NCBI GenBank assembly: GCA_028554795.2
Contig: CM068830.1
Span: 115,190,714 to 115,254,713, forward strand
Direction: 5' to 3'
Length of the DNA stretch: 64,000 nt
From: Sinohyriopsis cumingii
Lineage: Eukaryota; Mollusca; Bivalvia; Unionida; Unionidae
Shown piece by piece: positions 1 to 64,000 of this stretch; positions within the stretch are counted from its first letter, which is position 1, and each line of letters begins with the position of its first letter. The position numbers and the translations under genes were made by a program. The notes beneath the pieces were generated by a model. The model was not told where the DNA came from. It did not search any database and saw only the letters and a list, made by a program, of their open reading frames with translations.

Positions 1-267
1 CGCAACATCAACTACGGTTAGCGCGTATTTGTAACCGTTGTCATGCGGCAGAAATAGTATATCAGCCTGATGAACTTCATTAGGTACGCTGACATCAAAG
101 CGCGAGAAGTTGATTTGTTTAGGCGGTGGTAGATAGATTTGCCATATAGCCTGTTTGGATAACCAATTAGCCGCAGTGGTCTTTGTTACCTTTGCAGCGC
201 TTGCAAGCTTACCAATTGCGGCCTTCCCCTTCCAGTATCCTCTCGGAGAATAATAGATGGAATCCAT
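1..267 (-). CDS. Polinton-type integrase, N-terminal part (cut by window edge)
   Basis: The minus strand is open from an ATG at 267 to base 1 and runs off the window, giving 89 codons. The translation carries the signature of Polinton/Maverick retroviral-type integrases: an upstream zone with KQAIWQIYLPPPK, then HQADILFLPHD and YKYALTVVDVA, which in this family starts the rve catalytic core and includes its first acidic residue (the D of HQAD) and the strand ending in VVDVA. The enzyme would insert element ends into host DNA. The start lies only 25 bp beyond the stop of the upstream PLA2 frame, so the two genes are tightly packed on one strand. The remaining catalytic acids are outside the window, so activity cannot be judged. 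Family assignment is by recognised motif; the chromodomain often found in Polinton integrases would lie to the left. Confidence 0.85.
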   Translation of the reverse strand, partial: MDSIYYSPRGYWKGKAAIGKLASAAKVTKTTAANWLSKQAIWQIYLPPPKQINFSRFDVSVPNEVHQADILFLPHDNGYKYALTVVDVA

Positions 268-292
268 GTTGTTATTATAAACGCTATCGTTT

Positions 293-676
293 TCAATTAC
301 CAGCGCGAGAAGCTCCGCTTCCAATCATTAATTTACCTTTCATAGCCGATTTTACCAACCATGAGGCCAATTTTTCTTTGAAGGATTTATCAGGAATAGC
401 ATTTAGCGCGTGAATTAATTTTACATCCGCGATATGACGCTGTTGCAGATCGCTACTTTTGTAGTAAGCAACATCATGAGCATGACACGCCTTATCGATA
501 GCGTTTATTGGATACTCACCGGGTTTGGGCTGATTTTGATCATCGAGTCTAATATCTAATCGTGTTCCGGAGCCACAGTAGTTATATCCTGGGAGGTGCT
601 TTTCTCCTGGATACTTTGCCCACGGTGTTCCGGGGAGTTTTGCCAATTTGGCTGCGATGTCACCTCCTCGCTTTTT
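293..676 (-). CDS. Parvovirus-type phospholipase A2 domain, 3' part of a frame-broken gene
   Basis: This frame opens just after a TAA at the head of an A-run and ends at TGA 295-293. It encodes a Gly-rich linker, a calcium-loop-like LPGYNYCGSGT, and the catalytic-helix pattern CHAHDVAYYK with its His-Asp pair. These match the PLA2 domain of parvovirus VP1 capsid proteins, which is also seen in some adintovirus/Polinton-like elements. In those viruses the domain breaks endosomal membranes during entry. There is no ATG at the start of the frame. The N-terminal zinc ribbon in the adjoining frame (834 downwards) probably belongs to the same protein, with the frame change at the A7 run (plus-strand T7, 672-678). 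A basic tail (KSAMKGK, ASRAGN) ends the protein. It could be a broken gene, a sequencing indel, or a slippage site; the sequence alone cannot decide. Confidence 0.75.
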   Translation of the reverse strand, partial: KKRGGDIAAKLAKLPGTPWAKYPGEKHLPGYNYCGSGTRLDIRLDDQNQPKPGEYPINAIDKACHAHDVAYYKSSDLQQRHIADVKLIHALNAIPDKSFKEKLASWLVKSAMKGKLMIGSGASRAGN

Positions 677-834
677 TTAAAAACATCTCCGGGTCTAATA
701 GAAATAAATCTAAATTTCTTTGTACCGCATTGTACACACTTGCCAGTAAGGGCCGATCTGTTATTTCTTGTTGTAGCGGTTGTCATATCATTTGTGCCAG
801 TACGTACTCTACACTTCACACAATATAGATCCAT
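556..834 (-). CDS. DUF5679-like zinc ribbon, 5' part of the PLA2 gene
   Basis: Starting at ATG 834, the first 45 or so residues form a compact zinc ribbon: YCVKCRVRTG near the start, a conserved NNRSALTGKC stretch, then CVQCGTKKFRF. The paired CxxC motifs and the intervening NxRxAxxGxC pattern match DUF5679, a small domain found in viruses and virus-like elements. After residue 50 or so (past the T7 at 672-678) the frame becomes low in structure (QPNWQNSPEHRGQ) while the neighbouring frame becomes the PLA2 domain, so residues beyond that point are probably out of frame. I therefore read 834-679 as true coding and 671-556 as shadow. The start lies 5 bp from the ATPase start on the other strand. 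Confidence 0.65.
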   Translation of the reverse strand: MDLYCVKCRVRTGTNDMTTATTRNNRSALTGKCVQCGTKKFRFISIRPGDVFKKSEEVTSQPNWQNSPEHRGQSIQEKSTSQDITTVAPEHD

Positions 835-839
835 AATTT

Positions 840-1514
840 ATGTATAGAGATATGAATATAATTGATTTTTCGGCGACTAAAACAAGAGAACCAGTTAAGC
901 ATGTTGCAGCGTTACCAAACTCGATCCGGATGATTATCATCGGACCATCTGGATCCGGCAAGACGCAATTGTTACTCAATTTAATAATGAGATGGATGAA
1001 GTGGGATAAGTTGTATTTGGTTGCTCCTAGCGTGGATGATCAACGATGCTACGAGGTGTTGAAAGATTTCAACGAGAATGCATCAGCGATCGCTAAAAAA
1101 AATGTTATTGAGTTTATTACAGATATCAATGATGCACCGGGTATTGATGATATTGATGGCGACGTTAACAATCTAGTCGTGTACGATGATGTTATGTTAG
1201 ACAATCAAAAAAACCCAGCTAGGATATTTTCCAGAGGCAGGCATAAAAACACTGACGTGATATATGTCACTCAACGATACACTCAGATTCCAAAAGTAAT
1301 TAGAGACAACTGTAATATTCTTGCTGTGTTCAACGGCGTTGATACACACACGCTACGAAATATTTGGCAGACATGGTGCGGCGGTGACATGGACTTTAAT
1401 GTTTTTCGAAACTTTTTTAGTCATGCTCAGTCGACCCCACATGGATTCGTAACGATAAATTTACATGATCCTCGCACACGATATCGTATCGGACTTGACC
1501 AAATATTCGGTTAG
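840..1514 (+). CDS. A32-like / FtsK-HerA packaging ATPase of a Polinton-like element
   Basis: A 224-residue intact ORF. A Walker A motif GPSGSGKT lies at residues 35-42, a Walker B strand LVVYDDV at 112-118, and a sensor-like SRGRHKNTDVIYVTQR at 131-146, where the Q follows the strand as in A32-type ATPases. Length and motif order fit the DNA-packaging ATPase shared by Polintons, adintoviruses and nucleocytoplasmic viruses, which pumps the genome into capsids. The second Met (852) is an equally good start. It is the only gene of the left element without a visible lesion. Only 5 bp separate its ATG from that of the zinc-ribbon gene on the other strand, leaving no room for a normal promoter. 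The gene ends 31 bp before a MITE-like unit, which may mark or have been inserted at the element edge. Confidence 0.9.
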   Translation: MYRDMNIIDFSATKTREPVKHVAALPNSIRMIIIGPSGSGKTQLLLNLIMRWMKWDKLYLVAPSVDDQRCYEVLKDFNENASAIAKKNVIEFITDINDAPGIDDIDGDVNNLVVYDDVMLDNQKNPARIFSRGRHKNTDVIYVTQRYTQIPKVIRDNCNILAVFNGVDTHTLRNIWQTWCGGDMDFNVFRNFFSHAQSTPHGFVTINLHDPRTRYRIGLDQIFG

Positions 1515-1545
1515 TTGTAAATAATTTTCATTGTAAATAACTTCT

Positions 1546-1793
1546 TAGCAGCAGAGGGGGCGATGACATCGACGCGGGACGCCCGATGATTACCACGGGA
1601 AAACACCAACGAGATGTTGTGGCGAAATATAGCGTTTTCGAGCAAAAAAACGCTAAGGCTCCATTTGCCAAACGGAGACTTTATTTTTTTTTTGTTCGAA
1701 AAGTGAGATTTCGAAGGAAGGCTCTATTTGTCGTTTTGAGGCCTTAATCGAAATTTGTCTAAAAAGTTGTCGGATTCGCCCCCTCTGCTGCTA
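1546..1793. mobile_element. MITE-like unit with 16-bp perfect TIRs and TA target duplication
   Basis: GCAGCAGAGGGGGCGA at 1548-1563 is the exact reverse complement of TCGCCCCCTCTGCTGC at 1776-1791. Both are bordered by TA (1546-1547 and 1792-1793), as for Tc1/mariner-type insertions. The 248-bp interior has no coding potential and includes T-runs. It could also be a terminal remnant of the Polinton-like element, because the ATPase stops just outside it. Confidence 0.65.
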
Positions 1794-3384
1794 GATTTCT
1801 AACCTCGCTAGCTGTCGAAGAATTGAGTAATATTTATAGTTCAATGTAACCGCACCTTTCCATAAATAAGACTTTATTTATTCCTCAACAGCACATATCA
1901 ATGGAATTTTAATCAAAGTGATACTCATCTTCAGCACCTTAAACAATACAAGTTCTTTGACCTAGTGGGATGCATTGTGGTCTCTTCCGTAATCTTTGAT
2001 TCAATATTTAAAGTATGGGCAAATATCTTGTTTTTTTTTTTGGAGAGGATGCTCTGAAATTTTGCTAGAGTTGCTATATCCAACTCTTTATAACCAAAAC
2101 GTGATGACAAGTTTCTGTGTAATCTAGCTCTTGAAGTTTTTCTGATTCCTGATTACCAATTTTTGGATAAACTGGTCAGCATGCCGATATTTGACCAAGG
2201 ATGAAAGAACTATACGCCCCGGCATTGATTTATTCACACTTCCTCCAAAACAAGACTATTTTATAAATCCCAGAGTAATTTTTCTTTCCTGTGCATTTTT
2301 ACTTTTGACATTTTCCTACTTTGAATGTAGAACAGTAAGTAGTTTATTCCTAATTTAAATAATTTGTAATATAAAAGATCCCATATTACAGAATCAAACT
2401 CTTAAGCTACATCAACAAAAGTGAATTTTGTTAACCTGAATTAAATGGATGAGTTATTAATGCATGCAAGTTAACAATGATATCGGTTTTTGGACCTAAT
2501 TTTACTGAATGCATCCTGAATTTCGAAAAATACCAATGTGATCTACCGACCAATGAACAAGTCTTTTATGGAAAATTCAAGTAAACAATTACCACAGACA
2601 CTCAAAAGGGTGATTAATTCTTTTAAAACTCGTTCAGTTCCCTCATCCAAATAACAATATTTAATTGATCAGACAAACGTTGTAGGTCATACTGTACACA
2701 TGTAATATAGAAATATATTTATTCAGCATCCTAAATAAAACATGAGCCAATGATCATGTTGGCACACTTAAAAATATCTTCAAATTCAGTTATTGTCACA
2801 TCAGGTATTTGTTTTTGAAAACATCTCCTCATACGTTGCCAATATTCCTTAACATTCCGCTTACGTGCTTCCGGTACTTTATTCGTTGGGACATATGTAA
2901 ATCTTCTTTGACAGTTTTAAATATGTACCTTAGAGGAAGGCGGATCTCGAGCAAATGTTTGTCCATTTTATTGTGGTTCATTTTTCTTGGATTCACCTAA
3001 GCATTCATAACGTTCTCTTCGATGGATTTGAAATTGAATGTCTATGCTTATGAATAAGTCCATTCGTTTCGTGTTTTCGACGTAGACCATTCGCTATCGG
3101 ACTAACTACATCTGAAATTCCCGCAATCGTTTAGTTAATAGTTTTATGACTTGTTTTTCGTTCATCTGTGTTCAACTTCTAATATATTTCCCATCAATTA
3201 TGCAAACGTATACACAAAACAGATCAACGTAAAAGAGAAAACTTATAACTGCTACATCAATCAAGGTGGCACAGGTGTTTGTCTTCAGAAAGTCTGTAAC
3301 GGAAAGTCTAGAGAGCGTGTATTAGAGAACTTTGAGATTGGTACAGGCAATAAAAGATGAACACGGTTTTGGAACGCAGAAAAC
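1794..3384. other. AT-rich DNA, no supported gene; possible LINE relic
   Basis: No convincing ORF. On the minus strand near 1960-1850 a short stretch reads EDEYHF followed by a stop, resembling the C-terminal region of CR1-like LINE polymerases. Near 2890-2730 a minus frame of about 50 codons, ending at a TAG in ctaaataaaacatg, looks protein-like (VKEYWQRMRRCFQKQIPDV) but matches no family I recognise. Confidence 0.3.
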
Positions 3385-4365
3385 CTTATGCAATCCAGAT
3401 CAAATCGGATTATTTACAAAACATCATGCGCTTGGGATCCAATCGGAGTATTAACAAAACTTCATTAAATTATGATCCAAACGGAATATTTACAAAGCGC
3501 CATGCAATTCGGACCCAATCGGATGAGTTACAAAATGTCATGCAATTCCGATCTAATCGAATTATTTATAAAACTTCATGCAATCCGGCTCCAATCGGAT
3601 TATTTAAAACACGTCATGCAATCCGGCTCCAATCGGATTATTTACAAAACGTCATGCAATCCAGTTCCAATCGGATTATTTACAAAACGTCATGCAATTC
3701 TGATCCAATAGGATGATTTGCAAAACATCATGCATTTCGGATCCAAACGGAATATTTACAAAGCGCCATGCAATTCCAATCTAATCGGATTATTAACTAA
3801 ACGTTATGCGATTCGGATCCAATCGGATGAGTTACAAACGTCATGCAATTCCAATCCAATCGGATTTTTTTGCAAAACATCATGAAATTGGGATCCAATC
3901 GAATTATTAACAAAGCTTCATTTAGTTCGGATCTAATTGGATTATTTATAAAACGTCATGCAATTCGGATTTAATCGGATGATTTACATAACATCACGTA
4001 ATTTGGATTAAATCGGATTATTTGTAAAACGTCATGCAATTCCAATCCAATCGAATTATTTACTAAACGTCATTCAATCCAGTTCCAATCGGATTATTTA
4101 CAAAACTTTATGCAATCAGGATCCAATCGGATTATTTACAAAACGTCATGCAATTTGAATCCAATAGGATGATTTGCAAAACATCATGCAATTCGGATCC
4201 AAACGGAATATTTACAAAACGCCATGCAAGTCGGATCCAATCGGGTTATTGACTAAGCGTCATGCTATTCCGATCCAATCGGATTATTTACAAAACGTCA
4301 TGAAATCCGGATCCAATCTGATTATTTACAAAACGTCATGCAATCCGGATCCAACCGGATTATAT
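3385..4365. repeat. Minisatellite, 38-bp unit, about 26 copies
   Basis: Units contain CATGCAATCCGG, then TCCAATCGGATTATTTACAA and AACGT. Spacing is 38 bp, for example between CATGCA at 3615 and 3653. Copies diverge by point changes. Open frames across it (IIYKTSCN-type repeats) change phase every unit because 38 is not a multiple of three, so they are not genes. Confidence 0.9.
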
Positions 4366-6485
4366 AAACTAACTTGTTGCAAAGTGCGACTGTATTTAAA
4401 GCGAAAACATTTGTCGTCACAAAAAGAAAAAAACAGCCATGTTCTAACTCTTGCAAACACGTATCTGCATGGAAAAACATATTTGCTAAAGCCCAAAAGT
4501 TAACATTTGTCAAGTTTATTAATGATATTTTCTTGAATCAGAAACAGGTCAAATTAGAAATAAATTTATAAACTGGATGAATAAGCACCATAAATTAATT
4601 AAAACAGAAAACTTAATTTAGGAAGGAAAATGTAGAATTTAACATCAAAGGAAATAACTTTCCGAAGGGGGACAATTTAGAAACTAATGTATACCTCAAA
4701 GAAACTGACACTCGTTAATTGCTATCTAGACATAATCTTCATCCACGACGGACGTTCCTTACAATTGATAAGTCCCAAGTCCACGTTGCCACAGAGTTGT
4801 AACAGTGTACAAGTCTTTCATTCTACTTGTTTATTACTTTCCGCAAGATTATGTGACAGACGAAACAAAAACAGGAGACTTATGATAATGAAGTCTGATG
4901 CACGAAGAAAAATACGTTTTTGCAGAAAATGACAGGCACTGATTCCGTTCATTGCTGTATCAATAGACCCCAGCCTCTGTATAGAAAAATTTAGTGATAA
5001 GCGACATAAATCTCCTTCTTGTCAAAAGCGAATAGACAAAAGAAGCGGACGAGTCAGGATTAATGTTTACTACCTGAAATTCATTTTGATATTAATAGAT
5101 GGGTTTACAGATATATGCATGTACACATTATAGTCTAATGTAAATTTGAGCATATTTCAGTATTCTCAACAATATCAAATCATAAATCAAGGTAAGTAGT
5201 TTTTAAAATAATTATAGTGCGATGATTAGTAGATTACTTCTCTAATAAAATGAAAATTGAAAGAACAAAATGTTTGTAAATTTATTATGATATCATTACG
5301 ATCCAGATGCATATATTAATAAAAAATGGACTTAAAATGTTTGAGCTACGGAAATAAAATATTCTGTATTTCTGTGTGTGGGACATATATTTCAAACTTA
5401 TAAGAATTTGCAACCCATCCAAGTCACGTATTCGATGTATATCAGCATGACTATTGATTCATTTTAAACGTAGATATTGTAAAATGAACTAACCATTAAG
5501 TTATGACGTAGACATTTCCTTGAAAGAGAATTAATCATTTAGTTATCACACTACGTATGGAATATATTGCGACACATAGTCGTAACAGACTCTTCATTCT
5601 TAATTCAAATTCATTCTATTTCTGGGTAACGTTTATATGTTTTTGCGTTAATATCAGTCTGCATGTGTGTTTAATGTTGTGGATATACATAATTTGAGAG
5701 GAGACGTTTGTTTGCATTATTGATTGGAATTACAAAGTGCTCATTGGACTAATTTATTTATGGGACTATGGCGAATTTATTCAATGGGGTTCTGGATAAT
5801 GCCGTTTTGACTCACCAAGACTGTTGGCAGACCAGTACATTCAATGATCAAGAAATATTTCGATTCTTTGGAGTACTGCAGCACTTGTTTTCATCATTAT
5901 TTTGGATTTCATTCATAATGCCGTACATCCCTCTTGAATTTTCTTATTATATCTTTACCAGTTAAATTATTTCTCGCTTTTGTCCAAGGTTAGTGAACTT
6001 GCATTTCGCGCTTTAATAATTAGGACGATATTAACCAACAGTCTGAAAGGTTGATACTTTACCCCCTTTAAATATGTTCTCGCATGTTGTTTTTTCCTCC
6101 ATGCAATGTGATATCAACCTGATGAGTTGAACTTTAAAACTAGTCTCCGGAAACGTTTTTGCTAGAAATGATTTTGAAAACTCTGTTTCCTCTAGGAGAT
6201 TTTTACTGCGTATTAATGACATAATTACATTTTAGTGACTTTGATGGTCTTATTTTCATTTTGTATGTTGTGGGAATTATTGCTACGGTGGCGACCTTTA
6301 AAAATAAACTATTATCACTTACATTCGCTCCGTTTAGCTAGATAATATGTAATGGCTCAGACATGCCAATGTTTTCAATAAGCGTAGGTAAAAATTACAA
6401 CGACGGAAATAGTGTAATGTGAGTCAAGGAACTGAATTGTAAAACGAAAACCTAGAAATACATTACCATAGAGCAAACAATAAAC
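4366..6485. other. AT-rich intergenic DNA, nothing recognised
   Basis: Only short frames of 60-80 codons with no recognisable motif. No tRNA-like box pair and no terminal inverted repeats were found by eye. Confidence 0.5.
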
Positions 6486-9400
6486 GTGTCCGGTTGACAC
6501 GTTTATAAGCCTAAATGTCCGGTTGACACGTTTATAAGCCTAAATGTCTGGTTGACACGTTTATAAGCCTTAATATCCGGTTGTCACGTTTATAAGCCTT
6601 AATGTCTGGTTGACACGTTTATAAGCCTTAATGTCGGGTTGACAGGTTTATAAGTCTTAATGTCCGGTTGACACGTTTATAAGCCTTAATGTCTGGTTGA
6701 CACGTTTATAAGCCTTAATGTCTGGTTGACACGTTTATAACCCTTAATGCCTTGATGACACGTTTATAAACCTTAATGTCTGGTTGACACGTTTATACGA
6801 ATTAATGTCTGGTTGACATGTTTATAAATCTTAATGTCTAGTTGACACGTCTATAAGCCTTAATGTCTGGTTGACATGTTTATAAGCCTTAATGTCTGGT
6901 TGACACATTTATAAGCCTTAATGTCTGGTTGACACGTTTATAAGCCTTAATGTCTGGTTGACACGTTTATAAGCCTTAATGTCTGGTTGACACGTTTATA
7001 ACCCTTAATGCCTTGATGACACGTTTATAAACCTTAATGTCTGGTTGACACGTTTATACGAATTAATGTCTGGTTGACATGTTTATAAATCTTAATGTCT
7101 AGTTGACACGTCTATAAGCCTTAATGTCTGGTTGACATGTTTATAAGCCTTAATGTCTGGTTGACACGTTTATAAGCCTTAATGTCTGGTTGACACGTCT
7201 ATAAGCCTTAATGTCTGGTTGACACGTTTATAAGCCTTAATGTCTGGTTGACACGTTTTATAAGCCTCAATCTCGGGCTGACACGTTTATAAGCCTTAAT
7301 GTCGGGTTGACACGTTTATAAGCCTTAATGTCTCGTTGACACGTCTATAAGCCTTAATGTCTGGTTGACACGTTTATAAGTCTTAATCTCCGATTGACAC
7401 GTTCATAAGCCTTAATGTCTCGTTGACACGTTAAAAAGCCTTAATGTCTGGATGACACGTTTATAAGCCTTAATATCTGGCTGACACGTTTATAAGCCTT
7501 AATGTCGGGATGACACGTTTATAAGCCTTACTGTCTGGTTGACACGTTTATAAGCCTTAATGTCTGGTTGACACGTCTATAACCCTTAATGTCTGGCTGA
7601 CACGTTTATAAACCTTAATGTCTGGTTGACACGTCTATAAGCGTTAATGTCTGGTTGACACGTTTATAAGCCTTAACGTGGTTGACACGTTTATAAGCCT
7701 TAATGTCTGGTTGACACCTGTATAAGTCTTAATATGGTTGACACATTTGTAAACCTTAATGTCTGGTTGACACGTCTATAAGCCTTAATGTCTGGTTGAC
7801 ACGTCTATAAGCCTTAACCTGGTTGACACGTTTATAAGCCTTAATGACTGGTTGACACGTTTATAAGCCTTAATGTCTGGTTGACACGTTTATAAGCCTT
7901 AATGTCTGGTTGACACGCTTATAAGCCTTAATGTCTGGTTGACACATTTATAAGCCTTAATGTCCGGTTGACACGTTTATAAGCCTTAATGTCTGGTTGA
8001 CACGTTTATAAACCTTATTGTCTGGTTGACACGTCTATAAGCCTTAATGCCTGGTTGACACGTTTATAAGCCTTAATCTGGTTGACACTTTTATAAACTT
8101 TTGTCTGGTTGACACGTTTATAAGCCTTAATGTCTGGTTGACACGTTTAAAAGCCTTAATGTCTGGTTGACACGTTTATAACCCTTAATGTCTGGTTGAC
8201 ACGTTTAGAAGCCTTAATCTGGTTGACACGTTTATAAACCTTAATGTATGGTTGACACGTCTATAAACCTTTAGGTCTGGTTGAAACATTTATAATCCTT
8301 AACCTGGTTGAAACGTTTATGATCCTTAATGTCTGGTTGACACTTTTATAGGCCTTAATGTCTGGCCGACACGTTTATAAGCCTTAATCTGGTTGACACG
8401 TATATAAGCCTAAATGTCTGGTTGACACGTCTATAAGCCTAAATGTCTAGTTGACACGTTTATAAGCCTTAATATGGTTGGCACGTTTATAAGCCTTAAT
8501 GTCCGATTGACACGTTTATAAGCCTTAATCTGGTTGACACGTATATAAACCTTAATGTCTGGTTGACACGTCTATAAGACTTAATGTCTGGTTGACACGT
8601 TTATAAGCCTTAATGTCTGGTACACACGTTTATAAGCCTTAATCTGGTTGACACGTTTTCAAACCGTAATGTCTGGTTGACCCGTCTATAAGCCTTAAGG
8701 TCTGGTTGACACGTTTATAAGCCTTAACCTGGTTGACACGTTTATTAGCCTTGATGTCTAGTTGACACTTTTATAAGCCTTAATGTCTGGTTGACACGTT
8801 TATAAGCCTTAATGTCGGGTTGACACGTATATAAGCCTTAATGTCTGGTTGACACGTTTATAAGTCTTAATGTCCGGTTGACACGTTTATAAGCCTTAAT
8901 GTCTGCTTGACACGTTTAAAAGCCTTAATGTCTGGATGACACTTTTATAAGCCTTAATATCTGGCTGACACGTTTATAAGCCTTAATGTCGGGTTGACAC
9001 GTTTATAAGCCTTACTGTCTGGTTGACACGTTTATAAGCCTTAATGTCTGGTTGACTCGTCTATAACCTTTAATGTCTGGTTGACACGTCTATAAGCCTT
9101 AATATGGTTGACACGTTTATAAGCCTTAATGTCTGGTTGACACGTTTATAAGCCTTAATGTCTTGATGACAAGTTTATGAACCTTAATGTCTGGTGGACA
9201 CGTCTATAAGCGTTAATGTCTGGTACACACGTTTATAAGCCTTAATCTGGTTGACACGTTTATAAACCCTAATGTCTGGTGGACCCGTCTATAAGCCTTA
9301 AGATCTGGTTGACACGTTTATAAGCCTTAATCTGGTTGACACGTTTATGAACCCTAATGTCTGGTTGACCCGTCTATAAGTCTTAACGTCTGGTTGACAC

Positions 9401-11870
9401 TTTTATAAGCCTTACTGTCTGGTTGACACGTTTATAAGTCTTAATGTCTGGTTGATACGTTTATAAGCCTTAATGTCTGGTTGACACCTTTATAAGCCTT
9501 AATGTCTGGTTGACACGTTTATAAGCCTTAATGTCTGGTTGACACGTTTAAAAGCCTTAATGTCTGGTTGACACGTTTATAAGCCTTAATATCTGGTTGA
9601 CATGTTTATAAGCCTTAATGTCCGGTTAACACGTTTATAAGCCTTCATGACTGGTTGACACGTTTATAAGCTTTAATGTCTGGTTGACATGTTTATAAGC
9701 CTTAATGTCCGGTTGACACGTTTATAAGCCTTAATGTCTGGTTGACACGTTTATAAGCTTTAATGTCTGGTTGACACGTTTATAAGTCTTAAGGTCTGGT
9801 TGACAGTTTTATGAGCCTTAATGTCTGGTTGACACGTCTATAAGCCTTAATGTCTGATTGACACGTTTATAAGCCTTAATGTCTGGTTGACACGTTTATA
9901 AGCTCTAATGTCTGGTTGACACGTTTATAATCCTTAATGTCTGGTTGACACGATCATAAGCCTTAATGTCTGGTTGACACGTTTATAAGCCTTAATGTCT
10001 GGTTGACACGTCTATAAGCCTTAATGTCTGGTTGACACGTCTATAAGCCTTAATGTCAGGTTGACACGTTTATAAGCCTTAATGTCTGGTTGACACGTCT
10101 ATAAGCCGCAATCTGGTTGACATGTTTATAAGCCTTAATCCGGTTTACACGTTTATTAGCCTTAATGTCTGGTTGACACGTTTATAAGCCTTAATGTATG
10201 ATTGACACGTTTGTAACCCTTAATCTGGCTGACACGTTTATAAGCCTTAATCTGGTTGACACGTTTATAAGCCTTAATGTCTGGTTGACACGTCTATAAG
10301 CCCTAATCTGTTTGACACGTTTATAAGCCTTAATCTGGTTGACACGTTTGTAAGCCTTAATGTCTGGTTGACACGTTTATAAGCCTTAATGTCTGGTTGA
10401 CACGTTTATAAGCTTTAATGTCTGGTTGACACGTCTATAAGCCTTAATGTCTGGTTGACACGTCTATAAGCCTTAATGTCTGTTTGACACGTTTATAAGC
10501 CTTAATGTCTGGTTGACACGTATATAAGCCTTAATGTCTGTTTGACACGTATATAAGCCCTAATGTCTGGTTGACACGTTTATAAGCCTTAATGTCTGGT
10601 TGACACGTCTATAAGCCTTAATGTCTGGTTGACATGTTTATAAGCCGTAATGTCTGGTTGACACGTTTATAAGCCTTAATGTCCGGTTGACACGTTTATA
10701 AGCCTTAATGTCCGGTTGACACGTTTATAAGCCTTAATGTATGGTTGACACATTTATAAGTCTTAATGTGTGGTTGACACGTTTATAAGCCTTAATGTCT
10801 GGTTGACACGTTTATAAGCTTTAATGTCTGGTTGACACGTTTATAAGCCTTAATGTCTGGTTGACACGTATATAAGCCTTAATGTCTGGTTGACACGTTT
10901 ATAAGCCTTAATGTCCGGTTGACACGTTTATAAGCCTTAATGTCCGGTTGACACGTTTATAAGCCTTAATGTCTGGTTGACAGGTTTATAAGCTTTAATG
11001 TCTGGTTGACACGTTTATAAGCCTTAATGTCTGGTTGACACGTATATAAGCCTTAATGTCTGGTTGACACGTTTATAAGCCTTAATGTCTGGTTGACACG
11101 TTTATAAGCCTTAATGTCTTTTTGACACGTATGTAAGCCTTAATGTCTGGTTGACACGTTTATAAGCCTTAACGTCTGGTTGACATGTTTATAAGCCTTA
11201 ATGTCTGGTTGACACGTTTATAAGCCTTAATGTCTGGTTGACACGTTTATAAGCCTTAATGTCGGGTTGACACGTATATAAGCATTAATGTCTGGTTGAC
11301 ACGTATATAATCCTTAATGTCTGGTTGACACGTTTATAAGCCTTAATGTCTGGTTGACACGTCTATAAGCCTTAATGTCTGGCTGACACGTTTATAAGCC
11401 TGTATGTCTGGTTGACACGTTTATAAGCCTTAATGTCCGGTTGACACGTTCATGAGTCTTAATGTGCGGTTGACACGTTTATAAGCCTTAATGTCTGGTT
11501 GACACTTTTATAAGTCTTAATGTGTGGTTCACACCTTTATAAGCCTTAATGTCTGGTTGACACATTTATAAGTCTTAATGTCTGGTTGACACGTTTTTAA
11601 GCCTTAATGTCTGGTTGAGACGTTTATAAGCCTTAATGTCTGGTTGACACGTTTATAAGCCTTAATGTCGGGTTGACACGTTTATAAGCCTTAATGTTTG
11701 GTTGACACGTTTATGAGCCTTAATATCTGGTTGACACGTCTATGAGCCTTAATGTCTGGTTGACACGTTTATAAGCCTTAATGTCTGGTTGAGACGTCTA
11801 TAAGCCTTAATGTCCGGTTGACAGGTGTATAAGCCTTAATGTGTGGTTGACACGTTTATAAGCCTTAATG
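6486..11870. repeat. 5.4-kb minisatellite, 29-bp unit, roughly 185 copies
   Basis: The unit is built from TTGACACGTTTATAAG followed by CCTTAATGTCTGG (29 bp). A common 27-bp variant loses two bases near AATCTGG or AACCTGG. A nine-unit block carrying the rare variants CCCTTAATGCCTTGATGAC and TATACGAATTAA occurs at about 6741 and again 261 bp later at 7002, so part of the array grew by duplication of multi-unit blocks. No ORF of note crosses it. Confidence 0.95.
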
Positions 11871-11989
11871 TCCAAAATAGACAGCTCATATAAACATGTA
11901 CATGATGCCATAATAAATCAGGGAAATCAGAATGTCCTAATGTATATTAAAGTTAGCAAATTTATTATAAACTCATATATGTTGTCTTA

Positions 11990-12570
11990 AGACTTATAAG
12001 TTTAAATATTATGACTCTCGACTTACACAGTATTCAATAAAATCACTCACGACTTAATAAATTTGAATATGGTCACTCAAGACCTATACAAATTTGAATT
12101 TGGTCACTCACAACTTAAACAAATTTGAATATGGTCACTCAAGACCTACACAAATTTGAATACGGTCATTCACGACTTACACACATTTGTACACAATGAC
12201 TCACGGCTTACACAAATTTGAATATGGTCACTCACGACTTAGACAAATTTGAATTTGGTCACTCACGACTAACACAAATATGAATATGGTCACTCAGGAC
12301 CTACACAAATTGGAATACCGTCACTCACGACTTACACAAATTTGTATACAATGACTCACGACTTACACAAATTTGAATATGGTCACTCGCGACTTACCCA
12401 ATCTTCAATAATATGATTCATGACTTACACAAATATTAATATGGTCACTCAAGACTTACACAAATTTGAATATGGTTACTCAAGACCTACACAAATTTGA
12501 ATACGGTCACTCACAACTTACCCAATCTTCAGTAATATGATTCAGGACTTTCACAAATTTGAATATGATT
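11990..12570. repeat. Minisatellite, about 31-bp unit
   Basis: Units read GACTTACACAAATTTGAATA then TGGTCACTCAC, with variants GACCTACAC and CAATCTTCAATAATATGA. Around 18 diverged copies, non-coding. Confidence 0.85.
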
Positions 12571-12659
12571 GACAAAGTATTGCCTTCATTCGTTATCTTC
12601 GATCTGAATCACAGGGCGAACTTAATGAGCAATTTGACCTCAACGTATAAAATAAATAA

Positions 12660-13320
12660 AAATATTTGGATTGGTCATGAAATTAATTGAAGCCACGCAT
12701 TTCAAATCAATTTAAGTATATCAAATCAATTTAAGTATTTCAATTCAAGTCAGGCATCTCAAATCATTACAAGCATTTTAAATCATTTGAATTGTTTTAA
12801 ACCTAGCCAAGTGTTTCGTCTCAAGTCAAATCAAGCATTTCAAAATCAAGTTAAGTATTTCTAATCAATTTAAGTATTTCAAATCAAGTCAGGCATTTCA
12901 AATCAATACAAGCATTTTAAATCATTTGAATTGTTTTAAAATTAGCCAAGTGTTTCATTTCAAGTCAAATCAAGCATTCCAAATGAACTGTATTATTTCA
13001 AATTTCAATCAATTAAAGTTTTCAGATCAAATCAAACATTCCAAATCAATTCAAGCATTTCAAATCAATTAAGTATTTTAGATCAAATCCAGCATTTCAA
13101 ATAAATTGAAGTATTTCAAATCAATTCAAGCAAGTCATGTCAAATCATGCATTCCCAATCAATTCAAACATTCAAAAATATTTAAGCATTCCAAATCGAT
13201 TCAAGCAATTCATATCAAATCATGCATTTCAAATCAACTCAAACATTCCAACGAATTCAAGCATTCCAAGTCAATTCAAGCAAGTTTTATGAAATATGCA
13301 TTTCAAATGAATTCAAAGAT
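12660..13320. repeat. Degenerate AT-rich short-period repeat
   Basis: Irregular reiterations of TTTCAAATCAATTCAAGCA and close variants with a spacing near 20 bp. Frames such as KSIQASHVKSC are by-products of the repeat. Confidence 0.8.
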
Positions 13321-15439
<2,119 letters not shown>

Positions 15440-16200
15440 TAATAACATATATCTTATCTACTGAAGGCTGCATACATTCCGACCAGAAAACTAAAATATA
15501 GCCAATAACGTACGCCTACATTCCGTTTAAATAACAAAAATAGAGCCACTGACGTCTTTCTACATTCCGTCCAAACAACTAACATATATCCACTCACGTC
15601 TGCCTACATTCCGTCCAGACAACTAAAAATAGCCAATGACGGATGCTTACATTCTGTCCAGACAAATAACATATAGCCACTGACGTCTGCCTACATTCCT
15701 TATTTACTACTAACATATAGCCATTGACGTCTGCCTACATTCCTTCTTTACTACTAACATATAGTCATTGACGTCTGCCCACATTCGACCGATCCGGTGG
15801 CCTAGTGGTTAGAGCGTCCGCCTCGGATGCGGGAGGTCGTGGGTTCGATCCCCGGCCGAGTCGTACCAGAGACTTAAAAAATGGTACTAACAGCTGCCTC
15901 GCTTGGCGTTCAGCATTAAGAGGTTAGTGTTAGGACTGGTCGGCCTGGTGTCAGGATAATGTGACTGGGTGGGACATCATGCTACATGTCTGCGGCATGA
16001 TGCCCCTGTGCTAGACATCACTATAAACTGCCACACTGCAGACATCGTAGCGATATGACTGAAAAATTGTTAAAGCTACGTTAAAAATCAAAATCACATC
16101 ACATCACATCACTGCCCACACTCCGTCTAGAATAATAACATATAGCCACTGACGCCTGCCTACATTCCATCTTTACTAATAACATAGAGCCCTTTACATC
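15440..16200. repeat. Satellite-like array interrupted by a SINE
   Basis: Units of roughly 45 bp contain TACATTCCGTCCAGACAA, CTAACATATAGCC and ACTGACGTCTGCC. The array runs from about 15460 to 15786 and resumes at 16112 after a SINE insertion. Confidence 0.85.
15787..16111 (+). mobile_element. tRNA-derived SINE, family A, copy 1
   Basis: The head has a pol III A box (TGGCCTAGTGGTTAGAGCG) and a B box (GGTTCGATCCC) spaced as in a tRNA, then a shared body (GCTGCCTCGCTTGGCG, GACTGGTCGGCCTGGTGTCA, GACATCATGCTACATGTCTG) and a tail of ATCAC repeats. It sits inside a tandem array with a target duplication CTGCCCACATTC (15775-15786) / CTGCCCACACTC (16112-16123). Three more copies of the same family occur in the window (18188, 30618, 33218). 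Confidence 0.9.
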
Positions 16201-16369
16201 TAAATGACACAAAAGTAGTTTCGAGGATAACTACCTTTATCAAGAAACATATCAACAAAATAAAGGCTGTTAGTTTGTGATTGTAATGTCTATGTCATTA
16301 GAATGTGACGTATGTCTTTGAATGCAAAAAGCTAAAACTATTTAAGCCGAGTCCAACCGCAAACTACAC

Positions 16370-17650
16370 AGGATCAGATCTGTCATCACATAATCTGCAG
16401 ACAGATCTGTGTCTATGTAGCTTTTAGGAGTATTCATTAGAACACATACCAGACAGATCTGTGTCTATGTAGCCTTTAGGAGTACACATTATAATATATA
16501 ACATATACAGCTAGGTCTAAGTAGCTTTTATGAGTATTCATTAGAACACATAACATAATATATGTGTCTATGTAGCTTTTATGAGTATTTATTAGAACAC
16601 ATAACAGACAGATCTGTGTCTATGTAGGTTTTAAGAGCATTCATTATAACACATAACATACAAATCTGTGTCGATGTAATCTTTAGGAGTATTCATTAGA
16701 ACACATAACAAACAGATCTGTGTCTATTTAGCTTTTAAGAGTATTCATTATAACACATAACATACAAATCTGTGTCGATGTAATCTTTAGGAGTATTCAT
16801 TAGAACACATAACAGACAGATCTGTGTCTATTTAGCTTTGAGGAGTATTCATGAGAACACATAACATACAGATCTGTGTCTATATAGCTTTTAAGAGTAT
16901 TCATTAAAGCACATAACATACGTATCTGTGTCTATGTAGCTTTCATGAGTATTCATTAGAACACATAACATACAGATCTGTGTCTATGAAGTCTTTAGGA
17001 GTATTCATTAGAACATATAACAGACATGTCTGTGTTTATGTAGCTGTAAGGAGTATAAATTAGAACACATAACAGACATATCTGTGTCTATGTAGCCTTT
17101 AGGAGTTACCATTAGAACACATATCAGACAGGTCTGTGTATATGTAGCCTTTAGGATTATTCATTAGAACGCATAACATACAGCTTTATGTCTATTTAGA
17201 CGTGAAGAGTATTCACTAGAACACATAACATACAGATATATGTCTATGTAATCTTTAGGAATATTGATTAGAACACATGACATACAGATCTGTGGTTTCG
17301 TAGCCGTTAAGAATATTTATTAGAACACATAACAGACAGAGCTGTGTCTATGTAATCTTCAGGAGTATTCATTAGAATGCATAACAGACAGATCTGTGTC
17401 TATGTAGCCTTTAGGAGTATTCACGAGAACACATAACATACAGATCTGTGTCTATATAGCTTTTAAGAGTATTCATTAAAAAACATACCAGATAGATCTG
17501 TGTCTATTTAGCCTTTAGGGGTATTCATCAGAACACATAACAGACAGGTCTGTGTCTATGTAGCCGTTAAGAATATTCATTAGTACACATAACAGACAGA
17601 TCAGTGGCTATTTAGCTTTTAGGAGTATTCATTAGAACACATTACATATA
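16370..17650. repeat. Minisatellite, about 52-bp unit, 24 or so copies
   Basis: Units contain ACAGATCTGTGTCTATGTAG, CTTTTAGGAGTATTCATTAG and AACACATAACA. The AGATCTGT core is palindromic. Copies differ by substitutions and small indels. Confidence 0.9.
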
Positions 17651-18187
17651 TTCTCACCTGCGACACATTACGCGACAGAATATCGTGATTTGTGATGTTT
17701 TCAGTTTAACTCGATTTGTATCATATGATATACCTATTATGTACCATATATATCTATTATATACTTTTATATATCTATTATATATCTATTATATACTTTT
17801 TATGTACCTATTACCTATCATATATACAAACTGTATCGTGTTTTGTTAATAACTGACTACAGTCCATGAAATGAATTAGTAATCTAAAACAGGATTCCAA
17901 TCTTTTTCACACAGTTTTTGAAATTTTTTTATTGTCTGATTTACATCAACCATACACATCTTCAAAAGAGACGGCACATAGACTTTAATGAGTTTTATAT
18001 TTACAGACAATTTATTTAGTTATATTCGTTTATTATTTACAAACACTATAGTTATCGTAATAGAATCTTATTTTTTACAAACACTATATTTATCGTATTA
18101 GGGTCGTATTACTTATAGACACTATAGTTATCATATTAGAATCAATTATTTATAGACGCTATACTGAATTATCACATAAGAGTACCA
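17651..18187. repeat. AT-rich simple DNA and start of a 42-45 bp array
   Basis: 17735-17830 holds TATATCTATTATATAC-type simple sequence. From about 18030, units with TTATTTATAGACACTATA and GTTATCATATTAGA begin; they continue at 18505-18855 past a SINE. Confidence 0.75.
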
Positions 18188-18500
18188 CGCCGGTGGCCTA
18201 GTGGTTAGAGCATCCGCGTTGGATGCGAGAGGTCGTGGGTTCGATTCCCGGCCGAGTTTACCAAAGACTTATAAAGATGGTTCTAACAGCTGCCTCGCTT
18301 GGCGCTCAGCATTGATGTTAGCGTTAGGACTGGTCGGCCTGGTGTCAGGATAATGTGACTGGGTGGTACATCATGCTACATGTCTGTGGTATGATGCCCC
18401 AGTGCTAGACATCACTGTAAACTGCCACACTGCAGACATTGTAGCGACATGACTGAAATTTTTTTAAAGCTACGTTAAAAATCCAAATCACACACACATC
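18188..18500 (+). mobile_element. tRNA-derived SINE, family A, copy 2
   Basis: Same A box, B box (GGTTCGATTCCC), body and CACACACATCA-type tail as the copy at 15787. It too lies inside a tandem array. Probable target duplication: ATCACATAAGAGT before and ATCATATAACAGT after. Confidence 0.88.
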
Positions 18501-18854
18501 ATATAACAGTCTTATTATTTATAGACACTATACTTAATTATCATAAAAGAGTCCTATTATTTATATACACTATATTTATCATCATCGATTGTAATTTTTT
18601 ATAGACACCATACTTCATTGTCATATCAGTCTTTTTTATTTACAAACACCATATTTGTCATATAAGAGTCCTATTATTTATATACACTATCTTTATCATA
18701 TTAGAGTCTAATTATTTATAGACACTATAGTTATCAATAGTTATCCAAATAGAGTCTACTTATTTGTTGACACTATACTTTTACATCATATTAGAGTCTC
18801 ATTATTGATTGACACTATAGCGTCTTACTCTTTATTATACTTAACTATCATATA
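18501..18854. repeat. Continuation of the 42-45 bp array after the SINE
   Basis: Units with AGAGTCTTATTATTTATAGA and CACTATACTTAATTATCATA resume directly after the SINE tail and end at the candidate DNA transposon at 18855. Confidence 0.8.
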
Positions 18855-19617
18855 GGCGCTTTACGAAAATATGGCTATGACGTAACAAGATTACAGCCAG
18901 ATCTCCGCCACAGGTACAGTCTGGTACAGTCTCGCGAGAGAAGATGCATTTCCCCGTTACAAAATACATAATGATGCATCAACCTTAGAAATACATACTA
19001 TCGGAGGGTGTTCAGTTTTTAATATCATGCGTATCACTGATGAAGAGTATAAAAAAAATAATAGTGGAAAATTGAGATTTTATTTACGCGCGCAGATGTC
19101 ATGTAAATGGACGATTTGCACGATGTTGCCATCTTCAGCAGTGATTATGAAAATGGGGATTAAATAATTTGGCGACCATTGTTTATTGCATGATGCCAGA
19201 TTTATTTTCAGGAATGAAAATAAATCTTCTAGAACTCCTTCCTCGACCCGTGAAGTGAGTCGGTGTATTTTAAATCGCTAAATAGCTTACACGGGAAATT
19301 GACAAATCAAAATATACCCCTTTCTGAATCTCAAGAAAAGCTCGTAAATGGAAGAGATTTACATCGTATTTATATTTGTCGTATTTAATTTTCATACAAT
19401 AGTACCCTTCGTAAAGGATCACTTGTACACTCAATTTTGACAAAGTCAATAAAATATGACGGACTTGGATTTTTCTCAAATCAGAGCAAGAGTACTTTGT
19501 TTCTCAAAACTATTTTGATGGTCGCCTTCTTCATCAAACATAGCCCTCACAAAAGTAAAGGGTTGATCCACCCTAGATGTAACGCAATGACGTCACAACA
19601 TCGTATCCTAAAGCACC
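18855..19617. mobile_element. Candidate non-autonomous DNA transposon
   Basis: GGCGCTTTACGAAAATATGG at 18855 and the end of the block near 19617 (reverse complement GGTGCTTTAGGATACGATG) form an imperfect terminal inverted repeat, and both are followed inward by TGACGT. The 763-bp interior has only short frames. No clear target duplication was found, so this is tentative. Confidence 0.4.
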
Positions 19618-20816
19618 CATTAACGTCATTTTAACCTCTTCTAGGCTTATTAGTGTTACTAAAATGTTTATGTCTATTGTTGTCTTCATATGATGCTCAT
19701 TACGAAATAACCAATTAGTTATGTGATATAATTAGTATTTATTCAATAGCAACCAACTGCTAAATAAATGCACATCACAAATTCAACTTGTAGTGTCAGT
19801 TTACTCTCTTGATTTCATCATGTTTGTATCTCCTGTACTGCAAATGAATGTACTGCTGGATTAAGATGCACTAGGAATGCAGGCATTTCTCCAATGTCTC
19901 CAATATACTTTGGCTCCTGATCCAAGGTATACAGTAATAATATCGTGATCGAACTTTGCAAAATAGATCAAAAACTTTTCGCAAGTCAATTGTTCAGAGT
20001 CGGGTCCAGATACCGTTTCAACGACTTTTCAAAGAACAGCGAAAACTGTACAAGAAGTATATTTTCTTAACAAGCTTAAATTTTCTCCAAACGTTACTTT
20101 GTTTCTCACAGCATAACTAGGTAAAACCAAACAAAGCAAAACGAACAACATAATTAAATGAAACAGGGCTATGCTATTCCATGTAGTTATTACAGGCATG
20201 GCGTCTTTTATTCACCCAATTCCACCCATTGTTATTTGGTTAATCATTGCGTTTTTAATAAACAAAATCTGAATATAAAAAATGATTTACTTTTATTCAT
20301 TACTGTGTTAATATTCGTGCAGATAAATTCAAGGATTTCTGAAAAAATGCTAGGAATTCCTTCCCATATGGCGGCGTTTCAGTGCCAAAAGCAACCTTTT
20401 TCAAAACACAGAGTATTCAAGATCAGTTTCAACATTTTTTAAGGATGTACAAACAATGAAATAAGATTGGGTAGACTGTGTTGACATTTGTAAATGGTGC
20501 TTATCGGAGGTTTTCTGCCAAGAACACGGTATATATTTCAATGACAAGATGTAGATGATGAAACCAGTCATTCCTTGTCATTTTATATCATATTACCCAA
20601 AGAATTTCTTTCCAAAAAAAAATTGAATATGCTTGTTCATTTAAAAATGCATTTAAAATTACATGAATATATTTATGATATCTCATCAGTAACAGAAACC
20701 ACCGAAAGTACATTGTATCATTAACCGCTTCCTCACCTTCAAGCTGAAACTCTGGACGTTGAAAGCTGTTAGCCTGGCCTTCATAATTCACGTATATGTC
20801 TTGATTGTCATAAGCA
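19618..20816. other. Intergenic DNA, no supported gene
   Basis: A 94-codon plus-strand frame at 20158-20442 has no recognisable motif and no promoter or splice context; I do not call it a gene. Confidence 0.45.
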
Positions 20817-21240
20817 TCTCCATCGGATCGTCTGAAACTGAGAACAAATTGACATGGGATCGTCTGAAACTGAGAACAAATTGACATGGGATCGTCTGAA
20901 ACTGAGCACTGACATGGGATCGTCTGAAACTGAGAACAAATTGACATGGGATCGTCTGAAACTGAGAACAAATTGACATGGGATCGTCTGAAACTGAGAA
21001 CAAATTGACATGGGATTCACAGAGACAGAGAAAACCATTGGCATCAGATTGTCTGAAGCTGAGTACAAACTGACATCGGATTCTCTGAAACTGAGAAAAA
21101 ATCGACATCGAATTGTCTAAAAATGAAAACAAATTGACATGGAATTGCCAGAAACTGAACAAATTGACACCGGATTGTCTGAATCCGAAAACAAATTGAC
21201 TTCGGATCACTTGAAATTGAGCACAAATTGACAATTACAG
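20817..21240. repeat. Minisatellite, about 32-bp unit
   Basis: Units read ATCGTCTGAAACTGAGAACA then AATTGACATGGG. They are nearly identical at 20820-21010 and diverged further right. Minus-strand frames of SICSQFQTIPCQFVLS type are artefacts of the array. Confidence 0.92.
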
Positions 21241-21279
21241 TCAGAAACAAATGCAGTCAGTAGATGAAGAGAACTAAAC

Positions 21280-21445
21280 GTTTGGCCTGAAACAGAGAAT
21301 TTTTTTATAAAAAAAAAATACAGCGGGAACAACGTAACCAGGACATGAAATGTGCCTAACGTTTGGCTTGAAACACAGAAGAACAAAAATGACAAATACA
21401 GTGGGAACAACGTAACCAGGACATGAAATGTGCCAAACATTTTGG
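21280..21445. repeat. Two-copy direct repeat, about 80 bp
   Basis: GGGAACAACGTAACCAGGAC followed by ATGAAATGTGCC occurs at about 21323 and 21412, each preceded by ACGTTTGGC(C/T)TGAAACA. Confidence 0.85.
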
Positions 21446-21644
21446 TCTGATTGGGAAGTAAGGCAGAAGCACAGTATCAGAGTCATCGTTAGATGGCTAA
21501 ACTCGATTCAATGTGACCGCATCGGACCGTGACCAAAAAGCTATACTTCTCCACAGTGTATCGTATACTGGAAATCACTGCATCTGGCGGATAATATGTT
21601 TTGAAGCAGAAATCTAAAGGGAACTGTCGCAGCTAATAATAAAT

Positions 21645-21731
<87 letters not shown>
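21645..21731. repeat. (TA)n microsatellite
   Basis: Uninterrupted TA dinucleotides ending TATATGTGTCC. Confidence 0.97.
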
Positions 21732-21735
<4 letters not shown>

Positions 21736-22047
21736 CCTGTCATCAAGATGATGACATATCTAATGCCTGTTGAATGAACTTATTGCATGCACACGCTGTT
21801 ATGTAGGAATCCTTGTCTGAATTGATTACATATTTGTCGTATCTTCATCCTGGCAATGTGTCAAGAGGCAAAACTTGAGTAACTATAATTGTTATTGACA
21901 GACGACATGACGAGTGAATTATTGTGACAATTATCAAAGTCTGATCGCTATTTGTTTTGAACGGTAACTACAGCATGACGCTCATTAATTTACACAAAAC
22001 TCAAATTTCAGAGACATCTAATTAACGCCATTGTTACACTGTCCAAT

Positions 22048-22260
22048 GGGAACTCGGATAGCCGAGTGATATCAGGCGCTTGCCTTAACAGATCAATGAC
22101 ATCTCACCTCTGTCAGCGCGGGTTTGATTCTCGACCTCAGCCATCTCGGGTACATGAGATAGCTTGCCAGTAGTTTCCCGTGGGTCGGGGTGGCTTCTCG
22201 GGTACTTCCTCTTCAAAATATACAGGCTGCATTTATAACAATCATATGTACTCTACTAAA
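22048..22260 (+). mobile_element. tRNA-derived SINE relic (type C)
   Basis: An A-box-like GATAGCCGAGTGATATCAGG and a B-box-like GGGTTTGATTCTCG, followed by AGCTTGCCAGTAGTTTCCCG and GTGGGTCGGGGTGGCTTCTC. The AGCTTGCCAGTAG segment is shared with the type B SINEs at 27960 and 31193, so the bodies are related. Confidence 0.7.
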
Positions 22261-23351
22261 ATGTACACACATTATATATAGTAAGTGTGCATCTTTGTGG
22301 AAATCTAAAGCAGCTGAAGGCGACCTTATCAAGAGTGGCGTCAGTGGTAAATTGTGATTGAGGTGATTTTCAATGTAACGGTTGATTCACAAAAGCGAGA
22401 CATGAAGTAATTTTGTACAATTCAAGCGAGAAGGCATCACATCTCTTGATACTAAGAAACCGTGAACCATGAAGCATGCTTTTCAGCTAAAATGTGCTTA
22501 TTAATGTGTTTGGGTTTATACGAGTATTGTCTTGCTGGCCTTCTAGGGGTAACGATATGCATGAACAGAAACGTATTTGGGGACAGATGCATGTTCCTGT
22601 CACTCCTATGCAGTACACATAAATCCACAGCCACAAAATTGCATTTAATATAAATATTTCATAAACAAGTCATTTCACTGGTTAGAAGTCGATCATGTGA
22701 TCACGATACTGAGAATTTAGTTTCTGCAGAATAGCTTCACTAAGGACACATAATGTACCTTTTAATGTACGAACCTTTATATTAATGACAACCTGAATTC
22801 ATCATTTTTCTGTCATTCTGCTATTTGAAGGAGTTGACCCCAATCGTCTATCCGTCTGTCTACCTTTCCGCAATATTACCTAGCGCTGTTTTTTAAAAAA
22901 TAAGCATAACATGTTCCTACAGATAAGACCTTGAACGAATTAGAGCTATAATATTCTACGTTGTGATTTAGAAGAGTCTATGGCGACTTCCGATTTCCTG
23001 TCATAATCTCTTTGGTTTATGCAGTATTGTTTTCTCCATATTTGGCGTGTATCTTTATACTTATCGGACCTTCAACGAGTTGCATTTACGGTATTCCATG
23101 TCATCATAATGGAGTTTTTGGCCTTTAAACATACATTCACCAAACATTGTTATCCAACTCAGATTCTTCTATTAAAGACCTTATCGATCAAAGGTATGTG
23201 AGGTTATTTGCAATTCATATTTGCCTCCTCATTCAGCAGAATGTAATCAATAGGATGGTTAAAAATTAGGAGTAATCACCCATATAATTTGCTTCCTGCA
23301 ATCCGTTTAATACCTCCCTTTCTTTGATCACGAGAAAGGTAATTACTGTTA
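22261..23351. other. Intergenic DNA, nothing recognised
   Basis: Short frames only; no motif, RNA gene or inverted repeat recognised. Confidence 0.4.
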
Positions 23352-24072
23352 CAGCTATCGGTGACCATGGGTATGGACACAACTGTGGTAATGGTGACCA
23401 TGGGTATGGACAAAACTGTGCTAATGGTATCCATGGGTATGGACACAACTGTGCTAATGGTGACCATGGGTATGGACACAACTGTGCTAATGGTATCCAT
23501 GGGTATGGACACAACTGTGCTAATGGTGACCATGGGTATGGACACAACTGTGCTAATGGTGACCATGACTATGGACACAACTGTGCTAATGGTATCCATG
23601 GGTATGGACACAACTGTGCTAATGGTGACCATGGCTATGGACACAACTGTGCTAATGGGGAACATGGCTATGGACACAACTGTGCAAATGGTGACCATGG
23701 CTATAGACACAACTGTGTTAATGGTGACCATTGCTATGGACACAACTGTGCTAATGGTGACCATGGCTATGGACACAACTATGTTAATGGTGAGCATGGC
23801 TATAGACACAACTGTGCTAATGGTGACCATGACTATGGACACAACTGTGCTAATGGTAACCATGAGTATGGACACAACTGTGCTAATGGTGACTATGGCT
23901 ATGGACACAACTGTGCAAATGGTGACCATGGCTATAGATACAACTGTGCTAATGGTGACCATGGCTATGGACACAACTGTGCTAATGGTGACCATGGCTA
24001 TGGACACAACTGTGCTAATGGTGACCATGGCTATGGACACATCTGTGCTAATGATATTGTTGAAATTAAGTA
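23352..24072 (+). repeat. 33-bp minisatellite open in three frames (Gly/His/Asn/Cys-rich repeat)
   Basis: About 21 copies of a 33-bp unit built from ATGGTGACCATGGGTATGGA and CACAACTGTGCTA. Because 33 is a multiple of three, each frame gives an 11-residue repeat. One plus frame (23324-24073) reads NGDHGYGHNCA, another (23361-24155) reads MVTMGMDTTVL, and the minus strand reads VTISTVVSIAM. No frame has a signal peptide, flanking domain or splice evidence. Substitutions between copies fall at amino-acid-changing as well as silent sites (for example GAC/ATC, GGG/GAC/TGC), so I see no sign of purifying selection and treat it as a repeat, though a repetitive protein cannot be excluded. Confidence 0.8.
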
Positions 24073-25485
24073 ACATGTCCGCTACCAGTCTAAATTCTTA
24101 TATACACAATGCTAGTACATGCATTACAGGTTTTACTCTTGTCAGGTGGCATTAAAAGTAGGAAGAATAATTTTTTGTTATTGAGTTTTGTCCGAGTTAC
24201 TAAAGGGCTTCTTTGGAAACGTTCCTCTTTATATAGAAGACATTAGTTTAATACGAATCAATGCATAGTTCGAGTACACGAGGTTCATATAACCAAATAT
24301 TGCAATCAAATGCATATTATTATGTTTGACAAAAACGTTAATATACGTTATTATTATTTGCTAATTTTTCCCCCGTTAACTTTACATTGTCAGAAGCGTG
24401 CAGTATTACCCGATACTGAACCCGCGCGTCAATATGCATATAGCATTCACGTGCATAAAGAAACTACTTTTTTCTATAGTAAACAAACATTGGGCGCAGA
24501 CGCCAGTACTTTTGATTTGTAAACAAATCATGTACACTAGCGTAAGAGGCGCTTTACGTTGTAATTGTTTAAGTTTAAATTTGTTTCTGAATGAACTAAA
24601 ACAGATGTTTCGTGGACTGCCACATACCATCTGCATTGGCACATTCCGCGTTGATACAATGTTTCGGATTTATGCTAGCTACAGTATACAACAGACGCAA
24701 GAAAGGGTCCTTACAAATAAGATAGAAGTGACAAGTCATCTATCGTCTTCTTTAGCTGGTGATATGAATGGCAAAAAATTATACTTACAGTTTTACATCC
24801 TGAATTTCCTAAAATGTAGTTTCTTAATTCTGCAAATCCAAATTACATGAGCCATGTCATAGGTTCTCAATTATGATTACACATGTCGAAATTGTACTGT
24901 ATTTTCGATGATAAGTGCAATTACCTCCTCCTTACTGCATTCAAAATGAAATAAGCATTACATTCCATAGCGCATTTTTGATAATTGCAAATTGGAAGGC
25001 GTCATATATTCCCCATATTATGATTTTAAAGATTCAGTGACAGAAACAGAAACCCATTTGCAGATGTCACCACGCTTCACCCTATCTTATTCAATCCCAT
25101 GTTTTCCATGTGGAATTGTCACATGAAAATCCAGTAAATAATCACGAAACTTCGTAAAATCGAAAAACATACCAAAATCTATTCATTCCAGATCAAATGG
25201 AAAAGTTGTTGCAATGCATATTCATTCACAATATCACTCCAAATTTCAATTTTAACTAGACACGCCATTTGCTTTCGAAACTTATGTCGAGCGCGCGACT
25301 AAGTTAAAATTTATCTGGGCAGAGTTATGTGCGCAGTAATAATGTTGTTGTTGTGTAATGATGAATATGGGCTTGTGTATTTAGTTTGGAATGCGGTACA
25401 CATTCGGTTACTTTGTTTCGTGTAGTGTATTTTGTTAATATAATTAAGCATTAGGTAGAATTTAAAAAATTCGCATATAATAAAA
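24073..25485. other. Intergenic DNA, no supported gene
   Basis: A 150-codon plus frame (24398-24850) has no recognisable domain. Base composition is like the surrounding non-coding DNA. Confidence 0.45.
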
Positions 25486-25600
25486 AGGTTACTGCATTGG
25501 TATGGGAAAATATGAACTCGTTTTGTCGGATGGATATACTGCACTTCCAAGGTCCATTCGAAAAATTCGTTCATATTTTCCCATACAAATGCAGTAACCT
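25486..25600. mobile_element. Foldback element with 32-bp inverted repeats
   Basis: The arm at 25486-25517 starts AGGTTACTGCATTGGTATGG and the arm at 25569-25600 is its reverse complement with one mismatch. They flank a 51-bp loop. It could be a tiny MITE; no clear target duplication. Confidence 0.7.
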
Positions 25601-26039
25601 ATAATTATCTAATCGATCTCATATTGACAGTCAAACTACCTTTACAGTTACAGGCAAGTCGCTCTTAATCTACATGATTTTCTTTTATCACACATATAAT
25701 TTTCCCACCGCAAATCGTGTCAAAATAGTCTAATGTCTTGACAGCATTATCGTGTGTGCGTGCCTGTGTGTGTTCTTAGTTTAATTATGAAACATACTTC
25801 TAAAGCCATAATACAAATAGTTTGCATAAATCAGTTGAAGTTAACGATCACTGGTGAATGAAAAATATAAAGGAAACATACCTGGCATTTGTTTCACAGT
25901 TGTTATCTGCAATGACATCTGCAAAAACGAGGAAAAACAATTCACACTTTGAAATACTCTACCCGACTATACAAGCCCTGAGTAGTATACACTACGACTA
26001 TATGGTATTAAAATAGGTAACATAAAAGAGTGAGAGGCA

Positions 26040-27225
26040 ACAAGCTTTATAAAATTTAACAAATAATTTATTTCCTTAAAATATAAAGTGAAACGGTAAA
26101 TATTGAACCTACGGTATTGCGATTTAAGTACCAAATAATCAGAGAGTCACTAACACATGTCCAAATTATTAAAGTTCTGTATAAGCATTGTGATATTCCA
26201 AAACAAATCAAACTTGTCGCGGTGATGTACCAAGTCTTATGTTTATCTGTATAAGCATTGTGATATTCCAAAATAAATCCAACTTGTCGCGGTGATGTAC
26301 CAAGTCTTTTGCTTATCTGTATAAGCATTGTGATATTCCAAAACAAATCCAACTTGTCGCGGTGATGTACCAAGTCTTTTGCTTATCTGCATAAGCATTG
26401 TGATATTCCAAAACAAATCCAACTTGTCGCGGTGATGTACCAAGTCTTTTGCTTATCTGCATAAGCATTGTGATATTCCAAAATAAATCCAACTTGTCGC
26501 GGTGATGTACCAAGTCTTTTGCTTATCTGTATAAGCATTGTGATATTCCAAAATAAATCCAACTTGTCGCGGTGATGTACCAAGTCTTATGTTTATCTGT
26601 ATAAGCATTGTGATATTCCAAAATAAATCCAACTTGTCGCGGTGATGTACCAAGTCTTATGTTTATCTGTATAAGCATTGTGATATTCCAAAATAAATCC
26701 AACTTGTCGCGGTGATGTACCAAGTCTTTTGCTTATCTGTATAAGCATTGTGATATTCCAAAACAAATCAAACTTGTCGCGGTGATGTACCAAGTCTTTT
26801 GCTTATCTGCATAAGCATTGTGATATTCCAAAACAAATCCAACTTGTCGCGGTGATGTACCAAGTCTTATGTTTATCTGCATAAGCATTGTGATATTCCA
26901 AAATAAATCCAACTTGTCGCGGTGATGTACAAAGTCTTTTGCTTATCTGTATAAGCATTGTGATATTCCAAAATAAATCCAACTTGTCGCGGTGATGTAC
27001 CAAGTCTTATGTTTATCTGTATAAGCATTGTGATATTCCAAAACAAATCCAACTTGTCGCGGTGATGTACCAAGTCTTATGTTTATCTGTATAAGCATTG
27101 TGATATTCCAAAACAAATCCAACTTGTCGCGGTGATGTACCAAGTCTTATGTTTATCTGTATAAGCATTGTGATATTCCAAAATAAATCCAACTTGTCGC
27201 GGTGATGTACAAAGTCTTTTGCTTA
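26040..27225. repeat. 70-bp tandem repeat, 15 nearly identical copies, with a conserved left flank
   Basis: The unit contains ATAAGCATTGTGATATTCCA, AAACAAATCCAACTTGTCGC and GGTGATGTACCAAGTCTTTT. Copies run from about 26176 to 27225 and differ at only a few recurring sites (AAATAAATCC/AAACAAATCC, TTTTGC/TTATGT). The left flank (26060-26165, CAAATAATTTATTTCCTTA) resembles DNA at 53540, next to a single diverged copy of the unit, so array and flank form one dispersed element. The overlapping 66-codon minus frames shift phase each unit and are not genes. Confidence 0.92.
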
Positions 27226-27959
27226 ATCACAATAATACAATCCTAGAATATATATTTTTTAATTTCACTAAAGATCCATGTCTTTATTTCCAAGAATGTT
27301 ATACTGAACACTTTACGATTCCAGAGAAGAAAAACTGGAAATATATAATTTAATGAAATTAATCCCCTCCCACAGTTAACTACGGGAAACAATAATAATA
27401 CATCCGAGTCTGCTAAGATATTACAGCACGAATACAACTTTTTCCCAGTGAACAAGATTATAAAAAAGACAGAAAATAAAAACGAGGATGTAAAGCAAAA
27501 GTTAATTTCACACCAATTTTTTTTTATAGTTATATTGAGAAAGTGTTACTAAAATTATAATAATGCATGCTAAACCAATCTCCCTGACTCATGCCAAGAT
27601 AATAATCCTAACAGTTAACCAATGCTTATTGAGACGATATTAGCCATGTGTTGTTTGTTTACAAAGTTAAGAAAACAAATGAATGATTCGTTTCTGGCCT
27701 AGTTTATTTTATTTAACGGAACGTCGATGTAGTCAAACTCCGGCGATCATATCATATGCAATTCCCGGTAACTGATGATGGAACATTGAAGTGGATCTCC
27801 CACGAAGTGATGAGAGTATGACCAATTGTTTTAAAAATTTCTAATAGCAAAACGTCGAAGCGAACTTGCATATAAAAAGAATAAGTTCATGGGCAATGCT
27901 GGATATGTAACAACGGAACATCAATGTGGGCTAAAGGAGGTGAAATATTTATGAGAAAG
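27226..27959. other. AT-rich DNA, nothing recognised
   Basis: No coding or structural signal identified. Confidence 0.4.
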
Positions 27960-28184
27960 TTTAAACTTGTTGTTGTTTTTGTGATGTTTAACGCGGCCAG
28001 TATTAATGGTGGAGGAAGAACCCTGGAAAATCCGGAAAGAACCGCCGATCCACGAGAAGCTACTGGCAAGCTTTCTCACATACCAACGTTGACCGAATCC
28101 AAGACTTGAACCCATGCAGACAGAGGTGAGATGGCAGTGATCCGTAACGGAGAGCGCTTTAGACCATTCGGCCACTCCGTGTCG
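27960..28184 (-). mobile_element. tRNA-derived SINE, family B, minus copy
   Basis: On the minus strand the head GGAGTGGCCGAATGGTCTAA (A box), then GCTCTCCGTTACGGATCACT, GGGTTCAAGTC (B box), and a body with AGCTTGCCAGTAGCTTC and CTTCCTCCACCATTAATACT. It ends in a CAACAACAA tail. The head resembles a Ser/Leu-type tRNA. It lacks a functional tRNA fold beyond the head. Confidence 0.85.
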
Positions 28185-30617
28185 CCGTTTAAATTTGTAA
28201 TAGCGAACATAAAATTAGGCTTATGAGGAGGAACAATTTCCTTATCTCTTGTTTATTTGTTATTTTTAATTATATTTAAAATATAAAAGCGGAGAATATT
28301 GATGGTCTTACACTGGACACGTTTAGAAATGGATAACTATCGGTTTAAACTAGCAATAAGTCATAGATGTCTTATGCTGGAAAGGTGTAGACATAGACAG
28401 TTATCGAGTTTAAATAGTGAGCACCAGTGTGGAGACGAGTAGTACATAAGTAAATTAAAACTACCATTAAAAGAAGACCAGAACGGGTTGAAGCTGAAAA
28501 TGGGTAGGATAGGAAGATATTACAGTTTTATAAAGCTAAACAAGGAGGTGGGCTTACAATGGAGATATGTTTGGCTTAATCACGTGGAACATCAGTGTGT
28601 GATTACAGGGGATGTAAGAACAATTCCTGATATCTAATACCGGGACTTCAGAGTGGACTGACTTAAAATAGGAGGAACAATATGGCACAGGAGACGGAGA
28701 GTGCATGGGCACGTTTTGACATTCTATCGCGGAATGTCGATGTGGCTAAACATGGGTGATGAAGGGTCTATGTTCTTTCTAATAGTGGACACAGAAAGAA
28801 AAAAAAAACTTAATTCGGAGATAATAAATTCAACGGAAATAGATCAAATATAATAGTAAATCGTCGACGTGGAATTATACTGAGATGATATATGCATGGA
28901 CAATATGCGAAATATGATTGGGGAATGTTGAAATATAGTACAGAGCAATTAAGGAGTGTTCGGGCACTGTGTACTTTGGCAGTTTCCCATTTTTTTTTAT
29001 AGAGCACACCTAACTATGAAATGAAATTAACCGTGCATGCTGTTATATATTGTTACACGTACACGAGTATTTACTTGACCGAGCGGTTATCAAACCGGCT
29101 AGAAGTCATAAGTTTACCCCGACTTTCCAAAGACTTCCATACAACTTCAGTTGTAAATTAGAAGCCCGACGTGCCCATTCTATACCTAAATTTTCCTCTA
29201 ATTAATGCAAGACCACAGATAAACCACAGATAAACCAAACTGCCAACTATCTATCAACCGCACCTCTGCGTGTTTTGCTTTCATGTTTCCGTACTACCAA
29301 CCGTTCACTCCTTAGAAAATTTATGAGTACTCCCTAACAATGGGAACTATATTAACTCCGCCAAATTAGGCCAGTCAATGTATGCGTCCAGGCACATTTC
29401 GCCAATATAACTGCACCATATTCGCCCACATGGCGACATAAACGGTGTCTGCCAAGTCCCTTTTTATTTATTCCCTTGTGTAATTTACCGGTTTAATCCG
29501 TAAGTACTGTCCTTGCAGTCACGCTACCAATGTATACCACTAGATTTTAATATGGACTATTTTACGACAGGGACATTCATTCGGTTGTGGTCGGAATTCA
29601 CTACTAGTGAACCAGGACATCATGGAAACACACTAACACTTCACTCCGTGACGTTTGCTCCTAATAATTAGCTCATTAGTTCGGGCTAGGAATATTTCAA
29701 TGGCGCCGAATTCAAATAATCACACAAGTAATCCCACAAATCTAAGGAATATTTAAAACGGGGCGAAATAACCAAGTGCGCATACTCTAAATTTATTACA
29801 ATATTGTGTCCGTGGATAACGGTCTATATTGTTTTCTTCAATCGCAATGAAAAAAGAACAAATTATAGTATGTATATACAACAGAAGTGAGTTAATCGAG
29901 AATACCGGTGCGAGCTTTATAGAATTTGAAATTTATGTTCAACATCCGATATCTTGGCAAACTTGTATGTTTCCCGTTGTTTTCCAATGTTTATCTTGAC
30001 CTTTGTTTTTGATATACCAATGAATCTGCCTGTAATTTTGTAAGCAAATTATTTATTTCAAATTAGATCTTAGTCAACGACACGATGGACGCAATTTGTA
30101 ATCGCACGCATTTGCAATGTTGTATTACCTATGACGAAACATTTCGTTTCACAACTTTTGGATTACTCTTGTTACTTTCGTTTAGAATATCCAAGAGTGA
30201 CTATAAATATAACGAGTTTCCTTGGAAGTCATGTGTAGTGCCTATCATTTTTGTGTATGACTACAACTATAACCTGTTCCCTATGTGTTTCTCTATTTCC
30301 TTGTATTAGTTTTTGTTTATAATGTCTAAGCTTTACTCTAAATATAACGTGCTTCCTTTGTGCATGTCCATTTCCTTCCATTTGCTTTTAGAACAGGGTG
30401 CTCCATCTTGTTCAACCCCGTGGGTCACATGAACCAAAACTGTAAAGCTCGTGGGCTATACACGCTGATTTACATTATAATTATAGAACTAATGTTTGTC
30501 TGAGCGTGGACCACACAAAATAATCCCGAGGGCCACATTTAACCCGCGGTATTGCTGTTTTAGGACATCCACGAATGCCCATTTTCATTTCGCTTATCCC
30601 CTTACGGGAATAAATGA
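28185..30617. other. Intergenic DNA with weak, diverged repeats
   Basis: Recurring fragments such as GGAACATCAATGTGGGCTAA, GGAACATCAGTGTGTGATTA and GGAATGTCGATGTGGCTAAA (27915, 28585, 28730) suggest a very old tandem array. No gene recognised. Confidence 0.45.
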
Positions 30618-30950
30618 AGCGTGTGTGTGATTTGGATTTTTAACGTAGAGTTAACGTAGCTTTAACAATTTTTCAGTCATATCGCTACGATATCTACAGT
30701 GTGACAGTTTATAGTGATGCCTAGCAGTGGGGCATCATGCCGCAGACATGTAGCATGATGTCTCACCCAGTCACATTATTCTGACACAAGGCTGACCAGT
30801 CCTAACACTAACCTATTAATGCCGAGCGCCAAGCGAGGCAGCTGTTAGTACCATTTTTGTAAGTCTTTGGTATGACTCGGCCGGGGATGGAACCCACGAC
30901 GTCCCGCATTTGAGGCGGACGCTCTAACCACTAGGCCACCGGAGCGGTCA
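30618..30950 (-). mobile_element. tRNA-derived SINE, family A, minus copy
   Basis: Reverse complement of the family seen at 15787: the minus strand reads GGTGGCCTAGTGGTTAGAGC, a changed B box (GGTTCCATCCC), the shared body and a CACACAC tail at 30618-30632. Confidence 0.9.
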
Positions 30951-31004
30951 GCATAAATGTAATGTGTTTCAATGGTGTTCATCCGCTTCCTTCCATTTTC
31001 TTTC

Positions 31005-31073
<69 letters not shown>
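31005..31073. repeat. (TA)n microsatellite
   Basis: Pure TA dinucleotides 50 bp beyond the head of a SINE. Confidence 0.97.
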
Positions 31074-31076
<3 letters not shown>

Positions 31077-31192
31077 AAACTTAAATATAACATGTTTTCT
31101 TTAGCGTATATTCAGCTCCTTCTATTTTCTTGAAGAGTGTACACTTTGAAATTCTTTGGTGTTTATCTAGTTCATTCTATCTTCGTTTGGGG

Positions 31193-31480
31193 GCCCCGAG
31201 TGGCCGAGTGGTCTAAAGCCCCGAGTGGTCGAGTGGTCTAAAGCCCCGAGTAGCCGAGTGGTCTAAAGCGCTCTCCGTTACGGATCACTGCCATCTCACC
31301 TCTCTCTGCCTGAGTTCGGCCAATGTGGATATGTGAGAAAGCTTGCCAGTAGCCTCGCGAGGGTCGGTGGTTCTTTCCGGGATTTCCCGGGTTCTTCCTC
31401 CACCGTTAATGCTGGCCGCCATGTACAGCCTATCGTGTGCTGAAAAATGGCGTTAAACCCTACAACAACAGCAACAACAA
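31193..31480 (+). mobile_element. tRNA-derived SINE, family B, with triplicated A-box segment
   Basis: The body matches the copy at 27960 (GCTCTCCGTTACGGATCACT, AGCTTGCCAGTAGCCTCGCG, CTTCCTCCACCGTTAATGCT, a CAACAACAGCAACAAC tail). The first 25 bp of the head, GCCCCGAGTGGCCGAGTGGT plus CTAAA, is present three times in a row (31193, 31218, 31243). Confidence 0.88.
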
Positions 31481-31974
31481 CTATCTTCGTTTCGAATATT
31501 CACGTAAAATATAAATATTACGTGTTATCTTTGTACCTTACCATCGCCATTGCTCTTAATCCTCTAAAGTATATGTGGTCTATACAAATGGGTCATTTCT
31601 TGGTGTTGAGCATATGCACTCCTAGATAGTGTCCGAACTTAGCGGGATAGCCTCTGAAAACCTCTGTTGGTTTGGTCTGGTTCGTTTTGTTATTTTGCGA
31701 TGCATAAAGACAATTATGAAAATACCATTTCGGTCGTGAATCTGTCACACTAACTATTGAATCACCGAGGCTCCTCTGAATATATTTACAACAATAAATA
31801 AAGGATAAAACTCAAGCGTATATAAGTACTCTTTTTTACGCTGCTCGGTTTGATGCGCATGTAAGTAATCTGTTTTCCAGCAGTCTGATTTAATGTGCAT
31901 ACAATACATTTTTCACTCAGTCTGATTTTGTTCATCTATTTTTTCGTTAACACAATAAGATTTAATATTTCGTT

Positions 31975-31977
<3 letters not shown>

Positions 31978-32055
<78 letters not shown>
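31978..32055. repeat. (TA)n followed by (GA)n microsatellite
   Basis: TA dinucleotides to about 32011, then GA dinucleotides to 32055. Confidence 0.96.
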
Positions 32056-32059
<4 letters not shown>

Positions 32060-32129
32060 TATGACTTACCTTTCAGTTTAAAATACGAAGATGATTTCCC
32101 TCTTTTGAACTGCAGACTTATATAACTCC

Positions 32130-32285
32130 CACCCGTATTGTCCTGCTCCTGGATGGTACTTGTGTCATCCCCACTCCTAGTGCCTTGCTCCTCGATAGTA
32201 CTTATGTAATCTCCACTCCTAGCGCCTTGCTCCTGGATGGTACTTATGTAATCCCCATTCCAATTGTCCAGCTCGTCGATGTTAA
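32130..32285. repeat. Short tandem repeat, about 46 bp unit, 3-4 copies
   Basis: Copies of CTCCTGGATGGTACTTATGT followed by AATCCCCACTCC. Confidence 0.75.
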
Positions 32286-32479
32286 TTGTGGTATTTACGT
32301 AAATTGGATCTGTCCGTTGATTTATTGAAGAGCTATTTTGAGAACTGGGAAATGAGCTCTCAGACCTGGAATTGTTTGGATTGGATACACATCATTAGAC
32401 AATATTCCAAGTGTTTTGATTGGATACAGATATTCAGACAATATTCTAGGTATAGGACAAGCCCAGAGTCTTTTCCGTA

Positions 32480-32660
32480 CTAATGGAACAAAGTAATTGC
32501 CTGGAAAAGGACAATGTGCAAAAGATGTAGTTCTGATCCCAGATGGAAAATAAATGTTTGCAGTGAAGACAATGTGCAAACGATGTAGTTTTAGTCCTTG
32601 ATGGAAAGGAAATGTATGCAATGATGACAATGTGCAAAAGATGTATTTCCGATACCTAAA
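32480..32660. repeat. Short tandem repeat, about 60 bp unit, 3 copies
   Basis: GACAATGTGCAAAAGATGTA recurs at about 32510, 32570 and 32626, with GATGGAAAATAAATG-type segments between. Confidence 0.75.
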
Positions 32661-33217
32661 TTTACATTATAGATTTCAGAAAGATACGTTATAAACAATT
32701 TTTTTTTTTGTTTTAGGTTGCTGCAAAGGTGGATTAAATCTAGACTAAGGGTAATTCAGTTTGTATATGACGCACTGGACATAATTAAGTACACATAACT
32801 TTGGCATTTTTAACTTTTTAGTCATGAACTGACGCTGTCAAAACATAACGTATTATAGATGGTTACATTAGTTTTCTCCTTCATGACCTGACAATGTTAG
32901 CAAGTAAAGCTAGATGGATAGTTTAGTTTTCTCGTCATGAACTGACGCTATCAAAAACGTAACTCATAATAGTTGGTTCTTTCATATTCAGTCCATTTTT
33001 ATGGCATAATCCTTTTCTTTACTTAAGGAAATAAAAAGACAAGTTAACCCAAAGAGTTTTATTTCTTTAAAGAAATAAAAGTACTCAGTTACTCTCAAAC
33101 TGTTTTTTTTTCTTAAGTTGATATTAAGGTTAGAAACTTTACAGGATGCACGTGTACAGTTGAAGTTTGACCATTTATGTTTCTCGCGAGACTGTTTTCT
33201 TCAAAGCACCTTGGCGA

Positions 33218-33538
33218 ACCGCTCTGGTGGCCTAGTAGTTAAAGCGTCCGCCTCGGATGCGGGAGGCCGTGGGTTCGATCTCCTAACATGTCATACCAAA
33301 GACTTACAAAAATGGTGCCAACAGCTGCCTCGCTTGACGCTCAGTATCAAGAGGGTTTTGACTGGTCGGCTTGGTGTTAGGATAATGTGACTGGGTGGGA
33401 CATCATGCTACATGTCTGCGGCATGATGCCCCACTGCTAGACATCACAATAAACTGCCACTCTGCAGACATCATAGCGATATGACTGAAAAATTGTTAAA
33501 GCTACGTCAAACAATCCAAATCCAACACACTCACACAC
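33218..33538 (+). mobile_element. tRNA-derived SINE, family A, copy with clear target duplication
   Basis: The head GGTGGCCTAGTAGTTAAAGC and GGTTCGATCTCC are slightly decayed pol III boxes. The body matches the other copies and the tail is CACACTCACACAC. TCAAAGCACCTTGGCGA at 33201-33217 and TCAAAGTACCTTGGCGA at 33539-33555 are a 17-bp target-site duplication with one change, which fixes both ends. Confidence 0.93.
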
Positions 33539-33944
33539 TCAAAGTACCTTGGCGAGAATTCACATTGTTGCTGTGGAAATCAAAAATGAAAGCAGAAAAA
33601 TATAGAATGTAAACATTTAGGAGAAAATAGTAGTATTGCTGTATCATGTAAATTTTCATTTGATGCAATGGCAAATACTGTCTGACATTTCTGATCATGT
33701 TGCAGATATGAGATTTGGAGAATAAAGAAGAAAAGACAGCTTCACGGACACACACACACATGTAGATACGTTTACAATATTACTGATGTAAGAACATCCG
33801 TATCTGTAACTTTAATGAGACATTCTCGCTTAGTTAAATATTTAATATATTATGTATATCATACCCAGGGTTCTGTCTTGGGCTTGAAAATGCACCTGCA
33901 AATTAAAATACACTAAATTCATGCATCTGGTACAATTGATGTAC

Positions 33945-34280
33945 AATATAGCGTAACACACAAGAAGGTAATATTTTAGATTATATCATGGCAATATGGC
34001 GTAACAAACTAGAAGGTAATATTTTAGATTATATCATGGCAATATGGCGTAACAAAATAGAAGCTAATATTTGAGATTATATTTTGGCAGTATGGCGTAA
34101 CAAACTAGAAGGTACTATTTTAGATTATATTATGGCAATATGGCTTAACAAACTAGAAGGTAATATTTTAGATTATATCATGGCAATATGGCTTAACACA
34201 CTAGAAGGTAATATATTAGATTATATCATGGCAATATGGCGTAAGAAACTAGAGGGTAATATTTTAGATTAGAATATTAT
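33945..34280. repeat. 48-bp tandem repeat, about 7 copies
   Basis: The unit contains GCAATATGGCGTAACAAACT, AGAAGGTAATATTTTAGATT and ATATCATG. As 48 is a multiple of three, a 62-codon frame (AIWLNKLEGNILDYIM type) runs through it, but it has no gene context. Confidence 0.88.
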
Positions 34281-35113
34281 GGCGGTTTAGTACACGTTAT
34301 TATAGATCATATACGCAAAACCTGTTTTGATTGGTCGGAATCCAATTGAGCAAAATTCTTCCTTTGTTTCTCTCAAGTTCAAGCCATCAATACAATTTAG
34401 TCTCTGTAGGTTATTAATAACTCGATGCATTGTACAGGAATCATTTTATTTTCTAAAAGTCACTGAGATGTTGGTATTTACCATTTTAATCCCAAATCAA
34501 CACGTGTCTTCCGAATATTTACAAATTTGCTTGAGGTGTCTTCTCAACAACGTCAAGTTACTGTGTGGAAGTTGTTTCTATTCTTTCAGTTATCGGGAAT
34601 TGGACCTTTTGAACTTCTTAGTTCGAAGTCGATAGGTTTCTGTCCTGCCCAATATGTAAGCTACTAACAACTTTATTGTTGAAGGACCTAGCATGTGAAA
34701 ACGAAAAGTGGATGGTACATGTCAAGCGCCATACGGACGCACTCCATCAAGACGTGATATGTTTTGCCTCAAGGTAGGTCTTTAGTCATCTTCCATGCCT
34801 GATGGTGGGCATATTATTATTTTCCTCTGTCAATTTTTCAAGCTTGGCCTATGCTAAGCCTGTTGTGGTAACGAATGCTAATCATGCGTACATGAAGATT
34901 TCAAGCTGGACTTATACCAAGCATGTTATTGTAAATAACGTTGTTGATGTGTACATTAGGACTTAAAGAGCTTACAAGTTATCAAACATTATCAAGTATA
35001 TAAATGGAAAAATAATGTTCTGGTTTTTCACCAAACAGGATCCTTGGGAACTGTTATTCGTCTTTTATCATACGTATATTTTTCATAATTGTGGCTGAAG
35101 AACAAAGCTGAAT
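34281..35113. other. Downstream flank of the Ig-family gene, nothing recognised
   Basis: May contain the 3' UTR of the minus-strand Ig gene if the stop at 35114 is the real one. No clear poly(A) site could be assigned by eye. Confidence 0.4.
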
Positions 35114-35253
35114 CTACTCGCCTAATTTAATTAAGCTTCTGAGAGAATATCCTTTCCTCTTCATCAGGACTAGAGCTACTGCTAACAGAGCAAGGACAGT
35201 AATGCCCGCCAAAGTCCCTCCAACCACTGCTCCGACCGAAAATGTCTCCTTGA
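35114..35253 (-). CDS. Transmembrane exon of the Ig-superfamily gene (probable last coding exon)
   Basis: Minus strand, after an acceptor ATAATTTACAG, the exon opens in phase 1 with two bases completing a codon. It reads ETFSVGAVVGGTLAG, then ITVLALLAVALVLM, then a basic KRKGYSLRSLIK and a TAG stop at 35116-35114. This is a classic single-pass membrane helix with a positive stop-transfer cluster and a short cytoplasmic tail. Its phase matches the donors of the upstream Ig exons, so it joins in frame to the exon at 36436-36708. An alternative is a GC-type donor just before the stop (AGGCGAGT), which would give a longer tail encoded to the left. The frame with serine runs on the same strand here is a shadow. 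Confidence 0.75.
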
Positions 35254-36435
35254 CTGTAAATTATACTATCAGTATTATTTCTCCTCATTTTGCACTGTGT
35301 ATATGGCTGTACAATGACATACATACATACATACATACATCAAATAACGAATTGACCGAGAGGAAAAAGTGACATACGCTATCCAAAAACTGAAGAACAA
35401 ATATCTCATTTTAACAAATGTATTTCTACAACTAAAATGAATCTATTGTGCAATTTTCCTTGTTAACATGACTTGCGTACCTGGAAGAGTAAAATCACTA
35501 TAATCAAGGAATTTTTGAAATGCTATCATAAAGACTTCTGAGTGATTAAATTTCTTAGGCTAATGAATGGTTTGACAGTACAAAGTTTGAAGGAAAGGGT
35601 AGATCTTAAATGTGTGATGTATTTCTCATATACCATGTCTGACGTATTTCTCATATGCAAATTCGGAGGTATTTTTCACATGCAAATTCTGACGTACGTC
35701 TTGTATACTAATCCATATCTGGATGAAAGGTAGAGGTAAAAATGAAAGCAACACAGATTCCAAAAATAAAATAAAAACTTTAAAGACATCAATCAATCTT
35801 TTGGGTGCGAATGATCCAGAAATGTCACAGTTTGAGACACTTCCTCGTGGATAAGATCCAAGCGTATATTCTGGAAATTTATCTTTGTTACTTTTAATTA
35901 TGCAATTATGACACAATCGGCTATAAGGAACTCTTAGGTCAAGTTTGATCATGTATCCATATATTAAACATATCAAACATGTATCCATATGTCAAACATA
36001 TATACCATTTGACATTGGTATATCGGCAGTGTTTCCCTTTACCCTCATTCGCGTTTCAGAAAGACCAAATTTTGTATTTGACTTCCAGTGTTGATACCAA
36101 AGATTGTTGTTTACTCAGTCGGAGCCCCAGTTTTTATACCACGGAGATTTTTGGCTCTCAGTCTTGCACCCCCAAGGGATACACTGACTGGCAATTCAGA
36201 GACTGTGTAACGGGAAATTTTCGGTGTGATTACAATGTGCAAAGTTGTCACATCAAAAGAAAACTGTGTTTCTGTGTTTCTGGTTACGTCAAAACATTAG
36301 TCTATAACTGGTTTTAAACCTAATACGCTCATTGTGATTTTAAAGTGTTACAACTTCCGATTGGACGCGTTCTTGGCTGAGCTGAAATTTAAATGAAAAT
36401 ATTAGGGAAATTTTTCTATCGAAACTAACATTTAC

Positions 36436-36708
36436 CATTGAGATAAAACCAACTAGTTCCATTCATCAATTCTTCATTCTGTCCACTTGGATGAATCTTG
36501 TTTATAGCTGTACATACGTACGTCCCACTGTCATGTATGCGGACAGGATCAAACCTAAGCCCGGTTTCGTTCCAGCTGAAGGTATCGTCATTATCCTTAC
36601 TCCAAGATACTTTAAAGGCAGATGGATTTGCATCGATGACACATTCAACAGTCAAGGATTCCCCCTCGTATAGTGTCCAGTTCTTGGCAATATTTACAAC
36701 TGGTCCGT
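36436..36708 (-). CDS. Immunoglobulin-domain exon (most C-terminal Ig)
   Basis: A 273-bp exon on the minus strand with acceptor ATATTACAG and donor G|GTAAAT, phase 1 at both ends, as is usual for Ig-domain exons. It begins DGPVVNIAKNW and shows the Ig pattern: first Cys in LTVECVIDANPS, the core Trp in VSWSKDND, and the second Cys in DSGTYVCTAINK (I-set/C2-like). NWT and NGT are potential N-glycosylation sites. It lies 1.2 kb from the transmembrane exon, so it is membrane-proximal unless an exon was missed. Reading without the acceptor extends the frame to 36796, but the extension has no domain character and contains the intron's pyrimidine tract. Confidence 0.85.
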
Positions 36709-37405
36709 CTGTAATATATATTTGAGGAAAAATTAAATTCAAACAAATGTTTGACATAGTGAGTTCGACCATCTTCTCTAATGGAGGAAAAGGCATAAAA
36801 TACTAACTCACTTTCTGTAAAGATCAACGTTTAGATTTGTGAAAAGTCCACTATACTCTGCAGTAGATGGCCCACCACGCAACAAATGCATTCTTAGCTG
36901 AAGGTATATGAAACCTTAAAGTAATCAAATCTGGGTGTATTATAAAAAGTTTTGTTGTCATGGAAACAGTCATAGGATCCCAGCCTGCCATTTACCATGA
37001 AAATTAATGTAATTATGGGACATTGGTATTTGACAGAAGGAAATAAATAACATAGAAAAGAAATGAAATTGTATGGTCTGGATTTTAGTCTTCCTCTCTT
37101 GACATTGAAACCTTAAATTAAGAAACATCCCGATAACTTTCGTAAAAACTTACGACAACTTTAACACTTTCAAACGATCAAAAACAGGGTAAACTCTTGA
37201 CTTCGAAACCTTAAATTAAATCAATTAAATTAATTTATTAAATTCGGAAAATTCACCGCCGCACACACACATTAGTTAGATTGTGCTAGTACCAACAATG
37301 TAGACCCAATATGTTTAAATCCCCTCAAAAGTTAAATGTATAAAAAGTGTTATTATGATAAGAAAATATAATCAGGTCATCTACCTGTGGCTACGAATAC
37401 GTATG

Positions 37406-37409
<4 letters not shown>

Positions 37410-37472
<63 letters not shown>
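37410..37472. repeat. (TA)n microsatellite in an intron
   Basis: Pure TA. A (GTAT)n tract follows at 37707-37738. Confidence 0.96.
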
Positions 37473-37476
<4 letters not shown>

Positions 37477-37703
37477 GAAAACCAACACGTTTTGCATCAT
37501 TGATGTCGCTAAAATGCAAAATGGTAGAATGAAATTTAACATACAATATGGTGAATAAATTCTTAAAGTCATAAATGTTTCATCAGTTTAAAAAGTATCA
37601 AAATGCTCCAAATGAGTTCCAAAAGGTATGATGTATCAATAATACAGAGTAATCACTATGTCATAATCTCAAAATGTCTTTAAAAAAATTAACAGTAAAC
37701 CCG

Positions 37704-37735
<32 letters not shown>

Positions 37736-38149
37736 TGCAAAATCAGAATGCATTTCATGCAAATATATATTTAACTTTATTTTCTTTCAAAAATGGTTTC
37801 ATTTAATTGTGCTTAGTGTCTAATCCAAAACACGAAGAAAATAAAAGTAAATGTATGTAATGGCCTGAAATCTGAAATAAAATTAAATTTATGTAATGGC
37901 CTGAAATCTAATGTATTCTCATACATCATTTGGTTTCCTCTTAATCGTGCTTGCTATATTTTATTCTTAAAACTGCGAAGAAACAAAACATTAAAATTTT
38001 CGTGGTGACCTGAAAATATCTCAGGTTATTTGCTTATACTTTCGACGTCTGCCACCACTAAAGAGTCCCAATAATTATGAGAAATCCAAGGCTTGTGGAA
38101 GGATGTGGACTTTTAGAAATCAAGTAAAAGAAGGCAAAGTAAGCCATTT

Positions 38150-40100
38150 GTTATCGCAAATTAATACACAAACGTTCCCTCTTCGGCGCTAGTCGTACTG
38201 TCCAGGAGGCTGCTATTGACCGCATCCCACAACAGTAACCAAAGATGGAACTCGATGAGGCACCAACATTGCAAGAAACTTTAAAAGTCATACAACAGCT
38301 GAAGATCGGCAAGGTAGCAGGAAACGATGGTATTCCAACAGAAATATGGAAGAGAGGAGGCCAAGTATTGTACACCAAACTCCACGAGTTCCTCGTTTGC
38401 TGCTGGGAGCGAGGGAAATTTCCACAAGATCTCCGAGATGCAGTCATCATCACCTTGTACAAAAACAAGGGCGAAAGTCTAACTACTCAAACTACCGTGG
38501 GATAACTCTGCTCTCCATTACAGGCACAATCATTGCTAAAGTTTTTCTGATCAGACTGGTGTCCACCATTGCAAATGAAAATGCTCCATAGAGTCGATGT
38601 GACTTTAGAGCCAATATGGGCACAACTAGCATGATGTTTATTCTGAGACAGATCCAGGAGAAATGCCGAGAACAAAACAAAGGACTGTACATCACATTTG
38701 TGGACCGGACGAAGACATATGACATGGTGAGCAGAACTGGACTGAAGAAAATTCTTGAAAAGCACGACTGTCCTTCAAAGCGACTTACCATGGTTATCTA
38801 GCTACATAAATACCAGCATGGTTGGTCAGAAACAATAACGACCTCTCGTAGACATTCTCCATCGTAAATGGCGTGAAACAGGGCTGCGCTTTAGCTCCCA
38901 TATTGTTCTCAATCTTCTTCAGCATGATGCTCCAGAAAGCAACATAAGACCTTGATGATGAAGATCGCATCTATATCCGATTTCATACTGATGGCATCCT
39001 CTTCAACTTAAGACGACTTCAGGCCCACACCAAGACGTTGGGAAAACTGATTAGAGAACTTCTCTTTGAAGAGGACGCTGCCCTTGTTGCCCACGTGGAA
39101 GCTACCTTACAGCACGTAACATCCTGCTTTGCAGAAGCTTGTCAACTCTTTCATCTTGAGGTCAGCCTTACGAAAACTGAGGTACATAACCAGCCTGCTC
39201 CCAAGAAAGAGTACCGGCCACCAAGCATCTTCATTGACCAGACAGAGCTGATTGTAGTCCACCAATCCACCTAGCTGGGCTTTGTTATCTCCTCTGATGC
39301 CAGGATCGACAAAGAAATAGAATAAAGACTGGCCAAGGCAAACAGCGCCTTCGGCAGACTCTATGAACGAGTTTGGTACAACGCCAGTCTCAAGAGAGAT
39401 GCTAAGATCAGCGTCTACAGAGCTGTCGTACTGACCATCCTCCTAAATGGCACCGACTCCTGGGTAACCTACAGCCACCACCTCCGCCTATTTGAACGCT
39501 TCCATCAGCACTGCATCCGCACCATCCTCAACATCCACGTGAGTGACTTCGTCACCATCACTGAAGTCCTCAAACAAGCAGGGATCACCAGCGTTGAGGC
39601 CACGCTTATGAAGATAAGCTACGCTGGGCAGAACACATGTCCAGGATGGATGATCATCACTTGACCAAGATCGTACTGTATGATGAGATGTCCACTGACC
39701 TCCGTGATCGAGAGACACATAAAAAAGAGGTATAAAGACTCCTTTGAAAAAGATCTTCACCATCTGTGGCAACGACCAACGCCAATGGACATCACAAACT
39801 GCTGACCGTGAGAGCTGGCGACGTACAGTTCACCGGGCCACTGCTCCTTTTGAGCAAAACAGACGTGCCAGATTGGAGGAAAAAAGATGACAAAGAAAAA
39901 ACCGGAAACCATTGGCAGCACCCACCACAACCCAGATATTCCCTTGCAGGTTCTGTGGACGGACGTGTCTGTCATGTATTGGGCTCATCAGCCACCAGAG
40001 CGCGTGCAATCTGAAGAGGACATCCCCCTTCCTAAATCTTCACAAGCGAAATCAAGCCAACAACACAAACACTACCTAAGAGTAACAAGAATAGAACACT
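38150..40100 (+). pseudogene. LINE reverse-transcriptase relic (non-LTR retrotransposon), about 2 kb
   Basis: A decayed RT in pieces. The fingers region at 38245-38505 contains GKVAGNDGIPTEIWKRGG and LRDAVIITLYKNKG. The next frame has NYRGITLLSITGTI. The 38616 frame has MFILRQIQEKCREQNKGLYI and TFVDRTKTYDMVSR, where the first catalytic Asp segment (usually FxD..KAFD) is altered. Near 38880 GVKQGCALAP survives. The 39038 frame has the thumb region (CQLFHLEVSLTKTE). Near 39945 a CRFCGRTCLSCIGLISH zinc-finger tail typical of some animal LINEs is seen out of frame. Several stops and frame changes show it is dead. It lies in an intron of the Ig gene, in antisense orientation to it. Confidence 0.88.
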
Positions 40101-40187
40101 AGGGCAGGATATTTGGCCGTAAGAGAAAGGTGAATCGTTTAGTTCTTTTATACTTTTTTTTGTCTTATTTTGTTTGTTTGCCTGTTT

Positions 40188-40226
40188 TTTGGGGGGGTGG
40201 GGTGGGGGGTTCTTTTGAGAGGGGTA
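40188..40226 (+). other. G-rich tract, possible G-quadruplex
   Basis: GGGGGGGTGGGGTGGGGGG followed 10 bp later by GAGAGGGG gives four G-runs of four or more. It lies just after the LINE relic, so it may be LINE 3' UTR. Confidence 0.5.
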
Positions 40227-40937
40227 CGTGTTTTAAAAACGAACGTTATATTAGTTGCTCAGTTTTGAAGAAGGACTAAATAAAAATATTTGACAACTTT
40301 AATGACACAAATTCATTTAACGCTAGCGTCTTCTTAATGTTTTGTAATATACATATACCAAAATTCATGTATGATGACTCCTTGCATAGAGTTTATACAC
40401 CTCTGTACAGTCAGCAGTGGTAGAAGTTTTTAAATAACACGCGTGGTAATATTTCTCTTTGCTTCAACTAAATGCCAGGTGAGTTAACTGAAGACAGCAA
40501 TTATTAAAACCATTTCCTGTAATTATGACTTAACTTCTTCTCATTCTTACTTCCATTCCTTTCCTTCAAGGTCCGTTCTTTCATTTCAATATTTGTACGT
40601 ATGCCAATCCCAACTGCTACGTTTGTAAACTAGCCAAACACGGTTTAATTAATTGAGGAATCACAATCAGTGTGTTAATATTTTTGTACTTCATGATAGC
40701 CATTTTCAACTAATATTTAGATGACGGGTGGGGTGATTATAAAGGTTGGCACATGACATAAGAACTGTTCTCTGTGACAAAGTAGGGGCGAGACTAATGA
40801 ACATTGCCGCCGGAGTCATCAAACACTAGCACCGGCACTGAATTCAAATGCATTGTATGTATCAAAGTACGTATATACATCCAACAAAATTATTATTAGA
40901 TATTCAACTGTAGAATTCCTTTAAACAATGACCGTAC

Positions 40938-41213
40938 ACTGTACTACAATATCCATGTAATCCTCAATGGGTGTCCCGTAGGTATTATCTCCTGTACAAC
41001 CCCATGTGCCATTAGTCCGTCTAGTCACCTCTGATATAATATAATTAGACCTTCTCTCCATCTGTAACTCCGCGCCATCTTGTGTCCAAATGAACGAAGA
41101 GGGTTGTGGGTAAGCTTCAATCACTGCACAGTTGAGGACAACATTTTTCTGGCCTAGCCTTATTACAGCTCTATTAGCATTGAACCCTGTATTTAATTTT
41201 ACCACAGGAGCAT
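40938..41213 (-). CDS. Immunoglobulin-domain exon
   Basis: A 276-bp exon, minus strand, with acceptor CTATTTTCAG and donor T|GTACGG, phase 1 at both ends. It starts DAPVVKLNTGFNA. The Ig pattern is visible: first Cys in VVLNCAVIEAYPQP, Trp in SSFIWTQDGAEL, second Cys in NGTWGCTGDNTYG, and a final strand MDIVVQ. The second-Cys motif (GTWGC instead of the usual YxC) is unusual but keeps the Cys. The donor GTACGG is weak; the next upstream and downstream Ig exons end with the same T|GT arrangement, which supports the choice. Confidence 0.8.
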
Positions 41214-41769
41214 CTGAAAATAGATTAAGCGTGATTAGTGTCTTTTGTTTTGATATGTTGTGCGCTTGCTTGGTTATTAGCAGTCTGTTTGTTGGACCTC
41301 GAATCGTCGATACAATATTACATTATTTGGTTGTTTTTGGACTAGCTGTGAACTATTAAGTTTATTGTTGTTACCTGAACAAATTAGTATCTTAAACAAG
41401 GCGACAAAAATAAAAAAAAAAAAACACCATGAAGAGAACATTAAAATTCAACGTGAGAACCCAGTGATTATGAATCCCATGTAGCCAGACCCTCATATCA
41501 CATCCTTCTCACCTAAATTGTTATCGAGGAGGATAATCATGTTTGTCTCAACAGCACACTTCTCCCCAGCGTCTATACCCACGTATGTACTCACGTCTAT
41601 ACCCACAACAAAATATGCACAATGTTCAAACTGCGTTATCAGACATCAAATCAAAGGTATGATATGTTTACTTTATACATCGAACATCTATATAATACTC
41701 AAGATATGTTGGTGGTTTTATCGTCCGAGTCATCTTGAGCGCCATGTTAATGTAGTTATGGACGGCAGT

Positions 41770-42532
41770 GGTTAACTAGAGATGAATCTTGAAAGTTTGA
41801 AAAAGGTAGTGGATAATTTACATGACTCTTGTGAGAAATGGAATCAAAATATTAATCTTGAGAAAAGTAAACTTAAGGTCTTTAACAAATGGTGGTTCAT
41901 TAAGGATGGATGAAATATAGGAGGGAGAAATATCGATGTGGTGGAAACTTTTAACTACCTTGTTCTTTGGAGCAATGACAAATTTTCTTAAGCTCGACAA
42001 ATATTGGCTGATAAAGCACTAAAGGCAATGAAAATGTATATTTGTAAGTTGAAAAAGAATGTTATTGTAACTATAATGATTGTTGGAAACTTTTTTTATA
42101 TTTATAATCTTCAAGTGCTGAATATACGCATTAGAGATATTGGGTTTCCACGAGGCTGACGCTATTGAACGTGTACAACCTAAATTTAAAAAGCACGTGT
42201 TAAATGTAAAAATATCTACTTCTGACCTCTGTGTACCCTGCTAATGTGGAAAAATCTCACTTAAATATATACATTTATTTAATTTAGTTTAATACTGGCT
42301 TAAGTAAAACTTCATCAAATATTGTACTAAGTATTGAATCTAGTCAGTTAAATACAAAAAATGAATCAAATAATCATACAGGTTAGGCTACAAGGAGCAG
42401 ATTTGATTTCTGTGGAGTGTGGAATTTATTTTCTGATTCTGTAAATTGCTGTAAGTTTAATCAAGTATGTAAACAAAGAGATACATATGCTTTCTATCAG
42501 ACTGGAATAGCACATCACGAAATTCTAACAAA

Positions 42533-42600
<68 letters not shown>

Positions 42601-42995
42601 TCGTTGAATCATTATTATTATTATTATTATTATTATATACATATAAAACCTGACCTCAGCTTTGAATATTATTTCAGATACTTGCTTAACCATAAACATC
42701 GATCAGCTTTGAGAAAACTCCGAGTGTATTTCCCATAATGTGAGAATTGAAAATGGGACATATGGAAGCAATGGAATCGCTAGAAGTGAATGATACTGCA
42801 TGCTCTGTGCCAGCGATGATATTTGTGACGATTATCATTTTCATTTATTATGCCCTGTGTACACTGGCTTGCGTGTAAACCTAATTCGAAAGTACTGCTG
42901 GAATAAAGCATCAATGCCACGCAAATTGAATTGCTGACTTTGATTAATAGGAAGATTAGCTAAATTTGTTTGTGAAGCGTTAAAATAAGAGACAG
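41770..42995 (+). pseudogene. CR1-like LINE relic, C-terminal part of the RT ORF
   Basis: Scattered frames show the order expected in a CR1/L2-type LINE of molluscs: LHDSCEKWNQNINLEKSK and VVETFNYLVLW near 41820-41970, ERVQPKFKKHVLNVKISTSD near 42165, RKLRVYSHNV-like near 42715, then DDYHFHLLCPVYTGLRVNLI and AKFVCEALK near 42825-42980. A (TA)n tract (42536-42597) and an (ATT)n tract (42610-42636) interrupt it. It is antisense to the Ig gene and lies in its intron. Confidence 0.75.
42536..42636. repeat. (TA)n and (ATT)n microsatellites
   Basis: A pure TA tract to 42597, then 13 bp of other sequence and an ATT trinucleotide tract. Confidence 0.95.
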
Positions 42996-43534
42996 ACTTT
43001 TACCCATAGAGCAATTCATTATAAGGATCGTGTTTATTTTTCCATCCTCTTTTTCAGCTCTTGGTCATTACCGTTTTGAGTTTCTGTTTATAGATGTACA
43101 TACAGTATTTGATAGCCACTTAATATTTGTAATATGTACTATATAAGCCTATGATAATAAAGTATTTTTTGAAAGGAAAATAAATTATCTCAGGTCCACT
43201 ACAATATAAACTACAAGTTTGATTTGAATATTTAAAAAAAAATACAATCGCGTTTAGCCATTAGCTGTCTCAACATTCGGTTAATAATCCTCTATTTTCA
43301 TTTCCAGAAGTAAATTCAAATATAATCAACGTTACTTAATATAGTGAGATTAAAAAGTAAGATTTATGAATAAACAAATTCACATTACAACATCGTAAAA
43401 TACTTAGTAATGAACAGATATCGCTTCTTACCTCACTTCCATTGAAAACGGACATTGACATGTTTGTTTGTTTTTTTAATTGGCTGGAGAGGATGACGTT
43501 TGGGTGGGGTCTTACCCTGACCACTTATTTAGGG

Positions 43535-44330
43535 TATTTTTTAATTGCCCCTGTCAGTGTCTGTGTAAGTCTGAACGAAACAGAGTGTCAATTGACGTAA
43601 TTGCCCGTGCCAGTGTCTATATAAGTCTGAACGAAACAGAGTGTCAATTGACGTAATTGCCTGTGTCAGTGTCTATTTAGGTCTGAACGAAACAGAGTGT
43701 CAAGTGACGTAATTGCCTGTGTCATTGTCTATTAAAAGTCTGAACGAAACAGAGTGTCAGTTGACGTAATTGCCCGTCCCAGTGTCTATTTAAGTCTGAA
43801 CAACACATAGTGTCAATTGACGTAATATCCCGTGTCAGCGTCTATATTAATCTAAACGAAACGGAGTGTCAGATGACGTAATTACCCGTGTCAGTGTATA
43901 TTTAAGTGTGAACGAAACAGAGTATCAATTGACGTAATTGCCCGTGTCAGTGTCTGTGTAAGTCTGAACGAAACAGAGTGTCAATTGACGTAATTGCCCG
44001 TGTCAGTGTCTGTGTAAGTTTGAACGAGAGTGTCAATTGACGTAATTGCCCGTGTCAGTGTCTATGTAAGTCTGAACAACACAGAATGTCAATTGACGTA
44101 ATTGCCAGTGTCAGTGTCTAATTAAGTCTGAACAATACAGTGTCAATTGACGTAATTGCCCGTGTCAGTGTCTATTTAATTCTGAACGAAACAGAGTATC
44201 AATTGACGTAATTGCCCGTGTCAGTGTCTATGTAAGTCTGAACGAAACAGAGTATCAACTGACGTAATTGCCCGTGTCAGTGTCTATTTAAGTCTGAACA
44301 ACGCAGAGTGTCACATGGCTTAATGGCCTT
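43535..44330. repeat. 56-bp minisatellite, about 14 copies
   Basis: The unit contains AATTGCCCGTGTCAGTGTCT, AAGTCTGAACGAAACAGAGT and GTCAATTGACGT. Each unit boundary creates TGACGTAATT, close to a CREB/ATF half-palindrome. Intronic. Confidence 0.92.
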
Positions 44331-44449
44331 GAAACGTTGAGATGACTGTGGATGACACATGAAAGAAATTATTAAATATTTATATCTTAGAACTTTCTGG
44401 CATTTGTGTATTTCTATCAGTAATACAACTGACTCTACTTATTGCTAAA

Positions 44450-44590
44450 GAGCCACGATGGTTCAGAGTGCCAGACTCGCGATTAGAATCATGCAGGTTC
44501 GAATCCTACTATCGGATCAGCCCGTTCGGCTTCATTGGGGTGTTTTGAGACAATTCGTTAAATAACGTTCTCGTGTTGCTGCGCTTTGAA
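44450..44590 (+). mobile_element. tRNA-like SINE head (type D)
   Basis: GATGGTTCAGAGTGCCAGAC resembles an A box and GGTTCGAATCC is a perfect B box about 40 bp later, followed by CGTTCGGCTTCATTGGGGTG. The body is not shared with the other SINEs in the window. Confidence 0.6.
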
Positions 44591-44606
44591 ATACCAATAT
44601 AAACTA

Positions 44607-44750
44607 TTTATTACGTGGTCACTCAACCTAAACTACTTACTACGTATGGCATTTGCTTTGGTCACTCAACCTAAACTACTTACTACGTATGGCATTTGCT
44701 TTGGTCACTCAACCTAAACTACTTACTACGTATGGCATTTACTTCGATCA
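44607..44750. repeat. 47-bp tandem repeat, 3 copies
   Basis: Perfect or near-perfect copies of GGTCACTCAACCTAAACTAC followed by TTACTACGTATGGCATTTGC. Confidence 0.92.
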
Positions 44751-45579
44751 TCCGACCCTCTTCAGATGTTTCGTATTTGTCTGAAACTCCAAGCCAGAAA
44801 ATAAGTTTTCCAGCATGACATGACGCGTTAGAGAAGCCGGTAAAAAGAATGTTTGCGACAATAGCATCGCCATTAATGTCATCAAATCCTAAAACACCAT
44901 ACCGTTATCCCCATCATACACATGCTTTCGTTACTGAGAGAGTCTCGAAGTGACAATGGCGTCTGTTCAGACTGTAATGCTGTATGGGTTGGGTTAGACC
45001 ATTTGCTGGTGTGTTAGAATTTTATTAAGTGGGTAAACAAATGTTATATACCGCACAGGTTGTGTTTTGCCAAATCGCAAGTGTGTTATAATTATATTTA
45101 GTAGGTATATAAATGTTATATCATACATGTTATATACCGTACATGTTGTGGTTTAACCAATGGCAGGTGTGTTAGAATTGTATTATGTGAATGACCCAAT
45201 ATGATATATTCATATCTCCAGAATTTGATTCAAAATAATTTCTGATGGTATCGTACCGGCTGAAATAATCTATTATCATTCTACATTAGTATTATTTCCT
45301 GTCATATTGCAGAATTAGACATGCGAAGGTACCGCTAATAGTCCACACTTAATAGGAAAAAGTAATTAGATAAGATTTCTAGAAAAGAAGAAATGAAAAG
45401 GAACATATCACGTGCCACGAAATCAATCATTGTTTTTACTCCTAAACCGGAACCAACAAGATCTACTGTATATAGCAGTTTTTAAAACAATTATGTTATC
45501 GCCGTCGAAATTGTTTTTCCTATCCGACCCACCCTCATTGTTTCAGTTAGCATTTATTTGCATTAATATAAATACATAC

Positions 45580-45861
45580 ACTTAACACGGACATATATAG
45601 AAACGGTCGATCGCTTTGTGACGCTCTGAAGAATTGTGTTATAAGCCTCGCAAGTGTAGTTCCCCTCACTACTTCTCTGTACAACTCCCAGGGACAGTGT
45701 GTCCGTATTGTTTACTGTTCTGCCGTTTTTGTGCCATTTGTACGAACACTTTGGTTTACACGAAGCAGTGCACACAATGTCCGCTGTAATCTGGTTCACA
45801 GCTGCTTCGAACGTTGACGACCCATTTACTCTTTGGACTTTTATGCTGTTTCCTGGACCAT
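45580..45861 (-). CDS. Immunoglobulin-domain exon with extra cysteines
   Basis: A 282-bp exon, minus strand, with acceptor TCGTGTTTCAG and donor T|GTATGT, phase 1 at both ends. It starts DGPGNSIKVQRVNGSS. It has the Ig core Cys (ADIVCTASC), Trp (YKWHKNGRTV) and second Cys (SEGNYTCEAYN), plus two added cysteines in CTASCKPKCSYKW. That C-x3-C-x3-C spacing before the Trp could add a second disulphide in the B-C region. NNTD and NYTC are possible glycosylation sites. The donor choice is supported by the same T|GT ending in the flanking Ig exons. Confidence 0.85.
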
Positions 45862-46374
45862 CTGAAACACGATAGAAAGCAATTACAAATTACACATGAG
45901 AGAGAGAGAGAGAGAGAGGACCATAACAAGTTTTAAAATTGATCGACCAATGTGACCTGTACATTCCAGCTTCTATAGCGAAAATGTTCGTAAATTGGGA
46001 TAATAACATAACATGACATTTTCCCTCCCAATAATGACAAACTTCCTTATTTATCCAGATGTACACCAGAGTCAAGAGAAAAGAGAGAGTCCAGGGAGTA
46101 ACCATAACATCATGAAAGGAAGACATGTAAACTGTCTATATGGGGGGATTCACGATACGATGTTTATCACTCCTGCACACCACGATGTAACCTAACCGTC
46201 AAAAATGTCACTAGCATGGTGAAAAAGAGTGTTGGGAAATCAAAGTCTACAGCTCGTGTTCTCACTGCCCACTGCCCATGTTTCGCTTTATGATGATTTT
46301 GGTATCAAACCTTAAACAATCCTTACTTAATAGCGCATTGTAATAAACCTACGTTTCATAAGCAATTATCTTTT

Positions 46375-47430
46375 CATATGTTTGCAATCATCCTTACATA
46401 AGTATGTAACCAATATGTATAATGAAAACAATGCATATGCATGTTTGCCTAAGGCATATTTGCAATCATCTAATAAATATGCATGTTTGCAATCATCTAT
46501 ACTATGTATTTTTGCATTCATCTATAATATGCATGTTTGCATTCATCTATACTATGCATGTTTGCATTCATCTATAATATGCATGTTTGCATTCATCTAT
46601 ACTATGCATGTTTGCAATCATCTATAATAAGCATGTTTGCAATCATATATGCATATTCATGTCTGCAATCATCAATACTATGCATGTTTGCATTCATCTA
46701 TAATATGCATGTTTCTAATCATCTATACTATGCATGTTTGCAATCATCTATACTATGCATGTTTGCAATCATCTATACTATGCATGTTTGCAATCATGGT
46801 TATTTAAGCACGCAATCAAGATGCGTAAAATAGCAATGCATATGCATGTTTACCTAATGCATGTATGCAAACATCTATACTATGCATGTTTTCAATAATC
46901 TATGCATATTCATGTTTGCAATCATTCAGACTATGCATGTTTGCAATCATCTATACTATGCATGTTTGCAATCATCTATACTATGCATGTTTCCAATCAT
47001 CTATACTATGCATGTTCGCAGTTATCTATAATATGGATGTTTGCAATCATCGTTATTTAAGCACGCAATCAAGATGCGTAAAATAGCAATTAATATGCTT
47101 GTTTGCCTAATGCATGTATGCAATCATCTATACTATGCATGTTTTCAATAATTTATGCATATTCATGTTTGCAATCATTCAAACTATGCATGTTTGCAAT
47201 CATCTATACTATGCATGTTTGCAATCATCTACACAATGCATGTTAACAATCATCCATACTATGCATGTTTACAATAATCTATGCATATTCATGTTTGCAA
47301 TCATCTATACTATGCATATTTTCAATCATCGTTACATAGGCATGTAATCAAAATTGATACAAAGGCAATGCATATGCATGTTTGCCTAACGCGTGTTTGT
47401 AAACATACATACATAAATATACATATTTGC
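46375..47430. repeat. 25-bp minisatellite with higher-order blocks
   Basis: The unit is CATGTTTGCAATCATCTATA plus CTATG. Larger blocks restart with AATGCATATGCATGTTTGCC (about 46430, 46835, 47090 with changes, 47365), so the array is organised in blocks of a few hundred bp. Intronic to the Ig gene. Confidence 0.92.
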
Positions 47431-47759
47431 CATCATCTACAATATTCTTAGTTAAAGGATCTTTGGAGGCAGTCGCTATATTCTGTTTTTAACATCTCTA
47501 CTTTATCTAGAATCATAAAATATTATTCCAAACGCTGTTTTTAACTATAAAGTAAAAATATCAAATCTTGTATAAATTTATTTACATCAGTTCAGATGTA
47601 ATGAGGATTAATTAACTAAGGTCATACACTAATATTGGTTTAGGTTCCTTTTGTCACAATTATTTGGTCTGATAATTTGTTAAAATTATTAATTATTCGC
47701 TATATTTTGCATGATTTCCCACCACGTATAACGCAGACGAATACACAATTCTGTGGGTT

Positions 47760-47783
47760 GTTTTTTTTTTTTTTTTTTTTTTT
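47760..47783. repeat. Poly(T) tract
   Basis: More than 20 consecutive T followed by AAAAAAC, close to the 3' edge of an Ig exon on the minus strand. On that strand it is a poly(A) tract in the intron just after the donor. Confidence 0.9.
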
Positions 47784-47832
47784 AAAAAACGAATTCATGA
47801 TTTCACATGACGACACAAGACAAGAAACTTAC

Positions 47833-48102
47833 ACATTATCGTGACATTAACAGTACTTGATGCCGTTCTATTGAGAGGTGATTGTCCTGTTGGGTAGAGA
47901 GTATTATTGGCTATGCATGTGTAGATACCCTCCTGATTTCTGCTAATGGACGATATCATCAGGTTGGCGGACATATACGTAGTCATATCGGGCTTTACCC
48001 ACACAACAACAGGTGCTGGATTTGCTAATACAGAACACGTCACCTGCAAGGTGTCTCCTTCCTCAATTTCTTTACTGTTAGCAAGGGAGATAACTGGTCC
48101 GT
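47833..48102 (-). CDS. Immunoglobulin-domain exon (most N-terminal one seen)
   Basis: A 270-bp exon, minus strand, with acceptor CATTTTTCAG and an excellent donor T|GTAAGT, phase 1 at both ends. It starts DGPVISLANSKEIEEGD and shows LQVTCSVLANPAP (first Cys), VVVWVKPD (Trp) and EGIYTCIANN (second Cys), a canonical I-set/C2 Ig domain; NRT and NVT are possible glycosylation sites. If the acceptor is ignored, the same frame runs back to an ATG at 48193 and gives a hydrophobic leader-like stretch (MRFSFLAAVCLHVFNSIFNL). This could be a signal peptide, but it coincides with the intron's pyrimidine tract and I favour an intron. In the likely protein order this domain precedes those at 45861, 41213 and 36708. 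Confidence 0.87.
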
Positions 48103-49784
48103 CTGAAAAATGTATTGTCAAATTAAAAATGGAATTAAAAACGTGTAGACATACAGCTGCTAAAAAGGAAAAACGCATGATGTATGAATCCATGAAATAA
48201 ATAAATCAAAAACGAACAAACTCAAACACCAATAATTCATTATACTTGTATGCAGTAAAATGTCCTAGACCACATACACACGTAAAAGTGAAAAATCTTT
48301 TATTACGTGTGCAAAATCAAACCAACGCAAAGGTAAATAAATAAATAAATACAGAGTTCCTTTACTGTATGATTCAATACTACTCCAAAGATCGCTAGAC
48401 CATTCATATAGCGTGCCTTACAAATTCATGTAGGGATAAGACACTATTTATGGATCTGTCATTATGCAAAACATACCCTCGAGTGCCAGGAACACACATA
48501 CTTTTTGGTTTATAAAAAAAAAATAAAAATACCCTCGAACAGCTCGACCTTATGCTTATTTCTTTGTTCTAGACAGAGTAAAGCGCAAATAACTAAAATG
48601 GTACAACATAAATAATGGCAAACGGTGCATTTCGATATGTCAACAGATTTTAGACATGAGATACTATTATGCATACTTATTTTGTATGATTGACATTGGT
48701 CAGGAATTGAGGGTAGAGGCCGACCTGACTGCTCACATCTTTTTCTGTTGGTTTTTGTTTGGCAAGCAGCATCTGATATAGCTAATCAGTGTCTACCATT
48801 TACGTTTATATTAAAATCATTGTTGCTTGGAGGTAAGCATCTTTAGAGATGTTGAGGCAAAGGTATATTTCTTATACATTAGTAATGATCTAAAAGTAGT
48901 CTTTGTATGAATTTCATGAGAAAATAACCCCTTCTTGGTTCTGTTATTGTGTCTTAGTTTTTTATTTATAGGTGTGTGAGTGTGTGTGTGTGTGTGTGTG
49001 TTTCTGATTTTAACGTAGGTTTAAACGTGGCTTTATTTATAGGTAGTGATAAAGAATTACTCATTCCATATCTTAACATCAATCTTGAGTTGTTTTCAGA
49101 TGATTTAATTAAACTGTTCACTGGAATTACAAACTGCTCATTGATTTAGGACTAAATCAGTATTCTGGAATTATTGTAAATTCATTCAAGGACATTTTGG
49201 ATTATATCATTGTGAGTCATCGAGACTGCTAGCACATCAGCGCCATTTCAAGTTACTGGTACACTAACACATTCAAGACAGGAATTCATTCGGAACACCA
49301 TTCTTAGTAAATTGAGAGTACTCTATATTTTTGAACTTGTGATAGAACGTTTAGAACTATTTGTGATTCAATTCACAATACCTAAAGTTCCTTTTTAATC
49401 TTCATTTAGTATTCCAGAAAAGAAATTAATTGTTAATTTTACAAAACTTGGTTTTCGCTCTTTTCCGTTACCTTGTTTAACATCATAAAGTCCTAACAGA
49501 AAGTTGGAGCTCCTCAAGGATACGATTTTCTGAAATATATTTCAGTGAAATTAAAATTGTTTTCGAAATTATATTCACTTTGTTTCGGAATTGTCTCAGT
49601 CTCTTGCATTTTGATTTTACATATCTGAAAAATCTTTCGTTAAACCAACAAATTTTTACAGTGTCATCTGAAATGGATGACCCTGTTTGAAATCCATCCC
49701 ATAACACGTTCAAATCTTTGAAAACAGAATTATAGATAAGAAAGATGAAATAAAAGAAATGAAAACTTAAGTTTCAGATAGAAA
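48103..49784. other. Probable intron or 5' region of the Ig gene; nothing firm
   Basis: A (GT)n tract lies at 48968-49002 and an A-run at 48515. No further Ig exon was recognised on the minus strand. Confidence 0.4.
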
Positions 49785-50430
49785 TTCAAAGAGATAGGGA
49801 AGAGACAAACACAACGGATAATTCGTATTCAAAACGAGAGGGAAGAGAGAAACACAACGGCAAATTCATATTAAAAAAGAGAGGAAAGAGAGAAACACAA
49901 CGGCAAATTCATATTCAAAAAGAGAGGGAAGAGAGAAACACAACGGCAAATTCATATTCAAAAAGAGAGGGAAGAGAGAAACAACGGCAAATTCATATTC
50001 AAAAGGAGAGGGAAGAGAGCAACACAACGGCAAATTCAAATTTAAAAAGAGATAGGGAAGAGAGAAATACAACGGCGAATTCATATTCAAAAAGAGAGGG
50101 AAGAGAGAAACACAACGGCAAATTAAAATTCAAAAATAGATAGGGAAGAGAGAAACACAACGGCAAATTCAAATTCAAAGAGATAGGGATGTGAGGAACA
50201 CAACGGCAAAATCAAATTTAAAAAGAGATAAGTAAAAGAGAAACACAACGGCAAATTCACATTCAAAAAGAGATAGGGAAGAGAGAAACACAACGGCAAA
50301 TTCAAATTCAAAGAGATACGGAAGAGAAAAACACAACGGCAAATTCAAATTCAAAAAGAGATAAGTAAAAGAGAAACACAACGGTAAATTCAAATTTAAA
50401 ATGAGAAAGAGAAATGCAAAATAAGAAAGA
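49785..50430. repeat. Minisatellite, about 43-bp unit, purine-rich
   Basis: Units contain GAGAGGGAAGAGAGAAACAC, AACGGCAAATTCATATTCAA and AAA. About 14 copies with strong purine bias on the plus strand. Minus frames (EFAVVFLSSLSLF type) are repeat artefacts. Confidence 0.9.
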
Positions 50431-50599
50431 AGAAAGAGAAAGAGAAAGGGTGCAAATGCAGAGAGAATAGAGAAAAATGCAGTTGAAATTAAAAGAATTA
50501 GACTTGGTAAGCAGAGCACAGTCACCCACTTTAAACAAAGTTCAAGATTTTATGTTATCAGAAATGCCATGCAAGTTACCACCTTTGCAATAACATTTA

Positions 50600-51969
50600 T
50601 AACATTTGTTGCTGTTGTTTTCGGCTTTAGCGCCATTTCTCTGTACCAGAGAGAATTTGTACGTGGAGAAAGGATTTGTACGTGGGAAAGGAAGAGACCG
50701 AGAAAACACGGTTCAGAAGAAAGGTGATCAATTCTTTCTTCATCTTGAGAAACTTGCTGAAAACCTAAAATGGATAAGAGAGCACTGGACTTTGTTATTA
50801 CAACTTGTACTCGTAATATTTTTTTTATGTCACTGTCAGCACAATAGAGTACTGATTATGATGTGATTAAGGAATGTATATCAAAGGGTTATCAGTTGGT
50901 ACCTGAAGCATATCGACAAAGAATTGCAAAAATGAAACTATTCAAAACCACGTCTAGCTTGCTAGGGAAGAAAACAGAGATATGATTGGCAATATGCATC
51001 TAAATAGACTGATCAAAAATAGTATAAATCTAAGAGTTCACAAATTACATCCATAGTTAGGTCAAGACCTATTTGATGAGCAAAGACTAGAAACTTTGGA
51101 AGATGCTTCGCGAGCAAATGACGATTATTCCTTGACTCACGGAAATGCATTTGTCAGTAAGTCTTCCTCTCAGCGGGTGTTTGATAACAGCCCAAGCCAA
51201 TCTCATAGGAGTACTTTAAAATCACACCTTTTGATGAATCCAACCCCTGATAAGACTAATCCATAGACGATGGTGTGCAGTCGGATTACAGTGATTTTGT
51301 TTTATCCAAAGTTCTGTATTCGGAAATCCGGTACAATTCCCACCAGAACCTTTCCCAGTTAAAGCCAGAAGAAATGGGTGAATTACAACAATTGTTTTCT
51401 GTAAATATGAGCACTTGTTTCCAGAAATTCCAACACGATTAAATCAACCATGATGTTAATACAATCTACATGATGCTGAAATTGTAGACTCTACACCTGT
51501 GAAACAGCATCCGTACAAGATGAATCCTCTCAAGCAGGTATGTTTGGAATAGGAAATTCACTATTTGTTTTGGAGTGATTTTATTGTACCAAGCAAAAGT
51601 GGCTGGAGTTCGCTGCGTTTTCTTATCCCGAAACCATAAACAGATCATATTAGTATTCTAATTATAGAAAGCGAACTGTGTCCTCAAAAGAGCCTAATGT
51701 TTTCTAGTACCAAGAATCGAAGACTACCCTGATAAAATTTGAAATCCAAAACATGACACCAAGTTCGATATGCTGAAACGATTCTGCGACATTCCACTTA
51801 GGGAGAGAGCAAAATAAATTTACGCTTCTGCAACTCAGATGAATTTTAATAATATAAAATGATGCCATTCTGTATACAAAATTAACTACCAACTTTCTAG
51901 CGTTTATTGAGCATGGTAACATGTGGTATAGATGGTTGTGAAACGTATATGGTTGATGACATTATATGC

Positions 51970-52037
<68 letters not shown>

Positions 52038-52690
52038 AAATATCACCTAGAAACTTTTGGAAGTTGTGGATCGAATGGGTGATGCTAAATTGACAAGTAA
52101 CATAAGATAAAGTAAGCTATGGAGCAGAATATGGTCACATTGAACATGCCAAAGTTAAGGTTCAGGCTATCCCTGAATTCCAATTTCCAGCCCCCGTCAG
52201 TAAAAAAAACAACTGATACAATTTTTGGCTATGATTGTATATTGTCGGAGATTTTGGTCACCTGTTGGCATAATTGCAGAATCACAGACCACTTTGTTGA
52301 GCACGAACGTTTTATTGGTTGACAAATATCAGGAGGCTTTCCATGAATGAAGGACATGCTTAAAAATGTATCAATTCTTTCACCTCTCTTGATTTCAACC
52401 AGTCATTTAAAACGTCTGTTAATGCAAGTGATGTTTGCGTTGGTTTCGTATTAATTCAGTAATACAGAAACGGTGAGAACTAATCAGCGTGTTATTTCTC
52501 ATAAAAAGTGAAAAGATACATTATTCCACTATGAGATGGAGTGCTTGGAATTACTATTAGCTTTGCAACACTTTGAATTAAATTCTAAATCAGCCCCTGC
52601 TTCAATTATTGTATTCGATGATCACAACCCCCTTACCTTCATCAACAAAATGAAAAACAAGAATCAGAGATTCTTTAAATATAGTTGATG
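50600..52690 (+). pseudogene. Gypsy-type LTR retrotransposon relic (Gag and Pol pieces)
   Basis: A Gag-like segment at 50735-50940 (HLEKLAENLKWIREHWTLLL, then GYQLVPEAYRQRIAKMK in another frame). The RT start lies near 51490-51650 (TPVKQHPYKMNPLKQ, FIVPSKSGWSSLRFLIPK), further RT near 51710 (PRIEDYPDKI), and an RNase H-like segment near 52520-52680 (FHYEMECLELLLALQHFEL, then DDHNPLTFINKMKNKNQRF). These occur in the expected order on one strand, with many stops and frame changes and a (TA)n tract at 51973-52035 inside. No LTRs were recognised. Confidence 0.85.
51973..52035. repeat. (TA)n microsatellite inside the Gypsy relic
   Basis: Pure TA, splitting the RT and RNase H regions. Confidence 0.96.
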
Positions 52691-53088
52691 TAGAAGGAAT
52701 ACAACACTGATATTAGGCATAGAGAGAGAAAATATATCCTGATCAAGCATGCACTTCATATAAATATAATCAATTGTTGTTTGCATTGTATTCTTGTGCG
52801 GAAACCAGATAATACTTTCCGCATGTTTACTGACTATATATAAATGAGTACTGGGACTAAACTGATTCATTTTCAATCTCAGAAGCCTATGCCTCGTTTG
52901 AAAAGTTTGCAAATGTAAAATATGTTACAAAATTTTACCTTTTGAAAGGCTTCAGGCAGATAATGAAAGACATTTCTGCATTCGTCATAACAGATGACAT
53001 TTATCAATATGAAGTGATGCCGTTTATATTGAAAGGTTCTACATCAAATTTCCAGCGGTTAACGAGCAAGACAACATCTATTACATAA

Positions 53089-53092
<4 letters not shown>

Positions 53093-53187
<95 letters not shown>

Positions 53188-53233
53188 ATGTATGTATGTA
53201 TGTATGTATGTATGTATGTATGTATGTATGTAT
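53093..53233. repeat. (TA)n followed by (TGTA)n microsatellite
   Basis: TA dinucleotides to about 53178, then ATGT tetranucleotides to 53233. Confidence 0.96.
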
Positions 53234-53529
53234 TGAGTGGTTGACCTTGGTCAATAGTTGAGGTTTGAAGCGTACCTGACCAATCGCAAAGGTTTGTTTT
53301 ATTGTTGCAAACAATATAGTACACATTATGCTTTTGTCTATGAATTTAGTTTATATTTTAAGATCATTATTACCTGGGGAAAAAAATTTGTTTACCAGTT
53401 CAGGACATTGGCATTTCCTTCGGCAAAAACGTGGTTTAATTAATGTTTCACATATTCTTTACTAACGTTTTAGCAAGAAACATGATTATGTTAAATAAAG
53501 AAAGAGAAAATGCCAAAAACCAAAAAGTT

Positions 53530-53720
53530 ATGTAACATCAAACAAATAATTTACTTTCCTATAATCCAATATGAAAATTTAAAAAAAGAAAAGCTTACAG
53601 TATTGTGAATTAAATATTAAATATTCCTAAAGGTAGTCCAAATGTTCGAAGTTCCATTTGAATTCCAGTGGTATTCCAAAATAAATCCAATATTGAATGT
53701 GTTGATGTGCCTGCCGTCTA
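53530..53720. mobile_element. Single-copy relative of the 70-bp array element at 26 kb
   Basis: CAAATAATTTACTTTCCTA near 53540 matches the left flank at 26060, and GGTATTCCAAAATAAATCCA with TGTTGATGTGCC at 53670-53712 matches a single 70-bp unit. Between them the order of similar words is kept (ACAGTATTGTGAATTAA against ACGGTATTGCGATTTAA). This suggests a dispersed element in which the core unit may stay single or expand. Confidence 0.55.
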
Positions 53721-54844
53721 CAATGTAATAATGTGCCAATGGCTTTGAGTGTGGCGATTAGCGTACTAAAGGTCGATTAATGTATCGCAGTAGTATAATT
53801 CATTATGTCCTTGACTGAATTCACTATAATTTCTAGTTAATGTGCTAGTCCAAGAATATTACGGAACACTGTGTAATTCCAGTGGATCATAATTTGAACA
53901 AATACTTTCACTCAAATAAATAACTGAACACAGAGATAAGACTGATTCTACTTCGAATGTTAATGTAAGAATGAAGAACCCTAATGTAAGCAAAATTATC
54001 TGTACTTGACCCATGTTGCATATACTATGTTCTGGTAACACTCCGTCTACCTAATGGGGAATTTTCTTTCTGGAAGTTTCTAATGTCAGAATGAAGATTG
54101 CATCATTTAACTCCAGCTGAAGTAAACATGTTAGCAATTAATAATGATCTGAATATCTGTTCCATAGTAATAGAAAAATATTAGATATGTATTAGTTTGT
54201 TCACAAAATACATCTCGCTGGACAGTTTCGCTATTAAGTTAATTTTGGACAAAGGTCAGCTGCAAATTAAAAATATGCATAACATGTAATCATTGAAAAT
54301 AGTCAACAAACAACACAAATTAAATATACAAAACAGTATCTAAGCAGAGTGTATCGAAAGTGGATTTTTATATTAGAGTGTATCAAAAGTACAACTTTCC
54401 ATTGCAGTGTTTCGAAATTACACCTTTCTCTTAGATGCAAATGATAAAATGTGCATATACAGCAACAATAAGGGGCACGTCAATTTCTTGAGTGACATAG
54501 ATGTTGTAATATATGCCAGACAGGAATACAAATGGAGGTAAAGTATAAACAGCATGCATGATAAAACAACAGAGGAAAAAGGAAAGCGAGTCCGAAAGCA
54601 CAGATGCATATCATAATGGAGCAGAACGCGCTTACGCGGCTACAATAAACAATGATCTAGCTGGATAATAGGTTAATTTGACAAGAAAGGTAACCTAATA
54701 CAAATTATCAATTTGATTTGTACTACATTTGGGAACAGAATAAATAATATCGTATTAAAGACTACTAACTGATGTGCGATATATTTAAATAAAATCTCGA
54801 GGACATTTAAGCAATCATTTAAACTTCATTCAAAGAACATATAG
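53721..54844. other. Intergenic DNA, nothing recognised
   Basis: A small local repetition of GTGTATCGAAAGT/GTGTATCAAAAGT near 54350-54390; otherwise no signal. Confidence 0.4.
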
Positions 54845-55215
54845 CCATGATTAACCTTGATAGCCATGATTAACCTTGATAAAGCCTTGATTTACGTTGA
54901 TATCCTTAATCAACCTTGGTAACTTGATTAACCTTGATGGCCTTGATTAACTTTGATAACCTGATTAACCTTGATAAGCCTTAATTAAACTTGATAGCCT
55001 TAATTAACCTTGATAGCTTTAATTAACCTTGGTGCCTGATTAACCTTGATAGCCTTGGTTAACTTTGAAAACCTGATTAACCTTGATATCTTTAATTACC
55101 CTTGATAGCCTGATTAACCTTGATAGCCTGATTAACCTTGGTGGCCTTGGTTAACCTTGATACCTTTGATTAAGCATGATAGCCTTGATTAACCTTGACA
55201 GCCTTAATTAACACA
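54845..55215. repeat. Short-period repeat, about 19-20 bp
   Basis: Irregular copies of CCTTGATTAACCTTGATAG. Confidence 0.9.
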
Positions 55216-55539
55216 AATATTCTCTCAACTATACATTTTCCATCTACATTTAAACCTTGTACAATTTTAGCACATCTAAACACGTAAAATAACAAAGATT
55301 TACCACAAACTTTGTATGGAATAAAGGCCATTGTATCCTATGATGAGCATGGATATTAACTATTCGAATTAACGGTACAATCAATATAGGATGTTGGTGA
55401 AGAAGACCGGTCGTGTGTAAGAACTACGGTCAGTAATTCCCGAATGTTAAAACATTTAAGAGAAACAAACAAAACTGATTGATAATTCAGAATAACGAAA
55501 TACATCATGCCAAACATGAGAAGATTGTGTAAAAGAAAT

Positions 55540-55812
55540 AGGATATAGCTGGTTTTGGTATAGCTGGTAAGGAAATATTATATAGCTGGTATTAGGATAG
55601 CTGGTAAGGAAATAGGATATAGCTGATATTGGTATAGCTGGTATTGGTATAGCTGGTAAGGAAATATTATATAGCTGGTATTGGGATAGCTGGTAAGGAA
55701 ATAGGATATAGCTGGTATTGGTATAGCTGGTATTGGTATAGCTGGTAAGGAAATAGATATTGCTGGTATTGGTATAGCTGGTAAGGAACTAGGATATGGT
55801 TGGTATTGCAAT
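55540..55812. repeat. Tandem repeat of TAGCTGGTATTGGTA / TAGCTGGTAAGGAAATA
   Basis: Mixed 15- and 19-bp words repeated about 15 times. Minus frames rich in PAIPIPAISISLP are artefacts. Confidence 0.9.
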
Positions 55813-55879
55813 ATAATAAAGACATTTTAGAGATAAAATCAAGCGAATGTGTACAAAAACAGCAATTCGCTGTATTTGT

Positions 55880-55929
<50 letters not shown>
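55880..55929. repeat. (GATA)n microsatellite
   Basis: About 12 GATA units. Confidence 0.97.
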
Positions 55930-57654
55930 GACTTAGCAAACGATAATAATTACTCATAGTTGAATTGGCTAAACTAGATGTGCTCAGCAAAGCAGATAAT
56001 GTATTGCCTTTTGAGGCCCTCAGTAATCGGCAAAAACATCAGATACATCCGATCGCAATCTCGGCAGAATCAACTAAGGCAAAAAAACGTGGATAAGAAC
56101 ACATAACTGCGATGTTTCATTTCGTAGACAATATGTATCACACTTTAATATATTAGTATGCTAATTTTACGTTTGCATCATGGTACAAAACTGACGTTTA
56201 AATTTTAAAAAATGAACCTGATAAGACTGCATTCGAATCGATTGGCAACAGCATTTCTATGGCACGTTGTTTATTTTTATAAATTAATAAGAGTTTTGCC
56301 ACAGGGTATTATGTGAGAGACATCTAGAGAAATAAACTCTTGACAAAATGAGTATCAATTTGGTAACTAAGTATTATAATAAATATATTTCTGCTGTCAG
56401 ATTTCCAAATTATGTTTCAAACCTTCAATTGTCACATGTCACAATTATGTCTCACACCTTCAACCTCACATCACCCAAATATATCTCATGCCTTTAACTG
56501 TCACCCAATTATGTCTGGTAATATCTGTTGCTGCAGCTAATTGAAATAATTGTAACACAAATGTCTTTAAACAGCACCTCTAGCCTTTCTCCGAGACGAA
56601 GTTAATATTTATCACCTCTAGCCTTTCTCCGAGACGAAGTTAATATTTATCACCTCTAAGATCACTTTCACGTAGAAATTGTAAATACTTTCAAAGTTGT
56701 AATATTTCAAATTCAACATAATCCGATAATTTCAAGATTGTGTCTAATTCATTTAATAAAGAATTTTATTAACAGTTATTTGTTTCTTTTTTAATTCATC
56801 TTTAAAGTATTGTTCATGTTGATCCTAATGTTTAAGTTTTACAGTCAGAGATATCTGATGCATATGTTTTAACAGCATTTTTAAATGCATTCAGTTCAGC
56901 TGCTAATTTTTTTTAGATCATTTCTATGTGGCGGATTTGCAAGTGCATAGTCTTTCATAACCGTTTGATCTGAAACTTTCATTTTCATTTGCTCCCTTTA
57001 AACATCAGGCACAAGCTGATATTTACTTTGTATCGAATCTTTGCCTAATATGCTGAAGTCACATTTTGTCATAATAATGAAAAGAAGTCAAACAGCAAAC
57101 AATTAATATACGCCGCACTTAATTCGTTTGGGAAAAATGTAATTGGTCATCGACAGCCATTATAAAACATTTTGAAGTTTAAAATCAACAGTTAGTATAC
57201 TAACATCATCTCAATCCAACCATATAAGTATCATACAACTCAATATCAAGTGATACAGATACAACCATATTAATATAAACTCCATGAAATCTTTAAATTT
57301 GTTTTTCAAAGTTGAGTAAAATATTTCTTAATGATGTTGTTGAAGATATCAAAGTAGACATTGTAAAGCCAATTCTTCCAATTTAGCTTAATTCTAAAAC
57401 ACTTCATGATACTAAACTGATATCTTGTAATGAGAATCGTTAATACCAAAGAGATGAATGAACAATACTACAAATATACTGTGCTAAATAATTTACATAT
57501 TTTCGGGTAATACGTATCAGACAAATATAGACTTAAACATAACAACATTATCAACATAATTTAGCATTCGACATATAGCTCAGTTTGCATTGTTGAATGC
57601 AACATGTTATTGCAAATATCCAGAGGTTTACAGTCGGTCTCTCATGTCAGTAGA
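55930..57654. other. AT-rich intergenic DNA with one small duplication
   Basis: At 56575-56655 CACCTCTAGCCTTTCTCCGA plus GACGAAGTTAATATTTAT is present twice in a row. No gene recognised. Confidence 0.5.
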
Positions 57655-57985
57655 CATACTTAGCAAGTTATAAAGGTTATTTAAGTTAGTTATAAAGGTT
57701 ATTTAAGCAAGTTATAAAGGCTATTTAAGCAAGTTATAAAGGTTATTAAAGCAAGTTATAAAGGCTATTTAAGCAAGTTATAAAGGCTATTTAAGCAAGT
57801 TATAAAGGTTATTTAAGCAAGTTATAAAGGTTATTAAAGCAAGTTATAAAGGCTATTTAAGCAAGTTATAAAGGTTATTTAAGTTAGTTATAAAGGTTAT
57901 TTAAGTTAGTTATAAAGGTTATTAAAGCAAGTTATAAAGGTTATTAAAGCAAGTTATAAAGGTTATTAAAGCAAGTTCACAAAAG
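57655..57985. repeat. 22-bp tandem repeat, about 15 copies
   Basis: The unit is AAGTTATAAAGGTTATTTAA plus GC, with GGCTATTTAAGC and GGTTATTAAAGC variants. Confidence 0.93.
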
Positions 57986-58283
57986 AATGACTAGTAGATG
58001 TTAATATGGAAAATATTGTTATTCAATAAATGTTATATAAAGAAAATCTTCACGCTAATTTCAGTAGGTTTTAGCTACAGCCTAGTTCCGCGCGTAACAT
58101 CTACTTATCTTTGACTAACTTTGCAAGGTATTTCAAAAAAGCTAATAAGAACAATGTGTTTTAATACAAAGGTTTAAAACATGAATAATGTGTAATATTG
58201 GCCATCATTAAAATGAGAAGCACCAATGACATTATAAACAAAACAATCACGGAAAATGAAACTAATCATGAGGAGAGTAGTAA

Positions 58284-58504
58284 CGTGGGATACCCTACGT
58301 ACAATGGGAATTAGCATTAAAAACACCCCTGGGACACTCTACGTACAATGGAAATTTAACATGGCGAAAAATCGTGGGACACTCTACGTACAAGGGGAAT
58401 TAACATGGCGAAAAATCGTGGGTCAATATACGTACAAGGGAAATTAACATGGGAATAAATCGTGGGTCAATATACGTACAAGGGGAATTTAACATGGGAT
58501 TTTT
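58284..58504. repeat. Five 44-45 bp iterons at the edge of the right-hand element
   Basis: Copies start at 58284, 58328, 58373, 58417 and 58461. Each contains CGTGGGACACTCTACGTACA (or GTCAATATACGTACA) then AGGGGAATTAACATGGCGAA. The TACGTAC-type palindrome is kept in all copies. The array sits exactly where base composition changes from AT-rich host DNA to the virus-like element, so it may belong to the element's terminal region. A minus-only or plus-only gene here is not supported. Confidence 0.8.
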
Positions 58505-58579
58505 TTTGTTAAATATGGGATTTTTTTTAAAAAAAGGGGTAGGCAATTGAAAAGTCATTCTCTTTTCGAGAAATATGGG

Positions 58580-58595
58580 GGCCCTGAAAAGGGCC
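58580..58595 (-). terminator. Histone-type mRNA 3' stem-loop, minus strand
   Basis: The minus strand reads CAAA then GGCCCTTTTCAGGGCC then CCCA: a 6-bp stem with a TTTC loop, as in the animal histone-mRNA stem-loop consensus with its A-rich 5' flank and ACCCA-like 3' flank. A purine-rich GAAAAGAGAA follows 12-20 bases later on the same strand, in the place of a histone downstream element. It lies 24 bp beyond one stop (58620) and 7 bp beyond another (58603) of the small minus-strand ORFs. Confidence 0.75.
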
Positions 58596-58602
58596 TTTGG
58601 GT

Positions 58603-58853
58603 TTATGTTAATGTTTCCATTAACATAAAGGGCACCGCATTGGTCTTCTTCTTGTCCTTAGGCTGCGTCTCACTGTTGGCCCTTAAATCAGCACTCTTTT
58701 GAGGCATCCTTGTCTTTCGACGTAGATCCTACGTATCCACAGACTGGTGTTTGTCCTGTGGACAACGGTCCACTTGGATCGGACATACATGAGCATGTCC
58801 GTCCTGAACATCATGGAAGACACAAGCGTAGAAGATTGCACATCGGTCCACAT
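58603..58853 (-). pseudogene. Small basic ORF(s) of the divergent pair, probably frame-damaged
   Basis: A TATAAATA box at 58905-58898 predicts a transcript starting near 58870, and the first ATG after it is 58853. That frame runs 56 codons (RSKWTVVHRTNTSLWIRRIY in the middle) to a TAA at 58685-58683. It then stays open for 20 more codons, 7 of them Arg (VRRSLRTRRR), to a TAA at 58622-58620, 24 bp before the histone-type stem-loop. A second ORF, ATG 58707 to TAA 58603 (34 codons, KPKDKKKTN-type charged sequence, starting MPQKSADL), overlaps in another frame. I recognise neither. The Arg-rich character suggests a nucleic-acid-binding protein, such as a core or protamine-like protein, but this is inference from composition only. 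A base change or an annotation in the wrong frame are both possible. Confidence 0.45.
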
Positions 58854-58897
58854 CTTGAAGCGACGAGAACAGGTGAATCAATGCAGTGAACTGCACT

Positions 58898-59025
58898 TAT
58901 TTATAGGTAGAGGTAGGATTGAAACGGATTGAGTTCATTCACCAATCCGAACACGCGTTACAAAATTCAGTCAGCCCGCATTCAATCCGAAGAGAGCAGT
59001 CTGTGACGTCACGTAGTCTATATAG
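58898..59025. promoter_or_regulatory. Bidirectional promoter with two TATA boxes and a CRE
   Basis: The minus strand has TATAAATA at 58905-58898 and the plus strand has TATATAG at 59019-59025. A perfect CRE palindrome TGACGTCA lies at 59004-59011. The first ATGs follow at 58853 (-) and 59073 (+), 52 and 54 bp from the upstream edge of each TATA box, so both leaders are very short. The layout matches divergent core histone gene pairs. Confidence 0.7.
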
Positions 59026-59072
59026 ATTCGCTAGCGCTTGTGTGCAGTCAATCTATGCGACAGTGATTCAAC

Positions 59073-59641
59073 ATGACGGAAACTCAGAAAACGATCCATT
59101 GGGGTGCACCAACAGAGGAGACTGCCCAAGGGAACCCGGACTTACTTTCAGAAGAGGTGAATTGGGATTTTGTGGACTTTCTCTCCTCGCAAGAATTTGT
59201 TCCGGAACCTTCGTTACCTTCTTCATTACCGCAAGTGGAGAATTTTAGACAGAGACAGAAAGAAGAATTGGAGAAATTTATACAACGACAAAAGGAAGCG
59301 GAACAAGCTTTTCTCCTACAGCAGCAAGAAGAAGAGGTAAGAAAAAAACAACAGCAAGATGAAGTAGCAGCAAAGAAACAAGAGGGTGAAAAAATCAAAC
59401 GGTCACGGTACTGTTGGACATTTTAGCGGAGTTAAGAAGTCTTAAACAAATGTATCAGACTTCTTTATTACGACCGAAGAGAATACGACCTTCCCGAGCT
59501 AAACACGTTAACCCTGTGACTAAGCTTACCGTACCACCCTTAGTGATTTCAACCCAATCATCATCATCATCATCATTACGCAGTCCAGAAGTAGGCCTTG
59601 GCCGTGGCAAAGGCTTAAGGCAGTTAAAGTTGATTGTTTAA
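59073..59641 (+). CDS. Coiled-coil protein of the divergent pair, split by a frame change
   Basis: From ATG 59073 the frame gives 117 codons to TAG 59426: an acidic N-terminus (EETAQGNPDLLSEEVNWDF), then a Glu/Gln/Lys-rich helix about residues 58-105 (RQRQKEELEKFIQRQKEAEQ, EEEVRKKQQQDE) that looks like a coiled coil. The frame two bases on is open from 59390 to TAA 59641 and looks equally protein-like (LLDILAELRSLKQMYQ, a basic RPKRIRPSRAKH, a Ser run, GLGRGKGLRQLK). A one-base change at the A6 run 59389-59394 would link them. The second stop is 25 bp before the histone-type stem-loop, which supports it as the true end. No family recognised. The basic, Ser-rich tail after an acidic coiled coil would fit a structural or DNA-associated protein, but this is inference only. 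Confidence 0.6.
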
Positions 59642-59666
59642 ACTCACCCTTACACCAAAATAAAAA

Positions 59667-59681
59667 GGCCCTTTCAGGGCC
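59667..59681 (+). terminator. Histone-type mRNA 3' stem-loop, plus strand
   Basis: Plus strand: AAAAA then GGCCCTTTCAGGGCC then ACCCACA, followed by GAAAAGAGATAG at 59695-59706. Flanks and the purine-rich element match histone 3' ends. The loop is one T shorter than the canonical four bases (three with a 6-bp stem, or five with a 5-bp stem). It lies 25 bp after the stop at 59641. The block 59664-59722 is an inverted copy of 58542-58598. Confidence 0.75.
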
Positions 59682-59940
59682 ACCCACATTTCTCGAAAAG
59701 AGATAGCCCTTCAATTTTGCCAATAACTCAAAAAAAAAAAAAATAACCCACCCATTTTACCCTTATAGTACGTGTCTTTTTATATGAGTGCGTGAGTGTA
59801 CGTTCTTATTTTAAAATCAAAACTCAAAGACACTTACCTTATATCATTAATTTATTCTTTAATCCATTTTTACAATCCAATTCACAATTCACAACACAAA
59901 ACTTTAATTAAAAGTTCATTGACTTCTTCTGTCTCCTTGT
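59682..59940. other. Convergent intergenic region
   Basis: Contains the downstream element of the plus gene, an A13 run near 59730 and the 3' UTR of the zinc-knuckle gene. On the minus strand AATAAA lies at 59856-59851, about 85 bp past that gene's stop. Confidence 0.6.
59851..59856 (-). terminator. Poly(A) signal of the zinc-knuckle gene
   Basis: AATAAA on the minus strand, 85 bp beyond the stop at 59941. It contrasts with the stem-loop 3' ends of the neighbouring pair, which show no such signal at the same place. Confidence 0.55.
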
Positions 59941-60432
59941 TTAGTCTCTCTGTTTTTTGAATTTCTTCACCGTCACACTCTTTTCCTCTTCTTCCTCCTC
60001 ACTTTCTTCCCTTCTTCTTTTCTTCTCCTGTTTCTTTTTCTTCACCTGTCTGCTTTCTTCCTCTGAAGAATCCCTCTCTTCCTCTGAAGAATCCCTCTCT
60101 TCCTCTGAAGAATCTCTCTCTTCTTCTGAAGAATTCCTCTTTTCTTCTGATTCCGCTTGTTTCTTTTTTGGGCAATCTGGAGACCAATGTCCTTTTTCTT
60201 TACAATAATAACAGGTATCTTTACTTTTGTCTTTTTTAGCCCCTGTTTTTTTTCTTTTTTGACGGTCTGGACACTCTGAAGACCAATGCCCTTTCTTCTG
60301 ACAGATATAGCAAGTATCTTGACTTTTATCTCGAAAGGAAGGAGAGTAGTCCGTCGGCTGGTCTGAAGAGAATTTTCTAATGACCCCTCGCAAAGCTCTG
60401 ACGAAACGTTCGATTTGGCTAGTCTCTTCCAT
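59941..60432 (-). CDS. Double CCHC zinc-knuckle protein with acidic Ser/Glu repeats
   Basis: About 163 residues from ATG 60432. A short N-terminal helix (METSQIERF-like start, ALRGVIRKF) is followed by two perfect CX2CX4HX4C knuckles, CYICQKKGHWSSEC and CYYCKEKGHWSPDC, separated by a basic linker (RKKTGAKKDK). Then come four heptads of the SSEEERD type and a Lys/Arg/Glu-rich tail with KKKKQEKKRRR, a likely nuclear signal. CCHC knuckles bind single-stranded nucleic acid, so a role in nucleic-acid handling next to the polymerase is plausible but not shown. An upstream ATG at 60480 is in frame, but it lies within 6-17 bp of the TATA box (60497-60486) and so before the expected transcript start; I therefore chose 60432. 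The SSEEERD repeats are typical casein kinase 2 targets. Confidence 0.8.
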   Translation of the reverse strand: MEETSQIERFVRALRGVIRKFSSDQPTDYSPSFRDKSQDTCYICQKKGHWSSECPDRQKRKKTGAKKDKSKDTCYYCKEKGHWSPDCPKKKQAESEEKRNSSEEERDSSEEERDSSEEERDSSEEESRQVKKKKQEKKRRREESEEEEEEKSVTVKKFKKQRD

Positions 60433-60485
60433 CGTTGTGCTCGGCTTGAGAGTGAAATGAATAGTGAAAGGACAAGACACACACC

Positions 60486-60520
60486 CTTTTTATATACGCT
60501 GGTCTACCATGACTATAAAT
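60486..60520. promoter_or_regulatory. Bidirectional promoter of the zinc-knuckle and polymerase genes
   Basis: The minus strand has TATATAAAAAG ending at 60487, with the ATG at 60432 65 bp from the upstream edge. The plus strand has TATAAAT at 60514-60520, with the ATG at 60568 54 bp from the upstream edge. The two boxes are under 20 bp apart, so the promoter is extremely compact. Confidence 0.65.
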
Positions 60521-60567
60521 TAGTCTATGGTGTTTAAACTTGAGTCATTTGACGTTTTGCACTCAAG

Positions 60568-63500
60568 ATGAAACGATCCTATTCATTTGAGAAGAAAGAA
60601 GAAGAAGAAAGTAAGAGGCAGAAACGTGATCTATCGCCTCGTACCAGGGCTGAAATCTTGGCACAAATTCATGCCAGTGATTTTGAAGAGGACATGAGTG
60701 AACCAGAATTTGAAACCTCTGAACCAAGTTCGCCACCCTTAGTCAACCCTGAAAAATACTATTCCATTCGAGAGACGGAAAAGCGCTCCTCTAGAAAATT
60801 TAGAACCACGGCTTACAAATACACGGTGAAGTTTAAAGATTTCAAGGCTGAAGTGCCGTTAGAGAAAGCAGAAGTGTTTATCACTGGGGTGTGGGATTCT
60901 CTGCTCACTGCACTCAAGCGACAATGTCAACCCAAAGAAGACGATCGCTTGAGACTTTCCATACAACACGACGGTTTGAAATCCCCTGTTTGGATCGAGT
61001 TTAGCACCCCTGCAGAATTGACCGCTTCCAAAGTCATGGACAAGATTCAACACGTGCAACAATCTAATGACCAGTTTGACATCACCGATGTAAAAGCCAC
61101 ATTGGACATGACCCACGTCTCTCCTCCTCAAGGGACCGGACGCAAAAGGATGATATTGGTGGACGATCTTCGCAGCACCAAAACGAGTCTCGTCCGAATT
61201 AACAACACTCATGACCAGATGTGTTTAGCCCGTGCCATCGTGGTGGAACGAACCTATGCCAACAAGAACGACACGGTAGAATGGAAAAGAACCTGGAACA
61301 CTATTCAACGTTCCTATCGAGCCAAACAACGAAACGAAGCAGAACTCCTGTTGCAACAAGCTGGCCTGTCCAAAGACACACCCTGTGGCATTCCTGAGAT
61401 GCAAAAATTGCAAGATGTCCTAGGTCCACGCTACACCTTGAAAGTGCACCCTCAAGAAATGCGCGGGCCTCTGTTGTTTCGAGGCCAAGATTTTAAGGAC
61501 GGAAAATACATTCACCTTTATCATCACGATGACCATTTCGATACCATTACCAGTATCACTGCATTCCTGGGATACGGTTATTATTGTGAGAAATGTGATT
61601 ATGGTTATAACAATCGAGAGCAACACAAGTATTGTGGAATGAAATGTCCAGGATGTTTGGCCTCTCCACCCTGTCCGAGCGAAGAACCAGTGCCTTGTTC
61701 AACTTGTCTGCGCACGTTTGTCAGCCCTACCTGTTACCAACAACATTTGAAGACGCAAGGTTCACAGCAGAAATGTGCTTGTCAACTGCTGAGATTGTGT
61801 CCTACCTGTGGACAAGGCATACTTACCAATAATGCCAAGGCACACGTATGTCGAGGAAAGAAAAAATGTCACATTTGTAACCACATCGTGGACTTGGAAC
61901 ACCAATGCTACGTGCAAAAATACCAACCCCCACCAGAGAAAGAGGACGGTCGCAAGAAAAAAGGCAATTTCATCTTTTTCGATTTCGAATGCATGCAAGA
62001 GACCGGCATTCACATTCCTAATTTCTGCGTGGCTCATCGAGCGTGCGAGAAGTGCATTCAAGAACCTATCTTCAGTCATTGCCCTCACTGCAGCAAGATT
62101 CCTGGAGAGCGTGAAAAAATCTTTCGGGGACCGAACACGTTAGCCGATTTCGCTCGATGGGTCTTAGACCCCATCGACAAGACGTGGAGCCAAGAGGACA
62201 TCGAACGTTACGGAGATTGTCATCGTCATGCCACGGTGATGGCTCACAATTTTTCCGGATACGATGGACAGTTTCTTCTCAGATACTATAAGGAACAAGG
62301 CACCGAACGTCCTAAAGTGACTTTGAAAGGAGCCAAAATCATTTTCATGCAAGTGGGACAAGTACAGTTTAAAGATTCGATGAGCTATTTGGCCATGCCT
62401 TTGAGTCGAATGCCTAAAACGTTTGGAATGACAGAAATGGCTAAAGGGTACTTTCCACACTTTTTCAATACGGAAGCCAATCAACACTCCGTTCTACCCC
62501 ATTTACCCGAGGCTCACTATTACGACCCCGACAACATGCGTACCGAACAACTAGAAGCTTTCTACGCTTGGTACCAGGCTTACGCCTCGGACCCTTTCGA
62601 CTTTCAGGAAGAAATGCTAAAGTACTGTCGTTCCGACGTGGACATTTTACGGCGTTGCTGTGGAAAATTTCGAGAACTGTTCATGGAACACGGAGGGGTC
62701 GATCCTTTGAAAGAAGCTTGCACCATTGCCAAAGCGTGTTCCTTAGTGTATCGACAACGATTCATGCCTGAAAACACCGTGGCTGTCATCAGTCCTCAAA
62801 CGACCCACTTTGTCAAACGTCAATACTCGGTCAAAGCCCTACGTTGGTTACATTACTTGTGCAACAAGGAAGACAAGTGGATTCAACATGCCCGCAACGG
62901 AGGGGGCGAAAAGACCATCGGAACGTATTCGGTCGATGGCTGGGACTTAGAAAACCCTAAGATCGTGTACGAGTTTAACGGTTGCTTATTTCACGGATGT
63001 CCCGTCTGTTACCCTGGCCGTAGCACTAAAAATCAGTTTTTACAACGAACCATGGAAGACTTGTACCAGGACACTTGTCAGCGACGCCTAAAGCTAGAAC
63101 AGCAAGGATACCAAGTGGTGGAAATGTGGGAACACGAGTACGATCACCGAATGAAAACCGATCCCGAGTTTAAACGCCTCGTGGAAAGTTACCAGTTCAT
63201 GGACCCGTTGAACCCGAGGGATAGTTTGTACGGAGGAAGGACCAATGCCACCTGTTTGCTGTACCAAGCCGACGAAGAGAAAGGAGAAGAAATCAAATAC
63301 TTGGACGTGTGTTCGCTGTATCCCTACGTGTGCAAATATTGTCGCTTTCCTGTAGGGCACCCGCAATTGCTGACTGAACACATCGACCTGAAAAACATTC
63401 GACAATACGAAGGCTTGATCAAGTGTAAAGTTTTGCCTCCCACGAACCTATACCATCCCGTCTTACCTCACCATTGTCAAGGCAAACTGATGTTTCCCTT

Positions 63501-64000
63501 GTGCCGTACTTGTGCCGAAACGTGCAACCAAGACCAGCCTTGTCAGCACACCCAGGAAAAACGTGCCTTGACGGGAACCTGGGTCAGCGTAGAATTGTTC
63601 AAAGCTATGGACATGGGATACCAACAGTTAGAAGTGTACGAAATTTGCCACTTTCCAAAGACACAACAATACCACAAGGGTGACCCCAGTCAGAAAGGCA
63701 TTTTCGCCGACTACGTGGATGCCTTTTTGAAACTGAAACAAGAAGCTAGCGGCTATCCTTCCTGGTGTCACACTCCCGAAGACCAAATACAATTCAAAGA
63801 GAAATACTACGAACAAGAAGGCATCTCTTTAGACCACATCGAAAAAAAACGAAGGCAGGCGATCGTTTGCCAAAGTGATGTTAAATTGCTTGTGGGGTAA
63901 AATGGCACGACGACCGTGTTTACCCAAGACGGAATATTTGACACTACCTTCCCGCTACTTCCAGATGATTCACGACAAAACCAAATACATGAAATACGTG
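60568..64000 (+). CDS. Protein-primed-type family B DNA polymerase (frame change near 3' end, cut by window)
   Basis: An ORF of 1110 codons. It has a charged N-terminus with a basic KRQKRD, a Cys/His-rich region at about residues 335-455 (YYCEKCDYGY, CGMKCPGC, CSTCLRTF, CPTCGQG, CHICNH), and the exonuclease motifs Exo I FDFEC (D472, E474), Exo II HNFSGYD (560-566) and Exo III YCRSDVD (686-692). A YEFNGCLFHGCPVC segment, GGRTNA (889-894) and PolA DVCSLYP (913-919) follow. This order is that of the large polymerases of Polinton/adintovirus-like elements that start replication from a terminal protein. The annotated frame stops at 63900, but the region with motif B (NCLWGK) lies in the next frame from about 63851. 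That frame was closed by a TAG at 63830, so a one-base change lies in the A8 run 63842-63849. The catalytic motif C is beyond the window. Replication enzyme of the right-hand element; broken gene, assembly error or slippage cannot be told apart here. Confidence 0.9.

Follow-up and report, generated by a model that had tools for sequence, protein, structure and literature searches.

Histone-type 3' end signals behind five small non-histone genes of a high-copy Polinton in Sinohyriopsis cumingii

According to PMC12819152 (accessible part), S-phase histones stand alone among the protein-coding genes of animals in having mRNAs that are not polyadenylated. In a cnidarian, replication-dependent histone genes are marked by a stem-loop and a purine-rich element without a poly(A) signal (PMC5011920), and in Lucina stem-loops were reported in every histone mRNA found (PMC6210712); in the accessible parts of the latter paper, two of the five forward primers begin with AAAAAGGGCCGTT; its complement, AACGGCCCTTTTT, seems to be a stem of this type. 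Animal DNA viruses borrow from the histone system as well, as exemplified by the H4 of the Cotesia bracovirus and the "Histoid" of Xeno-class adomaviruses (PMC12819152, PMC11071296, accessible parts), and the Polinton described here resembles them in this respect. Those viral genes borrow a histone-like protein, whereas the Polinton appears to have borrowed the signal of a histone RNA end. Histone-like genes were reported in related viruses in PMC11071296, whose accessible text does not contain the word "stem-loop" and defines the Adintoviridae by a hexon recognisable by BLASTP and a type B DNA polymerase (PolB) with an OTU-like domain. Mavericks are present in all mollusc genomes analysed in PMC10294476, where the accessible text contains neither "stem-loop" nor "histone". 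In the accessible open-access literature, outside of which most subscription papers lie, no paper was found that reports histone stem-loops for Polintons.

The DNA analysed here (the window) is a stretch of 64,000 nucleotides of the S. cumingii genome. A sequence-only reading of it had pointed to hairpins on both outward strands, past the stop codons of two divergent genes, and both hairpins are found where it had placed them. The minus-gene stem-loop (58580..58595, minus strand) reads GGCCCT-TTTC-AGGGCC, with the 5' flank CCAAA and the 3' flank CCCAT, and the plus-gene stem-loop (59667..59681, plus strand) reads GGCCCT-TTC-AGGGCC, with the 5' flank AAAAA. The plus stem is followed on the same strand by ACCCA (59682..59686), where cleavage is predicted to occur by the rules of histone processing. 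The motif AAAAGAGA, which resembles the histone downstream element, begins 13 nt past the minus stem in the window copy (58559..58566, minus strand) and 14 nt past the plus stem (59696..59703, plus strand). The element's signal is similar to that of the histone mRNAs of the Rfam family RF00032 in its 6-bp stem, U-rich 4-nt loop, A-rich 5' flank, ACCCA-like 3' flank, AAAAGA at 14 nt and closeness to the stop codon; unlike that of replication-dependent histone mRNAs, it belongs to genes that do not encode histones and lie in a mobile element. Of what had been read from flanks and loops, the hairpins, the A-rich 5' flanks and AAAAGAGA hold, but the plus loop has 3 nt instead of the usual 4 and the minus 3' flank lacks its A, an absence shared by both terminal inverted repeats (TIRs) of the window element. 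The 4-nt loop is found in host histones and in sibling copies, the latter being a biased comparison because the siblings were fetched via a core with a 4-nt loop; the 3-nt loop recurs in L093, one of 20 copies chosen by protein.

The hairpins had been proposed to be histone 3' signals that an Rfam model should recognise. When scored with the RF00032 covariance model, they stand far above background, with 32.2 bits for the minus match (58556-58600) and 31.2 bits for the plus match (59662-59706), although both are slightly below the curated cut-off of 34 bits and are therefore absent from an Rfam scan at the gathering threshold. The E-values were 1.3e-6 (minus) and 2.8e-6 (plus) in a scan of 3.5 kb, and 2.3e-5 and 5.1e-5, respectively, when the whole 64 kb window was scanned with all 4227 Rfam families; beyond the two hairpins, the window gave no RF00032 match at E up to 1. 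A pattern scan for perfect 6-bp stems that have 5 or more G/C and enclose a loop of 3-4 nt returned two sites in the whole window, and both are these hairpins. Their individual folding energies, -10.9 and -11.0 kcal/mol, were matched by 4 and 5 of 200 shuffled sequences. An AATAAA begins 8 nt ahead of the plus stem in the window and also precedes the plus stem in 6 of 19 sibling pairs, which may allow polyadenylation at this point in some copies as well.

The same reading had spoken of a virus-like element, and the pair indeed lies inside a Polinton. The window element is 21,249 bp long and is bounded by TIRs of 329 nt that are 99.4% identical (2 mismatches), the far end having been read in a separate stretch, L032. 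The stem-loop of the minus gene sits at the inner edge of the left TIR (58276..58604). The GAGGAG ahead of this TIR (58270..58275) was first named as the likely 6-bp target-site duplication; the far end in L032 then showed the terminus ACTACT followed by GAGGAG. This TIR resembles those of two sibling copies, which are 322 and 329 nt long (99.4% and 98.2% identical), carry an outward stem-loop at the inner edge of each repeat, have termini that read AGTAGT and are flanked by the 6-bp duplications CATGTT and GTTGAC. Inward of the divergent pair there is a CCHC zinc-knuckle gene (59941..60432, minus strand; Pfam PF00098), which has no stem-loop and is followed by an AATAAA at 59856 on its strand, 85 nt past the stop codon. 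It is succeeded by the PolB gene (60568..63900, plus strand; Pfam PF03175), the frame of which is broken near 63850 and the 3' end of which lies beyond the window. In the protein collection, 38 homologues of PolB were found; the best is 46% identical, and five carry names from oysters of the genera Saccostrea and Crassostrea. The middle piece of a sibling copy, L033, encodes an rve integrase and an A32-like ATPase according to Pfam; its ORFs of 437, 309, 306, 214 and 128 aa had no Pfam match, in a scan that left out ORFs of 138 and 102 aa. By its TIRs, 6-bp duplication, PolB, integrase and ATPase, the last two read in L033, the element is a Polinton. It shares these features with Polintons/Mavericks and adintoviruses, a likeness that rests on the features named, capsid and adintovirus hallmarks aside, and it differs from known Polintons and adintoviruses in the histone-type stem-loops on its five end genes. 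A search of IMG/VR found no relatives of PolB, and GTDB contigs yielded two distant ones, L001 and L002, in which RF00032 had no match at E up to 10.

As the sequence-only reading had noted, the two genes between the hairpins do not look like histones, and none of the five end genes had a Pfam match to a histone. The minus gene (58683..58853, minus strand) encodes 56 aa in the window copy, where it ends at an early stop; in 17 of 19 sibling pairs the frame is open over 76-78 aa and the product is Arg-rich and basic, with a pI of 11.0-11.6 computed for four siblings. An initial choice of frame by codon usage was rejected since the sibling copies show the 76-78 aa frame, and the wrong-frame piece had no relatives in the protein collection. 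The region between the two genes (58854..59072) would act as a divergent promoter, with TATA-like boxes near 58905 (minus) and 59019 (plus) and TGACGTCA at 59004-59011, all from a motif scan. The plus gene carries a frame break in the window copy: its first open part (59073..59426, plus strand) encodes 117 aa, compared with about 186-205 aa in the family, and its C-terminal part (59411..59641, plus strand) continues in another frame and aligns to the C-terminus of the related proteins P0039-P0043. The gene is present in all 19 fetched pairs and is open over 186-193 aa in 10 of them. Six relatives of its product, all on short contigs, were found in the protein collection at E up to 10, five of which are P0039-P0043 (193-205 aa). 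NCBIfam and PHROGs added nothing, and no relatives were found in IMG/VR, GTDB contigs or phage records.

The signal is not confined to the divergent pair. Five small non-histone genes near the element ends carry a stem-loop: the minus gene (a) and the plus gene (b) at one end, gene 3, which lies in the far TIR and encodes 189 aa in L009 and 198 aa in L010, and genes 4 and 5 inward of gene 3. Two of the five stem-loops lie inside the TIRs. In the window element, each end gene has one RF00032 match, the five ranging from 29.5 to 32.2 bits and thus all falling below 34; in L033, genes 4 and 5 score 31.0 and 23.5 bits. The stem begins 21-31 nt past the stop codon in eight element genes and 34-38 nt past it in host H2B, H2A and H1. 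Core genes with visible 3' ends have no stem-loop, and the 3' end of PolB is outside every piece that was read. The earlier suggestion that the signal serves late or structural transcripts is not supported by this distribution, in which the stem-loops sit on the five small end genes while the CCHC gene and the nine middle ORFs of L033 (2275 to 9366), including those of the integrase and the A32-like ATPase, lack them, no RF00032 match being present in the latter at E up to 1. An AATAAA lies 112 nt past the stop codon of gene 5 in L033, and, of the nine core ORFs of that piece, one has an AATAAA within 150 nt.

The host's own histone genes offer a direct comparison. A histone repeat unit, L058, contains H1, H2A, H2B, H3 and H4, each with a full-length RF00032 match of 35.0-39.4 bits, and one more H4 match of 33.7 bits that is truncated where the stretch ends. 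The core of H2B is identical to that of the element, and those of H1, H2A, H3 and H4 are close variants; the identical core was also found in two fetched units of a tandem array on contig C1 (L031), which are host H2B genes. The downstream AAAAGA starts 14 nt past the stem in host H2B, in 36 of the 38 stem-loops of the 19 sibling pairs and in 14 of the 20 protein-chosen copies; in host H1 it is at 15 nt and host H2A has no exact AAAAGA. CTCTAGAAAAGA is likewise common to host H2B and to genes 4 and 5 of the element. A search with RF00066 did not find the host U7 RNA, the search control being likewise without a match. One locus, L089, looked ideal for U7 among 60 pattern matches (141 in the control) but was rejected: it has no RF00066 match and its surroundings are 72-75% like the 3' region of genes 4 and 5, i.e., it is a decayed element copy. 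Pairing of the downstream regions with the human U7 sequence was no better than that of 576 and 593 of 2000 random 35-mers from the window.

A genome-wide count of the exact core, GGCCCTTTTCAGGGCC, gives 34,230 sites in the 2.905 Gb assembly (16,943 forward and 17,287 reverse), and the reversed core, used as a control, has no site on either strand. One hundred of these sites, all from the initial 5.9 Mb of contig C1, were listed; they comprise 28 divergent pairs (56 sites) spaced by 1066-1104 nt (about 1.08 kb), 7 sites of one tandem array and 37 other singles, third sites included. In 21 of the 28 listed pairs, an outward site at a distance of 15.2-25.7 kb was counted as the third one, with distance as the only criterion. 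Extrapolation at about three exact sites per copy suggests a total on the order of ten thousand copies, some of the sites being host histone genes. When RF00032 was run over 20 of the 28 loci L004-L031, which had been chosen for the exact core, it gave 39 matches, of which 35 were at or above 34 bits and two were host H2B. Loss of the hairpins in related elements had been named as evidence against a histone-type signal; the hairpins are present in related copies, apart from the altered or missing ones described below.

Since loci selected by the exact core are biased, a second sample was drawn by protein alone. A search with P0043 returned 46,252 first-look candidates, 150 of which were scored, and the 20 best of these, a divergent subfamily, were read over 161 nt at each 3' end. 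Sixteen of the 20 retain a stem-loop with 3 or fewer mismatches to the core and no fewer than 5 of the 6 pairs intact, a combination found in none of 1000 shuffled controls; most of the retained stems read GGTCCT...AGGGCC, with a G-U pair. The other four comprise one with a 3-nt loop, one with a damaged stem and two without a recognisable stem-loop. Pairs with one exact site (L034, L035 and L037) have a single-base change in the partner stem-loop, and L036, a single-site stretch, has one exact stem-loop and no other. In genes 4 and 5 the stem reads AGCCCT...AGGGCT, so that the outer pair is compensated; among 12 distinct element rows this pair is GC in 7, AU in 4 and unpaired in 1. Of 500 shuffles, 4 attained the fraction of paired cells, 95.8%, and sliding always lowered it, while the counts of further pair types and of both-side changes were within the shuffle range (reached by 500 and 459 of 500, respectively). 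The covariation count used 19 of 26 rows, leaving out the window plus site, which is misaligned owing to its 3-nt loop, and six host rows. The compensated pair may represent a single inherited event.

The histone 3' end signal on the five end genes is a real and unexpected feature of this Polinton: the hairpins are, as judged from their features, host-type histone 3' end signals placed by a high-copy element behind five small non-histone genes, and their use in RNA processing is likely. Our main reading, to which we assign a probability of roughly 0.78, is that the five end genes use host SLBP/U7 processing and give rise to non-polyadenylated mRNAs coupled to S phase. Host SLBP would bind the end-gene transcripts and the U7 machinery would cut them, with CTCGAAAAGAGA and CTCTAGAAAAGA as candidates for pairing; the cut transcripts would stay without poly(A) and would be made and kept mainly during cellular DNA synthesis. 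A wider proposition, which we hold with less assurance though still above even odds, is that a family of endogenous DNA viruses produces, through host SLBP/U7, a class of non-histone mRNAs without poly(A), with five accessory genes timed to DNA synthesis, and that some ten thousand copies could load this machinery and affect the host. If true, this would break the histone-only rule, represent a case of a mobile element that exploits the mRNA processing of S phase, provide natural and independently evolved substrates of SLBP and U7, and make it possible to examine directly how elements of this kind synchronise their genes with DNA replication. Transcripts of this type would be lost from RNA-seq libraries selected for poly(A), a possible reason for their having gone unnoticed.

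The alternative that survives best overlaps with this explanation and fits the same observations. It is possible, if clearly less probable, that the RNA ends are of histone type but that their benefit lies in compact termination and insulation rather than in S-phase coupling; SLBP may exist outside S phase in the cells concerned. The end genes are short and compact and the TIR stem-loops point outward at both borders, which fits such a role; under the main reading, too, these two stem-loops would halt outward transcription at the borders of the element.

A second alternative, which we consider unlikely, takes the hairpins to be a DNA-level feature of the TIRs, i.e., a replication origin or a packaging or end-recognition signal, with the likeness to histone genes left over from an old capture. 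The position of two stem-loops inside the TIRs, at the inner edge, in the three copies compared at both ends would be expected of such a signal, but three of the five genes have their stem-loop outside the TIRs, 25-31 nt past the stop codon in the copies measured, the AAAAGA spacing equals that of host H2B and the outer pair is compensated. Slightly less credible still is the idea that the stem-loops are functionless remnants of a pair of host histone genes that the element captured and amplified with itself. Although the divergent layout resembles that of H2A-H2B pairs, the core is the same as in host H2B and the copies share ancestry, the stem is kept in 16 of 20 divergent copies even though, of the 150 scored frames, many contain stops; moreover, there is compensation in the outer pair, and three further genes far from the pair have stem-loops of their own.

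That the hairpins are chance structures or part of a nested small inverted-repeat transposon is highly improbable: chance is refuted by the RF00032 E-values, by the stems being unique in the window and by the 34,230 genome sites against none for the control, and the 40-nt inverted repeat that forms the hairpin arms (85% alike), which might suggest a transposon, is by eye not flanked by its own duplication, in contrast to the GAGGAG of the Polinton, and the protein P0044 links the plus gene to PolB. A single IMG/VR match of one stem-loop pattern (the other patterns gave 0) was dismissed as chance, since it lies inside a phage ORF and scores 21.3 bits.

P0044, the sixth relative of the plus gene, is a fusion of the plus-gene N-terminus with a piece of PolB (19 of 23 residues identical), and the plus gene is therefore tied to PolB elsewhere too. 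The predicted structure of another relative, P0040, contains one long helix (residues 64-141), the remainder being of low confidence (pTM 0.24).

The window contains a second Polinton fragment at its left edge, where an ORF on the plus strand (window 837-1514) encodes an A32-type packaging ATPase (PF04665). In another stretch of the host genome, L008, an ATPase fragment (positions 2631-2948), judged by eye to be similar to the window ATPase, lies beyond the stem-loop of gene 3, the small gene of the far TIR, and thus Polintons may adjoin or be nested in one another. The element itself carries repeats of about 44 nt, of the ACGTACAAGGGG type, within its TIR (window 58284-58497), and internal repeats are likewise present in the TIRs of sibling copies; 22-nt tandem repeats lie immediately to the left of the element (window 57618-57990). 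Two contigs with distant PolB relatives are animal-type Polinton contigs that the database assigns to bacterial genomes, one to a Nocardioides MAG and the other to a Solemya velum symbiont, and they are probably misbinned or host DNA.

The C-terminal end of the plus protein is GLGRGKGLRQLK (window 59600-59641), and its likeness to the MSGRGKGG present in the H2A and H4 ORFs of a host histone repeat unit is a resemblance between sequences that is possibly due to chance. The host also has H2B genes in a tandem array with a spacing of 1851 nt, and this array is separate from the 8.3-kb repeats carrying all five histones; the analysis covered the sequence of two of the array's seven listed units (C1:5073000-5076500).

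Elsewhere in the window, two tRNA-like RF00005 matches that are alike in sequence (15791-15863 and 30873-30945) perhaps originate from a SINE family, and the immunoglobulin-domain ORFs on the minus strand (40921-41322 and 47795-48205) are probably exons of a host gene.
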